Positions 1 to 64,000 of a DNA stretch of 64,000 nucleotides are shown here, piece by piece. The stretch comes from an uncultured Rikenellaceae bacterium. GTDB taxonomy: Bacteria; Bacteroidota; Bacteroidia; Bacteroidales; Rikenellaceae. Within the stretch, counting starts at the first letter, position 1, and each line of letters begins with the position of its first letter. A program made the translations under genes and the position numbers. The notes below the pieces were generated by a model. That model saw only the letters and a list, made by a program, of their open reading frames with translations. It did no database searches and was not told where the DNA came from. The stretch spans positions 62,001-126,000 of the forward strand of contig CALUND010000016.1 in assembly GCA_944321925.1 (NCBI GenBank). The letters are read 5' to 3'.

Positions 1-615
1 CTCGGCGAGGGGGCATTCGACCGGTTCCGTCTGGCGATCGCGCCGTTTTTCGTGGATGACGAATGTGCTCCCCGATTGAAAGGGGTGTCGGGAACACCTC
101 TCCTTCGATTGGAACGTGTCGAGCGGCTGGGCGAAACGGCCGTGTCGCACTATCGGGGAGAGAGCGGAATACCGACGGATGTGGGCTATCTGGTTCGGGC
201 CATTGCGTTGAGCCGTTGTTGCACTCCGTCGACGAGCGCTTTTTCCGTGGGAGCGGTGATCTTGACGCGTGACGGTCGGCTTTTCGAGGGATTCACCCAC
301 GAGACCGGAGCACGGAATCATGCCGAAGAGGAGGCGATTGCCAAGGCGCTCGCGGCGGGAGCCGATTTGAGGGGCGCTACGATCTACAGTTCGCTGGAGC
401 CGTGTTCGCGCCGCGCCTCGAAGCCGCTTTCCTGCACGGAACATATTATCAATTACGGCTTTGCCCGAGTGGTATTCGCCTGCCGGGAACCCGGCTGTTT
501 CGTCGATTGCGAGGGCGCGGAGAAGCTGATCGCCGCCGGTGTAGAGGTCCGAGAGATCGCCGCGTTGGCCGACGAAGTGAAAAGAATCAATGCCCATTTG
601 GCATTCGATAAATAG
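1..615 (+). CDS. RibD-like fusion, reductase followed by deaminase (5' truncated)
   Basis: The reading frame is open from base 1, so the N-terminus lies outside the window. The first ~17 codons resemble the end of a RibD-type (dihydrofolate-reductase-fold) reductase domain. A CMP/dCMP-type deaminase domain follows, with the zinc motif HAE (His codon 319-321) and a PC-x9-C motif (Cys codons 403-405 and 433-435). RibD enzymes deaminate and then reduce the pyrimidine intermediate of riboflavin synthesis. In standard RibD the deaminase comes first; here it comes last, and the Cys-Cys spacing is one residue longer than the usual PC-x8-C. The substrate may therefore differ from that of RibD. The stop codon abuts the ATG of the downstream transporter, so the two are probably co-transcribed. 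Confidence 0.75.
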   Translation, partial: LGEGAFDRFRLAIAPFFVDDECAPRLKGVSGTPLLRLERVERLGETAVSHYRGESGIPTDVGYLVRAIALSRCCTPSTSAFSVGAVILTRDGRLFEGFTHETGARNHAEEEAIAKALAAGADLRGATIYSSLEPCSRRASKPLSCTEHIINYGFARVVFACREPGCFVDCEGAEKLIAAGVEVREIAALADEVKRINAHLAFDK

Positions 616-1875
616 ATGAAGAAGAGAAAAGAGATGAACGAAAAAAAGATGCAAGGCAGCGTGGCCCTGCCGGCGGAAAACCGCGATCGTTTGTGGACGA
701 AAGATTATGTGTTCGTCTGCATGGCCAATTTCATGATGTGTTTTGCGTTTTACATGTTGGTTCCGACCTTGCCGTTCTACCTGGTCGAAGTGTTCGGAGC
801 CAGCAAGACCGTGGTGGGGATTGTGCTCTCGTGTTATACGGTGGCAGTCTTGCTGGTGCGTCCTTTTTCGGGATTCCTGGCCGATGCGTTCTCTCGTAAG
901 CCGGTCTATATCATAGCCTATTTTTTCTTTGTGTCGATTTTCGTGGGCTATCTGCTGGCCGGAACCCTTCTGCTGTTTACGATTCTCCGCGTTTTCCACG
1001 GAATGGCTTTCGGCACGGTGACCACGACAGGTAATACGGTAGTGATCGATGTGATGCCGTCGTCGCGTCGCGGTGAAGGGTTGGGCTACTACGGTGTAAT
1101 GAACAATCTGGCCATGAGTATGGGCCCGATGATCGGACTGTTCATCTCCACGGGCGGCGATTTCGATACGATCTTCATGACCTCCATCATTTCGGGCAGT
1201 ATCGGGTTGATTTTCGCACTGTCGGTTCATGTCCCCCGCAAGATACCGCAGACCAACAACAAAATCTGGTCGGTCGACCGATTCTTCCTGACGCAGGGCA
1301 TTCCGGCCTGTTTGTCGCTGTTGTTGCTCGCCATCCCTTACGGCATGACCACCACCTTTATTGCAATGTATGCCTCGGAACTGGGCTTGACGGCCAATAC
1401 GGGACTCTTCTTTACGGTGATGGCCGTGGGACTGATCGTCTCCCGCATCGGGTCGGGGAAACGGGTGGATCGGGGCCTCATTACGCAGGTGATCCGTCAG
1501 GGCATGTACATCCTTTTGATCGGACTGGTCTGCGAGGCTGTACTCGGTGCGGCAGCTTCGTGGAGCATTGCGTTGGCCTACGGAGTCTATTTCGCGGCGG
1601 CCTTTTTCATCGGATTCGGTTACGGGACTCTTTTCCCGGCTTACAATACGCTGTTCATCAACCTCGCTCCGAACAATCGGCGTGCGACCGCCAATGCCAC
1701 CTACCTGACCGGATGGGACGTGGGTATCGGAATCGGTATGTTTTTCGGAGGCAACATCGCTCAGCATTATGGTTTCGTTACGGTTTATCGCGTCGATGTG
1801 TTGCTCGCCCTACTCTCGCTCATCTGGTTTACTTACTATGTGACCGCTCATTTCAACCGGCATAAGGTGCGGTAG
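616..1875 (+). CDS. MFS transporter
   Basis: This 419-residue hydrophobic protein has about 12 predicted membrane segments and belongs to the major facilitator superfamily. The loop between segments 2 and 3 carries the family A-motif (GFLADAFSRKP). The substrate cannot be told from sequence; the family includes drug, sugar and metabolite exporters. The ATG at 616 directly follows the TAG of the RibD-like fusion with no gap, so translation is probably coupled and the exported compound might relate to that enzyme (inference). An in-frame ATG at 634 is an alternative start. Confidence 0.85.
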   Translation: MKKRKEMNEKKMQGSVALPAENRDRLWTKDYVFVCMANFMMCFAFYMLVPTLPFYLVEVFGASKTVVGIVLSCYTVAVLLVRPFSGFLADAFSRKPVYIIAYFFFVSIFVGYLLAGTLLLFTILRVFHGMAFGTVTTTGNTVVIDVMPSSRRGEGLGYYGVMNNLAMSMGPMIGLFISTGGDFDTIFMTSIISGSIGLIFALSVHVPRKIPQTNNKIWSVDRFFLTQGIPACLSLLLLAIPYGMTTTFIAMYASELGLTANTGLFFTVMAVGLIVSRIGSGKRVDRGLITQVIRQGMYILLIGLVCEAVLGAAASWSIALAYGVYFAAAFFIGFGYGTLFPAYNTLFINLAPNNRRATANATYLTGWDVGIGIGMFFGGNIAQHYGFVTVYRVDVLLALLSLIWFTYYVTAHFNRHKVR

Positions 1876-2183
1876 GTGTTTGAAGAGGCGTCGGAGACAT
1901 CGGCTGAAAAAATCGGCTGTAGAGATGTAAAAAAGGGTGCGATAACAGTCGGTTTGATGCGGTTTTCTTCCGATTCCTGCCGATTGTGAGAAGGAGATTG
2001 CAGCCGGTTCCGGTTGGTCCGGGTTGTCGCCCGGGGAGATGAATGGGGAGACGATTTCCTGGAGAGCAGGTGTTTCGCATTTGATCTGGAGATTGCTCCG
2101 TTACGGAAGAGTTTTCTGACATTTTAATCGAAAAGGAGATGCTTTTTGCATCTCCTTTTCGATTGTATGGCATTGCATGCGGA
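1876..2183. other. Intergenic region between convergent genes
   Basis: No credible gene is seen. Open frames here are shadows with poor codon patterns. The only clear element is the hairpin at 2131-2159. Confidence 0.6.
2131..2159. terminator. Bidirectional hairpin terminator
   Basis: A perfect 12-bp inverted repeat (2131-2142 with 2148-2159, 5-base loop) has an A-run at its left foot and a T-run at its right foot. It can end transcripts from both sides: the MFS gene on plus and the outer-membrane gene on minus. Confidence 0.85.
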
Positions 2184-5084
2184 CTACATCGGACCGTGCA
2201 TCGGACGACCTCCTCCGAAACCGCCGCCCGGACGGCCTCCACCGGGTCGCATGTGTGGTGGTCCGTCGAGAGTCTCGTACATACCTTCGTCTTTCGATCC
2301 TTTCTTGCCAAAGTTACGCAGATTGTAGAAGAGATTGATTCCGAAATAGCGTCCCATTACGTCGGAAATGGTTGTTGTGATCGCTTTGGATCCCCACGTG
2401 CGGGAGTAACTTTGGTTTTGATTGAAAATATCGTTCGCAGTGATGTTGATCTCTCCTCGTTGATTGCGGAAGATTTTCTTGCCGATGCTGGCGTTGCAGA
2501 GGATGTATTGGTTGTTCAGACTGCTGCCGGAAAGACCCAGATATTGGGTATAGGTGGCATTGGCCGCGATGGTGAATCCCAGGGGAAGAACCACTTTGAA
2601 ATTGGCCGAAGCATTGTGTTGGAAATAGTTGTTCTGCTTGTTTTGCGTGGCCAACTGCGTATTGTGAATCTGATTGTAGGAGGCGTTGTAAGCGATGTAG
2701 AAATCGACATTCTCGCTGATGTTGCTGCCCAGAGAGACTCCTCCGTTGAAATTGAGGTTTCTCGATGTATTGTCGGTAATGATCAGTTCATTGAGGTCGT
2801 TGTAGGTTCCGTTCTGTGTGGGGGTTTGTCGATAGGAAACTCCAGCCCGCAAGTTGAGATTACATTTCATGAAGTTGAGCGGGAATCCGTATTCGATGCG
2901 GGAATTCACAACCCAATTGCCGTCCAGGTTGATCGGTCTGCTGTAGCTGCTGCCTCGTTCCAGATGATAGACGGTGCCATCGGGATTGAGAATCGGATAG
3001 CCCTCTGCATTGCTGATCGTGAAGGTCGAGATGTAGTCCTGTGTTAAGGTTCCTCCGATGTAGAGCATGAGGGTTCGACCTTTTTCTACGTTGGATCGCG
3101 TGTAACGTGCGAAAATCCGATGGTCGTAAGAGGGTCGCAGACCCGAATTACCGGAGGAGATGTTGAGCGGGTCGGTGATGTCGAGTACGTCCTGCAACTG
3201 TTGAATGCCGGGATTCTGAGTCGATGAGCCCCAGAAAAGATGGAGTCGGTTGGTCGGAGTGAATTTAATTCGGGCGACTACCGTGTAGGTCAGGTTGTTG
3301 AAACTGTGGTCGAGGTTGTAACTGGTGGGGTATACTCGCGTATTTGCCAAGGTAGACCGTTGGTAGTTTATACTGGCGGAGATGTTCGTCCCGTTTTTGT
3401 TGAAGAGATAGCCGGGACCGATGTTGTGGCGGATGTAATTGCTATTGGTGATGTTGGAGTAGAGCGGGTTGAAGTTGGAATAGTACGTTCCTGTGATGGT
3501 GTCGAAATCGTAAGCGCGTTGATCTCCGTCCGAATAATTATAGCGGATATTGTACTGGAGACTGAGTTGGGAGCTCGGAGAGATTGGTTCCATGTAGGTG
3601 ATGCCTCCTCTGATGGTGTAGTTGTAGCTTTCGTTGGGCCGGAGTTGCCGGACGATCGAGTCGGGTAGACTGGTACGCTGCAGGTTGGAGTAGGTTTCGT
3701 TTTCCCGATTGTTCGTATTGTAACTTCCGTTTGCATTGAGAATCAAAATACGTCCGGGCTTTCCGAGCCGGATCATGTAGTTGATATTCATGCTGGTGTT
3801 CCACCCGAAGTTGTTTCTTTTGGACCATGTGTCGGTAAGGGCTGTGTCGATTTCGAGCGGATCGAAAGGCAGGCGAAGGGTGTATCCGTCGCGATTGTTG
3901 CGGAAACTCTGATAAGAGGCATTTGCCCGAATATGGAGGCGTTGGGTTTCGTTGATATCCCATTCGATACGGGTGTTCATCGAGTGGTTGCTCCGGATGT
4001 TTTTCGAATTGTTTGCAGATAAGGACTCTCTATAATCTTCGCCGGTCAGTTCGTAGAACTCTTTCTGGGTCTCTCTCCAGTTCGTATGTTCTTGGGCGGA
4101 GAACATGTATCCGACATTGACTTTCAGTTTGTCTTTGAAGTCGCCGTTGTAGTTGAAGCCTCCGCTGCCGATTTTGGAGTGGCCGTCGGAGAAATCGTCG
4201 CCCACATCGAGAATATCCTGTACATTGGCATTGCGTTGACCCATGTTGTTGAGGAGTCCGTTCAGGCTGAGCCGGTGATCCTGCATGAAGATGTTGGCCG
4301 TTCCACCGATGATTCCGTAGTGTTGATCCTTCTGTCCGTTCTGTCCGGGTTCGAAGGCATAGCCTCCGTAGAACTTACCGAACTGTCCGATTCGGGCACC
4401 TTCGCGGGTGGTGATGTTGATCGCTTTGTAGCCTTCGCCATCGTCCATGCCGCTGAATTCGGCGTTATCGCTCAATTTGTTGAAAACCTCGATCGATTTG
4501 ACTGTTTCGGCAGGCAGCGACTTGATTGCCGTGGAGACGTCGTTGCTGAAGAACTCTTTGCCGTCGACGAAAATTTTTTGCACCGTCTCTCCTTGGGCTT
4601 GTACTTGTCCGTTCTCTACCTGAATACCGGGCATCTTTTTGAGCAAGCCCTCCACGTCGGCATCCTGGGTTACTTTGTAGGCATCGGCGTTGTAGATCAA
4701 TGTGTCGCCGTTCTGGGTGGTACGTATCGCCACGGCCTCTTTGACGACCGATTCCAGTTCGATACCCGGTTTCAGCCGGAGCGTGTCGAGCACGAGTTTC
4801 GACCGACCCATTTCGATCGACTGTTTGAGGGGTTGGTAGCCCAGGAATGTGATGATCAGATCATAATTTCCGGGCGATACGCTCGACAGGGAGAGGTTGC
4901 CGGCATAACCGGAAACCGCTGTTTTGATGCGGGTCGTATCTTGTTGGGAACGGAGTTGGATGACGGCTCCGATGATTCCTTCACCGGTACTTTCATCGAT
5001 GACGGTACCTCGGATGGAGTTTTGGGCTTCGACTGCTGTTGCAGAGAGTATTACGGCGATACAGAGTAGGAAAAGTCGTTTCAT
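2184..5084 (-). CDS. Outer-membrane beta-barrel protein (TonB-receptor-like)
   Basis: The 966-residue protein starts with a signal peptide ending near VEAQ (residue 20). A carboxypeptidase-regulatory-like beta-sandwich follows (about 22-110), then a plug-like region with KIFVDGKEFFSND and a long beta-barrel of alternating polar and aromatic strands. This fits the OMP beta-barrel family 3 group of Bacteroidota, related to TonB-dependent receptors. The C-terminus is a Gly/Arg/Pro/Met/His-rich tail (about the last 30 residues) beyond the barrel, which is unusual for a receptor. It lies downstream of, and on the same strand as, the two-component system and Spy-like gene at 5272-7986, but a terminator sits in between. 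The transported ligand is unknown. Confidence 0.85.
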   Translation of the reverse strand: MKRLFLLCIAVILSATAVEAQNSIRGTVIDESTGEGIIGAVIQLRSQQDTTRIKTAVSGYAGNLSLSSVSPGNYDLIITFLGYQPLKQSIEMGRSKLVLDTLRLKPGIELESVVKEAVAIRTTQNGDTLIYNADAYKVTQDADVEGLLKKMPGIQVENGQVQAQGETVQKIFVDGKEFFSNDVSTAIKSLPAETVKSIEVFNKLSDNAEFSGMDDGEGYKAINITTREGARIGQFGKFYGGYAFEPGQNGQKDQHYGIIGGTANIFMQDHRLSLNGLLNNMGQRNANVQDILDVGDDFSDGHSKIGSGGFNYNGDFKDKLKVNVGYMFSAQEHTNWRETQKEFYELTGEDYRESLSANNSKNIRSNHSMNTRIEWDINETQRLHIRANASYQSFRNNRDGYTLRLPFDPLEIDTALTDTWSKRNNFGWNTSMNINYMIRLGKPGRILILNANGSYNTNNRENETYSNLQRTSLPDSIVRQLRPNESYNYTIRGGITYMEPISPSSQLSLQYNIRYNYSDGDQRAYDFDTITGTYYSNFNPLYSNITNSNYIRHNIGPGYLFNKNGTNISASINYQRSTLANTRVYPTSYNLDHSFNNLTYTVVARIKFTPTNRLHLFWGSSTQNPGIQQLQDVLDITDPLNISSGNSGLRPSYDHRIFARYTRSNVEKGRTLMLYIGGTLTQDYISTFTISNAEGYPILNPDGTVYHLERGSSYSRPINLDGNWVVNSRIEYGFPLNFMKCNLNLRAGVSYRQTPTQNGTYNDLNELIITDNTSRNLNFNGGVSLGSNISENVDFYIAYNASYNQIHNTQLATQNKQNNYFQHNASANFKVVLPLGFTIAANATYTQYLGLSGSSLNNQYILCNASIGKKIFRNQRGEINITANDIFNQNQSYSRTWGSKAITTTISDVMGRYFGINLFYNLRNFGKKGSKDEGMYETLDGPPHMRPGGGRPGGGFGGGRPMHGPM

Positions 5085-5172
5085 GACGGCGTATGTATGA
5101 GTTTCGTCGGGTGCGAATTTAGTTAAACCGAAGGTGATTTTTCGCTTGGAATCGGTGAAACGGAAAAAAAAG

Positions 5173-5200
5173 GGGGTCAGCCGGAAAAAACTGACACCCC
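5173..5200 (-). terminator. Rho-independent terminator of the DUF4890 gene
   Basis: GTCAG/CTGAC plus GGGG/CCCC stem with one bulged base. On the minus strand it is followed by a run of eight or more T. It separates the DUF4890 gene from the outer-membrane protein gene. Confidence 0.75.
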
Positions 5201-5271
5201 GACAACAAATAACCTAACCGAATTTATTCTTAAACGATAAACTATGAAGTGAATAAAATGGTCCAATTGAA

Positions 5272-5775
5272 TTATTCCACGGGTTCGGGAACAGGGGTTT
5301 CCATATTATGTGGAGCAGGACCTTTATGCCCTCGGCCCGGTTTGCCCTTACCCATCCCTTGTTGAGGAGCCTCTCCAGCAGGTCTCGGACCGCGACGGGC
5401 TGCCATTTTCGAGCGGTTGTCCACCATCTGCTGGTACTGTTCTTCGGTGAGAATCTTTTTCAGTTTGGCGTCGTTGGCCTCTCGTTTCTGTTCGATGGCT
5501 TTCATACGGGCTTCCCGTTCTTTGGCCATCTGTTCGCGGTAGGCCTGTTGCTCTTTGATGTTTTGCAGATTGAGTTCGTAGATCTCTTTTTGTTGTTTGT
5601 CCGAGAGGTTGAGCTGCGTTGTCATGCGTTGAGTCATGGCTTCAGCAATCTGTTCCGGAGTCTTTTCCTGTGGAGGAGTTTGTCTGCCTCTGCCGGCATG
5701 CGGTTGTTGTGCCGATACGGCGGTTGCTGCGAGCATCATCACGGATGCAAAGGCGGCATAAATCATTCGTTTCAT
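5272..5775 (-). CDS. DUF4890-like (Spy/CpxP-like) periplasmic protein
   Basis: A 167-residue secreted protein: signal peptide of about 22 residues ending AVSAQ, then a helical, Gln/Lys/Glu-rich core (TEQ/MTTQLNLS and LTEEQYQQMVD segments) and a basic Gly/Pro/His-rich tail. The helical core with LTEEQ-type repeats matches DUF4890 proteins and resembles the Spy/CpxP periplasmic chaperone fold. The open frame extends upstream of 5775, but the start at 5773-5775 gives a proper signal peptide. A -7 element lies at 5833-5840. It sits 131 bp after the LytTR regulator gene, so it is a plausible target of that regulator (inference). Confidence 0.75.
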   Translation of the reverse strand: MKRMIYAAFASVMMLAATAVSAQQPHAGRGRQTPPQEKTPEQIAEAMTQRMTTQLNLSDKQQKEIYELNLQNIKEQQAYREQMAKEREARMKAIEQKREANDAKLKKILTEEQYQQMVDNRSKMAARRGPRPAGEAPQQGMGKGKPGRGHKGPAPHNMETPVPEPVE

Positions 5776-5832
5776 TTTTCTTTGTTTTACAGATTTTGAA
5801 TTTTGGGGTACAGCCCCTTTTTGTTTGCTGTA

Positions 5833-5840
5833 CAAATATA
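5833..5840 (-). promoter_or_regulatory. -7 element TATATTTG for the DUF4890 gene
   Basis: An exact match on the minus strand to the Bacteroidota TAnnTTTG box, about 58 bases before the start codon. No clear -33 TTTG is visible. Confidence 0.55.
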
Positions 5841-5905
5841 GCACCGGCTCCGACCGTGCGGAGCCGATAGCGGGGTGAAACGCCCAAACCCGGTGGTGAA
5901 CCAAC

Positions 5906-6670
5906 TCAATCGGCCGGTTGAACTCCCGTGAACCAGCGTTTGAATTCCGGTACGCGATCTTTGCTGATGATGATTCGCTCCGGAATATTGACACAGAGAT
6001 TGAGTGAAAGTCGGCTACCGAACCAGACAGTGATGTCGCGAACGGCGCTGCGGGCGATGATGAATTGCCGGTTGGCCCGGAAAAAACGATCGGAGGGCAG
6101 CATCTTCGAGAGCTTGTCGAGGCTTTTGTCGAGTTGGAGGTGATTCCCTTCGAACGTACATGCGGTGACCTTTTCGTTGCTTGTGTAGCAATAGGCAATC
6201 TGGTCCGTGTGAAGCGGGACGATCTTGTCGCGTACGGGGATGAGAAAGACCCGTTGTCGCTCTTCGTTGTGGACCATGTCTTGGATGCGCGATCGGTAGA
6301 GGTCGACATCGGCGGCCGTGAGCTTCCGCAGTTTGTCGAGTGCGCGCACCAGATCGCTCTCCTTGATCGGTTTGAGCAGGTAGTCGATGCTGTTCACCTT
6401 GAAAGCGTCGAGGGCATATTGGTCGTAGGCCGTAGTGAAGATGATCGGACAGGGGACATCGATCCGTTCGAAAATACGAAAGGCCTCTCCGTCGGCCAGA
6501 TGAATATCCATGAAAAGCAGGTCGGGAGCGGGATGGCTGGAGAGCCATTCGACCGTTTCGGCCACGCTTTCGAGCGTTGCCATGATTTCGGCTTCGGGAC
6601 AGACCTTGGCCAGTATGGCGCTCAGATTGACGGCAGCAGCCGTTTCGTCCTCTATGATGGCTACTTTCAT
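5906..6670 (-). CDS. LytTR-family response regulator
   Basis: A 254-residue protein with an N-terminal receiver domain (acidic EDE at 7-9, phospho-acceptor Asp55 in FMDIHL, conserved Lys in LLKPI) and a C-terminal LytTR DNA-binding domain (RANRQFIIARSAV region). Phosphorylated AlgR/LytR-type regulators bind direct repeats in promoters. Its start overlaps the stop of the histidine kinase by 4 bases (ATGA), so the two are translationally coupled partners. The targets are not known; the Spy-like gene just downstream and the outer-membrane gene are candidates. Confidence 0.93.
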   Translation of the reverse strand: MKVAIIEDETAAAVNLSAILAKVCPEAEIMATLESVAETVEWLSSHPAPDLLFMDIHLADGEAFRIFERIDVPCPIIFTTAYDQYALDAFKVNSIDYLLKPIKESDLVRALDKLRKLTAADVDLYRSRIQDMVHNEERQRVFLIPVRDKIVPLHTDQIAYCYTSNEKVTACTFEGNHLQLDKSLDKLSKMLPSDRFFRANRQFIIARSAVRDITVWFGSRLSLNLCVNIPERIIISKDRVPEFKRWFTGVQPAD

Positions 6671-7986
6671 GCTTTGTGTGGGTCGGTAAGCGGCAGTCGC
6701 ACGGTGAATGTCGTGCCGTCGTTCGTAATTTCGATATTTTGGCCCGTGAGCAGATGCCAGCGGCTCGAGAGATTGCTCAAGCCGATGCCGGTGCCCGGTT
6801 CGGGGTCGATTTTCGGCCGAATGGGGTTAGCAACGACGAGTGTGCCGTTTTCGGCCGTGATCGAGATATGAAGCGGGCTCGTCCGCGATATGGTGTTGTG
6901 CTTCACGGCATTCTCGATAAGTGGCTGGATGGAGAGGGCCGGCAGCAACATCGTCCGGCACTCTTCGGCGACGGAGATATCGAAGAAGAGCTTGTCGGCG
7001 TAACGAATCTCCAGCAGGTATTTGTAGGCGTTGAGGAATTCGAGCTCGGAGGCGAGGCTGATCATTGTGTTCCGTTCGTTCTGCAGAATGTAGCGGAACG
7101 TGTAGGAGAGCTGATCGATGTAGGTGAGGGCACTTTCTGTCTTTTGTTCGCGGACCAGCATGGCCAGTGAATTGAGCGAGTTGAACAGGAAGTGGGGATT
7201 GATCTGTCCCACGAGCATGGTGTAGCGGGCCTTCAGGTTTTCGTTTTTGAGCTGTTCGTTCTCCAGAAGCATCTCCTGATTCTGATAAAAAAGTTGGAAA
7301 GTCCAGCCATAAAGCAATACCACCACTACGACGAACGAACATTTGAGAACCTCCGTAGCGTTGAACAGAAACGGTGAATTCATAAATAAAGGTACAATCT
7401 GTCCGCTACGATGGAAAACTGGTGAGAGAAAATAGAGAACGACGCCCAATGCAAGGCAATAGAACATGCCGAGCAGGCGTGATCGTACGGTGGAGCGATA
7501 ACGGTATGTGATGACTGAAAGGAGTACGAATGCCAGCAATACGTAATAGCCCAACTGGATGGAGAAGACGAACGTGTTGCTTGGTCGGTTGAAATGCTGC
7601 CCGTAGTCATACGGTACGCCGTTGATCTCTTTTACCTGGGAGACGGTGGGGTTGGCCGCTCGATCGCGCGGTTGGCGTGCCGTGACGGCTGCAGTGTGGC
7701 CCGATTTCAGTTCATGCCAACGGATATAGCGGGGTGCTATGTAGATGCTGTCGGTCTCTCCGGTTTTCGGATTGGGTGTAAGCAGATAGCCATAGCCGTC
7801 CGGTGAAACCCGTACCGTGCCGCGATAGACGATCTCTTCGCCTGGGGGAGGGGGCGGTGCGGTTTCCGAATCGTGTTGCCGCATGATGAGGATCGAGAGC
7901 AGGTAGGCGAAATTGGCGATCAGGCTGATCGCCACGGCGATAATCAGGTTGATTACGATGATGCGGTATGTGCCGTGGGGTTTCAT
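6667..7986 (-). CDS. LytS/YehU-type sensor histidine kinase with OB-like sensor region
   Basis: 439 residues. One membrane segment (about 9-33), an extracytoplasmic stretch (34-142), three further membrane segments (about 143-162, 173-192, 213-231), a short coiled coil, then the His_kinase domain with phospho-acceptor His265 in NPHFLFNSLN and a HATPase domain (ENAVKHN; GTGIGLSNL). The stretch 53-108 (DGYGYL, DSIYIAPRYIRWHELKSG) resembles the RNA-binding OB-fold of Rho, although here it should face the periplasm. A -7 box lies only about 8 bases before the ATG. It is paired with the LytTR regulator. Confidence 0.92.
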   Translation of the reverse strand: MKPHGTYRIIVINLIIAVAISLIANFAYLLSILIMRQHDSETAPPPPPGEEIVYRGTVRVSPDGYGYLLTPNPKTGETDSIYIAPRYIRWHELKSGHTAAVTARQPRDRAANPTVSQVKEINGVPYDYGQHFNRPSNTFVFSIQLGYYVLLAFVLLSVITYRYRSTVRSRLLGMFYCLALGVVLYFLSPVFHRSGQIVPLFMNSPFLFNATEVLKCSFVVVVVLLYGWTFQLFYQNQEMLLENEQLKNENLKARYTMLVGQINPHFLFNSLNSLAMLVREQKTESALTYIDQLSYTFRYILQNERNTMISLASELEFLNAYKYLLEIRYADKLFFDISVAEECRTMLLPALSIQPLIENAVKHNTISRTSPLHISITAENGTLVVANPIRPKIDPEPGTGIGLSNLSSRWHLLTGQNIEITNDGTTFTVRLPLTDPHKA

Positions 7987-7993
7987 ATGCGAA

Positions 7994-8001
7994 CAAATGT
8001 A
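7994..8001 (-). promoter_or_regulatory. -7 element TACATTTG for the histidine kinase
   Basis: Exact TAnnTTTG match on the minus strand. The start codon at 7986 begins 8 bases downstream, which implies a transcript with almost no leader. No -33 TTTG is evident. Confidence 0.6.
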
Positions 8002-8227
8002 GGAAAAGTTTTGTGGAAAATGAATTCCGAACCCGATTTTTCGGAGGGTTTATTGCTCCGGGATTGGGTGTGGCGGGTTTCTTGACAGATCGCTTTTCCC
8101 GGGAGGAAACGGTTGTAAAGGGGCAGTGCGGTCGGTCGTTTTCTTGTTTGCAGTCTTGGACTTATGGCGGGCAATTTTCGATGGAAGGGGGCTCCTGTTT
8201 GTCGGTCGGCAGAGAGGAGAATATGGA

Positions 8228-8260
8228 GAACGCCTCTGCTCGGGTAGGGCAGAGGCGTTC
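8228..8260 (-). terminator. Hairpin downstream of rpsU
   Basis: A perfect 12-bp inverted repeat (8228-8239 with 8249-8260, 9-base loop) lies 26 bases after the rpsU stop. No real T-run follows, so it is either a terminator of the U-poor kind or an RNA-stabilising hairpin. Confidence 0.6.
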
Positions 8261-8285
8261 TCGAAAGGATGCGGAATGCGGAGGG

Positions 8286-8477
8286 TTACTCCTCCTCTTT
8301 CTGCATGTGTTCCACGTAAATGGCGTGCAACTTCGCTTCGCGGTTGGCGATCGAAGGTTTGGTGAAGTACTGACGACGACGAAGTTCTTTCAATACGCCG
8401 GTACGCTCGTATTTACGTTTGAATTTCTTGAGAGCGCGTTCGATGTTTTCGCCCTCTTTGATCGGCATGATAATCAT
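8286..8477 (-). CDS. rpsU: 30S ribosomal protein S21
   Basis: A 63-residue basic protein with the S21 hallmark PIKEGENIERALKKFKRK near the N-terminus. S21 is a small, late-joining protein of the 30S platform near the anti-Shine-Dalgarno end of 16S rRNA and helps mRNA binding in initiation. The ATG at 8475-8477 gives the family's usual short hydrophobic start; an internal ATG (MPIKEG) is also possible. It lies 14 bp after the helix-hairpin-helix gene on the same strand, so it may be the last gene of an ubiD-HhH-rpsU unit. Confidence 0.95.
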   Translation of the reverse strand: MIIMPIKEGENIERALKKFKRKYERTGVLKELRRRQYFTKPSIANREAKLHAIYVEHMQKEEE

Positions 8478-8491
8478 GGTTCGAAAAAAAT

Positions 8492-9655
8492 TTATTGGTT
8501 ATTGAAAATTTCGGTTGGTTTTGGTTGCTTTTCCTCTCGAAAAAGCAGATACGGGGCTATGCGAGCAGCCTCGTCGGGTGTAAAGATTTTGTCTCTGATC
8601 AAATCTTCAGTGGTTCGCCAACCTCCTTTCAATTGCCTCTCCTTGAGAAGTTTTCTTAATGTTCGCGGCGGAATGTAGGGGTGTTTCCCCAACTCTTTCG
8701 CGCCTGCAAAGTTAATATCTATTTTTTGAATTTTGCAACTGTCGATCGTGATTTGTCGCACGATCCGTTCGAAATTCTGTTCGGTCACGCCCGGGACCTC
8801 GGCCAACTGTTCCACACGGACGAATCCGCCCAACCTTTCGCGATAGGCGATGATCGTGCACACGGTTCGGGGCCCGATGCCGTAGACAGAACGAAGCGTC
8901 GCCGAATCGGCCGAATTGAGTTCGACGGGTTTCCTCTCCTCGACCGTTTCTTGTTCGGGTTCGGGAAAGACCAGATAGGGCGCCAGCCGGGAGGCCATCT
9001 CCTCCGAAACCACGTAGCAGGCGGCGAATTCCTCGAACGAATGCAAACCGCCTTTCATGTCGCGGTAGTTCAGCACGACTTGTGCCTGACGCGGGGAGAA
9101 TCCCAGTGTTGTCAAACCGGCTACCGATGCCGTGTCGAGGGAATAGGGTACGAGTGCGATGGCGGTCGAGTCTTTCGTCGGCGTGTCGGGGTTCCGTTGG
9201 GTCGGGCGCGATTCCGGCGACTGCGGTCGGAGTCGGTATGCGGGGCCGATCTGCAGATAGGGGAGCAGTCGATGGTACATCTCTTCGCTCACCGTGTAAC
9301 AGGAGGCGAAATCTTCCGGGATTTCGAATACCTTGCCATGGGCACGGTACTTGATGATGCCGAGTGCCTGGTTGCGGGAGAATCCGAGTCGGCACAGCTC
9401 GTGGAACGAGACGGTATTGGGATCGAACACGAAGAGCGAGTCTTCCGGTTCCGGTCGGTTCGGAGCCGCCGTGCTCACGGAGTCGAATTTCAGATCGGCG
9501 TATTGGACGAAACTTTGTTCGAATCGTGTGCGGGAGAGTTCGTGGATCAGCCAGGCGACGACAGCCAGAAAGGGAATCAGATAGAGCAGCGCGCGGAACT
9601 CTCTGGCGGAGAGGCTCCACCACGATTTCCAACGCTCTTTGTTTGCTTTTTTCAT
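8492..9655 (-). CDS. Helix-hairpin-helix (ComEA-like) membrane-anchored protein
   Basis: 387 residues: a short basic N-terminus, one membrane segment (about 22-40), a linker, then repeated helix-hairpin-helix-like modules (LCRLGFSRNQALGIIKYR, LTTLGFSPRQAQVVLNYR, and a ComEA-like segment with VYGIGPRTVCTIIAYRE). HhH modules bind the DNA backbone non-specifically; ComEA uses them to hold incoming DNA at the cell surface. A role in DNA uptake here is an inference. The start overlaps the stop of the ubiD gene by one base (TGATG), which indicates translational coupling. Confidence 0.8.
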   Translation of the reverse strand: MKKANKERWKSWWSLSAREFRALLYLIPFLAVVAWLIHELSRTRFEQSFVQYADLKFDSVSTAAPNRPEPEDSLFVFDPNTVSFHELCRLGFSRNQALGIIKYRAHGKVFEIPEDFASCYTVSEEMYHRLLPYLQIGPAYRLRPQSPESRPTQRNPDTPTKDSTAIALVPYSLDTASVAGLTTLGFSPRQAQVVLNYRDMKGGLHSFEEFAACYVVSEEMASRLAPYLVFPEPEQETVEERKPVELNSADSATLRSVYGIGPRTVCTIIAYRERLGGFVRVEQLAEVPGVTEQNFERIVRQITIDSCKIQKIDINFAGAKELGKHPYIPPRTLRKLLKERQLKGGWRTTEDLIRDKIFTPDEAARIAPYLLFREEKQPKPTEIFNNQ

Positions 9656-11493
9656 CAGGCTTCGGCTTTGTCGGTCCGTAGTAGTTTGTTGTAGCGAAGG
9701 GAGGGGGAGAGCAGACGCTCTTCGAATCCGTATTCATGCCATCGGCGATCGACCCGTTCGATGGTGGCTTCGTCGGAGACGACCACATTGGGGAATCGGG
9801 TCGGGAATCCCGGTTTGCCGCCCGTCTTGCTGCGACAATCGGCAATGAGGATCCCGTTTGCCAGACGGAGGTCGCGCCGGGGATCTGTATTGGCCAGGGC
9901 GATCCAGAGCAATTCGCCGGACGTCAGGTCGCGCGTGGCAGAGTCGAACAGGGCTACACAGGCAATGCCTTTGATCTCGTTGGCTGCAAGAAAAGTCTCG
10001 ACATTCGGTTCGGCATCCAGCTCGCATCGTAATATAAGTACACCCCAGGTTTCGACCAGGGAGTCGTCGGCCGTAGAGAAGCCTCCTGCGGCTTGAAACC
10101 GCTCCGGAAGCAATGTTACTTGTTCCTCCGATTCGGAGCCGGTGGCATCGATCAGCAGTTTGCCTCCGTAGCCCGGCGTGGCCGTGGCATGGTCGAGTAT
10201 GTCGAGAACGCCTGTGGCGAAGTGGAGGTCCCTCTGCGGACGGACACGACGCAACTGCAGGGCGAGCGCATCCGTATCGCGGATATCCGTTCCTTCGGGC
10301 ACTACGATGAGATATTTGTTGAACATCATTTGTCCTGCACCCCACAAGGCGCCGGCCACCTTTTCCGGTTGTCCGGCGTAATCCCTGCGGATCGCCACCA
10401 CGGCCAGGTTGTGAGCCGTGCCCGCCTCGGGCATCCACAGCGCTTCGATTTCGGGCTGGATGAGAGCACGCAACGGGGAGAGAAAGATCTTTTCCGTGGC
10501 TCGCGTGATCCAGGCATCCTCCTGAGGCGGAATACCCACGATGGTTGCCGGATAGATCGCATCGCGCCGGTGGGTGATGGCCGTCAGGTGAAAGAGCGGG
10601 TAACGTTCTTCGAGCGAGTAGAATCCGGTGTGGTCGCCGAAAGGTCCCTCCGTGGCCATCTCCTCCTCCGTGTCGACGTAGCCTTCGAGCACGAAATCGC
10701 ACTCTTCCGGAACGAACAGCTCGTTGGTCATGCAACGGACCAGCCGTACGGGTTTTTCCCGAAGAAATCCGGCCAGCAGGTATTCGTCCATGCCTTCGGG
10801 CATGGGTGCCGTGGCGGCGTAGGTATAGACCGGGTCGCCTCCGAGGCAGACGCTCACGGGCATCCGCTTCTGTCCCGACCGTTTCCAGGCTTCGTAGTGT
10901 CGTGCGCCGGTTTTGTGGAGTTGCCAGTGCATGCAGGCGGTATGATCGTCGCGGATCTGCATCCGATACATTCCCACGTTGCGGGAGCCGCTGGCGGGAT
11001 CGACGGTGTGTACCAGCGGAAGGGTGATGAAGCGGCCGCCGTCTCGGGGCCAGCACTTCAGGATGGGGAGCCTGGAGAGACGGGCCTCCTCGCCCTGCCA
11101 GACGACTTCCTGGCAGCTTCCCCGGCCCGATTTGTGCCTCGGCAACCACTCGGAGGCGTGTCCCAACAGAGCGAGCATGCGAAGTTTGTCGGCCCAATGC
11201 GTTTTCGGGGCGAAGGTCTCATTGAGCAGGGCGTCGATGCGACGAGGTATCTCCTCCAGCGACTGCTGTCCGAGGGCCATTGCCATTCGTTTCTCAGATC
11301 CGAACAGGTTGATTGCCAACGGGAAGTCCGTTCCTGTGTTTTCGAAAAGCAGAACTGGTCCGCCCTCTTCGGATTTGACCACCCGATCGGTGATTTCGGC
11401 AATCTCCAACGAAGGATCGACCGGAACGGAGATGCGTTTTACTTCTCCTGCATGTTCCAACCGGGAGAGAAATTCGGAAAGACTCTTGTACAT
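9655..11493 (-). CDS. UbiD-family prenyl-FMN decarboxylase
   Basis: The 612-residue protein has the UbiD signature EGPFGDHTGFYS and the early DHTACMHWQLHK segment, which in the family bind prenylated FMN and its metal ions. UbiD enzymes reversibly decarboxylate aromatic or unsaturated acids. Bacteroidota members are usually annotated as menaquinone-biosynthesis decarboxylases, but the substrate cannot be read from sequence. The open frame runs far upstream, yet the ATG at 11491-11493 fits the family N-terminus (MYKSLSEFL) and a perfect promoter precedes it (11514-11545). It is the first gene of a likely ubiD-HhH-rpsU operon. Confidence 0.88.
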   Translation of the reverse strand: MYKSLSEFLSRLEHAGEVKRISVPVDPSLEIAEITDRVVKSEEGGPVLLFENTGTDFPLAINLFGSEKRMAMALGQQSLEEIPRRIDALLNETFAPKTHWADKLRMLALLGHASEWLPRHKSGRGSCQEVVWQGEEARLSRLPILKCWPRDGGRFITLPLVHTVDPASGSRNVGMYRMQIRDDHTACMHWQLHKTGARHYEAWKRSGQKRMPVSVCLGGDPVYTYAATAPMPEGMDEYLLAGFLREKPVRLVRCMTNELFVPEECDFVLEGYVDTEEEMATEGPFGDHTGFYSLEERYPLFHLTAITHRRDAIYPATIVGIPPQEDAWITRATEKIFLSPLRALIQPEIEALWMPEAGTAHNLAVVAIRRDYAGQPEKVAGALWGAGQMMFNKYLIVVPEGTDIRDTDALALQLRRVRPQRDLHFATGVLDILDHATATPGYGGKLLIDATGSESEEQVTLLPERFQAAGGFSTADDSLVETWGVLILRCELDAEPNVETFLAANEIKGIACVALFDSATRDLTSGELLWIALANTDPRRDLRLANGILIADCRSKTGGKPGFPTRFPNVVVSDEATIERVDRRWHEYGFEERLLSPSLRYNKLLRTDKAEA

Positions 11494-11513
11494 GGTTGTC
11501 GGATCAATGGTTA

Positions 11514-11545
11514 CAAAGATAGGGAAAGCCGGCAGTAAAAGCAAA
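11514..11545 (-). promoter_or_regulatory. Promoter of ubiD: TTTG-N20-TATCTTTG
   Basis: On the minus strand the -33 TTTG (11542-11545) and -7 TATCTTTG (11514-11521) are spaced by 20 bases, close to the Bacteroidota consensus. The predicted leader to the ATG at 11493 is about 16 bases. Confidence 0.75.
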
Positions 11546-11829
11546 CGGTTCCGAAGGTGGCGGAGAGGGGCGTAGCTGCATGGGCCGAGGAGGAGATGTG
11601 GGGGGGATGAGAGCGCTCCGGAGAGTGTCTTGCAGTCGATTTTTCGTCCCTGTTTCGGGGGCGGATGCGTCGCGGGAGGGCACGTTCCGCTTTCTTGATT
11701 TTTTTTCGGGGCAACTCGACACGTCTCCCAATAATCCGGTGTGTTGTTGGGTATTCCACCAAACCCGTTCCGAGATTGATGCGTTAGGATGCGGTTCGGC
11801 ATAACTTCCCATGAAAACTTCGGTTTCCG

Positions 11830-11861
11830 TTTGGCTCTGCCCGTACCTTTTTTTATATTTG
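11830..11861 (+). promoter_or_regulatory. Promoter TTTG-N20-TATATTTG
   Basis: -33 TTTG at 11830-11833 and -7 TATATTTG at 11854-11861, 20 bases apart. The predicted transcript start near 11866 favours the ATG at 11887 over the one at 11872. Confidence 0.75.
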
Positions 11862-11886
11862 CAGCGACTGAATGGAACAGAGTCGA

Positions 11887-12288
11887 ATGAAAAGGGTCGT
11901 TTTGCTGTTTGTCGTGCTTTTTGCCGCACTTCGTTTTGCGACACCGGGCGAATGGATCTTCGCTCAGCCGGTTGCGGAGATGTGTTCGCAAGAAGTGGTT
12001 GCAGAAGCATCGGTTTCGGCGGCCAACGATATCCGGGGCGTGGAACTGGCTCTCGAGGCCAACTCTCTTTTTGCTCCGCCCGTTTCGCAACCGACGGTCG
12101 TTCCGCCGGAACGTACCTTACCTTCGTTCCGGCTCTCTCATGCAACGATTTTCTCAGGGCGCGCCTTGTATGCGTCGAAGTGGCCGAATGGATTCGCAGA
12201 CGACCGCTGTTTTGCACCTGTCAAAGTCGTATCGGTCAATCGCGCAGCGGATTATTACGTTTTTCGGCTGAATCGCATTCTCATTTAG
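11887..12288 (+). CDS. Small secreted or membrane protein of unknown function
   Basis: 133 residues with an N-terminal hydrophobic segment (MKRVVLLFVVLFAAL) that reads as a signal peptide or anchor, then a soluble part with no motif I recognise. Its C-terminus ends in an aromatic/aliphatic stretch (YYVFRLNRILI). An upstream ATG at 11872 is in frame but lies only about 6 bases from the predicted transcript start, so 11887 is preferred. It has its own strong promoter. It may be a Bacteroidota-specific envelope protein; no function is assigned. Confidence 0.6.
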   Translation: MKRVVLLFVVLFAALRFATPGEWIFAQPVAEMCSQEVVAEASVSAANDIRGVELALEANSLFAPPVSQPTVVPPERTLPSFRLSHATIFSGRALYASKWPNGFADDRCFAPVKVVSVNRAADYYVFRLNRILI

Positions 12289-12407
12289 CAGTTGCTTTTT
12301 TTGCATCGGTTTCGAGCCGTCCGGCCTGATCGGTATGAACAGGCAGGATGTGTGTCTTGTCTATTTATCAAAATTGAATGCAACGCTAAAACGAATCGAA
12401 GCGATTT

Positions 12408-12941
12408 ATGGAAAAAACAGAACGGATCGATCGGGGTATCTACTCCTGCTCGGCCCAGATCAGAAAAAAATATACGAATCCCAAATGGGCCCTGACTGTC
12501 TCGGTCATCGGTCTTGCATTGATATTTTTCTATTGGTACGTTCCGGGGGTTTCGGAACACGTGTTGCTCGCCGAATGGATTCTTACGTTGGGCGTATGCG
12601 GCCTGTTGACCGCTGTGACACTGCTCTTTTTCTATCTGTTCGGTGACTGTGCCAAGCCTTTCTACATCCCGACAGGCCAACCGATGGAGCGTACGGAGCT
12701 CTATTTCGACGATGCCGAAGCCGAAAAGGTGAAACGGTTGGCGGAAGCGGGCGATTTCAATGCCGTTTCGCGTGTTCCGCGCAGCTATCGGCCGGGTTAT
12801 ATGCTGGTGATCTACCGCAGCAGCGATCGGCAACTGGTCTGTTCGCAGTTGATCGATTGCAACGGAGTGTCATCGCATCCTGTCACCCCGATCGGGGTCT
12901 TTGAGAAGGGACATTTCACCTTTTCCGAGTCGCTTTTATAA
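12408..12941 (+). CDS. Two-segment membrane protein, paralogue A
   Basis: 177 residues. A basic N-terminus is followed by two membrane segments (about 28-48 and 56-80) and a soluble domain containing ERTELYFDDAEAEKVKRL and an aliphatic strand MLVIYRSSD. The next gene (12975-13517) has the same plan and matching motifs, so the pair arose by duplication. No known family was recognised. The gap to the paralogue is 33 bp, so the two are likely co-transcribed. Confidence 0.7.
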   Translation: MEKTERIDRGIYSCSAQIRKKYTNPKWALTVSVIGLALIFFYWYVPGVSEHVLLAEWILTLGVCGLLTAVTLLFFYLFGDCAKPFYIPTGQPMERTELYFDDAEAEKVKRLAEAGDFNAVSRVPRSYRPGYMLVIYRSSDRQLVCSQLIDCNGVSSHPVTPIGVFEKGHFTFSESLL

Positions 12942-12974
12942 CGAATAACGTTTTTATTTTTAAGCTGAAAAATC

Positions 12975-13517
12975 ATGAACGACAATACATTCAAACATAT
13001 CGATCAGGCTATTTATGAAATGCCTGACATGCAGGTGGTCCGTCGGCGCAAGAGCCTGTTGCCCGCATTTTTGCTGCTGGTTATCGGAGCTGCGATGATC
13101 ACCCTTTGTATGACCTCACCCGGTGTGACGGCCAATGCCAACCTGCACGCTTCGCTGTTGGTCTGTGGCTGGGTTCTCGTGCTCGTAGGCGGAATCATTC
13201 TGCTTGTCCGTCTGTTTGGGAAGGGCAGCGTACCTTACAACCTGACCGGTAGGGAGAAACTCAAACGCAAAGAGTTCTATTTCGAAACGGGTAAGCTCCC
13301 CGAAGTGAAAGAGTGCCTGCGGCGGGGCGATTTGGAGGCGCTCGGTCGCATCCCCCGCATCACCACCCCGGTAGCCGTGCTGGTGGTCTATCGGGGAGTA
13401 ACGAGCGGTTCGCTCATGTGTCAGCCACTCGAATATATTCCCCACGAATATGTCCCTGTCGCAGAAATGGCTATTTTCAAACCGGAAGAGGTGAAAGTTT
13501 CGTCTGTCTGGTTTTGA
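12975..13517 (+). CDS. Two-segment membrane protein, paralogue B
   Basis: 180 residues with the same architecture as its upstream neighbour: basic N-terminus, two membrane segments (about 28-48 and 58-80), then a soluble domain with KRKEFYFETGKLPEVKECL, GDLEALGRIPR and AVLVVYRG, aligning with ELYFD, GDFNAVSRVPR and MLVIYRS of paralogue A. The soluble domain probably faces the cytoplasm by the positive-inside rule (inference). Function unknown. It is followed after 46 bp by the NhaD antiporter, which has its own -7 box. Confidence 0.7.
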   Translation: MNDNTFKHIDQAIYEMPDMQVVRRRKSLLPAFLLLVIGAAMITLCMTSPGVTANANLHASLLVCGWVLVLVGGIILLVRLFGKGSVPYNLTGREKLKRKEFYFETGKLPEVKECLRRGDLEALGRIPRITTPVAVLVVYRGVTSGSLMCQPLEYIPHEYVPVAEMAIFKPEEVKVSSVWF

Positions 13518-13527
13518 AAAAAATGCC

Positions 13528-13535
13528 TATCTTTG
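13528..13535 (+). promoter_or_regulatory. -7 element TATCTTTG for nhaD
   Basis: Exact TAnnTTTG match 28 bases before the nhaD ATG. No -33 TTTG lies at the usual distance. Confidence 0.55.
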
Positions 13536-13563
13536 GGATCTGTAAAATAAACGGATCTTTGGT

Positions 13564-14910
13564 ATGGCAGTAACAGGAATGATTGCCGTCTTCATCGTCG
13601 GCTATGTGTTCATTGCACTGGAACACAAGATCAAGATCAACAAGTCGGCCACGGCCCTTCTCATGAGCGGTGTGCTTTGGACGATTTTCATCCTTTCCGC
13701 TCACCGTTTCGGATTGACCGTAGAGCAGGTCAATGCGGATATCGCGACGGGGCTGGAGTCGGCATGCGAGATTTTGGTCTATCTGATCGGAGCCATGACG
13801 ATTGTCGATCTGATCGACCTGCACGGCGGATTCAACTTCATTACGCGGAAAATCACTACGCGGAATAAAGTGAAGTTGTTGTGGATCATCACGATCATCA
13901 CGTTTTTCATGTCGGCGGCCCTCGACAACATGACCACCACCATCATCATGGTTATGTTGTTGCGCAAGTTGATCGCGAATTACAAGGAGCGATGGGTCTT
14001 TGCCAGCGTGATCGTGATTGCGGCCAACAGCGGCGGTGCCTGGTCGCCTATCGGCGATGTGACGACGATCATGCTGTGGATGAAGGGAAATGTCTCTTCG
14101 CAAGGTCTGATGGGGTGGCTCTTCCTACCGAGCGTGGTTTCGACGGCGATACCGGCTTTTGTCGCTTCGCGTATTCTGCGGGGAATCATCACTGCTCCGG
14201 GCTATGAGGATGAGTCGGCGAATCTCCCCGAAGGCATCACGGAGAAGGACAGTCGTTTCCTGTTGGTGTTGGGCGTGTTGATGCTGCTTTTCGTGCCGGT
14301 TTACAAGACGATTACCCACCTGCCTCCATACATGGCGATGATGATTTCGCTCGGTGTGATGTGGCTCGTGACGGAGGTGATGTACGACAAGAAACGGGAC
14401 ATCGAGGAGTCGATCAAGGAGCGCGTCGCGAAGGTGCTCAAACACATCGACATGTCGACGATCCTCTTTTTCCTCGGCATTTTGATGGCTGTTTCGGCCT
14501 TGGAGAGTGCAGGGGTATTGGGCGATTTCGCCGGATTCCTCGACCGAAAGGTGCATAACATCTATGCCATCAATACGTTGATCGGTGTGCTCTCTTCGAT
14601 CGTGGATAATGTGCCGTTGGTGGCTGCGACGATGGGTATGTATCCCGTGGCCGATCCGACTACTGTGGCGGCAGCGGCCGACCCCTCTTTTGCCGGACTG
14701 TTCGTTGCGGACGGCCCATTCTGGCATCTGTTGGCCTACTGCGCGGGTGTCGGAGGTAGTCTGCTTATCATCGGTTCGGCTGCCGGCGTTGTAGCCATGG
14801 GGCTGGAGAAGATCAATTTTATGTGGTATCTGAAAAATTTCTCGCTCATGGCTTTCATCGGATATTTGGCCGGTATCGGTGTATTCATGTTGGAAATGCT
14901 CTTGTTCTGA
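13564..14910 (+). CDS. nhaD: NhaD-type Na+/H+ antiporter
   Basis: 448 residues with about 12 membrane segments. It matches the NhaD branch of the ion-transporter superfamily, with the conserved polar stretches SAALDNMTTT and NSGGAWSPIGDVTT in the membrane core and SSIVDNVPLVAA in the second half. NhaD exports Na+ (or Li+) in exchange for protons at the inner membrane and supports pH and salt homeostasis. Length is normal for the family. A terminator follows directly. Confidence 0.93.
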   Translation: MAVTGMIAVFIVGYVFIALEHKIKINKSATALLMSGVLWTIFILSAHRFGLTVEQVNADIATGLESACEILVYLIGAMTIVDLIDLHGGFNFITRKITTRNKVKLLWIITIITFFMSAALDNMTTTIIMVMLLRKLIANYKERWVFASVIVIAANSGGAWSPIGDVTTIMLWMKGNVSSQGLMGWLFLPSVVSTAIPAFVASRILRGIITAPGYEDESANLPEGITEKDSRFLLVLGVLMLLFVPVYKTITHLPPYMAMMISLGVMWLVTEVMYDKKRDIEESIKERVAKVLKHIDMSTILFFLGILMAVSALESAGVLGDFAGFLDRKVHNIYAINTLIGVLSSIVDNVPLVAATMGMYPVADPTTVAAAADPSFAGLFVADGPFWHLLAYCAGVGGSLLIIGSAAGVVAMGLEKINFMWYLKNFSLMAFIGYLAGIGVFMLEMLLF

Positions 14911-14941
14911 GCCATTTGCAAATATTTTTATTTAAAAAGAG

Positions 14942-14980
14942 GTCTCCATTGTTTTTTTGCTAACAGTGGAGGCTTTTTTT
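14942..14980 (+). terminator. Rho-independent terminator of nhaD
   Basis: A 12-bp stem (two G-T pairs; 14942-14953 with 14962-14973) is followed by seven T. Confidence 0.88.
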
Positions 14981-14994
14981 CGTTTAATTTTGCT

Positions 14995-15002
14995 TATCTT
15001 TG
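14995..15002 (+). promoter_or_regulatory. -7 element TATCTTTG for mutA
   Basis: Exact -7 box 38 bases before the mutA ATG, just after the nhaD terminator. The T-run of that terminator is close to where a -33 element would fall. Confidence 0.6.
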
Positions 15003-15039
15003 GCGCGTTTGAAATAACCTAAATCCAAAATAATCAGTT

Positions 15040-16893
15040 ATGGCAAGTAACACGAAAGAAAAGCTGTTCACGGAATTCCCGCCGATCTCTACGGAGCAGT
15101 GGGAAGAGGTGATTCACGCTGACCTGAAAGGTGCCGATTATGAGCGCAAGCTGGTGTGGCGGACCGACGAAGGTTTCAACGTGCGTCCCTATTACCGCGC
15201 GGAGAACCTGAAGGATATCCCGTTCCTGGCAAGCGAAATCGGACGTTTCCCCTTCACGCGGAGCGTCTGCCGCAGCAACTCGTGGCGAGTGCACCAAACC
15301 ATCGGGGTGAAATGCCCTAAGGAGGCCAATGCTCAGGCCCTCAAGGTGCTCAATGCGGGTATCGACTCGCTCGGCTTCTGCATCTCGGACGAGAAGTTCT
15401 CGGCAAAGGACCTCGATGAGTTGCTCTCCGGTATCTCCATTCCTGCAGTGGAGATCGTTTTCCTTGGTCACGGTGTAGCGAATGTGGCGGAGCTCATGCT
15501 TCAGAAACTGGCTGCCGACGGGGTAAAACCGGAGGAGGCCCGCATCTGTTTCGTGATCGACCCGATCATCAAGAAGCTGTCGCTCCAGGGACAATTCGGT
15601 TGCTCGGAGGATGGCTCCTGCTGCTTCGAGAAGATCGCAGGGCTGATCAAGAAGGCCGCTGCCTACAAGCATGTTCGCATGGTGGGCGTGAGCGGAAACT
15701 ATTTCCACAACAGCGGTTCGACGATCGTACAGGAGTTGGCCTTCTCGCTGGCTGCCGGACATGAGTATCTCGTACGTCTGATGGAGCAGGGTGTCGATAT
15801 CGATGCTGCTGCCCGTTCGATCCGTTTTGTTTTTGCGGTCAGCTCCAACTACTTTATGGAGATTGCCAAATTCCGTGCGGCCCGCATGCTCTGGGCCAAC
15901 ATCGTGAAGGCTTACGCTCCGCAGAAGGAGTGCTCGTGCAAGATGTATATCCATGCCGAGACCTCGAAGTGGAACCAGACGGTCTACGATCCCTATGTCA
16001 ACATGCTGCGCGGCACGACCGAGTCGATGAGCGCTACGATCGCCGGGGTGCATTCGTTGGAGGTCGTTCCGTTCGACGCCGCTTTCGAAAAACCGACCGA
16101 TTTCAGTTCGCGTATCGCCCGCAACGTGCAGTTGCTGCTTAAACATGAGTCTCATTTCGATCAGGTGGTCGATCCTGCGGGCGGTTCCTATTACGTGGAG
16201 AATCTCACGAAGAGTATCGCAGAGCAGGCCTGGAAACTTTTCAAGGAGGTCGAAGAGCGGGGCGGTTACATCGCCGCATTCAAGGAGGGATTTATCGTGG
16301 GCGCCGTGGAGGCTTCTGCAGCTGCCAAGGACAAGGCTGTCGCAACCCGTCGCCAGTCGTTGCTCGGAGCCAACCAGTTCCCCAACTTCGCGGAGGTGGC
16401 CGGCGACGAGATCACGACCGAGGCCGTAACCCGTCAGCAAAATGGCGACAATACCCTCAAACCTTACCGCGGTGCAATGGCTTTCGAGGAGATGCGTTTG
16501 CGGACCGATCGCAGCGGCAAGGCCCCCAAAGCCTTCATGCTCACCTGCGGAAACCTGGCCATGGCTCGTGCCCGTGCCCAGTTCTCGTGCAACTTCTTCG
16601 CCTGTGCCGGTATTCGTGTGCAGGACAATACCTTCTTCCACAGCGTGGAGGAGGGCGTGAAAGCCGCTCTCGAGACCAAGGCCGATATCGTCGTTGTCTG
16701 CGCTTCGGACGACGACTACATTACGGTCGCACCGGAGGCTCAAAAATTGTTGGGCGATCGTGCGATTCTCGTTGTGGCCGGAGCCCCGGCCAGCCAGCCT
16801 GAACTGGAGGCTCAGGGCATTACTCGCTTTATTTCCGTGCGGAGCAACGTGCTCGAAACGCTTCGCGGCTATTTGAAAGAACTCGGTATCTAA
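15040..16893 (+). CDS. mutA: Methylmalonyl-CoA mutase small subunit
   Basis: 617 residues. The N-terminal two thirds are the mutase TIM barrel ([33 protein letters not shown]). The C-terminal domain is B12-binding-like but lacks the DxHxxG cobalt-ligand motif, as is normal for the non-catalytic small subunit. With MutB it forms the heterodimer that interconverts succinyl-CoA and methylmalonyl-CoA in the cytoplasm, the route to propionate. The large subunit gene starts 13 bp downstream. Confidence 0.95.
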
Positions 16894-16906
16894 ACAGGAG
16901 AGAGAA

Positions 16907-19051
16907 ATGAGAGCAAAATTTTCAGAATTGACATATGAAGGCGGCGCACAAAAAAGTTGTTGCGGCGCCGGAAAGTCGGCCTGCGGCGAAGAGAGCGTCT
17001 GGCTGACAGCCGAACAGATTCCCGTAAAAGGATCCTACTCGGCTGCCGATCTTGAGGGTATGGAACACCTCAACTATGCGGCGGGTCTCGCTCCGTTTTT
17101 GCGTGGCCCTTACTCGACAATGTATGTGATGCGTCCGTGGACCATCCGTCAGTATGCAGGCTTCTCGACGGCCGAAGAGTCCAACGCTTTTTACCGTCGT
17201 AACCTGGCTTCCGGACAGAAGGGCCTCAGCGTAGCATTCGACCTGGCCACGCACCGCGGCTACGATGCCGATCATCCGCGTGTCGTGGGCGATGTGGGCA
17301 AGGCCGGCGTTTCGATCTGCTCGGTGGAGGATATGAAGGTGCTTTTCGACGGCATTCCCCTCGACAAGATGTCCGTGTCGATGACCATGAACGGCGCCGT
17401 GCTGCCGGTTCTGGCATTCTACATCGTGGCCGGTCTGGAGCAGGGTTGCACCCTCGAGCAGTTGAGCGGTACGATCCACAACGATATCCTCAAGGAGTTC
17501 ATGGTGCGTAACACTTATATCTATCCGCCCAAGTTCTCGATGAAGATCATCGCCGACATCTTCGAATACACGTCGAAGAACATGCCCAAGTTCAACTCGA
17601 TCTCCATCTCCGGTTACCACATGCAGGAGGCGGGCGCTACGGCGGACATCGAGTTGGCCTATACGTTGGCCGACGGTCTGGAGTATCTGCGAGCCGGTAT
17701 CAACGCCGGAATGAGCATCGATACGTTCGCACCGCGTCTGTCGTTCTTCTGGGCCATCGGCATGAACCACTTCATGGAGATCGCCAAGATGCGTGCGGCA
17801 CGTATGCTCTGGGCGAAGATCGTGAAACAGTTCAACCCGAAGAATCCGAAGTCGATGGCACTGCGTACCCACAGCCAGACGTCGGGATGGTCGCTTACGG
17901 AGCAGGATCCATTCAACAACGTGGCCCGTACGGCCATCGAGGCGATGGGTGCCGCTCTCGGACATACCCAGTCGCTCCATACCAACGCCCTCGACGAGGC
18001 GATCGCCTTGCCGACCGACTTCTCTGCACGTATCGCACGTAATACACAGATTTACATTCAGGAAGAGACCAATATCTGTCGCGAGGTCGATCCGTGGGCC
18101 GGTTCCTACTATGTGGAGTCGCTTACCAACGAGATCGTTCACAAGGCTTGGGAACACATTCAGGAGATCGAGAAGCTGGGCGGTATGGCCAAGGCGATCG
18201 AGACCGGTATCCCCAAGATGCGTATCGAGGAGGCTTCGGCTCGCAAACAGGCCCGTATCGACTCCGGAACCGAGAAGATCATCGGTCTGAACGAGTATCG
18301 TCTTGAGAAGGAGGATCCGATCGACATTCTGGCGGTCGACAATACGGCTGTCCGCGAGCAGCAGATCCGTCGACTCAAGGAGTTGCGTGCCAACCGCGAC
18401 GGCGAGGCGGTGAAGAAAGCCCTCGCAGCCATTACCGAATGTGTCCGCACGGGCAAGGGCAACCTGCTCGAGCTGGCCGTCGAGGCGGCTAAGGTACGTG
18501 CTTCGCTCGGTGAGATTTCCGATGCTTGCGAAGTCGTCGTAGGTCGTTATCAAGCAGTCATCCGTTCAATTTCAGGTGTATATTCTTCAGAAGTGAAAGA
18601 CGACAAATCCTTCGCACGCGCCAAAGAGTTGTGCGAGCAGTTCGCTAAGAAAGAGGGCCGTCAGCCGCGTATCATGATCGCCAAGTTGGGCCAGGACGGA
18701 CACGACCGTGGCGCCAAGGTGGTTGCTACCGGTTATGCCGATATCGGATTCGATGTCGACATGGGTCCGCTTTTCCAGACTCCGGCCGAGGCAGCCAAAC
18801 AGGCTGTGGAAAACGATGTGCATGTAGTGGGCGTCTCGTCGCTTGCCGCAGGTCACCTTACGCTCGTACCGCAGATCATTGCCGAGTTGAAGAAGCTCGG
18901 TCGCGAGGATATCGTGGTGATCGTGGGCGGTGTGATTCCTGCGCAGGATTACGACGAACTCTACCGCGACGGTGCCGCAGCCATTTTCGGCCCCGGTACG
19001 CCGATCGCTACGGCGGCTATCAAGATTCTCGAGATTCTGCTCGGGGAGTAG
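16907..19051 (+). CDS. mutB: Methylmalonyl-CoA mutase large (catalytic) subunit
   Basis: 714 residues. The barrel holds the family stretches [16 protein letters not shown] and [13 protein letters not shown]; the C-terminal domain carries the B12 motif DGHDRG with the cobalt-ligand His, followed by GVSSLAAGH and the IVGGVIP/GPGTP loops. It uses adenosylcobalamin for the radical rearrangement of methylmalonyl-CoA to succinyl-CoA. A good Shine-Dalgarno (AGGAGAG) precedes the ATG. The extreme N-terminus has an unusual Cys cluster (Cys18, 19, 26). A terminator follows, so mutAB is a two-gene operon. Confidence 0.97.
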
Positions 19052-19073
19052 TTGTCCGATAGCTCATTCAGCA

Positions 19074-19109
19074 ACGGGACAGATGCCTGGCGTCTGTCCC
19101 GTTTTTTTT
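19074..19109 (+). terminator. Rho-independent terminator of mutAB
   Basis: A 12-bp GC-rich stem (19074-19085 with 19091-19102, one G-T pair) followed by a run of T. Confidence 0.92.
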
Positions 19110-19292
19110 ACGAGGATCGATCCGAACGGACAATTCGTGGCGTGCAACCCGGTGAAATAATTTGGAGCGGTGATTCGGAAAAGGGTTTTACAATGGAGAT
19201 TCCGGAAAAACGGTTTGGATCAGACGATCCGGAATCCGGAAAGTCCCGGTACGGGAACTCCCGATGAAAAGAGCCTGTCTGTGACGGAATCC

Positions 19293-19323
19293 TTGCATCT
19301 GCAAAAGGCTTGCGCTATCTTTG
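19293..19323 (+). promoter_or_regulatory. Promoter of recQ: TTG-N20-TATCTTTG
   Basis: -33 TTG at 19293-19295 and -7 TATCTTTG at 19316-19323. The recQ ATG begins 8 bases after the -7 box, which suggests a nearly leaderless mRNA. Confidence 0.65.
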
Positions 19324-19331
19324 CATGGACC

Positions 19332-21248
19332 ATGAACAGTGCGGAACATACAGCGGTAGTCGAGCGATTGCGCGAGACATTGAAAAAGTACTGGGGGTAC
19401 GACGATTTTCGGCCCGGACAGTTGGAAACGCTGCTCTCCGTGACGGACGGACACGACACCCTCGCTTTGATGCCGACCGGTGCCGGGAAATCGTTGCTTT
19501 ACCAACTGCCTACGTTGGCGTCCGACGGATTTTGCATCGTGATAACGCCGCTTATCGCCCTGATGAAGGACCAGGTCGATCGACTTCGTGCAAAGGGCGT
19601 ATCGGCCGTGGCGGTGCATTCGGGCCTTACGCCTCAGCAGATCGACATGGCGCTCGACAATTGCGTCTATGGCGACGTGAAATTCCTGTATGTGGCTCCC
19701 GAACGGGTGGCGAGCGAACTGTTCCGACTGCGCCTGCCCCGCATGAAGCCGACTCTGATCGCGGTGGATGAGGCGCACTGCATCTCCCAGTGGGGTTACG
19801 ACTTCCGCCCGGCCTATCTGAAGATTGCCGAATTGCGCCCGCTCGTTCCGGATGTCCCGTTTGTCGCGCTTACGGCCTCCGCGACGGGTGCTGTGGTGGA
19901 AGATATCATGCTGCGGCTCCGTTTTCGCGAGGGGGTGGTGATCCGTTCCGGGTTCAGCCGGCCCAATCTCTCCTATTCCGTGCGTTGGACAGAGGACAAA
20001 AACGGCCAACTGATGCGTCTGCTGGAGGGGGTTCCCGGATCGGGTATCGTCTACCTGCGGACCCGCGAAGGAGTGGAACAACTCGCTGAACGGTTGCGCG
20101 AACAGGGAGTCTCCGTCACCTGGTATCATGGCGGTCTGGAGGCTGCCGAGCGCTCCATGCGTCAGGAGGAGTGGGTGAGCGGACGTAGCCGTGTGATGGT
20201 CGCGACCAATGCTTTCGGCATGGGAATCGATAAGGCCGATGTACGTTTTGTGGTTCACTATTCGATGTGCGATTCGCTCGAAAGCTACTACCAGGAGGCC
20301 GGACGTGCCGGGCGTGACGGAAAAAAGTCCTATGCGCTTCTGCTGGTCGCTCCCGACGATCGGACCCGGGCCCTTCGCCGTTTCGCAACGGAATATCCGT
20401 CGCTCGATATCATTCGCAACTGTTATGAGGCGATATGCAACTACCTGCAGGTGGGAATCGGAGAGGGAAAGGACTACTCGTTCGATTTCAACGTCTACGA
20501 TTTCTGTAAGCGCTACAGGATCTTCGTCGCTACGGCACTCAATGCCATCGCCATTTTGCAGCAGAACGGCTATATGACCCTCTCCGACGAGACGGATCAT
20601 CCGGCACGTGTGATGTTTTGCGTCAGCCGCGACGACCTCTATCGGCTGCGTGTCGATCGGGAGGACCTCGACCATTTTCTGCGCGTGATCATGCGTCTCT
20701 ACAACGGACTCTTCTCCGAATTCCGACCGGTCAGCGAACAGGAGATCGCCACGGTGAGCGGATATACGGTGGAGCGGGTGAAAGAGCTGTTCAAGACGCT
20801 GTGGCAACTCCGTGTCATTCGCTATATTCCGAGCCGCCGTACGCCGTTGCTCTATTTTTGCGAAGAGCGGTTGCCGACGGCGGATCTCTATATCAGTCCC
20901 GAAAGTTATAAGATCCGGAAAAATCTTGCTGCCGAGCGTTATGAGCGGATGTTCGCCTATGCGGAAAATCGCGATGTCTGTCGCAGCGTCGTGCTCGCCC
21001 GCTATTTCGGTGACGAGGAGGCTACGGAGTGCGGTATATGCGACGTGTGTCTCGCCCGGAAAAAGAGGAGTCGGAACCCCGAAACGGGCGATCTGTTGCA
21101 TCTGGTGGCAAAATCGCCGATGACGGTCCGGGATCTGCCCGCCCGATTGGGCCTCACTCCCGAAGAGACGGCTGCCGAGGTCGATAAGTTGCTGGCCGAG
21201 GGGAAGATTTCGATCGACGCATGCGGAATAGTGAAAATTATTCGATAA
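19332..21248 (+). CDS. recQ: RecQ-family ATP-dependent DNA helicase
   Basis: 638 residues. Superfamily 2 helicase motifs are in order: FRPGQLETLL, Walker A MPTGAGKS, motif II DEAHCISQWGYDFRP, ALTASAT, then the second RecA domain with GMGIDKADVRFVVHY and QEAGRAGRDG. A RecQ zinc-binding module with Cys residues (CGICDVC) follows, then a winged-helix-like end; no HRDC domain is evident. RecQ unwinds DNA 3' to 5' in recombinational repair. The open frame extends upstream to 19170, but the promoter at 19293-19323 puts the start at 19332. Confidence 0.93.
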   Translation: MNSAEHTAVVERLRETLKKYWGYDDFRPGQLETLLSVTDGHDTLALMPTGAGKSLLYQLPTLASDGFCIVITPLIALMKDQVDRLRAKGVSAVAVHSGLTPQQIDMALDNCVYGDVKFLYVAPERVASELFRLRLPRMKPTLIAVDEAHCISQWGYDFRPAYLKIAELRPLVPDVPFVALTASATGAVVEDIMLRLRFREGVVIRSGFSRPNLSYSVRWTEDKNGQLMRLLEGVPGSGIVYLRTREGVEQLAERLREQGVSVTWYHGGLEAAERSMRQEEWVSGRSRVMVATNAFGMGIDKADVRFVVHYSMCDSLESYYQEAGRAGRDGKKSYALLLVAPDDRTRALRRFATEYPSLDIIRNCYEAICNYLQVGIGEGKDYSFDFNVYDFCKRYRIFVATALNAIAILQQNGYMTLSDETDHPARVMFCVSRDDLYRLRVDREDLDHFLRVIMRLYNGLFSEFRPVSEQEIATVSGYTVERVKELFKTLWQLRVIRYIPSRRTPLLYFCEERLPTADLYISPESYKIRKNLAAERYERMFAYAENRDVCRSVVLARYFGDEEATECGICDVCLARKKRSRNPETGDLLHLVAKSPMTVRDLPARLGLTPEETAAEVDKLLAEGKISIDACGIVKIIR

Positions 21249-21261
21249 TTTTGTCTCTGTT

Positions 21262-21843
21262 ATGCCCGATTACGCAAAAACCATATCGAAAGAGGAATTG
21301 GCTCAGCTCCCTCCCGTTTTGTACGAAGGGGAGATCGAAGTGATCGATCGCATGGAACAGCTCGACGAAGCGTGCAATTTCCTGCTCGGCCAGAAGGTCG
21401 TCGGTATTGATACGGAGTCCCGGCCCTCTTTCAAGAAAGGGGTTGTCAATCGGGTGGCCCTGTTGCAACTCTCCACGCCGGAGAGATGTTTCCTGTTTCG
21501 ACTCTGCCGGATCCGTTTCGATAAGGCGATTATGAAGATCCTGGAGAGCAACTCGATCCTCAAGGTGGGGCTCAGCCTTCAGGACGATTTCCGCGAACTC
21601 TCCAAACTGCGTCGTTTTGTCCCGCGGGGCTATGTCGATTTGCAGAGTGTGGTGGGCAGTTACGGCATCGAGGAGCGTTCGTTGGCCAAAATCGCGGCCA
21701 TCGTGTTGGGCCGCCGAGTATCGAAAGCCCAGCGTCTCAGCAATTGGGAGGCCGTACAACTTACTCCCGCTCAGTTGCGCTATGCGGCGACCGATGCGTG
21801 GGTCTGTACAGAAATATACGATCGATTGAAGGCTTTGAAATGA
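21262..21843 (+). CDS. DEDDy 3'-5' exonuclease (RNase D-like)
   Basis: 193 residues, a single exonuclease domain with the DEDDy metal-ligand pattern: DTES (motif I, about residue 49), LQDD (motif II) and YAATDAW (motif III with the Tyr). It lacks the HRDC domains of RNase D, so it is the short stand-alone form; substrate could be RNA or DNA. Its TGA overlaps the ATG of the next gene by 4 bases, and recQ ends 13 bp upstream, so the three probably form an operon. Confidence 0.88.
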   Translation: MPDYAKTISKEELAQLPPVLYEGEIEVIDRMEQLDEACNFLLGQKVVGIDTESRPSFKKGVVNRVALLQLSTPERCFLFRLCRIRFDKAIMKILESNSILKVGLSLQDDFRELSKLRRFVPRGYVDLQSVVGSYGIEERSLAKIAAIVLGRRVSKAQRLSNWEAVQLTPAQLRYAATDAWVCTEIYDRLKALK

Positions 21844-23036
21844 TCTCTACCAAACTTTATCTCAAACGCGGCAAGGAGGAGTCGCTTCGTCGTCGCCATC
21901 TTTGGGTCTTCTCCGGAGCCGTAGCCCGTGTAGTTTCCGAGGCACCTCTTCGGGAGGGCGATCTCGTCGATGTCCATACCGACGAGGGGGCGTTTATTGC
22001 ACGTGGACACTATGCCGGAGGTTCCATTGCGGTGCGGGTGCTCACTTTCCGCGATGAACCGATCGACGATACCTGGTGGCGGAACCGACTGTCGGCCGCT
22101 TTCGATTTGCGGCGGACGCTCGGCCTGGTCGGTTCGGATCGGACGAATTGTTATCGTTTGGTGCACGGAGAGGGGGATTCCCTTTCCGGATTGGTGATCG
22201 ATGTGTATGGCCAGACGGCCATTCTGCAGTGTCACAGTGTGGGCATGTATCGCGCCCGGAGGCAGATCGCGGCGGCGCTCGTGGAGGTCTCGGGCGGACA
22301 GATTGTGGCTGTCTACGACAAAAGCAGCGGTACGCTCCCCTTCAAGGGTGGAGCGTCACCGGACGACGGCTATCTGATCGGCACCGGGGAGGGTGCGGGC
22401 GAAGTCGTGGAGAACGGTTTGCGTTTCCGGGTCGATTGGGTATCGGGTCAAAAGACGGGATTCTTTCTCGACCAACGGGAGAATCGGGCTTTGGTCGGTC
22501 GTTATTCTGCCGGACGAAGGGTGCTCAATACGTTTTGTTATACGGGCGGATTCTCCGTCTATGCGTGGGCCGGAGGTGCGGAAGAGGTCGTTTCGGTCGA
22601 TAGTTCGGAACGGGCGGTGCGGCTGGCCGACGCGAACATGCAGTTCAATTTCGGTGAGGAGGTTCCCCATATGGCGGCTGCCGAGGATGCGTTCGATTTT
22701 CTGAACGAAATGGAGCGCGATAAGTACGACCTGATTGTGCTCGATCCGCCGGCTTTTGCCAAACACCAGCGGGTGGTTGCGCAGGCCCTGCAGGGCTACA
22801 AGAAACTCAACGCGAAAGCGATCATGAAGATTCGCCGGGGAGGAATTCTCTTTACGTTCAGTTGTTCGCAGGCGGTCAGTCGCGAACAGTTCCGTCTGGC
22901 GGTCTTCTCTGCCGCAGCGATTGCTGGCAGAAATGTACGTATTCTGCATCAACTCTCCCAGCCGGCCGATCATCCGATCAATATCTGCCATCCGGAGAGC
23001 GAATACCTCAAGGGGTTGGTGCTTTATGTGGAGTAG
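21840..23036 (+). CDS. rlmI: RlmI-like 23S rRNA cytosine methyltransferase
   Basis: 398 residues: an N-terminal PUA domain (KLYLKRGKEESLRRRHLWVFSG, split over the first 30 residues), an EEHEE-type middle part, and a Rossmann SAM-binding domain with NTFCYTGGFSVYAW and catalytic-motif DPPAFAK. The layout is that of RlmI, which makes m5C1962 in 23S rRNA. The symbol is assigned by similarity. The start at 21840 (ATGA overlap with the exonuclease) fits the PUA N-terminus; the longer frame to 21744 overlaps the exonuclease and is rejected. Confidence 0.88.
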   Translation: MISTKLYLKRGKEESLRRRHLWVFSGAVARVVSEAPLREGDLVDVHTDEGAFIARGHYAGGSIAVRVLTFRDEPIDDTWWRNRLSAAFDLRRTLGLVGSDRTNCYRLVHGEGDSLSGLVIDVYGQTAILQCHSVGMYRARRQIAAALVEVSGGQIVAVYDKSSGTLPFKGGASPDDGYLIGTGEGAGEVVENGLRFRVDWVSGQKTGFFLDQRENRALVGRYSAGRRVLNTFCYTGGFSVYAWAGGAEEVVSVDSSERAVRLADANMQFNFGEEVPHMAAAEDAFDFLNEMERDKYDLIVLDPPAFAKHQRVVAQALQGYKKLNAKAIMKIRRGGILFTFSCSQAVSREQFRLAVFSAAAIAGRNVRILHQLSQPADHPINICHPESEYLKGLVLYVE

Positions 23037-23051
23037 AAAACGAAAAGAGAT

Positions 23052-23417
23052 ATGTTTCGATTGATTTTGGCCGTAGGGGCCGGCAGCTTTTTCGGGGGCG
23101 TTGTCCGCTACCTGTTCAGCCGCTGGTTGAATGCGGACTTTCCTTGGGGAACGTTCGCTGTCAATGTGATCGGTTGTTTTTTGATCGGGCTGTTGAACGG
23201 CGTCATCGAGCGGAGCGGGGTGGTCAGCAGCGAATTGCGCCTCTTTCTGACCGTGGGCTTTTGCGGCGGATTCACCACCTTCTCCACCTTCATGGGGGAG
23301 AATTTTTTCATGCTTCGTGCCGGAGAATTCTTGCCGTTGGCCTTCAATCTGGTCGGCAGCGTTCTTTTCGGATTTCTGTCTGTTTGGGCGGGTTATTGGA
23401 TCGGAGCGCGCATTTGA
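23052..23417 (+). CDS. crcB: CrcB/Fluc fluoride channel
   Basis: 121 residues, four membrane segments, with the Fluc hallmarks GGVVRY near the N-terminus, WGTFAVNVIGCFLIGL (pore Asn) and GFCGGFTTFSTF (the TM3 break and Phe/Thr track). Fluc proteins form dual-topology dimers that let F- leave the cytoplasm. It sits 15 bp after the methyltransferase gene; no fluoride riboswitch is seen before it. A terminator follows. Confidence 0.95.
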   Translation: MFRLILAVGAGSFFGGVVRYLFSRWLNADFPWGTFAVNVIGCFLIGLLNGVIERSGVVSSELRLFLTVGFCGGFTTFSTFMGENFFMLRAGEFLPLAFNLVGSVLFGFLSVWAGYWIGARI

Positions 23418-23448
23418 GTCGGTTCAATTTCGTTGGGGCATAGCAATA

Positions 23449-23488
23449 AAAAAGGGAACTGTCCCGCATTGGATTCAGTTCCCTTTTT
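23449..23488. terminator. Bidirectional terminator between crcB and a small minus-strand ORF
   Basis: A 13-bp stem (23449-23461 with 23476-23488) with an A-run on the left foot and a T-run on the right foot. It ends crcB on plus and would end the small ORF on minus. Confidence 0.88.
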
Positions 23489-23504
23489 CGTCCATTTCCA
23501 TGTT

Positions 23505-23645
23505 TCACTTCGTGGTGAAGATCTCTCTCAGATAGGTGTCGAGAAAGAGCAGTTCGTGATCTCCTGCGATTACGTGGGCCATGAACAGTTCTTCATCGTC
23601 GCGATTCATGTCATCGGTCGCCTCAGTTGTGTCCATATCTACCAT
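23505..23645 (-). CDS. Possible 46-residue acidic microprotein downstream of the ECF sigma factor
   Basis: An ATG-started frame of 46 codons reads MVDMDTTEATDDMNRDDEEL at its N-terminus: acidic and hydrophilic for about 20 residues, then a mixed amphipathic half (FMAHVIAGDHELLFLDTYLR). It starts 59 bp after the stop of the sigma factor on the same strand and ends 16 bp before a bidirectional terminator, as the last gene of an operon would. No family is recognised. A role as a regulator of the sigma factor is only a guess. A start four codons further in (ATG at MDTTEA) is possible. Confidence 0.5.
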   Translation of the reverse strand: MVDMDTTEATDDMNRDDEELFMAHVIAGDHELLFLDTYLREIFTTK

Positions 23646-23704
23646 AGGCTTTGGTTTTTGTCGCTAACAATTAAACGGGACCTATGGTCAAATATTGTGC
23701 GTTT

Positions 23705-24289
23705 TCAGCTTAAAATCAGCTGTTTTTCCCGGATCATTTTTCGCAGGTTGATCAGGGCATAACGCATGCGTCCCAGAGCTGTGTTGATGCTGACGTCGGT
23801 TTGTTCGGCTATCTCCTTGAAACTGAGGTCATCGTAGTATCGCATCATCACGACTTGACGTTGCTCTTCGGGCAGAAACTCCACCAATTTCCTGACGTCG
23901 TTCTCGATTTGAGCGGAGACCATCTGATCTTCGATCGTGTCGTTTGAGAAACGGAGCGTACCGAGTATGTCGAAGCCCGCGTCGGATTCGTTGACTTTGT
24001 TTTGCTGTTTGGCCTGACGGAAATGGTCGATCACCTGATTGTGGGCGATTCGAAGGACCCACGATAAGAATTTGCCGTTATCCGTATAGCGGCCTTCGTC
24101 GATAAAACGCACTACCTTGATAAAGGTCTCCTGGAAAATATCATCGGCCACTTCCCGATCTTTCACCATCATGTGGATGTAGTCCGACACCCGCTTTTTG
24201 TGGCGTTCGATGAGTTTGGAAATTGCACTTTGGTCGCCTGAAAGATACGAACTAAGTAACTGGGTGTCACTTAATCTTTGCAAGTTCAT
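23705..24289 (-). CDS. ECF-type RNA polymerase sigma factor
   Basis: 194 residues. Region 2 (DREVADDIFQETFIKVV, LSWVLRIAHNQVIDHFR) binds the -10 element and core polymerase; region 4 (LPEEQRQVVMMRYYDDLSF, then the HTH KEIAEQTDVSINTALGRMR) binds the -35. A Shine-Dalgarno-like AAGGAG lies 8 bases before the ATG, which is uncommon in this group of bacteria. No anti-sigma factor with a membrane segment is adjacent; only a small acidic ORF follows. Confidence 0.93.
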   Translation of the reverse strand: MNLQRLSDTQLLSSYLSGDQSAISKLIERHKKRVSDYIHMMVKDREVADDIFQETFIKVVRFIDEGRYTDNGKFLSWVLRIAHNQVIDHFRQAKQQNKVNESDAGFDILGTLRFSNDTIEDQMVSAQIENDVRKLVEFLPEEQRQVVMMRYYDDLSFKEIAEQTDVSINTALGRMRYALINLRKMIREKQLILS

Positions 24290-24465
24290 TACTTTCTCCT
24301 TTTTAATTGGTTAAAAGTAAAGTCTCTCGATAGGCGATCTCTGTTTTTAAAGCGGTTAATACTGTTTTTCGAATGCAAGGTAAAAAGTTTCGTTAAAAAA
24401 TCCAAATTTTGGTGAAAAAATTCGGATCGGGAATCAAATTCTTGTATTCGCACCCGGGGAATAAC

Positions 24466-24499
24466 AAAAAGCGTGCCGAAATTTTTACTCGGCACGCTT
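24466..24499 (-). terminator. Rho-independent terminator of the zinc-ribbon gene
   Basis: An 11-bp stem (AGCGTGCCGA type) followed on the minus strand by five T. Confidence 0.85.
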
Positions 24500-24523
24500 G
24501 AAGGATCAACCGACGGAAGTCTG

Positions 24524-25294
24524 TTATTTTCCCGAAGCTTCGGCTGCGCTGTCCGACACGAGAATACGTCCGCAATATTCGCAAACGATGATTTTCTTGT
24601 TCTGCCGGATGTCGAATTGCCGCTGGGGCGGGATACGGTTGTAGCAACCTCCGCAAGCGTCGCGTTTCACGGTTACGACAGCCAATCCGTTGTGCATGTT
24701 GTTGCGAATCCGTTTGTAGGCTGCCAGCAGGCGCTCGTCGATCTTTGCCTGGGCTTTGGCCTCCTCTGCACGCAGTGCTTCGACCTCTTTGGCCGTCTCC
24801 TGGTCGATGCTGTCGAGCTCCTCTTTCTTCTGGTTGAGATCGATCGTACGGTCGGCAACTACCGTCTCTGCATCTTCCACCATCTTTTTCTTGATCTTCG
24901 TGTCAGCGGCATACTCTTTCAGTCGCTTGTTGCAGAGTTCGATCTCCAATTTCTGGTATTCGATCTCTTTGGAGATGGCGTCGAACTCGCGGTTGTTGCG
25001 TACGTTATTTTGCTGCTCTTCGTACTTTTCGATCAGCATTTTGGCCTGTTCAGCCTCCCGTTTACGCTGTTTGGTGAGTTGAGCGATCTCTTCGATCTCG
25101 GCGTTGATGTTGGCGATGCGGGTCTGGAGTCCGGCTATTTCGTCTTCCAAATCCTGCACCTCAAGCGGCAGCTCGCCTTTGATCTTGTTGATTTCGTCGA
25201 TTTTGGAGTCGATCTGTTGGAGGGCATAGAGCGCTGCGATCTTCTCTTCCATCGAGTAGTCGTTGTCGGATGCTTTCTTTTGTGCTGTTGCCAT
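24524..25294 (-). CDS. Coiled-coil protein with C4 zinc ribbon
   Basis: 256 residues. A long antiparallel coiled coil (about 15-185, rich in Glu/Lys/Gln/Ile) leads into a C-terminal zinc ribbon with two Cys pairs (CGGC and CEYC). This is the DUF164/C4-type zinc-ribbon family (CT398/CdsZ of chlamydiae is a member). Its molecular role in Bacteroidota is not settled; nucleic-acid or protein scaffolding is assumed. It follows the Nif3 gene by 5 bp, so the two are co-transcribed, an arrangement common in this phylum. Confidence 0.88.
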   Translation of the reverse strand: MATAQKKASDNDYSMEEKIAALYALQQIDSKIDEINKIKGELPLEVQDLEDEIAGLQTRIANINAEIEEIAQLTKQRKREAEQAKMLIEKYEEQQNNVRNNREFDAISKEIEYQKLEIELCNKRLKEYAADTKIKKKMVEDAETVVADRTIDLNQKKEELDSIDQETAKEVEALRAEEAKAQAKIDERLLAAYKRIRNNMHNGLAVVTVKRDACGGCYNRIPPQRQFDIRQNKKIIVCEYCGRILVSDSAAEASGK

Positions 25295-25299
25295 ATGCT

Positions 25300-26088
25300 T
25301 TAAACTAAATAATTTATCGGATTGCGGGAATTACGGCTCTTACGGAGTGCAAAAGTAGGTATTTTTTTTCGAATTATTTCATACAACAGGTCGATTGCGC
25401 AATATTCGCTTTCGAAATGTCCGATGTCGGCCACGGTGATCTCACCTTCGGCGTCCAGGAAATCGTTGTATCGGAAGTCGGCGGCAAGGTAGAGATCGGC
25501 GTCGGCGGCACGTGCGGCAGCAATCAGTGAGGCGCCCGCACCCGTACACAGGGCGATGCGTTGCGATTCCGGACGAACGATCGGACTGTGGCGGATGGCT
25601 CCTATTTGCAGTCGTTCTTTTACGCTTTGCAGGAATTCGATTGTCGCCACGGGGGCGGGGAGCGATCCGATCACGCCGAATCCGTTGGGCGCATTTTCGT
25701 TTCCGTTGCGGACGAGCAGTTCCAGGTGTTCGATGCCCAACTGACTCGCCAGACGGAAACTCATGCCGCCGGGCGTACTGTCGAGGTTGGTGTGGCAGGC
25801 GTAGAGGGCGATTCCTTTTCGGATGGCCCGTTCGACCACGCGTTCCACGTAGCTGCTTCCGGTCAGGTGCTTGATCGGATGGAAGATGATCGGGTGGTGC
25901 GAGATGACGACTCCTGCACCTACGGCTTCGGCTTCGTCCAGTACCGATTCGGTGGCGTCTACACAGAGCAGGGCCGATTCCACCTCGTCGTCGGGGTGTC
26001 CTACGATGAGGCCCGAATTGTCGTAAGACTCCTGGTAGGAGAGTGGGGCGTACGATTCGATGAGGTCGGTGATATCGCGGATCTTCAT
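25300..26088 (-). CDS. Nif3-like dinuclear metal-centre protein
   Basis: 262 residues. The NIF3/YbgI fold is indicated by the metal ligands in SHHPIIFHP and CHTNLD, and by the C-terminal GHFESE. YbgI forms a toroidal hexamer with two metals per subunit; GTP cyclohydrolase I type 2 activity has been proposed for some relatives, but the cell role is uncertain. It is the short form without the middle PII-like insertion seen in longer homologues. It lies 5 bp downstream of the MerR regulator gene. Confidence 0.9.
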   Translation of the reverse strand: MKIRDITDLIESYAPLSYQESYDNSGLIVGHPDDEVESALLCVDATESVLDEAEAVGAGVVISHHPIIFHPIKHLTGSSYVERVVERAIRKGIALYACHTNLDSTPGGMSFRLASQLGIEHLELLVRNGNENAPNGFGVIGSLPAPVATIEFLQSVKERLQIGAIRHSPIVRPESQRIALCTGAGASLIAAARAADADLYLAADFRYNDFLDAEGEITVADIGHFESEYCAIDLLYEIIRKKIPTFALRKSRNSRNPINYLV

Positions 26089-26093
26089 GGCTT

Positions 26094-26933
26094 CTAAAAT
26101 AGTGTTTGTTCCGTGTAATTCGGGAATCGCAGAACGGTCTGTTCGGCTTCTGCTTCCGGATCGGGTGCCGGTTTCGGAGAGACCGTGGGGGGACCCGGCT
26201 CGAACAGAAAACCATCCTTCGGACGCGGTTGTGCTGCCGTTTCGGAGAACTCGTCGTGCGATTCGGTTGGGTCGGAGGTCTCTTCGGATTCGGCGGTAAG
26301 TATCTCCTCTGCGGGCTGGTTCTCTCCGGCTGTCGGGAGCGTCTCTTCCGGTTCGGTATCGAACCGCTGTTCGATCGTTTGTTCTTCCGATGGCGCTTCC
26401 TGTTGTCCTGCGGTTGGAGTCGGATCGGGATGCTGCTCTTCTGCAGCCGCTGCGGGCTCTTTTGCAGTTTCTTCGGCGGCAACAGGTTCATGGATCGTTG
26501 CTGCTGTCTCGACGGGGAACCCTTCTCGCTCTTCGGGAGAGACGGAAGAGGCTTTTTCTGTGAAAATTACGGTGCGATCGGACGGAATGTCAGCCGATCG
26601 TAGCTCTTCGCGTACCTCGACCAGCAGGGAACGGATTGTTTGGAGTCGTTCGAGCAGCTCCATGTCGCGTTCGAGACCGCGGGTGTTCTGTTTCATTCTT
26701 TTCTGGGCACCGGAGAGCGTCATCCCGTTCTCTTTTACCAAATGGTAGATCATTTTCAGGTTACGCAAATCCTCGGGGGTGAACATGCGGTTCCCTTTTT
26801 TGTTCTTTTTGGGGCGTAAGATGTCGAACTTCTGTTCCCAGAAACGGATAAGCGAAGGGTTCACGTCGAACATCTCTGCGACCTCACCCATCGAATAGAA
26901 CATCTTTTCTCGTTTATCGTCGTTTGTATCCAT
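26094..26933 (-). CDS. MerR-family regulator with long acidic tail
   Basis: 279 residues. The N-terminal MerR helix-turn-helix and wing (FYSMGEVAEMFDVNPSLIRF, KKNKKGNRMFTPEDLR) is followed by a short coiled coil to about residue 110. The remaining ~165 residues are low-complexity and rich in Glu, Ala, Pro and Thr with no metal- or drug-binding motif. The DNA part is the standard Bacteroidota MerR that precedes nif3 and the zinc-ribbon gene. A near-consensus -7 box TACCTTTA lies at 26960-26967 on minus. Confidence 0.88.
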   Translation of the reverse strand: MDTNDDKREKMFYSMGEVAEMFDVNPSLIRFWEQKFDILRPKKNKKGNRMFTPEDLRNLKMIYHLVKENGMTLSGAQKRMKQNTRGLERDMELLERLQTIRSLLVEVREELRSADIPSDRTVIFTEKASSVSPEEREGFPVETAATIHEPVAAEETAKEPAAAAEEQHPDPTPTAGQQEAPSEEQTIEQRFDTEPEETLPTAGENQPAEEILTAESEETSDPTESHDEFSETAAQPRPKDGFLFEPGPPTVSPKPAPDPEAEAEQTVLRFPNYTEQTLF

Positions 26934-27005
26934 TTTGTATTGCGCCGGTAGAGTCGGAATAAAGGTAGTTAAAAAATTCGGTGTGCGGATGCGTTGTTTC
27001 GTTTT

Positions 27006-28382
27006 TTATACGTTGACGATACGCATGCCGTTGGGAAGCAGACTGTTTATTCGTGCTCCGATCCGTTTGGCCCAACCCAATGGCACTCCTTGGTAGCTGA
27101 GAAGATTCAATCCTTCGGTCAGTGGGGAGAGATCGTGCAGCTCCTGTTTGCGAAGATAGTCGAGCGCATTCTCTTCCGTCACTTCCGCTTCGTGTACCGG
27201 TTCCCGGGAGAGATCGTGAAACAGCGCCAGCGCATGATCGGGCCGAAGCGTCCCACCGAACAGTTTTCCCATGCAGACTCCGGAGTAGAGCATGTTGAGC
27301 GGTCCGGCTAACGTTTTTACGAAATCGTATCCTGCTTCGTAGAAGCCGTAGCGCAGGTCACCGATTCCTGCAAAATGCATGTAGTCGGGTTGTCCGACCC
27401 ATCGGCCGAGAATGCGGACTTCGTTTTTCGGGAGCTCGGCGATCGGTTCGCGGGCTGTCTTCGGCAATTTGGACCGATGCTTCCCTTCGGCTTTGCGTAT
27501 GGCGGTTGCGAAAAATCCCTCCCCGTGCACCCGATGAGGCCAAAAACGGAACGTACGTATGCCCTCTGTTTCCCCCGTTTCGATACCCCATTCGGCTGGC
27601 GGAGGGGTGATGTCTGCCGGTTCGCAGTCGAAATTTGCGGCGAGCCAGGCGATCTGCTCTTCGTCCTCCGCACGGTTGAACGTACAGGTGGAGTAGATCA
27701 GTATGCCGCCGGGTTTCAGGGCTTCCCAGGCATCGGAGAGAATGCGTTTTTGCCGGGCGGCGCAGAGCGATACGTTTTCGGGGCTCCACTCTCTTCGTGC
27801 CGTCGGGTTTTTGCGGAACATCCCCTCGCCCGAACAGGGCGCGTCGACCGCCACGACGTCGAACAGATTTCCGAGTGCAGCGAATCGCGACGTATCGTTC
27901 GAGGTTACGGCGACGTTGCCGATACCCCAGCGTCGGACGTTGTCGGCCAGTATCGTGGCCCGATTGCGGATCACCTCGTTCGCCACGACGATCCCTTCGG
28001 CTCCTGCGAGGGTGGAGTAGAGAGTCGTTTTCCCACCCGGGGCAGCGCATAGATCGAGCAATCGGACACCTTGCCGATCCCCGATCGTCTCGCGATAGAG
28101 GTATTCGACGAACATGGAGCTGGCTTCCTGGACGTAGTAGACCCCTGCGTGCAGCAGCGGGTCGAGCGTAAAGAGGGGCCGTTCCGACAGGTAGAAGCCG
28201 TAGCGGTTCCACGGTACGCCGTGGCCTTCCGGCTTGGATGCCATTTTGTAGGGGTTGAAGCGGATCGAGACGGGCGGTTCCTCGTTCAGTGCCGTCAGCA
28301 AGGCTTCCCGCTCTTTGCTGTCGAGCTGCCGGGCGAGTTGCTGGAGAAATGCTTCCGGAAAGGTGTTATCGGCGGAGTTCAT
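27006..28382 (-). CDS. RsmF/NOP2-type rRNA cytosine-C5 methyltransferase
   Basis: 458 residues. SAM-binding motif LDLCAAPGGKTT, motif IV VDAPCSGEGMFRKN and catalytic motif TCTFNRAEDEEQ with the two Cys residues place it in the NOL1/NOP2/Sun family; the C-terminal extension is like that of RsmF (16S m5C1407). The true target is not provable from sequence. The longer frame starts at a TTG (28397); the ATG at 28380-28382 is preferred. It overlaps the end of the deoxynucleoside kinase gene by 17 bases, so translation is probably coupled. Confidence 0.88.
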   Translation of the reverse strand: MNSADNTFPEAFLQQLARQLDSKEREALLTALNEEPPVSIRFNPYKMASKPEGHGVPWNRYGFYLSERPLFTLDPLLHAGVYYVQEASSMFVEYLYRETIGDRQGVRLLDLCAAPGGKTTLYSTLAGAEGIVVANEVIRNRATILADNVRRWGIGNVAVTSNDTSRFAALGNLFDVVAVDAPCSGEGMFRKNPTARREWSPENVSLCAARQKRILSDAWEALKPGGILIYSTCTFNRAEDEEQIAWLAANFDCEPADITPPPAEWGIETGETEGIRTFRFWPHRVHGEGFFATAIRKAEGKHRSKLPKTAREPIAELPKNEVRILGRWVGQPDYMHFAGIGDLRYGFYEAGYDFVKTLAGPLNMLYSGVCMGKLFGGTLRPDHALALFHDLSREPVHEAEVTEENALDYLRKQELHDLSPLTEGLNLLSYQGVPLGWAKRIGARINSLLPNGMRIVNV

Positions 28383-28968
28383 CGATGCGGGCGGCAATTC
28401 GGTCGATCACTTCGGGATTCATCACGAAGTCGCATTTGTCGATGTCGACGGTGAGTACCTCCCCTTGGTAGATCTCTTCGATCCAGTTGTCGTATTTGGC
28501 GTTGAGCCGTTCGAGATATTCCCGGTCGATCGACATCTCGTAGACCCGTCCCCGCTTCTGTATCTGGCTGATGAGCGTCGGTACGCTCGCCTTGAGGTAG
28601 ATCAGCAGGTCGGGCGTGCGAATGAGGTTTTTCGACAGGTCGAACAGTTTCATGTAGGTGTCGAAATCGCGGGTCGACATGAGCCCCATCTGGTGGAGGT
28701 TGTCGGCGAAGATATAGGCATCCTCGAAAATCGTACGATCCTGGATCAGGTCGCCGCTCAGCCGCAACGCTTCGTTCGATTGTTGGATGCGGCTGCCGAG
28801 AAAATAGATCTGCAGATTGAAGGCCCAACGATTCATGTCTTTGTAGAAATCCCCGATGTAGGGATTCTCGATGTCTTCGAAGTGGGCCGGAATCCCGAAA
28901 CGTTTCGAGAGGATTTCGGTCAGGGAAGTTTTTCCGCTTCCGATGTTACCGGCTATGGCTATATACAT
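28366..28968 (-). CDS. Deoxynucleoside kinase
   Basis: 200 residues. P-loop GNIGSGKT (6-13), the DRTIFEDAYIF segment (substrate/lid-side DR-E motif) and the KRGRxxE-like lid (QKRGRVYEM) define the deoxynucleoside kinase family (dAK/dGK/dCK type). It phosphorylates salvaged deoxynucleosides to 5'-monophosphates. Base specificity is not clear. It overlaps GH3 by 23 bases at its start and the RsmF-like gene by 17 at its end, forming a tight operon. Confidence 0.92.
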   Translation of the reverse strand: MYIAIAGNIGSGKTSLTEILSKRFGIPAHFEDIENPYIGDFYKDMNRWAFNLQIYFLGSRIQQSNEALRLSGDLIQDRTIFEDAYIFADNLHQMGLMSTRDFDTYMKLFDLSKNLIRTPDLLIYLKASVPTLISQIQKRGRVYEMSIDREYLERLNAKYDNWIEEIYQGEVLTVDIDKCDFVMNPEVIDRIAARIDELRR

Positions 28969-30490
28969 GTTCGGTAGGTTTTGCTGTGGTCAGTTCGAGT
29001 ATGGAGTCCGCGTAGCGACGATCGTTCGCCAGACGTGGGATTTTATTCTGGCCCCCCGTTTTCCCCTGTTGCTCCATCCAGCGGAGGAATGTCCCGGAGG
29101 GAACCTGCGTGATACGGGGCGGTTGGAGCGTGGTCTCCTTGTAGCGTTTCGCCTCGTAATCGGAATTGAGGCTTTGCAGGTTGCGGTCGAGTGCGTCGCG
29201 GAAGGCTTCGATGCTCTCCGGCTTGCGGGAGAATTCGACGATCCATTCGTGTGCTCCCTTCGAGTTCGCCTCCATGTAGATCGGGGCTGCAGTGTATTCG
29301 CTTATTTCGGCTCCCGTTGCATCGCAGGCTGCCCGCATGGCCCGTTCGGCATTGTCCACGATCAGCTCTTCGCCGAAAGCGTTGATGTAGTGTTTCGTGC
29401 GTCCCGTGATGCGGATGCGGTAGGGAGTGAGCGAGGTAAATTCTACCGTATCGCCGATCTGGTAGCGCCACAAACCGTTGCTGTTGGAGATGACGAGCGC
29501 ATACTGTACTCCTGTGCGGACCCCTTCGAGTGGAATCGCTTTCGACGGATCGTGGAGCGATTGCAGCGGGAGGAACTCGTAATAAGTATGGTAGTCTAGC
29601 ATGAGCAGCATGTCGTCGCGTCCGGGTTCGTCGCCGATGGCAAAGAAACCTTCCGAGGCGTTGTAGGTCTCCATGTAGTTCATCTCCGACGAGGGGATCA
29701 GTTGCCGGTAGATTTCACGGTAGGGTCGGAAGCTGACGCCGCCGTGGATGAACAGCTCCAGGTCGGGCCAAATTTCGAGGATGTTGTTTTTGCCGCTGTA
29801 TTCGAGTAGGTGGCGCAACATGACCAGATTCCAGGAGGGGACACCGGCGAACGATGTGACATGTTGCGAAGCACACTCTTCGGCGATCCGACGGACTTTC
29901 TCTTCGAAATCGGGGATAAGGGCCGTTTCGACGGACGGAATGCGTCGGGATGAGGCCCAGGCAGGTGTATTTTCGATGAGAATGGCCGACAGGTCCCCTG
30001 TCAGGGCATGTTCGCCCTCCCGTTCTATGCGGCGCGAGCCACCCAGAGTCAAGGTTTTTCCGCCAAAAACTTTACTGTCGGGATGGAGACTCGCATAGAG
30101 TGCCGCTACATCGATCGGACCTCGCATGTGGCAGTGGGTCAATCCGTTTCGTGTAACAGGGATGTATTTGCTTTTGGCGTCTGTCGTACCCGACGATTTG
30201 GCGAACCAATTGACTCTCCCGGGCCACAATACATCGGATTCACCCTTGCGGGATCGGTCGATAAATCCCGCAAAGGATTCGTAGTCGTGAAGTTCCACTC
30301 GTTGGCGGAAGCTTTCTGCGTTGTGGATGTCGGCAAAACCGTGTGCTTGGCCGAAGCGGGTAGCAGAGGCCGTTTTGAGCAGGTATTTGAGCTGCTCTTC
30401 CTGCACTTCGAGGGGATGGGCCCTGAAGCGATCGATTGCACGCCTGCGGGGTGAAAACAGTAGATTGACGATATGAGTAAGCGTACTCAT
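28946..30490 (-). CDS. GH3-family acyl-amido synthetase-like protein
   Basis: 514 residues. It has the GH3/ANL-type adenylating fold: ATP/AMP motif KSSGTTDAKSKYIP, the NASEGFFAIGDE segment (metal-binding/ATP motif II) and the C-terminal hinge after LYRYQIGD-like LWRYQIGDTVEF. Plant GH3 enzymes join acids such as auxin to amino acids via an acyl-adenylate. The bacterial substrate is unknown. The gene leads the GH3-kinase-methyltransferase operon, and trkA lies 9 bp upstream. Confidence 0.88.
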   Translation of the reverse strand: MSTLTHIVNLLFSPRRRAIDRFRAHPLEVQEEQLKYLLKTASATRFGQAHGFADIHNAESFRQRVELHDYESFAGFIDRSRKGESDVLWPGRVNWFAKSSGTTDAKSKYIPVTRNGLTHCHMRGPIDVAALYASLHPDSKVFGGKTLTLGGSRRIEREGEHALTGDLSAILIENTPAWASSRRIPSVETALIPDFEEKVRRIAEECASQHVTSFAGVPSWNLVMLRHLLEYSGKNNILEIWPDLELFIHGGVSFRPYREIYRQLIPSSEMNYMETYNASEGFFAIGDEPGRDDMLLMLDYHTYYEFLPLQSLHDPSKAIPLEGVRTGVQYALVISNSNGLWRYQIGDTVEFTSLTPYRIRITGRTKHYINAFGEELIVDNAERAMRAACDATGAEISEYTAAPIYMEANSKGAHEWIVEFSRKPESIEAFRDALDRNLQSLNSDYEAKRYKETTLQPPRITQVPSGTFLRWMEQQGKTGGQNKIPRLANDRRYADSILELTTAKPTEHVYSHSR

Positions 30491-30499
30491 GGTTTCGGT

Positions 30500-31840
30500 T
30501 TAATTGAAGAATTTTCCGACACGGGTGGCTGCATCGGGTTTTGCGAAGACCACGACGCGGTCGTAGGCCTGGATTTCGGTGTTGCCTACGGCGATCGAAA
30601 CTTTGTCGCCGCGAACGATGCCGCCGATGGTGGCGTCGGCCGGGAACCCGAGCTCCCGGACAGGACATTTCGTCGCGGGCGAGTTGGGTTTGACGATGAA
30701 TTCGAGCACTTCGGCATCGCAGCCTGTGAGACACTTGATCGCCTGTACGTCGGTGTTCATCGTGAAGCGGAAGATGTTGCTCGCCGTGATGAGTTTCTTG
30801 TTGATCACCGTGTCGATGCCGATGCTTTCGGCCAGGGTGATGTAGTTGAGGTTTTCAACCTCCGCAATCACTTTTTTTACGCCCATTCGTTTGGCCAACA
30901 TGGCGGTAAGGATGTTGGTCTCGGCACGTCCCGTCACGGCTACGAAAGCATCCATTTTGTCGAGTCCCTCTTCGAGCATCGCCTCCGTATTGCGTCCGTC
31001 TTCGTTTATGATAAGTGTCTTGTCCAGTAATTCGGCCAGACGGTAAGCTTTGTTGGCGTTGTAGTCGATGAGTTTGATATTCATCTCGCTTTGCAGTTCG
31101 GTGGCGATGCGGACACCGATGCGGCTGCCGCCGAGAATCATCATGTTTTTGATCTCCACATCGGTTTTGCCCGACAGATTGAGCACCTCGGTGGCCGATT
31201 CGCGTGTAGTGATGATGTAGACGGTGTCGCCCTCCATCAGTTTGTCGTCGCCATGGGGAATGATGGTTTCGTCTTCGCGCGAAATGGCGATTACGCGATA
31301 AGAGAGTTGTGTTCCGGGGGTGACAAGCGTGGAGAGTGTGCGCCCCATGAGTGGCGAGGTTGCTTCCAGTTTGAAGACGGCCAGAGAGAGTTTGCCTCCT
31401 GAGAAATCGACATATTCGGTAGTGGAGGTATGTCCCAACAGGTTGATCACTTCCCGGGCAGCTGCCTTTTCCGGGTAGAACAGGTAGTCGATTCCCATGT
31501 TGATAAAGATCTCCTTGTTGCCCGGTTCGAGGTATTCGTTGTTGTCGATGCGGGCGATCGATTTGCGGGCTCCGAGCTGTTTGGCCAACATGGCCGAGAT
31601 GATATTGATGTTTTCAACCTGGTTGACAGCCAGGAAAAGATCGGCTTTCCGCACGGAGGCTTTTTTGAGTATGGCGAATGTGGTGGGATCGCCTTCGATG
31701 GTCACTACGTCGGCCATGCCGGTGAGGTTTTCCAGCTGTTTCTGGTCGCTGTCGATGACGGTGATGTCGTGCATGCCGCCGCTGAGCATCTTTGCCAAGT
31801 GGCTGCCTACCTCTCCGGCTCCCACGATTACGATTTTCAT
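30500..31840 (-). CDS. trkA: Trk K+ uptake regulator TrkA
   Basis: 446 residues with two RCK repeats. Each has a Rossmann NAD-binding half with a glycine motif (VGAGEVGSHLA at the N-terminus, ILGGSRIGVRIA near residue 232), each followed by a TrkA-C domain (about 140-220 and 375-446). TrkA is the cytosolic gating ring of the TrkH/G potassium channel. No trkH gene follows; GH3 is next. The open frame extends upstream, but the ATG at 31838-31840 gives the family start (MKIVIVGAGE), supported by the -7 box at 31868-31875. Confidence 0.95.
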   Translation of the reverse strand: MKIVIVGAGEVGSHLAKMLSGGMHDITVIDSDQKQLENLTGMADVVTIEGDPTTFAILKKASVRKADLFLAVNQVENINIISAMLAKQLGARKSIARIDNNEYLEPGNKEIFINMGIDYLFYPEKAAAREVINLLGHTSTTEYVDFSGGKLSLAVFKLEATSPLMGRTLSTLVTPGTQLSYRVIAISREDETIIPHGDDKLMEGDTVYIITTRESATEVLNLSGKTDVEIKNMMILGGSRIGVRIATELQSEMNIKLIDYNANKAYRLAELLDKTLIINEDGRNTEAMLEEGLDKMDAFVAVTGRAETNILTAMLAKRMGVKKVIAEVENLNYITLAESIGIDTVINKKLITASNIFRFTMNTDVQAIKCLTGCDAEVLEFIVKPNSPATKCPVRELGFPADATIGGIVRGDKVSIAVGNTEIQAYDRVVVFAKPDAATRVGKFFN

Positions 31841-31867
31841 ACCTGTTTGTCTTAGTTCTTCTCGGAA

Positions 31868-31899
31868 CAAAATTAAACTTTTGAGTCGATTTTGCACAA
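31868..31899 (-). promoter_or_regulatory. Promoter of trkA: TTG-N21-TAATTTTG
   Basis: Minus-strand -7 TAATTTTG (31868-31875) with a TTG at 31897-31899. The leader to the trkA ATG would be about 23 bases. Confidence 0.55.
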
Positions 31900-31999
31900 G
31901 ATTGCGGCCATTATTTTCCGGCGAACGGGAGAAGATGACCGCAACTGTAGAATAAATGCGAAAAATTTCGGCGCAGTCTTTTTTTTAATAGAATTTCGC

Positions 32000-32007
32000 T
32001 ATTTTTG
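32000..32007 (+). promoter_or_regulatory. -7 element TATTTTTG for the frameshifted receptor
   Basis: Exact -7 box 33 bases before the ATG at 32041. No clear -33. Confidence 0.55.
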
Positions 32008-32040
32008 TTTAACAACCATACTAACTAACCCATCTCCCTT

Positions 32041-34556
32041 ATGCCTCCTTTTTCGAGTGTTCGTGCGTTTGTGCACCTTTGTTTTGATTGTTGTCGTCTC
32101 AATAACAGGCATTTAGTTGAGTCGCGAAATAGTCTCTCGCTCTCCCGGAATTTCCCATTCTCCTCCATTCTGCTTCGTACACTTTCGTTTCTGTTTTTTT
32201 GTTTGTTGCCTTTTTCTGTCTTGGCCCAGTCGGTAGGTTCGGGTCCGGACCGGTTGTCGGGAACGGTCGTCGATACGACAGGGGCGCCTGTCGACCTTGC
32301 AACCGTCATGCTATATAAGTATAGTGACAAGTCGACTATTACAGGTGCGACAACCGATGCAGAGGGGCATTTCGTGTTGAAAATCTTCCCCAAGAGGAGT
32401 GTATGCTTATCGTATCGAAGATGGGTTATGAACGTTATTTACAGCGCATGACTCTCAGTGGAAGTGCGGAGGTTGTTTTGCCTCCGATCGAATTGAAGGT
32501 CGATATCAAAGAGATCGAGTCTATTACGGTAAGCACCCGTTTTCTCGAGCGTCGGGCTGATCGTTATCTTGTGAATATGGTGGGGAATCCTCTGGGGCGC
32601 AACCGTTCGATCAGCGGAGTGCTCTCTTTGCTTCCGGGAATCACCAATTACGAAGGCCTTCGAATCAATGGCAGAAAAGGTACGGTCGTCTACATCAACG
32701 GGCGAGAAGTACGTGATTTGCGGGAACTGAGCAACTTGCAGGGAACCGATGTGCAAAAGATCGAAGTAATACCCACCGCAGGCAGCGAGTTCGATGCTTC
32801 GCTCAAGGGTGGAATTATCAAGATAACGTTGCGTAAATTGGCCGAGGGAGGTTTGCTTGCGACCTTTGGTTCCAGCGCGAATGCGAGCGGGGAGGGTTTT
32901 CTCGGTGGCAACGTCTATTCGACCGTCAATTGGCGGACCAAACGTTTCAGTCTTTACAACTATCTTTACTATCAGGACGATTATGGGTCCTTACGGGAAT
33001 TTACGACGGCGCATTACGACAACTTGGGTCTCGATCGGGAGATCAATCGCAAGGAAGGAGCATGGCAGTCCAATTTCGGGAATAACCTGAACGTAGTGTA
33101 TGATCTGAACGAAAACCATTCTGTGGGGGCTAACATCGACTTCTGGTTGATAGATGCCGACGCAAATTGGTGGTCATGGACTTCCGATCGTCCGTCGGGG
33201 CAGGCGGAATTCAACCGGATCAACTATTTCGACGAATCGTACAAGGCTTATATCCATTCGATTCAGGGGGCGGTCAACTATCTCTGGAATATCGATGAAA
33301 AGGGATCTAATTTCCTGTTTGTTGCAGACTATCGTTATTCCGATGGGGGACGGAGGGGGCAAAATCGTAGGGAATATACCCTTCCGGTTCTCTCTCCCGA
33401 TTTGCAAAATTTCTGGATTGCGAATGGTTGGAACCGTTTTACTGCCGATGCAAAGTTTGAGTTTCGGCTCGGAGAAGCTTCGCAGCTCGATTTCGGAGCT
33501 CGCTATTACCAGAGCCGGGAAGCGAACGACTATTCCTTTCACGATCAGGTTAATGGGGAATGGGTTATAGACTCAGTCCTGAGCGATGATTTTACCTATT
33601 ACAAACAGGGTTATGGGCTCTATTCCAATTTTTCATCGACCGTTGGAAAGTTTTCATACAATGCGGGCGTGCGTATACAAACGGATCGTTTGAAACATGT
33701 GTCGGACAAACTCTCAGCGATGGTCGATAAGTGGTATTGGGGCGTTTATCCGACCGTGGGCGTGGGCTGGCTCTTCGACGCCGATAAGGGAAATGCCTTG
33801 AATCTCACCTATAAACGAGCCATTACGCTGCCCCATTCCGCCTATCTGATGCCGAATCGGGTCTATTTTTCGGATGGTTCTTACAATCAGGGGAATCCGT
33901 CGTTGAAACCCTCCACGGCAGATATGGTACAGCTCTCCTATGCCCTGCATAACAAATGGTTCTTTACCTACAATTTTACCGCTACCCATAACGATATCTA
34001 CAGACTGACCTTTTTGGATGCATCGGATCCCACTGTCACCTACGTGATGCCTCAAAATTATGGTTGGGCTTTTGTTCACCAGTTGGTGATGTCTACCTCC
34101 CTTAAACCGTTCAAGTGGTGGCGGACCAATTCATCCCTGATGTTGTTTTACGAAAAAGTGCGTTATGGAACCATACTTTATGATCAGTGGTATGCCAGCT
34201 TCAATTTCTCGAACGGTTTTACATTCAAAAAAGGCTGGGGCGCGAATCTCAATTTTTGGACCATGAGCAAGTGCCGCGAGGGGAACGATTTCTATTCCGG
34301 GCGTTATTATCTGACTATTGGCGCCTATAAAACGTTTCTCAAGAATCGACTGTTCGTCTCTCTTTCGGTAAATAACATTGCTTTCCATCACGTGGATACA
34401 GACATCCGTTTGCCCGAAGACGGTTATACGTCATATACGCAAGACCGCACCCGTCTTCGTACGGTCGTATTGACTTTGCGTTATACCATCAAGCGGGGGC
34501 ATAAGACGCAGGTGCGCAAGGTGCAGACCCTCGGATCGGAAGACGACAAGATGTAA
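32041..34556 (+). pseudogene. Outer-membrane beta-barrel receptor split by a frameshift
   Basis: Two overlapping frames encode one protein. The first (32041-32451) gives an N-terminal extension, a signal-peptide-like stretch ending in VLAQ and most of a carboxypeptidase-regulatory-like domain. The second (open in frame to the ATG at 32403 and ending at 34556) continues that domain in register (LIVSKMGYERYLQ), then a plug-like region and a long beta-barrel of the OMP beta-barrel family 3 type. Adding one C to the CCCC run at 32388-32391 joins them smoothly. It may be a pseudogene, a slippage-controlled gene or a sequencing error. The later frame is otherwise intact, which argues for a recent or reversible change. 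Confidence 0.8.
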
Positions 34557-34761
34557 GAGGTATTCGAAAATCCGACGTGTCGGATAGGGATGCGACCGTG
34601 TGCTGTCGGATAGGGGCGCGCTTGTGTGGCTTCTTTCCGAGGGTGACAAACGTAAACAGATTCGGGCGCGGATCGATGGATGGAGTCGGGTATGGATATT
34701 TGTGCGGATTCCGAAAAATGACAGAGCCTTCGAGAGCGAAAAAGTGGCGGTATGTATCGGT
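34557..34761. other. Short intergenic region with a direct repeat
   Basis: Between convergent genes. It holds a near-duplicate GTCGGATAGGG at 34579-34589 and 34605-34615. No gene or clear terminator is seen. Confidence 0.4.
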
Positions 34762-35490
34762 TTATCGGGGCGAAATTTCCGCCATACGGAGGGATCGTTT
34801 CAGCTCTCTTTGTGACCGACGGTCGAGGCGTTTCTGCTTTTTCGACGGGTGTGTCGGGTCGGATAGCGTCGGTTCGTAGAGCTTGCGGAGCGAAGCACTG
34901 GTGGTCAGCATGTGGATCGGTGTAGCGCGGATCACGGGATCGGGCAACGTGATCGTGCCCGCTTGAGGATCGAGCATGCGGCGGGCACCGAGATAGCGTT
35001 TGGAATAGTAGTTCCCATCGGGGAAAGCGTCGATGCGTACGCCGCTGCTGGCTGCATGGATGAATCGGAAACCTCCTGCAGCACATTCGGTGACGATGCC
35101 TACGTGCCCTACAGTGCGACCTCCGCTGCGGCCGGAGAAAAAGACCAAATCGCCCGGCAGCAGACTGTCTTGTACAACTTCCGATCCTTCGCGGAATTGC
35201 TCCCGGGAAGAGGCTGCTAACGGCTGCCCGAATCGTCCGAAAACAAACCCGGTGAAGCCGGAACAGTCGAACTGTTCGGGACCTTTGGCTCCGTATCGAT
35301 AGGGTTTGCCGAGTTGTTCTTTGGCGAACGACAGTAGGGAGTCGATCGGAATCGGATTCCCGATCCGCACGATCGATGGAGGGTCGGCTTTTGCTGCAGC
35401 GGAGAGTATCGAAAGCGCAACGAACAGACAGATAAGCCGTTGAACGGTTCGACCTTTGGATGCGGAATGCGATTCGTGGTGTACGATCAA
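34762..35490 (-). CDS. NlpC/P60 cell-wall peptidase (C40)
   Basis: 242 residues. After an N-terminal hydrophobic segment (LICLFVALSILSAAAKA, a signal peptide) the catalytic domain has the Cys in FDCSGF, the His in GHVGIV and the third residue in FIHAAS, as in NlpC/P60 endopeptidases that cut peptidoglycan stem peptides in the periplasm. The C-terminal ~70 residues are basic and without motif. The only standard start is a TTG at 35490, which overlaps a -7-like box TAAATTTG at 35488-35495, so the start is uncertain. Confidence 0.85.
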   Translation of the reverse strand: MIVHHESHSASKGRTVQRLICLFVALSILSAAAKADPPSIVRIGNPIPIDSLLSFAKEQLGKPYRYGAKGPEQFDCSGFTGFVFGRFGQPLAASSREQFREGSEVVQDSLLPGDLVFFSGRSGGRTVGHVGIVTECAAGGFRFIHAASSGVRIDAFPDGNYYSKRYLGARRMLDPQAGTITLPDPVIRATPIHMLTTSASLRKLYEPTLSDPTHPSKKQKRLDRRSQRELKRSLRMAEISPR

Positions 35491-35532
35491 ATTTATGTTG
35501 CGTTTGGAGGTAAAAACTTACAGGCAAAGTTA

Positions 35533-35540
35533 TAACTTTG
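35533..35540 (+). promoter_or_regulatory. -7 element TAACTTTG for the 85-residue protein
   Basis: Exact -7 box 41 bases before the ATG at 35581; it faces away from the NlpC/P60 gene. No well-placed -33. Confidence 0.5.
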
Positions 35541-35580
35541 CATCGGTTTTGTTCCGAGAACCGCTTTAAAAAACTTTGCC

Positions 35581-35838
35581 ATGTCGACGACACTGTATAT
35601 TTTCCTTTTCGCGCTGCTTTTCGTGGCGTTCTTCGTGGCCGGGATGTCCATTACCATCTGGGTGAAGGGACGGTTCATCGATTCGGAGATCGCCACCAAC
35701 AAACATATGCAGGAACGAGGCATCCATTGTGCCGTGGAAGAGGCTCGTCGCAACGAGCAGAATGCGCCGTGCAACGAGGGCGCCTGCACAGGCGGAGATT
35801 GCGCTTCGTGCAGTGGGACGATTCCGAAAAGACAATAG
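35581..35838 (+). CDS. Small single-pass membrane protein with Cys-rich tail
   Basis: 85 residues: one N-terminal membrane segment (about 5-27), then a cytosolic or periplasmic part with GIHC and a Cys-rich end (four Cys within APCNEGACTGGDCASCSG). Small Bacteroidota proteins with a membrane segment followed by M-x-x-x-GIxC are common hypotheticals; the extra Cys cluster suggests metal or redox binding (inference). It has its own -7 box. No other function is assigned. Confidence 0.65.
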   Translation: MSTTLYIFLFALLFVAFFVAGMSITIWVKGRFIDSEIATNKHMQERGIHCAVEEARRNEQNAPCNEGACTGGDCASCSGTIPKRQ

Positions 35839-36076
35839 CTCCTCCGCATCGATTCATTTCGAAAAGAGTTCGTATCCCATGGATGGCGCGCCCGGTGTGT
35901 CACCCGAATGGGACTCTTTCTTTCCAATCTTGTCCTTCCCTTGGGCAATACGATGCTCGCGTGTGTAGGTCTATTCGCAGACCGACGGAACGCGAGGCGA
36001 TTGTTCCGACGATGTCGTTGTCGGAGCTGTTCGGCTACGTTTCTTGGGGATCTTTTGGCCTTTTCAGGCGACTTTT

Positions 36077-36289
36077 TTAGAGTTGATCCTGATTGATGAT
36101 CTCTTCGCGTTCGCGTTCCTGTTCCAGGGCGGTGCTCCAACTGCTCTCTTGTCCGAGGAAATTTCCTTCCGGTAGGGCTTCCGGATCGATGGGAAGGTCT
36201 GGAAAGGCGATGCCGGGGGCGGCGGATGGTTGTTTTTTGGGGTCGGCTTTTGCCTGTGTTTTGTTGCGTTCGCTTTTTTTGTCTGCCAT
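36077..36289 (-). CDS. Small hydrophilic protein of unknown function
   Basis: 70 residues: a Lys-rich start (MADKKSERNKTQAK), a Pro-rich middle and an acidic, Gln/Glu-rich end. There is no membrane segment or recognised motif. Codon use is like that of the neighbours, and the frame lies downstream of topA on the same strand after 177 bp. A 14-bp palindrome lies upstream at 36351-36364. The gene call is moderate because the evidence is only the open frame. Confidence 0.45.
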   Translation of the reverse strand: MADKKSERNKTQAKADPKKQPSAAPGIAFPDLPIDPEALPEGNFLGQESSWSTALEQEREREEIINQDQL

Positions 36290-36466
36290 GGTCGTGTTTT
36301 TTTTGATATTTTGCCGTATCGGTTGATGGTGGCCATAAAGGCAAAATCTGTGCCTGGCCAGGCAGTGTCTTCGCTGTCCCTTTCGCCTGCCGAAGGCTTT
36401 GTTGCGAGCCGGTTGGGGGTGGTATCTTCTTTGCGTTGAGTCAGAAGGGGTCGGATGCTGCGATCA

Positions 36467-38761
36467 CTATTTTTTGCTCTCGGCGATGATCTTGCGGCAC
36501 TCCTCCAACGACAGTTTTTCGGGCTCGACACCTTTGGGAAGTTTGTAATTTTTCCCTTTGAAGGCGATGTAGGCTCCGAAGCGGCCGTTTTTGATCTGCA
36601 ACTCGGGTTCCTCGTCGAATGTCTTGATCGGAGCGTTGGAACTACGGGCTTTCTTTCCCTCCTCGATCAGTTCAGCCACCCGTTCGAGAGAGATCGTATA
36701 GGGATCGTCGCGTCGCCCGAGCGAAGTGAATTTCCCGTCGTAACGGACATAGGGCCCATATTTACCGATGCCTATGATTGCCTCTTTGCCGTCGATCATA
36801 CCCACGGAACGGGGCAGCGACAACAACTCGAGAGCCTCTTCAAGCGTAATCGACGCTACCAGTTGCCCTTTTTTCAGACTGGCCGAGCGACCTTTGCCTC
36901 CCTCGTCGCCCTCCATTTCGACCATGGGCCCGTAGCGGCCGATGCGGGCGAATACACGGTGTCCGGTTTTCGGATCGACTCCGAGTTCACGGGCCTGCCC
37001 CGTACGTGTGGGTTGCGATTCGAGCGCTTTTTCTACGGAAGAATGGAAGCCTTTGTAGAATTGATCGATCATGCCGGTCCACGGTTTCCGTCCCTCGGCG
37101 ATTTCGTCGAACTCCTTCTCCACGTTGGCCGTGAAGTTGTAGTCGAGAATGTCGCTGAACTGTTTCTCCAGATAGTCGTTCACCAGCATGCCGATATCGG
37201 TCGGGGCGAGTCGTCCGTTCTCTTTTCCCACCCGTTCCGAAAGGCTTTTTTCTGTCATCTTGCCTTTTTTGAGCGTGATCTGCACGTAGTCGCGTTTCAC
37301 TCCCTCTTTGTTTTGCTTCACCACGTATCCTCGGTTGATGATCGTGGAGATGGTGGGCGCATAGGTCGACGGGCGTCCGATTCCCAGCTCTTCGAGTCGC
37401 TTTACGAGCAGCGCTTCGGTGTAACGGGAGGGACTCTGTGTGAATCGTTGAGTTGCAGTGATGCTCTCGGCTGTTACGGCATCTCCCTTGCGAAGTCTGG
37501 GCAGTACGGCCACTTCGTTGTCAGTCGCGTCATCGTCGGTCGATTCGGAGTAGAGATGCATGAACCCGTCGAAACGGACCGTTTCGCCCGTCACGTTGAA
37601 TGGTTCTTCGACACCGTTGGCCTCGATCGTAACCAGCGTCTTGTCGATCTCGGCCGGAGCCATTTGCGAAGCGAGCGTCCGTTTCCAGATCAGTTCGTAG
37701 AGCTTTTTCTCGGCCGGTGTACCCTCGATCTCCTGTCGGTTGATGTAGGAGGGTCGTATGGCTTCGTGGGCCTCCTGTGCCCCCTTTGTCTTGGTCTTGT
37801 AGTTGCGTGGATGGGCGTATTTTTCGCCGAAAAGTTTGATAATTTCCTGTTTGGCCGCCGTGATGGCTTGCGAGGAGAGGTTGACGGAGTCGGTTCGCAT
37901 GTAGGTGATCAGACCCTGTTCATAGAGCTTCTGAGCGATGTTCATGGTCTGCGATACGGACATGCCGAGTTTGCGTCCGGCCTCTTGTTGGAGGGTGGAG
38001 GTGGTAAACGGGGGTGCCGGCGATTTGGTGGCCGGTTTCTCTTCGTTGCGCGTCACCGTGAAGTCGGCTCCGTTGCAGCGGGAGAGAAAGGCTTCCGCAT
38101 CGGCACGGTTGGCGAAACGATGAGCGGCCTCAGCCCGGAAAAGGATCTTTTCGGGGTCGTCCGGTCGGTAGAATTGGGCGGTTACACGGTAATACTCGGT
38201 CGAGTGGAACGCCATGATCTCGCGTTCGCGTTCGACGATCAAACGCACCGTAACACTCTGTACGCGACCGGCCGAGAGCGCAGGTTTCACCTTCTTCCAA
38301 AGCAATGGCGAGAGCTCGAATCCGACGAGTCGGTCGAGGATCCGACGGGCCTGTTGGGCATTTACAATGTCCATATTGACCGTGCGAGGGTGTTCGATCG
38401 CTTCGTGAATGGCTTGTGGCGTGATTTCGTGAAAGACGATTCGGCGAGTCTTGTCGACGGGCAGGTCGAGCACCTGAGTCAGGTGCCATGCGATGGCCTC
38501 TCCTTCGCGGTCTTCATCGGATGCCAGCCAGACATTCTTCGATTTTTTTGCCAACGAAGAGAGTTCCTGCACGATCTTCTTCTTGTCGGAAGCCACCTCG
38601 TACGTAGGCTCGTAATTGTTGTCGATCGCTACGCCGATACCCTTTTTCACCAGATCGCGGATGTGGCCGAAACTCGACTTGACGATATAATCCTTGCCGA
38701 GAAATTTCTCGATGGTTTTGGCTTTGGAAGGGGACTCGACGATCACTAAATTGTCCTGCAT
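36467..38761 (-). CDS. topA: DNA topoisomerase I (type IA)
   Basis: 764 residues. Toprim domain at the N-terminus (VESPSKAKTI, DEDREGEAIAWH), then the type IA core with active-site Tyr287 in ITYMRTDSVNLS. The C-terminus has three short repeats (GRYGPMVEM, GKYGPYVRYDG, GRFGAYIAFKGK) without the Cys zinc fingers of the E. coli enzyme, which is usual in this phylum. It relaxes negative supercoils through a 5'-phosphotyrosine bond. A long frame on the opposite strand of almost equal length is a shadow. Confidence 0.97.
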   Translation of the reverse strand: MQDNLVIVESPSKAKTIEKFLGKDYIVKSSFGHIRDLVKKGIGVAIDNNYEPTYEVASDKKKIVQELSSLAKKSKNVWLASDEDREGEAIAWHLTQVLDLPVDKTRRIVFHEITPQAIHEAIEHPRTVNMDIVNAQQARRILDRLVGFELSPLLWKKVKPALSAGRVQSVTVRLIVEREREIMAFHSTEYYRVTAQFYRPDDPEKILFRAEAAHRFANRADAEAFLSRCNGADFTVTRNEEKPATKSPAPPFTTSTLQQEAGRKLGMSVSQTMNIAQKLYEQGLITYMRTDSVNLSSQAITAAKQEIIKLFGEKYAHPRNYKTKTKGAQEAHEAIRPSYINRQEIEGTPAEKKLYELIWKRTLASQMAPAEIDKTLVTIEANGVEEPFNVTGETVRFDGFMHLYSESTDDDATDNEVAVLPRLRKGDAVTAESITATQRFTQSPSRYTEALLVKRLEELGIGRPSTYAPTISTIINRGYVVKQNKEGVKRDYVQITLKKGKMTEKSLSERVGKENGRLAPTDIGMLVNDYLEKQFSDILDYNFTANVEKEFDEIAEGRKPWTGMIDQFYKGFHSSVEKALESQPTRTGQARELGVDPKTGHRVFARIGRYGPMVEMEGDEGGKGRSASLKKGQLVASITLEEALELLSLPRSVGMIDGKEAIIGIGKYGPYVRYDGKFTSLGRRDDPYTISLERVAELIEEGKKARSSNAPIKTFDEEPELQIKNGRFGAYIAFKGKNYKLPKGVEPEKLSLEECRKIIAESKK

Positions 38762-38783
38762 ATGCTTTGTTTATTGAAAAGCG

Positions 38784-38817
38784 AAAACCTAAAGCCGCAC
38801 TTTAGGTTTTCTTTTTT
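38784..38817. terminator. Hairpin terminator between DUF4270 gene and topA
   Basis: An 11-bp stem (AAAACCTAAAG with CTTTAGGTTTT; 38784-38794 and 38800-38810) with T-rich sequence on the right foot. On minus it lies 55 bp after the DUF4270 gene and just before topA. Confidence 0.7.
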
Positions 38818-38864
38818 ATTTCGTTTGTTAATCGTTTCTTTTATCGTTCATGAGTGTGTCGCGG

Positions 38865-40307
38865 TTAGCGGATCAGGGTGTAGGTGACAACGATCCGGAT
38901 CGGTTCGCCGGCGGCGGAACCCCGTAGCTCCACATTGCCGAAATCGAAGAATCCGTAGGCCTGTGGTGCCAAAAAGACACCTCGGGAAAGACTGCCTTGC
39001 ATCAGCTGTTGAATGTAGGAGGTGATATCCATCACGTAGTAGCCGTTGCTTCGGTTGAGGTAGCCGTTGTAGGGAAGTACATAATCGGCATCGCTCTGCA
39101 ACTGGATGTTACGTTCCGTCGTATAGAGGTAGTCGGGAATCGGAGTGAGATTCTTTTGGTTTAGATACATACCGAGTCGATCTTCCGCTGCATTCAGGTT
39201 GGGCGTGGAGCTGTCGTCCATGTAGAAGAAGATCCGCGCCTGATTGATCAGCATGCTCGAGTATTGGATGGAGTCTCCACCATTTTCTCCCGGTTTTTTC
39301 AGGAGTCCCTTGAGGGATTTTGCAATGGCCTCACTGAAACGCACATAGGTCGAAACGCCTCCCATGGTCTGTACGAATGCCGATTGCACGGTCGGACTGG
39401 TTGCCGACGTGTCGGTGAAACCGTTTGTCTGTGCTTCGTATTGTCCGAGCAGGGTTCCCGAATAGTCGTGGCTGACCATGTTGATCGAGACGTTTCCGTA
39501 GTCGTTGCTATCGTAGAAGTAATACGATGCGGAGAGCGTATCACGGATCAGGGCGTGGTCGATCGTGTCGTGGTCGCGCACGTAGAGCACCATGTAGGCA
39601 TCTTGGAGCGAGGTGACGTAGGTCGCCGCATCGCGCGGAGAGTCGTCGGCCGGCGTGAAGTAGAGACCCGGATAGCTTTTCTGGAAAAGGGTATCGTTCT
39701 TGTAGATTGCCGTGTCGAGCGTGACGAGACTCTCCATGAATTCCCTGCCCAATGCGGTAGGCGTCATGGCCTGTTTGATGTCGTTTTTGCCTTTATGCTT
39801 GAAGGTGAAGAGCAATTGACTGCGGTCGATGTAGGGCGAGACATCGAAATTGGTATAGTAGGTCGAATCCTCGAACAGTTCGATATCTTTCAGTGCATAG
39901 ACGTTGAAAGTCTGTTCGACGTCCGTATTGCCGTGAGACGTGGTGAGTGGAAATTCGATATAGAGTGAATCGACGATCGGGTCGAGTCCGAATCCGCCTT
40001 CATAGGGGATGGATGTGGGCAGGAACTGGATGATGAAGCTGTTCGTACGACTTCCGAAGACGGAAGAGTTTTCCCGGCCGAAATAGACCGATCCCAGGCC
40101 CGAGGAGCTGACCGAATCGTAACGGAACAGATAGGTGTCCACACCGGTCAGGGTGTCGATCCAGACAGACATCTTTTGGTTGTCGGGGATCAGGTTGTAG
40201 CCGAGCGAATCGTCGACATCCGTACAACTGTTTACCGAGACCATGAAAAATGCGGCCGCTGCAAAGGCCTTTACGGTGTCGAGAATCTTACTTGAGCACT
40301 TCATCAT
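38865..40307 (-). CDS. DUF4270 lipoprotein
   Basis: 480 residues. A short N-terminus with a lipobox (SVNSC) indicates an exported lipoprotein; the rest matches DUF4270, a Bacteroidota-specific beta-rich extracytoplasmic family of unknown function. The open frame extends upstream, but ATG codons at 40305-40307 or 40302-40304 give a proper lipoprotein signal and overlap the synthase gene's stop by 17-20 bases. DUF4270 genes regularly sit beside a short glycogen synthase in this phylum, as here. Confidence 0.85.
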   Translation of the reverse strand: MMKCSSKILDTVKAFAAAAFFMVSVNSCTDVDDSLGYNLIPDNQKMSVWIDTLTGVDTYLFRYDSVSSSGLGSVYFGRENSSVFGSRTNSFIIQFLPTSIPYEGGFGLDPIVDSLYIEFPLTTSHGNTDVEQTFNVYALKDIELFEDSTYYTNFDVSPYIDRSQLLFTFKHKGKNDIKQAMTPTALGREFMESLVTLDTAIYKNDTLFQKSYPGLYFTPADDSPRDAATYVTSLQDAYMVLYVRDHDTIDHALIRDTLSASYYFYDSNDYGNVSINMVSHDYSGTLLGQYEAQTNGFTDTSATSPTVQSAFVQTMGGVSTYVRFSEAIAKSLKGLLKKPGENGGDSIQYSSMLINQARIFFYMDDSSTPNLNAAEDRLGMYLNQKNLTPIPDYLYTTERNIQLQSDADYVLPYNGYLNRSNGYYVMDITSYIQQLMQGSLSRGVFLAPQAYGFFDFGNVELRGSAAGEPIRIVVTYTLIR

Positions 40308-41103
40308 AGAATTGTTGGTATGCATCCATGTACGTTGCCGAGGCTTTGTCGTCCTGGTAATCGAGAAGAGGTTTGCCGCTATTTTTTGCATAGTTTGCCA
40401 CTTCTGCCGTTACCTGATCGCTTTCAATTACAATGCCGTCCGCGTAATCCATAACGAGATGTGCGAGATTTTCGTATGAGGGTTTCGCTATAATTTGCAG
40501 TTTCTCATCCGAGATGCCCTCATTTTCGATCTTCGAAAGGAACTCTGGAGCAAGCGTGCCGGGGAATCCGTTACCGTAAAGCGAAACCACGATCTTGACG
40601 TTCTGGAAAAGCGGATTGTCGGCGAAGGTATTCTTCAGATAGATGGGGACTACGGAAGAGAACCAGCCGTGGCAGTGGACGATGGTCGGTTGCCAGCGCA
40701 GTTTCTGGACTGTTTCGAGAACGCCGTGAGCGAAGAAGATGGCTCGTTCGTCGTTGTCGGCGAAGAGCGTGCCTGTTTCATCGGTAAGAACGGCTTTCCG
40801 ATTGAAATAGTCGTCGTTGTCGATAAAATAGATCTGAACGTGGGCCGAAGGGATGGAGGCCACTTTGATGATCAGTTGATGGTCGTTGTCGTCGATGATC
40901 AGATTCATGCCCGAGAGTCGGATCACCTCGTGGAGCTGGTTGCGCCTTTCGTTGATGCATCCGTAACGCGGCATGAACGTACGTATCTCGTTGCCTCTCT
41001 CCTGCATGGCTTGGGAAAGCCTCCGACAATGGGTAGATGGACCTGTCTCGGGAAGATAGGGGGAGATCTCCTGACACACGTACAAAATACGGTTGTTTGT
41101 CAT
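40288..41103 (-). CDS. Single-domain glycogen/starch synthase (GT5 N-terminal domain only)
   Basis: 271 residues, about half the size of a normal GT5 synthase. It has the N-terminal catalytic Rossmann half: LYVCQEISPY at the start (in place of the usual KxGGL motif), HCHGW for ADP-glucose chemistry and FNRKAVLTDETG-like loops. The C-terminal GT-B half with the nucleotide-sugar site is missing, so it may be inactive, need a partner, or act differently. It has its own -7 box and overlaps the DUF4270 gene by up to 20 bases. Confidence 0.82.
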   Translation of the reverse strand: MTNNRILYVCQEISPYLPETGPSTHCRRLSQAMQERGNEIRTFMPRYGCINERRNQLHEVIRLSGMNLIIDDNDHQLIIKVASIPSAHVQIYFIDNDDYFNRKAVLTDETGTLFADNDERAIFFAHGVLETVQKLRWQPTIVHCHGWFSSVVPIYLKNTFADNPLFQNVKIVVSLYGNGFPGTLAPEFLSKIENEGISDEKLQIIAKPSYENLAHLVMDYADGIVIESDQVTAEVANYAKNSGKPLLDYQDDKASATYMDAYQQFYDEVLK

Positions 41104-41140
41104 TCCGTTCGGTTCGCTCTTTTGTGGGTTATTACGGCAA

Positions 41141-41148
41141 CAAAGTTA
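41141..41148 (-). promoter_or_regulatory. -7 element TAACTTTG for the synthase/DUF4270 operon
   Basis: Exact box on minus, about 38 bases before the ATG at 41103. It lies just downstream of the queA terminator. Confidence 0.6.
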
Positions 41149-41161
41149 CAAAATTTTCTCG

Positions 41162-41188
41162 AAAAAAACGCATATTCCCGCCGGGAAT
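41162..41188 (-). terminator. Terminator of queA
   Basis: Stem ATTCCC/GGGAAT with a three-base loop, followed on minus after five bases by seven T. The stem is short, so confidence is moderate. Confidence 0.6.
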
Positions 41189-41238
41189 CGGATGACTCTC
41201 GCCTTGAGACTCCTTGCGGAAGGCTGTCGATTCGGGGA

Positions 41239-42288
41239 TCAGAGAATCAGCATTGCATCGCCATAGGTCCCGAAGCGGTATCCCTCTTTGATGGCGGTGT
41301 TGTACGCTTCCATCACCAGATCATAGCCTCCGAACGCTACGACCATCATGAGTTGGGTGGAGTAGGGGAAGTGGAAGTTGGAGATCATTGAGTCGGCTAC
41401 GTTGAACTCGTAGGGTGCGAAGATGAATTTGTTGGTCCAACCTTCGTAGGGCTTCAGCATGCCGTTGGTCGAAACCGAACTTTCGATGGCCCGCATCACG
41501 GTTGTGCCCACCGCGCAGATCCGGTGTCCGGCCATTTTCGCCTGATTGACCTGTTGAGCCGCCTCTTCCGTGATGAAGATCTGCTCGGAGTCCATTTTGT
41601 GTTTGGTGAGGTCTTCCACGTCGACGGTGCGGAAATTGCCCAGCCCGATGTGCAGGGTGATGAATGCACTGTCGATGCCTTTGATTTCCATCCGTTTGAG
41701 CAGGTGTTTGCTGAAGTGCAGACCGGCCGTCGGGGCGGCTACGGCACCTTCGTGTTTGGCGAAGATGGTTTGGTAGCGCTCCTTGTCGATCTCTTCGACC
41801 TTTTCGCGGATCCATTTCGGCAGCGGGGTTTCACCCATTCGGTAGAGAGTCTCCTTGAATTCATCGTGCGAGCCGTCGAACAGGAAGCGGAGGGTTCGTC
41901 CGCGCGAGGTGGTGTTGTCGATTACTTCGGCTACCAGCAGATCGTCTTCGCCGAAATAGAGTTTGTTGCCGATGCGGATTTTGCGGGCCGGATCGACCAG
42001 TACGTCCCAGAGTTTCAGTTCCGGATTGAGTTCCCGGAGGAGGAAAATTTCGATTTCGGCGCCGGTTTTCTCTTTGTTGCCGTAGAGTCGTGCCGGGAAG
42101 ACTTTCGTATCGTTGAATATGAAGACGTCGTTCGGTGAGAAGAAGTCGATGACATCTTTGAATATCTTATGGGTGATCTTGCCTGTCTGCCGATTGACTA
42201 CCATCAGACGGGAGTCGTCTCTGTTTTCAGTAGGGTATTTCGCCAGCAAATCGTTGCGGAAGGGGTAGTTGTACTGCGATAATTTCAT
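41239..42288 (-). CDS. queA: tRNA preQ1 ribosyltransferase-isomerase QueA
   Basis: 349 residues, full length for QueA. Family stretches include [15 protein letters not shown], the GxGNFR loop ([15 protein letters not shown]) and [14 protein letters not shown]. It transfers the ribose of S-adenosylmethionine to preQ1 in tRNA anticodons, giving epoxyqueuosine. It is last in the yfhO-ftsX-DUF3098-uppP-truB-queA series; a gap of 56 bp and a TATCTTTT box suggest it may also have its own promoter. Confidence 0.96.
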
Positions 42289-42344
42289 AGGAACTCTCTG
42301 TTGAGTGAAAAAGATACGTACATCAATTTATATACGTAAAAAAC

Positions 42345-43058
42345 TCAGATATGTTTCAAAAGAGGAAGATTTTCCAGGATCTCGTCGGGCGAGAGAGCCT
42401 CTTCCGCACGATATTCGCCGCTGCGTGTCCGACGCAGGGAGGTCAGGTAGGCACCGCTTTGTAGTTTTTCGCCGATTTCCTGGGCCAGAGAGCGGATATA
42501 GGTTCCTTTGCTGCATTCGACCCGGATGCGAATCCGTGGCAGTTCGCAGGAGAGCAGTTCCATCTCATAGATGCGGATCAGCGCCTGTCGCATCTCGATC
42601 GTCTCCCCTTCGCGTGCGTAGTCGTAGGCCCGTTTGCCTTCCATCTTTTTCGCGGAATAGAGGGGCGGAGTCTGCAGCCTTTCTCCTGTGAGATCGCGAA
42701 GAGCCTGTTCCACATCCTCTTTGCGAATGTGTTCCCAAGGGTAGTAGGCGTCGACGGCGTGTTCCATGTCGTGGCTGGGGGTGGAGGCGCCGAGCATGAG
42801 GTCGGCGATGTACTCTTTGCGTTCGGCCTGCAGCGTTTCCACCTGTTTGGTGGCTTTGCCCGTGCAGATCAGCAGCACGCCGGTAGCGAGCGGATCGAGC
42901 GTGCCGGCATGTCCTACTTTCAGATTCCGGTAGCCTATGCGGCGCAGAGCGAATTTGATTCGTCGCACCACGTCGGTGGAGGTCCACCCGAGGGGTTTGT
43001 CGACGTTTAGGATAACGCCTGCTGCGAAATCGGTTTCCGGGGTGATGGTTTGTTTCAT
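42345..43058 (-). CDS. truB: tRNA pseudouridine-55 synthase TruB
   Basis: 237 residues. GWTSTDVVRRIK and the catalytic motif HAGTLDPLATGVL (Asp) are clear; the usual C-terminal PUA domain is absent or minimal, as in the short bacterial forms. It makes pseudouridine at position 55 of all elongator tRNAs. The gap to uppP upstream is 16 bp. Confidence 0.96.
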   Translation of the reverse strand: MKQTITPETDFAAGVILNVDKPLGWTSTDVVRRIKFALRRIGYRNLKVGHAGTLDPLATGVLLICTGKATKQVETLQAERKEYIADLMLGASTPSHDMEHAVDAYYPWEHIRKEDVEQALRDLTGERLQTPPLYSAKKMEGKRAYDYAREGETIEMRQALIRIYEMELLSCELPRIRIRVECSKGTYIRSLAQEIGEKLQSGAYLTSLRRTRSGEYRAEEALSPDEILENLPLLKHI

Positions 43059-43074
43059 CCGGGGGTGTCTGGGG

Positions 43075-43872
43075 TTAGAACAGGTAATAGAGGAGCGAGG
43101 CGCATCCCACTACGGCACAGTAGAGGGCGAACCAGATCAGTTTGCTGCGTTTGACCATCTCGATCATGAAGCGGCAGGCAAGGCATCCCACGATGAAAGC
43201 GGCGAGAAAACCCGAGATTAACGGAACCATTCCGATGCCTATGTCATCCGAGAGGTCACCTCCTATGATTTGCAGGAAGGCTTCGCCCAGAATCGGCAGC
43301 AACACCATGAGGAAGGAGAATTGGGCGACGCTCTCTTTTTTGTCGCCCAGCAGGATGCCGGTTGCGATGGTCGATCCGGAGCGGCTGAGTCCCGGCATGG
43401 CGGCACAAGCCTGTGCGAGGCCGATGATGAATGCGTCGCGATAAGTGATCTGTTCTTTGGGTCTGGGACGAGCCCAATAGGCGAATGCGAGCAGCGCAGC
43501 GGTCAGCAAAAGCATGGCGCCGACCACCGCCAGAATGGCCGGGGAGGCGAGCAGCGCGTTGAGCTGCTCTTTGAAAAGCAGACCGACGATGCCGATCGGG
43601 ACCATGGAGAGCATGATTTTCAGTATGTAGGCCGTTTGCTCGTTGTATCGGAATTTGAACAGGCCGGAGAACAGTTCGGCGACCTGGCGACGGAGAACCA
43701 CGAGGGTGCTGAGTACGGTTGCCACGTGCAGGGCCACATCGAAGGCGAGGTTGTCCTGGATGGTGATGCCGAGCATCTCTTTGGCAATCTGCAGATGTCC
43801 GCTGCTGCTTACCGGAAGGAATTCGGTGATCCCTTGTACGATACCGAGTATGATCGCTTCGAGTGAGTTCAT
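43075..43872 (-). CDS. uppP: Undecaprenyl-diphosphatase (BacA/UppP)
   Basis: 265 residues with about eight membrane segments. The signatures QGITEFLPVSSSGHL and PGLSRSGSTIATG are the two Ser/Glu/Arg motifs that form the active site of UppP. It removes a phosphate from C55-PP at the outer face of the inner membrane, recycling the lipid carrier for peptidoglycan and surface polysaccharides. Confidence 0.97.
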   Translation of the reverse strand: MNSLEAIILGIVQGITEFLPVSSSGHLQIAKEMLGITIQDNLAFDVALHVATVLSTLVVLRRQVAELFSGLFKFRYNEQTAYILKIMLSMVPIGIVGLLFKEQLNALLASPAILAVVGAMLLLTAALLAFAYWARPRPKEQITYRDAFIIGLAQACAAMPGLSRSGSTIATGILLGDKKESVAQFSFLMVLLPILGEAFLQIIGGDLSDDIGIGMVPLISGFLAAFIVGCLACRFMIEMVKRSKLIWFALYCAVVGCASLLYYLF

Positions 43873-43939
43873 GGGTCGGAAAGGGCCGCGACGTCGGGGA
43901 CAGATCGTGGCAGTCGATGGTTAAAGCGCTTTTGTTTCG

Positions 43940-44200
43940 TTATTTGAACCGTTTCATGATGGCGTAGATTTCGAATACGAAACCTCCGATCACGAGGATA
44001 GGAGCGATCGTGATTCGCCGGCAACTGAACATCGCTTCGTTGAAGACATTGGGATCGTCGCTGCCTCCGCCCGCCATGAGGATGAAGCCGAGTACGATGA
44101 TCCCGAAACCTACGAGCATCAGGATAAGGTTCTTTTTGCCGAGGGCCATGTGGCTTTCGGCTTGTTGGAAATCGTTGTTTTTTTCGGTTGATTTGGCCAT
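43940..44200 (-). CDS. DUF3098 small membrane protein
   Basis: 86 residues with two membrane segments (LILMLVGFGIIVLGFILMAGG and an ILVIGGFVFEIYAI segment) and the DPNVFNEAMFSCRRITIAP stretch between them, the DUF3098 hallmark. It lies 13 bp after ftsX and always travels with it in this phylum; a role with FtsX is possible but not shown. The long frame starts at an upstream codon inside ftsX; the ATG at 44198-44200 is preferred. Confidence 0.88.
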   Translation of the reverse strand: MAKSTEKNNDFQQAESHMALGKKNLILMLVGFGIIVLGFILMAGGGSDDPNVFNEAMFSCRRITIAPILVIGGFVFEIYAIMKRFK

Positions 44201-44213
44201 GGTGGAGTCGTTA

Positions 44214-45092
44214 TTAATATAGATAGGCTTTGCCGGAGGGCATCCGGACGAATTTGTTGACTGCAAAAAGCGTGAAAAGAAGCGAGATGATGATGCCTCC
44301 GATGATCATTGCCGCTACGATACCCAAAAGCAGCATGTTGTCCTTCAGAAACCGTACTTCGGGGAGTCCTTCGCCCAGGCCGGCCACCATGGCGATGAAC
44401 ATGATCGATGCGATCGCTCCCGCGTAGATGCCGTGAGCCGTGGCCGAGGCCAAGAATGGCCGAAGAATGAATCCGCGTGTGGCGCCGACCAGTTTCATGG
44501 TGTTGATGATGTGTCTTTTGGCTACGATCGTCATGCGAATGGTGTTGTTCAGGAGGATCAGTGCGATAAAAAGTAACGCGCCGCCGAAGAGCAATAGTAT
44601 GAGGTTGAACTTGTTTATGTTCGATCCGATCTGTTCGATCACCCCTTTTTGATAGATCACTTCGTCGACTCCCGTCAGGGCGGTCAACTCTTTTTCAAGG
44701 CTCCGGATCGCCTCCTTTTCCGATGCTTCTGCGGTCAGACCCACTTCGAAGCTGTTAGGAAGCGGATTCTCATCGAGAAATTCTTCGAAATCGTTACCGA
44801 TGTAGGCTCGGAAATCTTCGGCGGCCTGCTCTTTGGTGATGTATTTCACTTCGCGGACGCTCTCTTTGGTTTCGATCTGTTTGCGGAGATCGGCCGTCTC
44901 CTGTTCCGACAGACCGTCTTTCAGCATGACGTAGATCGTTACGCTCTCTTTTAGCCGGTCCGTGGCACTGAGTGCGTTGAGAATCAGGTAGCTCACGGAC
45001 CCGAGTAAAAAGAGCACCAGTGCGATGCTGACAGTCGATATCAGATAGGAGTTGCGTACTTTGCGTTTGATCCGTTTGTCTTCGCGTGCCAT
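44214..45092 (-). CDS. ftsX: Cell-division ABC transporter permease FtsX
   Basis: 292 residues with four membrane segments and a large extracytoplasmic loop (about 48-165) between the first two. The LLNNTIRMTIVAKRHIINTMKLVGAT stretch (given here in two parts in the family: NNTIRMTI and MKLVGAT) is the FtsX permease motif. With FtsE it controls periplasmic peptidoglycan hydrolases during division. No ftsE gene is adjacent. It starts one base after the yfhO stop. Confidence 0.93.
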   Translation of the reverse strand: MAREDKRIKRKVRNSYLISTVSIALVLFLLGSVSYLILNALSATDRLKESVTIYVMLKDGLSEQETADLRKQIETKESVREVKYITKEQAAEDFRAYIGNDFEEFLDENPLPNSFEVGLTAEASEKEAIRSLEKELTALTGVDEVIYQKGVIEQIGSNINKFNLILLLFGGALLFIALILLNNTIRMTIVAKRHIINTMKLVGATRGFILRPFLASATAHGIYAGAIASIMFIAMVAGLGEGLPEVRFLKDNMLLLGIVAAMIIGGIIISLLFTLFAVNKFVRMPSGKAYLY

Positions 45093-45093
45093 G

Positions 45094-47535
45094 TTACTCT
45101 TCGGTTGTTTGGTTGCTGGGCTTGCGGAAATGCCGGACGATAAGGGCTACGATCGCTGCGGCCACAGCCATAAGGATAATGATGCAGAAGGAGAGTGTCG
45201 TTGCCTCGACCCGTTCGAAGTTGGGGGCGCGGAACTTCCATTCGATCAGATGATCGCCTGCCGGGATAACCATTCCCCGCAACACGTAGTCTGCGCGGAA
45301 ATAGGGCGACTCCTCTCCGTCGATGTAGGCTGTCCAGCCGTCCGGAAAATAGATCTCCGAGAAGACGGCGATCTCATCGGTTGCCGAACTCGATTCGTAA
45401 CGCAGGTAGTTGGGACGGTATTCCGTCAGGGTGATGGTGGCGGAGGTGTCTACCCCTTCCATATTTATTCCGGCCAGACACTCTTCGAAACGGCTGTCCA
45501 CAACGGCTTCCCGTTTGTTGTCGATCTTGTCCAGTCCATCGATCTCTTCCTGGGCGCCGTTCACCAGGTAGACCTTATCCACGAACCAGGCGGGACCGTT
45601 GGCTTCTTCGTTGAGTTGGGCGGTCGGCGCGCCTGTCTTGGGGTCTCCCACGATGATGTATTTCGTGTTGAGCATGTTGTAGATGCGGAGATCCATTTTC
45701 GAGAGGTAGCGGTCGATCAGGTCTTGATAGCGACTCAGTTTCGCTCCGTGGTAGCCTCCGACCGAACGGTGGAAATAGGAGGTCGTCGCATCGTTGAATG
45801 GACTGACGGTCGTATTGAGGACCCGGTATCCCGGCTCTTTGTCCTCCATGATCGCTTGGTCGGCTGCGGTGGCGACGATTTTCGTTTCGCGCTTCTCCTT
45901 GAATGCCGATTGCGGCAGGTAGCGGAGGTTGACCGGAACCATGTCGGCCAGAAGAAGAAGTGCCCCGGCCGTAATGAAGAGCCATTTTTTGATCTTTCCC
46001 ACGGCGTAGAGCCAGATTACGCCGGCTGTCAGCACTACGAAGATCAGGGAGCGGAGCGAGTCGGAGAAGAGCATCGAGGCGCGCTCCTGTTGCATGGCGG
46101 CGGCTACGTCGTTCGGCAGTTGGGCGTCGATGGGTGAAGAGAAGTTGAACAGCCCCTTTCCCAGAATGATCATCAGCAGGGCAATGCCTCCGGTAATCCC
46201 CAGGGACCATTTGAGCCCTTTTACGAGGCGATCGTTGGCTATTTCGCCGCGCCAGAGCGAGGAGAGTACGAGGGCGGCGAGGAACGGAACGGTCCATTCG
46301 AGTATGATGAGAGCCATCGATACCGTGCGGAATTTGTTGTAGCCCGGCAGAATGCGGAAAGCCAGCTCGGTGAACCACATCATGTGGTTTCCCCAGGCCA
46401 GGAACAGTCCCAACAGGCTGACGGCGGCAATCCACCATTTGCGTCTGCCGTCGAGAATGAAGAATCCGAGGATGCAGAGGAAGATGGTTACGGCGCCGAG
46501 GTAGGTGGGTCCGGCCGTGATCGGTTGGTCGCCCCAGTAGGCAGGCAGGCTGGTGGCCATGTTGCGGGCTCCGTATTGGCTCAATGCGTCGGCCACCTCG
46601 CCATCGGCAGAGAAACCTCCGGAGGACGATCCACCCATGAGGTTGGGAATAAACATGTTGAGGCTCTCAGTCGGGCCGTAGCTCCAACTGGTGGCGTATT
46701 GCAGGTCGAGACCTTTGCTGTTGATGCTTTCGGTGGCGGCCAGTTCCGATCCGCCGCGAGTGGTCTCTTTCGTATGTTCGGCTGTGTACCAGAGGGTGGT
46801 AAAATTCGATCCCACGGCGAGCACTCCCGCCAGCAGCAGCATGGCGGTGGCTTTGGCAAAACGAGGCACTCTTTTCTCCCGGATGGCGAAGATCAGTTCG
46901 CTGATCCAGTAACCGGCGATGACGAGCAGAAAATAGTAGGTGATTTGCGGGTGTCCTGCGCCGATTTCGAGCGAGGCGAAAAGGGCGGTCAGGGCACTGC
47001 CGATCCAGATATTCCGTCGGAAGGTGTAGAAGATGGCTCCCATCATGAGCGGGGCGTAGACCAGCGCCAGTAGTTTGGTCACATGGCCGGCTCCGACGAT
47101 AAGAAAAAAGTAGGTAGAGAGTCCGTAGGCCAGCGATGGAATGATCCCGATCCATGGGTTTACTCCGATGAGCAGCAGCATGATCCAGAAACAGAGCATG
47201 GCGAAGAAGATCGATGCGGCCGGTTGCCCGAACCAGTTGACCACCTTCCCGGCCGTATTGCGCAGGATCATTGCCGGGTAGAATACCGTGATCTGGTAGG
47301 CGGGCATGCCGCTGAACATGGCTCCCGCCCATTGGGGATCCTCGTTGAAAGCGGCTCGGTGTTGCTTGATGTCGCGGCTCATGCCGTCGTACATGGTCAC
47401 GTCGTGCTGGGAGAGCACCTTGCCTTCGTATTGCGGGGCGAAATAGAGTGCACTCACCGCGAAGAAAATCACTACGGCTACCACATAGGGAATTGCACGT
47501 CGGATGGGGGATTCGGATATCGTCTTAAGGGGCAT
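45094..47535 (-). CDS. YfhO-family polytopic membrane protein
   Basis: 813 residues with about 12-13 membrane segments (first at ~15-33) and a C-terminal extracytoplasmic domain after about residue 550. It fits the YfhO family (PF09586), GT-C-like proteins proposed to transfer glycosyl groups to lipids or teichoic acids; the substrate here is unknown. The longer frame begins at a TTG (47550); the ATG at 47533-47535 is preferred. First gene of the ftsX-to-queA cluster. Confidence 0.88.
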   Translation of the reverse strand: MPLKTISESPIRRAIPYVVAVVIFFAVSALYFAPQYEGKVLSQHDVTMYDGMSRDIKQHRAAFNEDPQWAGAMFSGMPAYQITVFYPAMILRNTAGKVVNWFGQPAASIFFAMLCFWIMLLLIGVNPWIGIIPSLAYGLSTYFFLIVGAGHVTKLLALVYAPLMMGAIFYTFRRNIWIGSALTALFASLEIGAGHPQITYYFLLVIAGYWISELIFAIREKRVPRFAKATAMLLLAGVLAVGSNFTTLWYTAEHTKETTRGGSELAATESINSKGLDLQYATSWSYGPTESLNMFIPNLMGGSSSGGFSADGEVADALSQYGARNMATSLPAYWGDQPITAGPTYLGAVTIFLCILGFFILDGRRKWWIAAVSLLGLFLAWGNHMMWFTELAFRILPGYNKFRTVSMALIILEWTVPFLAALVLSSLWRGEIANDRLVKGLKWSLGITGGIALLMIILGKGLFNFSSPIDAQLPNDVAAAMQQERASMLFSDSLRSLIFVVLTAGVIWLYAVGKIKKWLFITAGALLLLADMVPVNLRYLPQSAFKEKRETKIVATAADQAIMEDKEPGYRVLNTTVSPFNDATTSYFHRSVGGYHGAKLSRYQDLIDRYLSKMDLRIYNMLNTKYIIVGDPKTGAPTAQLNEEANGPAWFVDKVYLVNGAQEEIDGLDKIDNKREAVVDSRFEECLAGINMEGVDTSATITLTEYRPNYLRYESSSATDEIAVFSEIYFPDGWTAYIDGEESPYFRADYVLRGMVIPAGDHLIEWKFRAPNFERVEATTLSFCIIILMAVAAAIVALIVRHFRKPSNQTTEE

Positions 47536-47576
47536 AAAGCGTATGTTCAACTTACGCGCAAAGTAAAGAAAAATTG

Positions 47577-47606
47577 TTGAGAATTGGAATTTTTGCCGTA
47601 CATTTG
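47577..47606 (+). promoter_or_regulatory. Promoter TTG-N19-TACATTTG
   Basis: -33 TTG at 47577-47579 and -7 TACATTTG at 47599-47606. The leader to the ATG at 47638 is about 27 bases, which excludes the longer frame starting at 47584. Confidence 0.65.
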
Positions 47607-47637
47607 TCTCTCATCAATTCAATCCGACGGACGACAC

Positions 47638-48627
47638 ATGAACATACTGGATCGAATCAAACAGCCCGTTGAAGAGGACCTGAAAAATTACGGCTCTTTT
47701 CTCAAACGTTATATGACGAGCGACAGTCCGTATGTGGGGAGCATTCTCGACTATATTTTCGATAATCGGGGAAAAGGAATCCGTCCGTTGCTTACGTTGC
47801 TTACGGCCAGCATGCATCTTCGTGTCCCGGAGAGGGGCCTGGGTCCTCGTTCCTACCTAGCGGCCATGCTGATCGAGATGATCCATACCGCCTCGCTTGT
47901 TCACGACGATGTGATCGATGAGTCGGACATGCGGCGTGGCAAGCCTTCCGTAAATGCGCGGTGGAGTTCCCGTCATGCTGTCATTGCGGGCGACTATATC
48001 TTAGCCAAGGGATTCACTACGGGGCTCGACAGCGCTCAGTACGATATTGTGTCCTATATCATGCAGAGCATGTCCGAACTGTGCGAGGGTGAGCTGATAC
48101 AGAGCGATCAGAGCAAACGTCTGGAAATGACGCGTGAAACCTATTTTGATATCATCTATCGTAAGACGGCCACCTTGATCGGAACGAGTTGCGGCGTGGG
48201 AGCTCTCTCCGTGGGGGCCACTCGCGAACAGGTGGCTGCGATGAAGAAATTCGGCGACTATGTGGGTCTGGCTTTTCAGATTCGCGACGACATGCTCGAT
48301 TACGACACCCATGCCGATACCGGCAAGCCTTCGTGTAACGATCTGAAAGAGAAAAAGATCACATTACCATTTCTGTGTCTGTTGGAGACGGTTTCTGCAG
48401 AACGTCGTGTTGAGTTGCTTCGCATGTTGTCCGAGTCGGATCACACGCCGGCCTATATCGAAGAGCTGCACGAGGCGGTGGTTTGCGGAGGCGGACTTCA
48501 GGCTGCCGAGAAGGAGATGCACGAGTACCTGAATCGAGCCGTCGCGTTGTTGGCCGATTATCCCGATTCGGCCTATCGCGATTCGCTCGTTCTGCTTACC
48601 GGTTACGTGGCTGATCGGGAGAAATAA
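47638..48627 (+). CDS. Polyprenyl diphosphate synthase
   Basis: 329 residues. The first Asp-rich motif is HDDVIDESD and the second FQIRDDMLDYD, which bind the Mg-diphosphate of the allyl substrate. Length and motifs fit a trans, long-chain synthase (IspB-like, quinone side chain); the chain length is not determined. It is transcribed alone from a promoter at 47577-47606, divergent from yfhO. Confidence 0.92.
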   Translation: MNILDRIKQPVEEDLKNYGSFLKRYMTSDSPYVGSILDYIFDNRGKGIRPLLTLLTASMHLRVPERGLGPRSYLAAMLIEMIHTASLVHDDVIDESDMRRGKPSVNARWSSRHAVIAGDYILAKGFTTGLDSAQYDIVSYIMQSMSELCEGELIQSDQSKRLEMTRETYFDIIYRKTATLIGTSCGVGALSVGATREQVAAMKKFGDYVGLAFQIRDDMLDYDTHADTGKPSCNDLKEKKITLPFLCLLETVSAERRVELLRMLSESDHTPAYIEELHEAVVCGGGLQAAEKEMHEYLNRAVALLADYPDSAYRDSLVLLTGYVADREK

Positions 48628-48749
48628 TCCTTTTTGTATCGATCGGAAACAGGCATTGTTTTGCCTGAGGCGTCTTTGTGGAGGGTATGCGGTGCTTTGG
48701 TCGCCGCCTTACGTCCCATCCGTAAAGGGGTCGCAGGAAGGAATAACAA

Positions 48750-48777
48750 CTCTTCCCGTCAGGAGCGACGGGAAGAG
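48750..48777 (-). terminator. Hairpin downstream of the ABM-domain lipoprotein gene
   Basis: An 11-bp inverted repeat CTCTTCCCGTC/GACGGGAAGAG with a six-base loop, 31 bp after the stop. The T-tract is weak. Confidence 0.6.
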
Positions 48778-48807
48778 GGTCGTTCTCTAATCCGCAAAGG
48801 ATCGGAA

Positions 48808-49179
48808 TCAGAAGTTGAAATAGTTGGAGGTCTGGTTGGCGATCAACTCCTTGTTGAGCGGAATGATTCGCGTGAAATGTTCCGATTGTTGGTGGGCGGA
48901 GAGGACTTCCTGGTTCTCCCAGGTTTCGAGAATCATGAACCGCAAAGAGTCGCGGCTGTTTTCGAGGATTTCGTAATCGATACACCCCTGTTCGGCACGC
49001 GATTTTTCGGCCAGTTCGAGCAGGTTGTCGAGCAGTTGAGCCCGGTTTTCGGGGGTCGTCTGAATCATGACATTGATGCGGATCATCTGTTTGTCGGTTT
49101 TGTGGCAGCACGATACGGCTCCGCCCAGTACGGCTGCAAGAAACAGGACGGAGAACGAAAGTTGGAAAAATCTTTTCAT
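48808..49179 (-). CDS. ABM-domain (quinol monooxygenase-like) lipoprotein
   Basis: 123 residues. The N-terminus is a lipoprotein signal (lipobox around GGAVSC) and the rest is one ferredoxin-like ABM domain (IRINVMIQTTPENRAQLLDN, EQGCIDYEIL, ILETWENQEVLSAHQQSEHF). ABM proteins include YgiN-type quinol monooxygenases; being exported here, a periplasmic role is implied but not known. No clear neighbour relation; it stands alone on minus. Confidence 0.8.
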   Translation of the reverse strand: MKRFFQLSFSVLFLAAVLGGAVSCCHKTDKQMIRINVMIQTTPENRAQLLDNLLELAEKSRAEQGCIDYEILENSRDSLRFMILETWENQEVLSAHQQSEHFTRIIPLNKELIANQTSNYFNF

Positions 49180-49356
49180 GGTCGTTTCGGTTTTTAGTTG
49201 AATTTAACAGCAGATACGATGTCTGCACTCCCTCCGGATGAGGAGACAGGACAAAATTACTTTTTTCCGGAGAATTGTCTCACGGACCCGTCTGATTTTT
49301 TTCGGCTTACGGAAGGGATCTTGAGGAAGAATTTCGTCGGAGACGTTTCGATTCGA

Positions 49357-49388
49357 TTGGCGGAATGCGGAGAAATGAGTATCTTTAG
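49357..49388 (+). promoter_or_regulatory. Possible promoter for the nitroreductase gene
   Basis: TTG at 49357-49359 and near-consensus TATCTTTA about 20 bases on (49380-49387). It lies ~75 bases before the ATG. Confidence 0.4.
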
Positions 49389-49461
49389 TCGCTCGGAAGA
49401 TCCGATTGTCCGAACAGTCCGGGTTGCATGAGCAAGCGGATATTTTAAACACGTCGAAGTT

Positions 49462-49971
49462 ATGGATTTATTGAGTTTGATTGGCAAACGCTACTCCGTG
49501 CGGAGCTATCTTCCCCAACCGGTGGAGTCTGAAAAAGTGAATTATCTTTTGGAGTGCGCCCGTCTGGCTCCTTCGGCAGTCAATTTCCAGCCCTGGAAAT
49601 TCATTGTTGTGAAGAGCGACGAACGGAAGGCGAGATTGCGGGCCTGCTATGCGCGGGAATGGTTTTCCGAGGCTCCGCTCTACATCGTGGTGTGTGCCGA
49701 CAGGGAGCAATCCTGGAAGCGTCGCAAGGACGGGAAAGATCATGCCGATATCGATGCGGCCATCGCTGCTGAACATATCGTGTTGGCTGCTGCTGAACAG
49801 GGCCTCGGCAGTTGTTGGGTATGCAATTTCGATGCGACGGCCTGTCGGGAGGCACTCGATCTGCCGGCGCAACTTGAACCGGTTGTTTTGCTGCCGATCG
49901 GTTATCCGGGGGCGGACAACGGTGTGCGTCAGCCTCGCAAGTCGTTGGCGGAGGTCGTAGAGGAGCTGTAG
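49462..49971 (+). CDS. Nitroreductase-family flavoprotein
   Basis: 169 residues. It starts with the FMN phosphate-binding RYSVRSYLPQPV and the LECARLAPSAVNFQPWKFIVV stretch (shown in the family as ARLAPSAVNFQPW), and ends with GxADNGVRQPRKSL. Such enzymes use FMN and NAD(P)H to reduce nitro compounds, quinones or enones; the physiological substrate is unknown. It is one of the short single-domain members. A bidirectional terminator follows. Confidence 0.9.
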   Translation: MDLLSLIGKRYSVRSYLPQPVESEKVNYLLECARLAPSAVNFQPWKFIVVKSDERKARLRACYAREWFSEAPLYIVVCADREQSWKRRKDGKDHADIDAAIAAEHIVLAAAEQGLGSCWVCNFDATACREALDLPAQLEPVVLLPIGYPGADNGVRQPRKSLAEVVEEL

Positions 49972-50030
49972 AGGTCCGTTCGGCGTCGGGGAATCCTTGT
50001 GGACGGGTCGATTCGTTCGACCCAAAGATA

Positions 50031-50062
50031 AAAAAGCCACCCTTCGAAAAGGGTGGCTTTTT
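50031..50062. terminator. Bidirectional terminator
   Basis: A 14-bp stem (50031-50044 with 50049-50062, four-base loop) flanked by A-run and T-run. It ends the nitroreductase gene on plus and the DUF1080 gene on minus. Confidence 0.92.
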
Positions 50063-50079
50063 ATTCGGAAAGTCGGTTT

Positions 50080-51396
50080 TTAGAGCTGGGTCAGCTTCAG
50101 GTTGCGGAACAGCACCTTGATGCCGCCACCGGAGTGGATCTGGAGCGCGATACGGCCTTGAGCCGCACCGATCTTTGCGTCGGTCAGATCGACCATCGGT
50201 TCGCCGTTGAGCCAGGTCTGTACGTGGTCGCCTTCGACACGCAGCCGCATGGTATTCCATTTGCCCGGTTTGAGGATATCCTCTTTCTCGGCCGGAATCT
50301 GTGCGAGCCAGCCACGTCCGTAGGATTCGTAGATGCCACCCGAGTCGTTGTTCTTCGGCGCGATTTCACACTGCCAGCCGTGTACCTTTACCGGCGGTTC
50401 GATGAACGAGCGGAAGAAGAGTCCGGAGTTGCCGTTTTTCTCCTGCTTGAATTCGATCGTCAGGTCGAAATCGTCGTAATATTCGCGGGTGGCCAGATAG
50501 CCGTATTGTTTGTCGGGACCGCTTTCGGCAACCAGGTTACCGTCTTTGTCCACGTACCATTTTTCCGTGCCGTAGGCTTCCCATCCGTGGAGATCCTTGC
50601 CATTGAACAGTTCGACCACTTTACCCGGTTTGCGCGGCAGCTCTTTGATTTTGATGTTGCGGAACGAAGCGGGGTAGCCGTGGTCCTGCAGGCAGATCAC
50701 ACCGCGATGAGCCAGACCGTATTCGGGTGCGGTTTCCCATTTTCCACTGTTTTTGCGTGCAAACCAGTCGTCGGTCCAGGCCTCGAACTCGACGATCTTC
50801 TTGCCGTTGAGCCATTGTTCCACGTGACCGTTATCGAAGACGATACGGGAGTTGTTCCATTCGCCCTGAGGGTTGATGTCGAGAGAGTCGGGGTTGGGCA
50901 GATGCATGGCATAGTCCACACCGCAACGCTGCCACTCTTCGAGTTTGGTGGGGGCGTTGGCTGCTTCCCAACCATCGTTGTCGATCAGTTGGTATTCGGG
51001 TCCGGTGACATAGGGAACCTGGAAATAGGGGTTCTCCACTACGTGGTAGAGCATGCCGCTGTTACCGCCGGGAGAGAGTTTCCAGTCCCAGTCGAGGATG
51101 AAGTTTTCATATTGCTTCTCGGTCACGATGTAGCCGGTGAGGTCGCTGCCATCGCCTTTGGCCTGTACGCATCCGTTCACCACATGCCAGGGCATGGTGA
51201 GCGAATCGCCGTTGAAATCTTTCCAGCCGTTGAGGGTTTTACCGTCGAAAAGCAGTTGCCAGCCGTCGGCAATCTCTTCTTCCGTCAGGGTGTTGTGTTT
51301 CGGTCCGCAAGAGGTGGCCAGGAGCATGACTGCCGCCATGCCGCAGATGGCGCCGCTGATTGCACCGCGCATCTTGGAGTTTCGTGGAGTATTCAT
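50080..51396 (-). CDS. Lipoprotein with two DUF1080 (3-keto-disaccharide hydrolase) domains
   Basis: 438 residues. A lipoprotein signal with lipobox LLATSC precedes two copies of the DUF1080 jelly-roll (about 48-245 and 252-438). Each copy starts with a GWxxLFDGKTLNGW-like or VVELFNGKDLHGWE motif and has the NSGMLYHV or NSGLFFRS and RIVF..HVEQWLNGK or WNTMRLRVEGDHVQTWLNG pattern. Some family members cut or bind 3-keto-glycosides. The tandem arrangement suggests an internal duplication. The ATG at 51394-51396 gives the proper signal; the longer frame is rejected. Confidence 0.88.
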   Translation of the reverse strand: MNTPRNSKMRGAISGAICGMAAVMLLATSCGPKHNTLTEEEIADGWQLLFDGKTLNGWKDFNGDSLTMPWHVVNGCVQAKGDGSDLTGYIVTEKQYENFILDWDWKLSPGGNSGMLYHVVENPYFQVPYVTGPEYQLIDNDGWEAANAPTKLEEWQRCGVDYAMHLPNPDSLDINPQGEWNNSRIVFDNGHVEQWLNGKKIVEFEAWTDDWFARKNSGKWETAPEYGLAHRGVICLQDHGYPASFRNIKIKELPRKPGKVVELFNGKDLHGWEAYGTEKWYVDKDGNLVAESGPDKQYGYLATREYYDDFDLTIEFKQEKNGNSGLFFRSFIEPPVKVHGWQCEIAPKNNDSGGIYESYGRGWLAQIPAEKEDILKPGKWNTMRLRVEGDHVQTWLNGEPMVDLTDAKIGAAQGRIALQIHSGGGIKVLFRNLKLTQL

Positions 51397-51569
51397 TTGC
51401 TTGTAGTTTAGAAATGCCGTGTAATGGTTCTTCAAATTAAGCGAAAAAATGGAACATATCCAAATTTTATTTTATACAGGGCATGAAAGAGATCGGGTCG
51501 TGCACCGCAGGGAGAAAGATGCTTGCCGGAAGATTGCGGAACGGGACGGTTCGTTTTTTAGGTCGGGGA

Positions 51570-52301
51570 TCAGGAGTTCCAGATTTCCCATGATTTGTCG
51601 GCCTGGTCGATGAGCATCTGGGCTCCGTTGACGGTTCGGGCTCCCCGTTTTTCTCCTGCTGCGAGAAACTGGGTCTGGGCCGGGTTGTAGATCAGGTCGA
51701 ACAGGAAATGGCCCTCCCCGATGGCATCGTAGGGCAGAGCGGGTGCTTCGTTCGTGTGGGGGTACATGCCGACGGGGGTGGTGTTGACAATCAGTCGGTG
51801 TTCCGTGACGATTTCCCGGGTCAGTTCGTCGTAGGTCAGACGGTCGCTCCCTGCCGTGCGGGAGACCATGCGGTATCGTATACCGAGGCTCTCCAGTACG
51901 AACCGGACAGCTTCCGACGCACCGCCTGTGCCCAGAACGAGAGCATCGGGACGTTGTGTGCCGATCAGTGTTTCGAGTGAGCGACGGAACCCGTAGGCAT
52001 CGGTATTGTAACCGGTCAGTCGTCCCCGGTCGATGCGGATACAGTTTACGGCGCCGATTTGTCGGGCCTCTTCGGAAAGGGCGTCGAGGTAGGGGATAAC
52101 TTGTCGTTTGTAGGGAATGGTTACGTTCACGCCACATAGGTCGCTCTTTTCGCGGAGCAGCGCGGGAAGATCTTCGATTGTTTCGAGCGGGAAATTTTCG
52201 TAGGAGGCGTCGACAATCGCTTCCCGGGCGAATTTGTCGGCGAAGTACCCGACCGAGAAGGAGTGGCCGAGCGGAAATCCGATCAATCCGAAGCGTCTCA
52301 T
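51570..52301 (-). CDS. aroE: Shikimate dehydrogenase
   Basis: 243 residues. The substrate-binding GFPLGHSFSVGYF, GVNVTIPYKRQV (catalytic Lys) and the nucleotide-binding GTGGASEAVRFVL are clear. It reduces 3-dehydroshikimate to shikimate with NADPH in aromatic amino-acid synthesis. It starts 4 bp after the YqaA-like gene, so both probably share the promoter at 52935-52942. Confidence 0.95.
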   Translation of the reverse strand: MRRFGLIGFPLGHSFSVGYFADKFAREAIVDASYENFPLETIEDLPALLREKSDLCGVNVTIPYKRQVIPYLDALSEEARQIGAVNCIRIDRGRLTGYNTDAYGFRRSLETLIGTQRPDALVLGTGGASEAVRFVLESLGIRYRMVSRTAGSDRLTYDELTREIVTEHRLIVNTTPVGMYPHTNEAPALPYDAIGEGHFLFDLIYNPAQTQFLAAGEKRGARTVNGAQMLIDQADKSWEIWNS

Positions 52302-52305
52302 AACG

Positions 52306-52914
52306 TCAGAGCAGTTCTTTGACCAGCACGAAAGAGCCTATCAATAGGACAGTGAATGCGATGGCCAGCAGGTTGAAATATTTGTCGATGAATGTCTTGA
52401 TCGGAGCGCCGAACTTCCAGATCAACCAGCTGAAGAGGAAGAATCTCAAGCCGCGGGCTACGATCGAGGCGATCATGAACATGACGAAGTTGATGTGGAA
52501 TACTCCTCCCGCAATGGTGAATAATTTATAAGGTATGGGCGTGAACCCTGCGGTGAAGATTACCCAGAAATTGTACTCCTCGAACATTGCCTGCACGCGT
52601 TCGTAAGCCTCCAGGGAGAAGACATGCCGGTAGAAAAAGTCGGCGATGGCGGTGTATTCGCCGGCCGTATTTTGCCAGAGGAAGAATCCGATCGCATAAC
52701 CACCCGCAGCCCCGAGCAACGATCCTGCGAGACAGAGCGTGGCATAACGGAACGATCGGGACGGATTGCCCAGACACAGTGCAATGAGAAGAATGTCTGG
52801 AGGAATTGGGAAGAAGCTCGATTCCGCAAAGGCCAATAGGAAGAGTGCGAGTCCGCCCCATCGGGAGTCGCTCCAGCCCAGCACCCAGTCGTAACAACGT
52901 CGGACGATATTCAT
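52306..52914 (-). CDS. YqaA-like (SNARE-associated/DedA-type) membrane protein
   Basis: 202 residues with about five membrane segments. The LAFAESSFFPIPPDILLIAL and FTPIPYKLFTIAGGVFHINF stretches (motifs EssFFPIPPD and PIPYK) match the YqaA branch of the VTT/DedA superfamily, thought to move lipids or support envelope homeostasis. The ATG at 52912-52914 is preferred over 52926 because the latter would lie about four bases from the predicted transcript start. It is followed by aroE. Confidence 0.88.
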   Translation of the reverse strand: MNIVRRCYDWVLGWSDSRWGGLALFLLAFAESSFFPIPPDILLIALCLGNPSRSFRYATLCLAGSLLGAAGGYAIGFFLWQNTAGEYTAIADFFYRHVFSLEAYERVQAMFEEYNFWVIFTAGFTPIPYKLFTIAGGVFHINFVMFMIASIVARGLRFFLFSWLIWKFGAPIKTFIDKYFNLLAIAFTVLLIGSFVLVKELL

Positions 52915-52934
52915 GTGTCGTTTCAATTTCGAGG

Positions 52935-52942
52935 CAAAGCTA
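52935..52942 (-). promoter_or_regulatory. -7 element TAGCTTTG for yqaA-aroE
   Basis: Exact box on minus, about 21 bases before the yqaA ATG. The tandem repeat begins about 48 bases upstream of it. No -33 is visible. Confidence 0.6.
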
Positions 52943-52989
52943 AGAATTTCCGCTCATTTCTTTCGCTTCAGCGTCGTATTTTTCTTCAA

Positions 52990-53041
52990 GGCGTATTTCT
53001 TCGGCGTATTTCTTCGGCGTATTTCTTCGGCGTATTTCTTC
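52990..53041. repeat. 13-bp tandem repeat, block 1 (four perfect units)
   Basis: Unit GGCGTATTTCTTC repeated four times exactly with no interruptions. A degenerate fifth copy (GTCGTATTTTTCTTC) precedes it at about 52973-52987. Confidence 0.95.
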
Positions 53042-53050
53042 GGGACGATC

Positions 53051-53098
53051 TCTCCGAGGTGTTTCTCCGAGGTGTTTCTCCGAGGTGTTTCTCCGAGG
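53051..53098. repeat. 13-bp tandem repeat, block 2 (about 3.7 units)
   Basis: Unit TCTCCGAGGTGTT repeated 3.7 times. Rotated, it differs from the block 1 unit at about four of 13 positions, so the two blocks are related. Confidence 0.93.
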
Positions 53099-53333
53099 CC
53101 GTATTTTGTTCTTTTTTGTTTGAGTTGGGACGCTTTGTCGATTGGCATGTAAGCGTCGTCTTCCTTTTAGCCCTTATGAAATCGAACTTCTTCCCGATTT
53201 CACCGAATATCTTTTTCTGTAAATTTTCATGGGATCGGTTGAAACGTTTCTATTTAGGAATAGACTGAAACGTTATGGAGCGAGGACTCTTTGGAACGTT
53301 GCGGAAGAAAAGATCTTTTTTGCCATCTCCACC

Positions 53334-53370
53334 GAAAAAAAGAAAGAGGGACGTATTGCGTCCCTCTTTC
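53334..53370 (-). terminator. Rho-independent terminator of the BACON lipoprotein gene
   Basis: A 12-bp stem (53342-53353 with 53359-53370, five-base loop) followed on minus by seven or eight T. Confidence 0.9.
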
Positions 53371-53390
53371 CGTATTGGTGTTATCCGATT

Positions 53391-56075
53391 TTAGAAAGTC
53401 GGAGTCTTGATGCATCGTACGGATACTGCACATGCACCTTGGTTGTAGTCGGAACGGTACTGCCAGTAGAATTCTCCTTTGACATCCGCTTGCATCCCTT
53501 TCCCATAGTAACGATTAAAGGTTTCGTCTGCATTGGATCGCGGTTGGCATTCGTGATAGTGGCAAGCCGATCCGTTGCGGACCAGTGTACCGACGTAATT
53601 GCGCAGACCTGCAGCAGGGAAGAAGATGGTTTCGCTTTCGCCCGGGATGACAGCATCCTGGTTGCCGCCCTCTTCACGTCCACCATTGGTGTTATTATCC
53701 TGAGTGAAGAAGTGGAATCCACCTTCGAATGTGGGGAAGAATACAGATGCAGCGGCGGCATTCCAACCGTCGTCAGTTCCATCTTCTTTCAGCGGCGGAG
53801 CAATAATGGTTCCTTCAGCCCAACCATCGTATGCTTCGATACAGTTCCATCTCCATGGACCTATTGACCCCCAACCTGTAGCAGCGGCATCGCCGTGCGA
53901 TGTGATGAAGCCGAAGTTTTTACCGTTCGGGATTTGCCATCCTACAGGGCACGGGTCGTAAATCGATTTCTGACCAACGTCACTCGAAATGTCGCTCGAG
54001 TTACCCCAGAGGTGTCCCCACGGGTTGCGAATATCGGAAGGATTCATTGCAGATCCATGACCATAATTATCGGCTGCACCCGACTCATTGTTGTGGAGCC
54101 AGTGGTAGGGATAACCCTTGTCACCTTTGATGAAGATATGCGGATGTTCGATAGCATACTGTACGTTCTCAGCTACAATTTCACCTAAAGAAGAGACTGT
54201 CTTAATCGCACCTGCAGAACTTTGATAACCATTGGTGGTCGGTTCTGTTTCATCCAAGGCACGGTAGTAGTAGTAAATAACCGCATTTGTTCCGTAATTG
54301 CCGAAGCCGTAGTTGTCGTCCTTACCATCGATGCTTTCGCTGTACGATCCTTGGGCAGCTCCCGGGAACGGGTCTTTACGACCCCACTGGTACATCAGAC
54401 CGAACGATTTCTGGATGTCGTCTTCGAGTCCGCTCGTACCGTCGCTCAGAGCACCGAGGTTACGGTCCATCCACGTAGCAGCCAAAGCATAAGTGCTTCC
54501 ACCGATCTCATATTGATGCTGAGGATCTTCCGGATTGTAATTGTCGAACCACAGGTGCCAGCTCCAAAGAACGGTCTTCACCTCAGCACCGTATTTGTCT
54601 ACTTGTTTGTCGATAGCACCGATAACAGCGTTGCCGGGAGTGCCGTTCGTCGTGAAGTAGAGGTAATCGTTTGCATAAACTACGTCGGATACGATACCTG
54701 TTGTATCGGTAGCCCAGATGATTTCACCCCAGTTCGGATTCATCTTGACGGGGAGGATAAATTCCGTTTCGGCGCCGTTACCCTGGATCGTTGCGTTGAT
54801 CTTATAGGTACCAGCCTGCGGAACGATATAGCAGTTGGCCGTACCGTTCTCGCTCAGATTGATTGCTTGTTGCATTTGAGAAACCGGAATGGTCTTAACG
54901 ATATCGTCGAATCCTTCCTGGCTTGCGGTAACGGTGATCGTTCCCTCGCGTTTTGTACCGGTGTTGGTTTCGTAGTTGATCGTGAGAACTCCGTCAGCAG
55001 CAGAACCGGACAACCAGCTATCAGAACCGACAACGGTAAGTGTGCCGTTCGACTCATAAGTGATGGTTGTACTACCTGCTTCGTCGATTACGGCGATCGG
55101 GTCTTCCGAGATGTTCAGATAGAGACCAGCACCGCGCTGTGTGATCCTGAATTCTACTGTTTGATCACCGCAAGCGAAAGTAACCTTGCCCGTACGATCT
55201 GCACTTTCCGTATTTTCCGATACGGCAATGATCACTTCTGCTGCATCGGTAGTAGCGCCACCCTCAGCCGGATCGATCGTGATCCAATCGACGTCGGATA
55301 CGGCTGTCCATGCGGTATTGGCAGTCAGGCTGGCGATGATGTCATCGGCCGTAGCCTCTATGGTTACAGCACCTTCTGTGAAGCGGTCGCTTGTGACTTC
55401 CAATTGGTAGCTGTTCGCAGCCTGGACAACGGTGATCTTTTTCGAGAACTCTTCGATGTATTTGTCATCTGTCGGCGTGATGAAGATCGTATCTGCACGC
55501 TCTTCGAACAGAGGAGATTCCGGAGCCTTTACAGTGATCTGGTCACCGTTTTCGTTGAGCTCGACGGTCAACCAGTCGCTCAGATTGGACCAATCCCATG
55601 CGATGTTGGTTGTTACGCTGATGGTTGCAGTGCCTCCCTTTGCTTCCAGCGGAATCGACGTCTTGTCAACGACCAGAGCCGGCTCGATACCGATTTGAGT
55701 GATTCGCAGGGTGAACGTAACGCCTTCCGAATTCTGGAATACCACGTCAGCCTTACGAACATCTTCGTCTTTGTTGGCAAGAACCGTAACCATCAGGCTG
55801 TTGCCATTCGATGACGGTTCAACTTCTACCCAAGTTTCCGTAGGATTAGCCGTCCAGGTGGAGGTGGAGGTAACCGTTACGATGTAACGATTGCCCTCTG
55901 CGGCTACGTTGTTGATAACTTGAGGATTCGTCTTAATTGAAGGCTCAGAGGATGTGTCATCTTGTTTACATCCCTGGAACAAAGCCAAGACGAGTGTGAA
56001 GGTCGCAAAAAGAGACACGGCTTTCCATGCTCTCTTTGTGAAGCTCACATTCCGAGAATAGTTAGATGTTTGCAT
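53391..56075 (-). CDS. BACON-domain surface lipoprotein
   Basis: 894 residues. The N-terminus has a basic start, a hydrophobic segment and lipobox FQGC followed by KQDD, which resembles the lipoprotein export signal that sends Bacteroidota proteins to the cell surface. Four tandem BACON-like beta-sandwich domains follow (about 50-410; each ends in a pattern such as FTLRITQ or VEFRITQRG). The last ~450 residues resemble Fibrobacter major-paralogue domains (DPCPVGWQIPNGKNF, AAGLRNYVG, SVRCIK). A role in glycan or mucin binding is inferred from BACON proteins in other Bacteroidota. A -7 box lies at 56142-56149. Confidence 0.85.
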   Translation of the reverse strand: MQTSNYSRNVSFTKRAWKAVSLFATFTLVLALFQGCKQDDTSSEPSIKTNPQVINNVAAEGNRYIVTVTSTSTWTANPTETWVEVEPSSNGNSLMVTVLANKDEDVRKADVVFQNSEGVTFTLRITQIGIEPALVVDKTSIPLEAKGGTATISVTTNIAWDWSNLSDWLTVELNENGDQITVKAPESPLFEERADTIFITPTDDKYIEEFSKKITVVQAANSYQLEVTSDRFTEGAVTIEATADDIIASLTANTAWTAVSDVDWITIDPAEGGATTDAAEVIIAVSENTESADRTGKVTFACGDQTVEFRITQRGAGLYLNISEDPIAVIDEAGSTTITYESNGTLTVVGSDSWLSGSAADGVLTINYETNTGTKREGTITVTASQEGFDDIVKTIPVSQMQQAINLSENGTANCYIVPQAGTYKINATIQGNGAETEFILPVKMNPNWGEIIWATDTTGIVSDVVYANDYLYFTTNGTPGNAVIGAIDKQVDKYGAEVKTVLWSWHLWFDNYNPEDPQHQYEIGGSTYALAATWMDRNLGALSDGTSGLEDDIQKSFGLMYQWGRKDPFPGAAQGSYSESIDGKDDNYGFGNYGTNAVIYYYYRALDETEPTTNGYQSSAGAIKTVSSLGEIVAENVQYAIEHPHIFIKGDKGYPYHWLHNNESGAADNYGHGSAMNPSDIRNPWGHLWGNSSDISSDVGQKSIYDPCPVGWQIPNGKNFGFITSHGDAAATGWGSIGPWRWNCIEAYDGWAEGTIIAPPLKEDGTDDGWNAAAASVFFPTFEGGFHFFTQDNNTNGGREEGGNQDAVIPGESETIFFPAAGLRNYVGTLVRNGSACHYHECQPRSNADETFNRYYGKGMQADVKGEFYWQYRSDYNQGACAVSVRCIKTPTF

Positions 56076-56141
56076 AGTAAAAGATTGAGAGTTAATGGTT
56101 TATGATTAAATAACAAGTTGTGGCAACAGTTTTATCCGTCT

Positions 56142-56149
56142 CAAAAATA
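56142..56149 (-). promoter_or_regulatory. -7 element TATTTTTG for the BACON gene
   Basis: Exact box on minus, about 67 bases before the ATG at 56075. No -33 TTG at the usual place. Confidence 0.55.
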
Positions 56150-56178
56150 GGAAAAATAATTGAATTGTAATATGGCCG

Positions 56179-56409
56179 ATGGAAAAATCTAATAATTTTT
56201 TTTATGACGCATTTCCTTGTATTAAAGAAAAAGATATTGTCAATCGAACGGAAAGAGGGTGTGATTTAGTGTGCCGTTTGGCTGTTTGGTCGGATGAAGA
56301 GATCTGTCTTACTTGTTGTGCCATTTTGGGGAAAGGTGATACTCATTGGATTTGCGGAGAAACAATATCCGGATTTTATTGTGAATTTATTTTGTTCTCC
56401 TCATATTAA
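56179..56409 (+). CDS. Doubtful Cys-rich small ORF
   Basis: 76 codons, eight Cys, AT-rich codons unlike the neighbours (ATT, TTA, AGA). No family recognised. A hairpin starts four bases after the stop codon, which would fit a real short transcript, but no promoter was found. It may be a chance frame. Confidence 0.25.
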   Translation: MEKSNNFFYDAFPCIKEKDIVNRTERGCDLVCRLAVWSDEEICLTCCAILGKGDTHWICGETISGFYCEFILFSSY

Positions 56410-56413
56410 AATG

Positions 56414-56438
56414 ATGGGAGAAATTGAACGTCTCCCAT
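56414..56438 (+). terminator. Hairpin after the small Cys-rich ORF
   Basis: An 8-bp stem ATGGGAGA/TCTCCCAT with a nine-base loop; only a short T stretch follows. It could equally belong to the korA leader. Confidence 0.4.
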
Positions 56439-56542
56439 TTGATCGGAGAAGGTAGGAAAGTGAAAATAGGTGTTTTTTCTTGCACTTTTCTGGAGATAAT
56501 TTAGTACCTTGCTCGCCCGAAATAATCATCGAAATAAAACTT

Positions 56543-58390
56543 ATGGACAAACAGACAAAGGAACTCAACGATGTCGTTATCCGCTTTTCCGGCGATTCCG
56601 GCGACGGAATGCAGCTGACCGGTACGCTCTTTTCCGATACGTCGGCTCTCTTCGGAAACGGAATATCGACTTTCCCGGACTATCCTGCGGAGATTCGTGC
56701 ACCGCAAGGGACCGTCTCCGGCGTTTCCGGATTCCAGGTGCACTTCGGCAGTCGCCGCATGATCACTCCGGGCGATTACTGCGATGTGTTGGTGGCCATG
56801 AATCCTGCGGCACTCAAGGCCAATGCCAAGTGGCTGAAAAAAGATGCTACGATTATTCTCGACGGCGATACGTTCGATGCGACCCACATCGCCAAGGCCG
56901 GATTCAAAACCGAAAATCCGATCGAGGAGCTGGGATTGTCCGACTACAACATCGTGATGCCCGATATCACTTCGATGACCCGCGATGCCCTCGAAGGGAT
57001 GGGACTCGACAACAAAAGTGTGGTGAAGTGCAAGAACATGTTTGCCCTCGGCATCTGTTTCTACCTCTACAATCGTCCGCTCGAGCATACTTTTCAATAT
57101 ATACAGACCAAGTTCGGCAAGAAAAATCCGGCGGTGGCGGAGGCCAACGTGCGGGCGGTGAAAGCCGGTTACAACTATGCGGCCAATACCCACCTTTTTG
57201 CCAATACCTACGACGTGAAACCCTCTTCGTTCGAGAAGGGACTCTATCGGAGCATCAACGGCAACCAGGCGACCGCCTGGGGGTTCATTGCGGCTTCGGA
57301 GAAGAGCGGTCGGCCGCTCTTTTGCGGATCGTATCCCATCACACCCGCTACGGTGATTCTCGAGGAGCTCGCAAAACGCAAAGACCTCGGTGTGAAGACG
57401 GTACAGGCCGAAGATGAGATTGCCGGTATCTGCACCTCGATCGGTGCGGCTTTTGCCGGTAATTTCGCCGTGACGACCACTTCGGGGCCCGGTCTTTCGC
57501 TCAAGAGCGAGGCGATGGGTCTGGCGGTGATGGCCGAGCTTCCTCTCGTGGTGGTCGACGTGCAGCGTGGAGGTCCCTCCACGGGTCTGCCGACCAAGAC
57601 GGAACAGAGCGACCTCAGTCAGGCTCTTTATGGTCGCAACGGAGAGTGTCCCATGGTGGTGATTGCGGCCAGCTCTCCGTCCGACTGCTTCCATTACGCT
57701 TTCTGGGCCGGAAAGATCGCCATGGAGCACATGACTCCGGTCGTGCTGCTTACCGACGGTTTCATCGCGAATGGCAGTGAACCGTGGCACATACCATCCA
57801 TGAAGGATTATCCGACCATTACGCCGCCGATCGTGCCGGCCAACGAGACGGGAGAACCTTTTATGCCGTACAGACGCAATGAGAAGAGCATGGCGCGCGG
57901 ATGGGCCATTCCCGGAACGAAGGGGTTGGAACATCGTATCGGAGGGCTGGAAAAGGACAGTCTGAAGGGGAGCGTTTCGCACGATCCGGCGAACCACCAG
58001 AAGATGGTCGATTCGCGTGCGGAGAAGGTGGCTCGTGTAGTCGATTATATTCCGGAACAGGAGGTGATCGGCGATGCGGAAGGCGATCTGTTGGTTGTGG
58101 GCTGGGGCGGTACGAAAGGCCATCTGCTTTCGGCCGTGGAGCAGCTTCGCGACGAAGGCAAAAAGGTGTCGCTGTGCCATTTCAACTACATCAATCCGCT
58201 GCCCCGCAACGTGGCCGACATCCTGGGTCGCTATCGGAAGATCGTGGTGTGCGAACTCAACAAGGGTCAATTCGCCAGCTATCTGCGGAGCCATTTCCAG
58301 CAGTTCGAGTTCCTGCAGTACAACAAGACGCAGGGGCTGCCTTTCACGGTGCGCGAGTTGAAGGAACATTTCGAGTCACTTTTAAATTAA
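56543..58390 (+). CDS. korA: 2-oxoacid:ferredoxin oxidoreductase, fused gamma-alpha subunit (KorA-type)
   Basis: 615 residues. The N-terminal ~190 residues are the gamma domain (RFSGDSGDGMQLTG, YPAEIRAPQG); the alpha domain follows (FCGSYPITPATVILEEL, QAEDEIAGICTSIGAAFAG, TTTSGPGLSLKSEA, RGGPSTGLPTKTEQSDL) and a C-terminal transketolase-like part. With the beta subunit it converts 2-oxoglutarate to succinyl-CoA, reducing ferredoxin; the fused form is the Bacteroidota type. The ATG at 56543 is preferred over an upstream frame. korB starts 10 bp after the stop. Confidence 0.93.
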   Translation: MDKQTKELNDVVIRFSGDSGDGMQLTGTLFSDTSALFGNGISTFPDYPAEIRAPQGTVSGVSGFQVHFGSRRMITPGDYCDVLVAMNPAALKANAKWLKKDATIILDGDTFDATHIAKAGFKTENPIEELGLSDYNIVMPDITSMTRDALEGMGLDNKSVVKCKNMFALGICFYLYNRPLEHTFQYIQTKFGKKNPAVAEANVRAVKAGYNYAANTHLFANTYDVKPSSFEKGLYRSINGNQATAWGFIAASEKSGRPLFCGSYPITPATVILEELAKRKDLGVKTVQAEDEIAGICTSIGAAFAGNFAVTTTSGPGLSLKSEAMGLAVMAELPLVVVDVQRGGPSTGLPTKTEQSDLSQALYGRNGECPMVVIAASSPSDCFHYAFWAGKIAMEHMTPVVLLTDGFIANGSEPWHIPSMKDYPTITPPIVPANETGEPFMPYRRNEKSMARGWAIPGTKGLEHRIGGLEKDSLKGSVSHDPANHQKMVDSRAEKVARVVDYIPEQEVIGDAEGDLLVVGWGGTKGHLLSAVEQLRDEGKKVSLCHFNYINPLPRNVADILGRYRKIVVCELNKGQFASYLRSHFQQFEFLQYNKTQGLPFTVRELKEHFESLLN

Positions 58391-58400
58391 GGAGATTATC

Positions 58401-59426
58401 ATGGAACAGTGTAAATATACGGCTGCCGATTTCAAGAGCGATCAGGAGGTAAAATGGTGCCCCGGCTGCGGTGACCATGCGATTCTGAATTCGGTGCAAC
58501 GGGCAATGGCCGAGGTGGCCGGTAAAGATGGAATTCCGCATGAGAAATTTGCCGTGATCTCCGGTATCGGTTGTTCGTCGCGTTTCCCCTATTATGTGAA
58601 GACGTACGGATTCCACGGCATTCACGGACGGGCCAATGCGATTGCGACGGGTGTTAAGACGGCCAATCCCGATCTGAGCGTTTGGGTCGCCACGGGCGAC
58701 GGCGATTCGCTGGCGATCGGCGGTAACCATTTCATCCATGCGGTACGTCGCAACGTGAACCTCAACGTGGTGCTTTTCAACAACGAAATCTACGGTCTCA
58801 CGAAGGGACAGTACTCTCCTACGACCAAGTTGGGTAAAATTACCAAGACTTCGCCGTTCGGTACGATCGAACAGCCGTTCAAACCGGGCGAGCTGGTGCT
58901 CGGCGCACGGGGAACTTTCTTCGCCCGTTCGGTGGATGCCGAGGTGGCGTTGACGGCGGAGTGCCTCGTGGCTGCGGCCGAGCATAAGGGGATGGCCGTG
59001 ACGGAGGTGCTGCAGAATTGCGTGATCTTCAACGATAAGACTCATGCCCCCTATGCCGGTGACAAGGCGACACGGGCCGAACATACCATTGTATTGCGTC
59101 ACGGGGAGAAGATGCTTTTCGGTGCCAATAAGGAGAAAGGTCTCGTGTTCGACGGAGAGGATCTCCATGTGGTGACGGTGGGTGTCGATGCAACCCTCGA
59201 CGAGGTGTTGGTGCACGATGCTCATGCCAAAAATCCGGTGATCCATTTCCTGCTGGCCGGTATGCAGTATCCGGATTATCCGGTAGCACTCGGTGTGATT
59301 CGTGACGTGGAGGCTCCGAGCTACGAGAGCGAAGTGGCTCGTCAGGTGGCCGAAGTACAGGCTACGGCGAAGATCAAGTGCGTGGACGACCTGCTCCGCA
59401 GTGGCGAAGTGTGGGAGGTGAAGTGA
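58401..59426 (+). CDS. korB: 2-oxoacid:ferredoxin oxidoreductase beta subunit (KorB-type)
   Basis: 341 residues. It binds thiamine diphosphate (GDGDSLAIGGNHFIHAVRRN, with the GDG and NNEIYGLTKGQ motifs) and carries Cys ligands for a 4Fe-4S cluster (WCPGCGDH, GIGCSSRF). It completes the oxidoreductase with the fused alpha-gamma subunit just upstream. A strong Shine-Dalgarno AAGGAG precedes the ATG. Confidence 0.94.
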   Translation: MEQCKYTAADFKSDQEVKWCPGCGDHAILNSVQRAMAEVAGKDGIPHEKFAVISGIGCSSRFPYYVKTYGFHGIHGRANAIATGVKTANPDLSVWVATGDGDSLAIGGNHFIHAVRRNVNLNVVLFNNEIYGLTKGQYSPTTKLGKITKTSPFGTIEQPFKPGELVLGARGTFFARSVDAEVALTAECLVAAAEHKGMAVTEVLQNCVIFNDKTHAPYAGDKATRAEHTIVLRHGEKMLFGANKEKGLVFDGEDLHVVTVGVDATLDEVLVHDAHAKNPVIHFLLAGMQYPDYPVALGVIRDVEAPSYESEVARQVAEVQATAKIKCVDDLLRSGEVWEVK

Positions 59427-59452
59427 TTCGCTGCCTGAATCTGTAAATCTGC

Positions 59453-59488
59453 AGGAGGGGACGATCGGGGGTGCGATCGTCCCCTCCT
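59453..59488 (+). terminator. Long hairpin after korB without T-run
   Basis: A perfect 15-bp stem (59453-59467 with 59474-59488) and six-base loop, 26 bp after the korB stop. No T-run follows, so it may be an RNA-end protecting or Rho-associated structure rather than an intrinsic terminator. Confidence 0.6.
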
Positions 59489-59646
59489 CGATTTCGAGGG
59501 GTCCCTCGTTTCGTTCTGCGAAGTCGGCCCGTTTGGGAGTGCTTTTCTATCTGTATGAATGATACGCTATTACGAGGATTGTTGATAAAAAGACGATAAC
59601 TTTCGTCGAAGGCGACGGACAGGGCATTTTTTTCTCTCTACTTTTA

Positions 59647-59839
59647 TGACTGTTCTCGGTGAGGACAGGCTCGCAAAACGGGTCTGCTGTCCGACGCAAG
59701 AGGGAAAATCGTGTGAATCGATTACAGTACCCGCTGCTGTGTTTTCCGAGGGCTCCGGAGCATGAGGTCACTGCTTTTGTCGCGGGAAGGCGCTCCGGAG
59801 TAGGGAATCAGTCAGAAGACCTGCCGGGAACGATTGTCA
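59647..59839 (+). ncRNA. Cobalamin riboswitch upstream of nrdDG
   Basis: The conserved core of the AdoCbl riboswitch is present in order: AGGGAA (59701-59706), GTGTGAATCG with the following ACAGTACCCGC (59724-59734) and CTGTG, then GGTCACTG (59766-59773), GGGAAGGC (59784-59791) and the B12 box GTCAGAAGACCTGCC (59811-59825). The flanks can pair to form P1 (TGAC at 59647-59650 with GTCA at 59836-59839). It ends about 107 bases before the nrdD start. Expected effect: B12 binding lowers expression of the downstream B12-independent ribonucleotide reductase. No clear terminator follows, so control is probably at translation. Confidence 0.9.
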
Positions 59840-59945
59840 GAGGAGAGCCGCCTTCGGGAGTTAGGGCAGAGCGATCGAGAGCATGCTCCGTGTTCGCCGT
59901 TCCCTTGCTTTGCCGCTCTTCTGTGCGATTTGTCGGGAAGAACAG

Positions 59946-62069
59946 ATGAAAAAACATACGGCTATGGAACACACGGAATTCAGTATCGTCAAAAGAGACG
60001 GGACGAAAGAGCTCTTTTCAATGAATAAGATTACGGCGGCCATCGAAAAGGCTTTCCATTCGGTGGGCAAAACACCCACTCCGGAGGCCCTCGATCAACT
60101 CACTTCGAGCCTCTATATCCACGAGGGAACGACTGTCGAGGAGATTCAGAATCAGGTGGAGCTGTCGCTCATGAGTCACGGTTACTACGGCGTGGCGAAA
60201 TCGTTCATCATCTATCGTCGGCAACATACCGAGGATCGCGAGGTGCGCGACAAACTCGCCTTCCTGGTCGACTATTGCGACGCGGCCAATCCGGCTACCG
60301 GCAGTAAGTACGATGCCAATGCCAACGTGGAGCACAAGAACATCGCTACGTTGATCGGCGAACTGCCCAAACAGAACTTCATCCGGCTCAACCGTCGGTT
60401 GCTTTGCGATCGCATCAAGGAGATGTACGGCAAGCCGATGGCCGACAGTTACCTGGAGCTGCTCAACAACCATTTCATCTACAAGAACGACGAGACGAGC
60501 ATGGCCAACTATTGCGCCAGCATCACCATGTATCCCTGGCTGATCGGGGGGACGCTCTCCATCGGAGGAAACTCGACCAAACCGACCAACCTCAAATCGT
60601 TCTGTGGAGGCTTTGTCAATATGGTCTTCATTGTGAGCAGCATGCTCAGCGGAGCGTGCGCCACGCCGGAATTCCTCATGTACCTGAACTATTTCATCGG
60701 TCAGGAGTACGGGAACGACTATTTCCGCAATCCGGATCGGGTCGTTGATCTTTCGCTCCGGCAACGTACGCTCGACAAGGTGATCACCGACTGTTTCGAA
60801 CAGATCGTCTATTCGATCAATCAGCCCACCGGAGCCCGGAATTTCCAGGCCGTGTTCTGGAACATTGCCTACTACGACCGCTATTACTTCGAGAGCCTGT
60901 TCGGCAATTTCGTCTTTCCGGACGGCAGTCGTCCCGATTGGGATTCGCTCGACTGGTTGCAGCGTCGTTTCATGCGGTGGTTCAACGAGGAGCGTACCCG
61001 TTCCGTGTTGACCTTCCCCGTGGAGACGATGGCTCTGCTGACCGAGAACGGCGATGTCAAAGATAAGGCTTACGGCGATTTTACGGCTGAAATGTATGCG
61101 GCAGGCCACTCGTTCTTCACCTACATGAGCGACAATGCCGATTCGCTCAGCAGTTGCTGCCGTTTGCGCAACGAGATTCAGGATAACGGATTCAGCTATA
61201 CGTTGGGTGCGGGCGGTGTCTCCACGGGATCGAAAAGCGTGCTTACGATCAACCTCAACCGTTGCGTACAGCATGCCGTGCGGAACGGAATCCCCTACAC
61301 GGAATTTCTCGAGGAGGTGGTCGACAAGGTCCACAAGTTCCAGTTGGCCTACAACGAAAATCTCAAACATCTGCAGTCGAAGGGGATGCTTCCCCTGTTC
61401 GATGCCGGCTACATCCGTATGGATCGGCAATACCTGACCATCGGGGTCAATGGCCTGGTGGAGGCTGCCGAGTTCCTGGGGCTGAAGATCGACGACAATC
61501 CGAAGTATCAGGCTTTTGTCGAGGATATCCTGGGACTGGTGGAGCGCTATAACAAAAAATATCGTACCAAGGAGGTGCTCTTCAATTGCGAGATGATTCC
61601 GGCAGAAAACGTGGGTGTCAAGCACGCCAAATGGGATCGTGAAGCCGGGTTCCAGGTCCCGCGCGACTGTTACAACAGCTACTTCTACGTGGTGGAGGAT
61701 CCATCGCTCACGGTTCTCGACAAGTTCCGTCTGCACGGACGTCGTTATGTGGAGCATCTGACGGGAGGTTCCGCGCTTCACATGAACCTCGACGAGCATC
61801 TTTCCAAGGCGCAGTATCGGCAATTGCTCCGCGTAGCCGCGGTGGAGGGAACCAACTACTTCACCTTCAATATCCCCAACACGCTTTGCAACGAATGCGG
61901 ACATATCGATAAACGTTACTTGAAGGAGTGTCCGGTTTGCCACAGCAAGAATACCGACTATCTGACTCGTGTGATCGGTTACCTCAAACGGGTGAGCAAC
62001 TTCTCCCAGGCGCGGCAGAAGGAGGCTTCCAGACGCTATTACAACCATGCTGCAGGGGAGAAAATGTGA
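59946..62069 (+). CDS. nrdD: Anaerobic (class III) ribonucleoside-triphosphate reductase
   Basis: 707 residues. An N-terminal ATP-cone (SIVKRDGTKELFSMNKITAAIE region) is the allosteric dATP/ATP site. The C-terminal part carries two zinc-type Cys pairs (CNECGH, CPVCHSKN) and the glycyl-radical stretch RVIGYLKRVSNFS (radical Gly). It reduces ribonucleotides to deoxyribonucleotides in the absence of oxygen and does not need B12. A cobalamin riboswitch precedes it. The longer frame to 59883 lies at the riboswitch edge; ATG at 59946 (or 59964) is preferred. Confidence 0.95.
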   Translation: MKKHTAMEHTEFSIVKRDGTKELFSMNKITAAIEKAFHSVGKTPTPEALDQLTSSLYIHEGTTVEEIQNQVELSLMSHGYYGVAKSFIIYRRQHTEDREVRDKLAFLVDYCDAANPATGSKYDANANVEHKNIATLIGELPKQNFIRLNRRLLCDRIKEMYGKPMADSYLELLNNHFIYKNDETSMANYCASITMYPWLIGGTLSIGGNSTKPTNLKSFCGGFVNMVFIVSSMLSGACATPEFLMYLNYFIGQEYGNDYFRNPDRVVDLSLRQRTLDKVITDCFEQIVYSINQPTGARNFQAVFWNIAYYDRYYFESLFGNFVFPDGSRPDWDSLDWLQRRFMRWFNEERTRSVLTFPVETMALLTENGDVKDKAYGDFTAEMYAAGHSFFTYMSDNADSLSSCCRLRNEIQDNGFSYTLGAGGVSTGSKSVLTINLNRCVQHAVRNGIPYTEFLEEVVDKVHKFQLAYNENLKHLQSKGMLPLFDAGYIRMDRQYLTIGVNGLVEAAEFLGLKIDDNPKYQAFVEDILGLVERYNKKYRTKEVLFNCEMIPAENVGVKHAKWDREAGFQVPRDCYNSYFYVVEDPSLTVLDKFRLHGRRYVEHLTGGSALHMNLDEHLSKAQYRQLLRVAAVEGTNYFTFNIPNTLCNECGHIDKRYLKECPVCHSKNTDYLTRVIGYLKRVSNFSQARQKEASRRYYNHAAGEKM

Positions 62070-62548
62070 TGTTGCGTTATGCCGATTACGATATTGTCTT
62101 CCGTGAAATACCGGACGAGGTAACCCTTGCCGTGAACTTGACGGGATGTCCCAACCGGTGTCCGGGATGTCACAGCCCCTATCTGCAACGCGACGAAGGC
62201 CAGGTCTTGACGGAGGAGGTTCTTTGCGGTTGGTTGCGGCGTTATGAAGGGGCGGTCACCTGTCTCTGTTTCATGGGGGGCGACGGCGATCCGGCTCGGG
62301 TTGCGGAGTTGGCGCGAAGCGTTCGCGAGCAGGGTTTGGTGAAAACGGCCTGGTATTCCGGGAGGACGGAGTTGCCCGCGGATTGCGATCGGGAGGCGTT
62401 CGATTTCATCAAACTCGGGCCCTATGTCGAACGATTGGGCGCGCTCGATCGGCCGACGACGAATCAACGGCTTTATCGGATCGAACGGGGGGCGGATGGA
62501 CGCGCAGCACGGTTGGTCGACATTACGTCGTGTTTTTGGCGGCAGTAG
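62069..62548 (+). CDS. nrdG: Anaerobic RNR-activating radical SAM enzyme
   Basis: 159 residues. The radical SAM cluster motif is LTGCPNRCPGCHSP (CxxxCxxC). NrdG uses a 4Fe-4S cluster and SAM to create the glycyl radical on NrdD. Its ATG overlaps the NrdD stop by one base (TGATG), so expression is coupled and under the same riboswitch. The longer frame to 61928 lies within nrdD and is rejected. Confidence 0.95.
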   Translation: MLRYADYDIVFREIPDEVTLAVNLTGCPNRCPGCHSPYLQRDEGQVLTEEVLCGWLRRYEGAVTCLCFMGGDGDPARVAELARSVREQGLVKTAWYSGRTELPADCDREAFDFIKLGPYVERLGALDRPTTNQRLYRIERGADGRAARLVDITSCFWRQ

Positions 62549-62855
62549 ACTCGCTGGCGCGGGGATATTCTCCCGGTCGACAGACTGGATCGGGGACGTT
62601 CGATTTCCGACTGATTCTTTCGGATCTTGTCTTTAGGGCCGATTCTGCGTTTTCGATACTTCTTCGTCTGATCCTTCTGCCCTGCATGCGATTTTTGCAG
62701 TCGGCAACTCCCCACATGTCGTTGTCGTTTCCCGAGACCGAATAGGAAAACCGCTACGCGATCCCAATGAGTGGATGGCGTAGCGGTTTCAGTTGTCCGA
62801 AGGTTCGTGTGGCGATCTTTCCCCTTCGTGGCAGAAGGGTGTATCGCGAAGTTTT
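62549..62855. other. Intergenic region with a hairpin
   Basis: 307 bases between convergent genes. Only the inverted repeat at 62748-62789 is recognised; no gene is seen. Confidence 0.6.
62748..62789. terminator. Hairpin, probable bidirectional terminator
   Basis: A 12-bp stem (62748-62759 with 62778-62789) with a smaller inner ATCC/GGAT stem. On minus it lies about 65 bases after the GH127 stop. T-runs are short on both sides. Confidence 0.55.
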
Positions 62856-64000
62856 TTATTCGGCTACGGGGAACATACAGATCCGGAATTTGGCGCAACC
62901 GTACGGAATCAGGACGATGGTCGTATCGGTTCCGTCGATTACCTTGCCCGCGGGAAGCGGGTAGAGAGGCGACGGATTCCAATTGAATGCTTTCGCCGGC
63001 ACTTCGAGTTTGAGCGGCGAGTTGTAAGGCCAATCCCAACGGTCGGGCATCTCTTCCCGCGTTATTTTGATCTTCTCAGGGGCGACCGAAGGAAGTGCAT
63101 ATCGCCACTCTCCTTCACCCTGGGTGTTGGCATCGATGTCGGGCAGAGGGAGCGAGAAGAGCAGCGGTCCGTACCAGACGCAGCGGAACGGATTGTCGAT
63201 CTGATCCAGCAGCGAGATCGGACGGTTGTTTTCCCGGAAATAGGGCGTTGTGGGGAACGGGGTCTCTTTCCCTTCGGAGATGGATGGCTGCATCGGCAGC
63301 AGAAGCGTCACCTGATCTCCCTTTCTCCATTTCCGATCGATCCGGGCGAACCCTTCTTCCGAAACCTCGATCTCGATCGCACTGCCGTTTACGGAGATTT
63401 GCGGATCCTTGCACCAGCCAGGGATGCGGAGGTAGAGCGGGAATGTGACTTTTTTGTCGGGCAGGATCGTGAGACGGATCGTCTCCTCGAAGGGATATTG
63501 GGTCTCTTCGACGATCTCGACCGGAATATCGCTCTTTCCTGCTACGAGTTTCACACGGGAAGGACCGTACAGTGTGGCGGCTGCTCCGAAGTCGGGCGTT
63601 CCGGCCCACATGTGCATGATGTAGAAGGGGAGGATGCGATTCGAGTTCCCGGCGCAGCAGAGTACGTCGTGACCGGTTGGCCGATAGACATAGCTCCGGT
63701 CACCCACATTGGCTGGATTGCGCGGCTCTTCGGCCGGAAGTACGCCCTGCACCCGGTTGGGACTCTGGTAGTAGCAGAGACTCTGGTAGTCGCGTGCCAA
63801 AGGTTGCGGAGCGGCGTTGAAGAATACCCGTTCGATACGGTCGCCCCATTTGCGGTCGCCCGTGATCTCGAACATCTTTTGGTAGGACCATTCGGAGGTG
63901 GCCACGTTGCAGGTCTCCGTGTGGCGGGTGGAGCCGATGCCGGCAAGGTGCTCCTCGCTCGATGCGACACCATAAGGAAGCATGTGGTTCTGTTCGATCC
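62856..64000 (-). CDS. GH127-like glycosidase (DUF1680), 5' part outside window
   Basis: The frame stays open to base 64000, so the N-terminus is missing; 381 codons are visible, including the stop. The part present has the acid/base motif HTETCNVATSEW and the Cys pair of LCCAGNSNR, which in GH127 beta-L-arabinofuranosidases bind zinc and form the nucleophile. The C-terminal region is beta-rich. The likely substrate is an L-arabinose-containing glycan, but related families (GH146) act similarly, so the exact sugar is uncertain. Confidence 0.9.
   Translation of the reverse strand, partial: IEQNHMLPYGVASSEEHLAGIGSTRHTETCNVATSEWSYQKMFEITGDRKWGDRIERVFFNAAPQPLARDYQSLCYYQSPNRVQGVLPAEEPRNPANVGDRSYVYRPTGHDVLCCAGNSNRILPFYIMHMWAGTPDFGAAATLYGPSRVKLVAGKSDIPVEIVEETQYPFEETIRLTILPDKKVTFPLYLRIPGWCKDPQISVNGSAIEIEVSEEGFARIDRKWRKGDQVTLLLPMQPSISEGKETPFPTTPYFRENNRPISLLDQIDNPFRCVWYGPLLFSLPLPDIDANTQGEGEWRYALPSVAPEKIKITREEMPDRWDWPYNSPLKLEVPAKAFNWNPSPLYPLPAGKVIDGTDTTIVLIPYGCAKFRICMFPVAE

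Follow-up and report, generated by a model that had tools for sequence, protein, structure and literature searches.

A two-block 13-bp tandem array upstream of a VTT-domain gene and aroE in an uncultured Rikenellaceae bacterium, most likely a young intergenic minisatellite

Introduction

In minisatellites, or variable-number tandem repeats (VNTRs), a unit of about 6-100 bp is repeated head to tail. Slippage or unequal recombination makes and homogenises such arrays, perfect copies indicate recent events, and perfect repeats are themselves prone to slippage. Tandem repeats of phase-variable promoters overlap the promoter boxes or sit between them, and phase variation typically concerns surface or stress genes, while promoter switching in the bacterial group studied here occurs mostly by DNA inversion. 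In Mycobacterium tuberculosis, promoter tandem repeats (PTRs) are described as varying within isogenic populations (PMC12817950). As well, an account of 144 tandem repeats in Mycoplasma hyopneumoniae, in which qPCR was used, links repeats in upstream regions with expression differences (PMC5179023).

Here, we describe a tandem array from G000, a Rikenellaceae-like MAG of 1.9 Mb in 18 contigs with an estimated completeness of 84.9%. The window, meaning the whole stretch of DNA that was analysed, comprises 64,000 nucleotides of contig CALUND010000016.1 (positions 62,001 to 126,000). A literature search found no paper naming this array.

Results

Anatomy and register of the array

The array is composed of two neighboring blocks of 13-bp repeats. 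Block 1 (52990..53043) carries 4.2 copies of the unit GGCGTATTTCTTC and block 2 (53051..53098) carries 3.7 copies of the unit TCTCCGAGGTGTT, with 100% identity inside each block (TRF scores of 108 and 96, respectively) and about eight units of 13 bp in total. Four exact copies of the first unit span 52990-53041, and nine bases (53042-53050) separate them from block 2, exactly as the original prediction had described; both the sequence and TRF agree on this structure. The longest exact self-match in the window at shifts of 8-30 extends over 41 bases, at shift 13 and from position 52990, compared with 12 bases once the array was excised and 9-11 bases in 10 dinucleotide shuffles of the window, indicating that the array did not arise by chance. 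In addition, CGTCGTATTTTTCTTC before the array and GCCGTATTTTGTTC after it resemble, by eye, worn units of block 1.

According to a repeat-family analysis, the start-to-start spacings of the units through both blocks are 13, 13, 13, 14, 13, and 13. The single extra base lies in the joining unit, a 14-nt junction step GGGACGATCTCTCC (53042..53055) recognized from these spacings and the sequence, which joins the blocks in nearly the same register; otherwise, both blocks follow one register. In their best rotation, the units of the two blocks agree at 9/13 positions and differ at 4/13, and this agreement, equalled by 1221/20000 permuted units, is only suggestive of a common origin. Since permuted units can match as well, the letters hint at a common origin of the halves less than the common register and period do. 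The shared register with its one 14-nt step, together with the nine shared bases, is probably better explained by a single array, each half of which was homogenised locally, than by two arrays of independent origin. The blocks had been predicted to reflect recent and separate expansion. Recent local expansion is supported by the perfect identity inside the blocks, the absence of the array from the same place in relatives, and its uniqueness in the genome, whereas the separateness has to be modified in favor of this single array homogenised in halves.

Gene setting and putative promoter

On the - strand, the array is preceded by a BACON-domain gene and a terminator-like hairpin, and followed by a TAnnTTTG box, a VTT-domain gene, and AroE. 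The BACON-domain protein gene (53391-56075, - strand; BACON domains PF13004, Pfam) ends upstream of a hairpin with a 13-pair stem and a T run (53341..53371, - strand), which lies between the gene and the array; two terminator-like sites were found, compared with 0.9 expected in shuffles. The VTT-domain gene (52306..52914, - strand), which we take to be yqaA, a name adopted from the original prediction, is an ORF predicted to encode a DedA-like membrane protein of 202 aa (Pfam PF09335, E 2.4e-11). Four bases after it lies the ORF of aroE (51570..52301, - strand; Pfam PF08501, E 1e-18), predicted to encode shikimate dehydrogenase. Both genes are of the housekeeping type.

A putative -7 box of the yqaA promoter, TAGCTTTG (TAnnTTTG), is located at 52935..52942 on the - strand and reads CAAAGCTA on the given strand; it was assigned by motif position and by its recurrence near yqaA. 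On the - strand of the spacer, no TTG was found at a distance of 17-22 bases from any TAnnTTTG box, and no -33 box was recognized there. Within this spacer of 476 bases, the array lies upstream of the -7-like box, with its near end at 48 and its far end at 156 bases, in agreement with the predicted distance of about 50-160 bases.

Occurrence elsewhere in the genome

A tandem pair of unit 1 (at most 3 mismatches of 26) occurs nowhere else in the genome, and a dispersed repeat of the REP or MITE type was rejected because the pair is confined to a single place. Many dispersed copies had been named beforehand as the sign of a generic repeat, and the genome-wide search for runs of the 13-mer did not find them. 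With at most one mismatch, unit 1 has eight further single sites versus one for the reversed control; these sites exceed the control, yet all of them are isolated near-matches, with no exact copy among them. Under the same threshold, unit 2 has six further sites versus nine for the reversed control. Clean arrays with a period of 7-30 and at least three copies number three in the 844,051 bases of G000 scanned with TRF (41 pieces, window included), namely both blocks and a 21-bp array contained in a 545-codon frame. An origin from a mobile element was rejected, as no match to the spacer was found in phage or plasmid collections. Likewise, a structured RNA was rejected, because the RNA fold of the region is not unusual (z -1.12) and no Rfam match was found for the array region.

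Another repeat, of about 83 bp and ending in a -7-like box TATATTTG, is dispersed in G000 and was also seen in L204-L210. Its core GATGCGGCTCGGCATAG (at most one mismatch) occurs at 11 places in G000, and TAnnTTTG follows the core by 56-67 bases in 10/11 of these copies, typically just before an ORF. Four copies stand in tandem outside the window (G000:C16:3775-4116, corresponding to L057 3775-4116), where they precede a 524-aa ORF named antiporter-like by eye. The core is present in 0/10 congeners, while G016 and G019 carry one copy each, that of G019 having the same form and that of G016 lying inside a reading frame. From its sequence, this repeat looks like a putative dispersed promoter cassette.

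Comparison with relatives

The VTT protein was matched in 26 of the 61 genomes searched, own included, with strong matches in 7/10 congeners, weak matches in G002 and G010, and none in G006; the nearest named relatives of yqaA belong to Alistipes sp. and Rikenellaceae MAGs, which suggests the family of G000. TRF detected no clean period-13 array in the surroundings of yqaA relatives, covered by 99 loci (679,017 bases) that came from two relative searches (19 and 80 loci) and are not all independent; for instance, L007 and L065 agree in length and upstream sequence and appear to be the same contig. The period-13 rows reported among these loci, in L017 (63% match), L018, L090, L114, and L131, are not clean. 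Moreover, a search with the full-length spacer recovered no homologue from the 10 congeners (best non-self E 0.029). A TAnnTTTG box lies at most 90 nt from the yqaA match start in 23/37 yqaA loci, own included, relative to a background in the window of 0.24 per kb per strand. Judged from these sequence comparisons, the putative core promoter, unlike the array, recurs among yqaA loci.

Five rows in the 679 kb of relatives' loci are other clean arrays of short period whose sequences are unrelated, suggesting that such arrays form sporadically. Near a yqaA relative in L077, a Tidjanibacter MAG, two neighboring clean arrays are present, GCTTATTGG x3.7 (9 bp) and TCCCTAACAC x4.0 (10 bp), at 5676-5708 and 5793-5832. 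The gene that precedes yqaA in G003, the nearest congener to possess yqaA, terminates in an acidic P-E-D repeat, which is encoded by a 9-bp array (L003 1385-1426).

A degenerate array with a 13-bp period lies 183-266 bases upstream of yqaA in G020, a member of another genus (41 bp x2, 85%), and adjoins the stop of an upstream gene that is not the one seen in G000; no yqaA match was found in the only other examined member of that genus. The best 13-mers of the G020 array agree with unit 2 at 11/13 and with unit 1 at 10/13 positions, values reached by 38/500 and 151/500 shuffles, respectively, so that the similarity is not clearly above shuffles. G157 possesses a clean 13-bp array, AAACAACGTCGGG x4.2, after a transporter-like gene (L033 1501-1555); it runs into the contig end (G157:C225 end), so that the array may be longer. 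On the basis of their sequences, we treat the G020 and G157 arrays as separate arrays of similar composition.

Discussion

By anatomy, with 13-bp units repeated 4.2 and 3.7 times at 100% identity, the array is a bacterial minisatellite, and one genome of the species is covered here. We consider it very probably a young, lineage-specific intergenic minisatellite that arose by slippage, most likely without a dedicated role. A 13-bp segment in the spacer may have been duplicated and expanded via slipped-strand replication or unequal recombination between neighboring copies, after which the copies in the two halves would have diverged. Later slippage would have homogenised each half apart, leaving the two perfect blocks and the one 14-nt hybrid step that are observed, and the perfect copies suggest that these events were recent. 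The array lies upstream of, and outside, the -7 region of yqaA-aroE, and an influence on expression, if there is one, would be a by-product. This reading is favored by the perfect arrays in one register, the restriction of the unit-1 tandem pair to this place, the lack of a homologous spacer in the 10 congeners and of a clean period-13 array in the 99 loci, and the retention of the TAnnTTTG box near the gene in 23 of the 37 yqaA loci, own included. Sporadic unrelated arrays in relatives, the ordinary RNA fold, and the lack of an Rfam match point in the same direction. However, clean short-period arrays are rare in the 844,051 bases of G000 scanned, so the position of this one close to a promoter could carry meaning, and G020 also has a degenerate 13-bp-period array upstream of yqaA.

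The array might instead be a copy-number-variable promoter-proximal element, in which slippage alters the number of units and tunes yqaA-aroE transcription. The location just upstream of the likely promoter, the slippage-prone nature of perfect repeats, and the precedent described for M. tuberculosis promoter tandem repeats (PMC12817950) would favor such an element, but the 48 bases between the -7-like box and the array place it upstream of the core promoter, where it neither separates nor overlaps the boxes, no clean array occurs in relatives with a recognizable yqaA -7 box, and the targets would be a DedA-like protein and AroE instead of surface or stress genes, which makes it improbable. 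A version in which such a slippage-driven element tunes yqaA-aroE and 13-bp arrays have arisen repeatedly upstream of yqaA, in the window genome and in G020, seems distinctly improbable from the sequences compared. Each 13-mer could also be a candidate operator, forming a repeated regulator-binding site, as seven to eight tandem near-copies lie upstream of the promoter and near-matches of unit 1 occur singly eight more times versus one for the reversed control. We regard this as highly improbable, because the units of the halves differ at 4/13 positions, unit 2 does not exceed its control, unit 1 forms no tandem pair at any further site in the genome, and a spacing of 13 bp does not hold sites on one helix face. 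Nor is the array kept upstream of orthologues or at other genes, the only possible exceptions being the degenerate G020 array and the single near-matches of unit 1. Position and comparison with relatives both speak against a required part of the promoter, and the predicted promoter element or protein-binding site is not upheld, since the array lies outside the core promoter, has no clean counterpart upstream of the boxed yqaA genes of relatives, and has no paired or tandem units elsewhere in the genome.

A Rikenellaceae-wide 13-bp repeat family that includes G020 and G157 would explain why their purine-rich units look alike. A degenerate pattern search, however, returned matches in 3/150 genomes (including the window's own genome and the source of the pattern) versus 1/150 with a control match, and a second one returned 4/250 genomes versus 3/250 for the reversed control. 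As for the G157 unit, 1046 and 3290 of 5000 permutations gave a similarity at least as high. With matches at about the control level and unit similarity within shuffles or nearly so, we rejected a family-wide element as having a very slim chance of being correct. The slimmest chance of all was given to the array lying inside a small coding gene, either a 64-aa frame (52954-53148, - strand) or a 117-aa frame (52915-53268, + strand). The array interrupts neither frame, and a purine-rich stretch precedes the ATG of the 64-aa frame, but the 13-bp unit shifts the frame with every copy, and the two units contain no stop in any of the six frames, a property shared by 49.5% of the 13-mers sampled from the window. 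Neither frame has a Pfam match and the congeners have no homologous spacer, and a small coding gene was rejected for want of a protein family and for the frame-shifting unit.

The young minisatellite without a dedicated role remains the reading we prefer. As such, the array could serve to type strains of an uncultured Rikenellaceae species and otherwise matters little. If its copy number varied and altered yqaA-aroE, it would represent promoter-proximal tandem-repeat variation in this group. Like the PTRs of M. tuberculosis (PMC12817950), it is a tandem array upstream of a gene, although it lies upstream of the -7 region and is described here from its sequence. With the intergenic repeats described for Mycoplasma hyopneumoniae it shares a place in a 5' upstream region, whereas that account covers 144 repeats with qPCR and the present one a single locus (PMC5179023). 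We do not claim membership in the promoter-repeat class for an array that lies beyond the core promoter. The closest likeness in form is to the bacterial minisatellites or VNTR loci used in MLVA typing, with a short unit and perfect, head-to-tail, intergenic, and lineage-specific copies, from which it differs in having two homogenised blocks in one register.

Follow-up and report, generated by a model that had tools for sequence, protein, structure and literature searches.

Why should an anaerobic ribonucleotide reductase that does not use B12 be preceded by a cobalamin riboswitch? The question is raised by the nrdDG locus in a stretch of Rikenellaceae DNA of 64,000 nucleotides (the window). 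A preliminary description of the locus had proposed that the cell also possesses a class II, B12-dependent reductase (NrdJ) and turns off NrdDG when B12 is plentiful. The analysis presented here leads us to a similar reading, namely that a cobamide riboswitch with an L5-L13 kissing loop probably controls nrdDG and represses it when NrdJ can serve.

A cobalamin riboswitch precedes an intact nrdDG operon

When the window was searched with cmscan, a single Rfam match exceeded threshold. This match, to the cobalamin family RF00174 (86.1 bits, E 8e-20, gathering score 31.5), covers model positions 1-189 and thus the full-length aptamer (Table 1). The AdoCbl-riboswitch core motifs quoted in the preliminary description were all found in the sequence, and the interval that it gave, 59647-59839, takes in nearly the entire aptamer but not the kissing-loop hairpin that follows it. 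The element before nrdDG is a genuine cobalamin riboswitch, predicted to sense cobamides and to belong to the L5-L13 kissing-loop class. The motif TAnnTTTG, the -7 promoter element of Bacteroidetes, is found at the 5' edge of the aptamer in many of the aligned nrdD leaders.

Table 1. Features of the nrdDG locus and of MutAB, in window coordinates
Feature	Position	Strand	Remarks
MutAB small subunit	15040-16890		
MutAB large subunit	16907-19048		
TTGTTGATAA, DnaA-box-like (reverse TTATCAACAA)	59579..59588	+	read from sequence, 5' of riboswitch
TACTTTTA, resembles -7 promoter element TAnnTTTG	59639..59646	+	aptamer 5' edge, from alignment position
Cobalamin riboswitch aptamer, RF00174	59640..59842	+	86.1 bits, full model
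L5 CCCG, proposed kissing-loop partner	59730..59733	+	invariant in 30-leader alignment
P13 hairpin GCCTT-CGGGAGTT-AGGGC	59850..59867	+	shortly 3' of aptamer; conserved stem
CGGG in P13 loop	59855-59858		complementary to aptamer L5 CCCG
Linker, P13 to nrdD start, ~96 nt	59868..59963	+	terminator and structure searches
Alternative nrdD start, in-frame ATG	59946		
nrdD (701 aa), class III ribonucleotide reductase, anaerobic and B12-independent	59964..62069	+	TIGR02827
nrdG, radical-SAM activase of NrdD	62069..62548	+	TIGR02826

The riboswitch lies in the leader of a class III reductase operon, as had been described. NrdD scores 957 bits against its model (cut-off 568) and has kept both its zinc-finger cysteines and, near the C terminus, the glycyl-radical motif RVIGY, while NrdG scores 160 bits (cut-off 151.7) and has kept the radical-SAM cysteines CX3CX2C in the form CPNRCPGC. 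Thus, the glycyl-radical site and the zinc and radical-SAM cysteines that mark class III NrdD and NrdG proteins are all present and, as judged from its sequence, the nrdDG operon is intact. The window also encodes the B12-dependent enzyme MutAB, as previously noted; the large subunit scores 1302 bits (cut-off 876), and the small subunit, at 566 bits, falls just below its own curated cut-off of 617.

The preliminary description had called for a search for B12 transport genes in the genome, and cobamide-uptake genes under riboswitch control were indeed found. Three further riboswitches occur in the genome; two precede DUF5074 (BtuG-like) proteins, one of which is followed by a TonB receptor, and for this reason the organism is very likely a cobamide scavenger. 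The remaining one (contig C11, 160758-160982, minus strand; locus L350, 7759-7983) is a strong cobalamin riboswitch of 95 bits with no convincing downstream gene; it lies ~420 bp before a convergent sdaA, and the only open reading frame there encodes 157 aa with no Pfam match.

The leader carries a P13 hairpin and a predicted L5-L13 kissing loop

A kissing loop between L5 and L13 is known for cobalamin riboswitches (PMC9600662), and the hairpin that closely follows the aptamer, together with its potential to pair with L5, fits that architecture. Among 42 family nrdD leaders, 39 have a P13-type hairpin whose stem reaches 4 pairs or more, versus 25% of shuffled controls, the controls being held to one fixed loop position and the observed leaders being allowed the best of several. 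These 42 leaders contain 30 different P13 stem sequences, and in an alignment of 30 nrdD leaders the L13 CGGG is, like its L5 partner, invariant. The two riboswitches that this genome has before BtuG-like genes (btu-type) carry UACCGC in L5 and GCGGUA (GCGGUG in one) in the hairpin loop. Since the sequence differs and the pairing is retained, L5 and L13 appear to covary, and the CCCG/CGGG pair with its compensatory variant identifies the leader as one with a P13-borne kissing loop.

How the kissing loop might act on nrdD is less apparent from the leader. The nrdD start lies 83-310 nt past the aptamer end in relatives. We found no intrinsic terminator on the plus strand between the aptamer and nrdD, which rules out such a terminator in the linker as the read-out. 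Occlusion of the ribosome site by P13 was not seen, and the linker is no better structured than its shuffles (z-score +0.67). One might therefore suppose that the aptamer no longer controls nrdDG, or that it acts as an ON switch, and the unstructured linker with no visible terminator or occluded ribosome-binding site would agree with this. We consider it very improbable, as the core, L5 and L13 are intact and conserved across genera, and the cobamide riboswitches of Bacteroides thetaiotaomicron repress their downstream genes (PMC8941943).

NrdJ in the genome of the window

The genome to which the window belongs (G000) is an assembly of 1.9 Mb in 18 contigs that is 84.9% complete. The search for nrdJ that the preliminary description had proposed found no class II NrdJ in this assembly with two models and, likewise, there was no match to a class I small subunit or to the class I/II catalytic domain. 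A genome without a class II reductase is among the outcomes that the description had itself listed as counting against its reading. That domain is present in 137 of the 150 genomes of our family sample, nearly always in a protein that is NrdJ-like in size and score. Taken at face value, these results would mean that NrdJ and class I enzymes are really missing from this organism, and that the riboswitch tunes its sole reductase, either as a leaky brake by which the amount of reductase follows cobamide or as a relic of a recent nrdJ loss. The genus as a whole lends this reading some weight, because NrdJ occurs in only 1 of its 11 genomes (G005) and is missing from 9 of the 10 congeners, for most of which incompleteness alone is an unlikely explanation. 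In two of them (G006 and G007), folB adjoins the gene that comes after nrdJ in G005, indicating that nrdJ is cleanly gone. G007 (folB locus L271) is 90% complete, and our searches gave no ribonucleotide reductase for it, whatever the class.

We nevertheless regard true absence of NrdJ from the window's genome as unlikely, since the assembly is only 85% complete and is missing folB as well. At 11 of 17 family loci folB adjoins nrdJ, with nrdJ usually after folB, and all 10 congeners possess folB. The gene order in G007 is PfkB, folB, the nrdJ slot, an outer-membrane gene and gcvT. Contig C6 of the window's genome has gcvT at 3117-4220, so that the expected place of folB and nrdJ falls at the contig end; the 3 kb left of gcvT, up to that end, hold an unrelated island that includes a nucleoid-associated NA37 protein. 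With folB also missing and a contig ending at the expected site, we favor a gap in the assembly over a real loss, and absence of NrdJ cannot be claimed for this genome. Its own nrdJ most probably lies in the gap, next to folB. The order pgk-PfkB-folB-nrdJ (seen in G012; pgk-folB-nrdJ in G026) was also considered as a locator, but this neighbourhood is broken in the window's genome, where pgk-pepO stands near the end of contig C2, and therefore gives no location for nrdJ.

The riboswitch and NrdJ tend to occur together across Bacteroidales

The logic of two reductases can be examined beyond a single assembly. DNA 5' of nrdD was scored with Rfam throughout the family sample, except in seven genomes (G006, G057, G135, G015, G041, G038 and G080) in which a fragmented or contig-edge nrdD was unscorable. 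A riboswitch was found upstream of nrdD on the same strand at 65 loci in 63 genomes, representing three NrdD types, and NrdJ, recognised as a class I/II large-subunit match of NrdJ size and score, is present in 63/63 of these genomes. Counting the window's genome the figure is 63/64, with that genome as the sole exception in the family sample. Eight genomes have an nrdD without a riboswitch and no NrdJ, namely seven congeners (G001-G004 and G008-G010) and G125. For the congeners, this is what would be expected if selection or loss takes the switch away once NrdJ goes, and it argues against a sole reductase under a riboswitch in the window's genome. Decayed riboswitches before the congeners' nrdD genes were ruled out, as none was matched even at E 10. 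The association between riboswitch and NrdJ gives a Fisher P of 8e-8 with genomes treated as independent of kinship. The rule is not strict, given that G005 combines NrdJ with a different, riboswitch-free nrdD and that two g11 genomes (G020 and G039) have NrdJ and an nrdD without a riboswitch.

Among 50 public Bacteroidales genomes, NrdJ was found in 29 of 30 with a riboswitch before nrdD versus 15 of 20 without. The pattern used to detect riboswitches in this set recovered 41 of 42 known cases and none of 210 shuffles, and 9 of 9 of its positives that were rechecked with Rfam were confirmed. The same arrangement is present in Parabacteroides faecis, Bacteroides timonensis, Phocaeicola paurosaccharolyticus, Alistipes, Paludibacter and others, and most Prevotella are without it. 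Thus, the dual-reductase logic of the preliminary description holds up well at the level of the lineage, but the NrdJ that it predicts was not found in the window's own assembly.

Several individual loci deserve mention. A Bacteroidaceae metagenome-assembled genome of 2.2 Mb (RGIG4492, L021) has a riboswitch before nrdD and no NrdJ match, which makes it the second such genome. In B. timonensis (L006), two divergent cobalamin riboswitches stand back to back (3358-3562 on the minus strand and 3654-3872 on the plus strand), one of them before nrdD. Two family genomes, G127 (L157, L307) and G133 (L158, L305), each encode two NrdD types, each with its own cobalamin riboswitch, in addition to NrdJ.

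The nrdDG copy differs in ancestry from those of congeners

In an rpoB tree the window's genome falls within its genus and pairs with NrdJ-less congeners as their sister (98/95); the other branch holds the NrdJ-bearing G005 and G007. Its NrdD groups instead with those of four genomes from three other genera (G063, G029, G027 and G044) at 86-89% identity and with support of 100/99, whereas the NrdD proteins of seven congeners form a separate clade (100/100). All four of these copies are riboswitch-bearing, and their leaders are also the most like that of the window (63-66%, versus at most 57% for others). The nrdDG of the window is therefore of different ancestry from the congeners' copies. As the simplest reading, these trees and leaders suggest that riboswitch and nrdDG entered the lineage as one cassette by horizontal transfer; an old duplication with losses is the alternative. 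The promoters of the congeners' nrdD genes (L176-L179 and L181-L183) have a longer DnaA-box-like form, TTGTTGATAACTT, upstream of nrdD, and the window retains TTGTTGATAA upstream of its riboswitch despite the different origin of its nrdD.

The apparent acquisition of the cassette is a further point in favor of a sole reductase, because a B12-repressed enzyme could have entered a lineage that had no NrdJ. On that account, a horizontally acquired, B12-sensing nrdDG would be the only reductase of a NrdJ-less anaerobe, with the riboswitch setting its whole deoxyribonucleotide supply. We think this quite unlikely; a strong OFF switch on the only reductase should be harmful, and the aptamer shows no decay.

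A model for the control of nrdDG by cobamides

In the reading that we prefer, with control of nrdDG by the kissing-loop riboswitch and NrdJ as the second reductase, the leader would permit production of the B12-independent NrdDG when cobamide is scarce. When cobamide is plentiful, the ligand would stabilise the L5-L13 kissing loop and nrdDG expression would fall, because the class II, B12-dependent NrdJ would then take over the supply of deoxyribonucleotides. The kissing loop would have to exert its effect on nrdD across the ~96 nt linker, which contains no intrinsic terminator. The OFF direction is proposed by analogy with the B. thetaiotaomicron riboswitches, which act on other genes (PMC8941943).

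If the model holds, which reductase these bacteria use in the gut would depend on their supply of vitamin B12. Over about a hundred Bacteroidales genomes, the presence or absence of the B12 riboswitch on the anaerobic reductase tends to track that of the B12-dependent enzyme, and riboswitch and nrdDG operon appear to move between genera as a unit. If the window's genome and RGIG4492 are truly without NrdJ, they would offer a test of a B12 OFF switch on an essential, unbacked enzyme.

Comparison with known systems

The arrangement of a B12 riboswitch before nrdDG has itself been published; what is new here is its family-wide co-loss with NrdJ and the apparent transfer of the cassette. Our literature search, which covered sources other than subscription journals and RegPrecise, found no paper on a riboswitch before nrdD in Bacteroidales. 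In 2004, Desulfovibrio vulgaris and Desulfuromonas were reported to have a B12-element ahead of nrdDG (PMC545781). As at the present locus, a cobalamin riboswitch there precedes a class III nrdDG and the same logic was proposed, but those organisms are Deltaproteobacteria with NrdJ, whereas here the host belongs to Bacteroidales and NrdJ was not seen in the assembly. In Propionibacterium acnes, cobalamin riboswitches were described in 2013 before both nrdAB and nrdDG, with nrdJ lacking one, and RNA-seq of nrdAB was consistent with premature termination (PMC3848588). The riboswitch in its nrdDG leader resembles the one described here, although P. acnes is an actinobacterium that expresses B12 biosynthesis genes and the present organism is, by its BtuG-like and TonB genes, a probable scavenger. 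For the nrdABS operon of Streptomyces, repression of a B12-independent reductase by coenzyme B12 through a riboswitch is experimentally shown according to Borovok et al. (2006), as cited in PMC5962746; that reductase is of class Ia, whereas the one considered here is of class III and its repression is predicted. The cobamide riboswitches of B. thetaiotaomicron, from the same phylum, also repress with B12, but they control transport operons (PMC8941943) and not, as we propose for the window, a ribonucleotide reductase.
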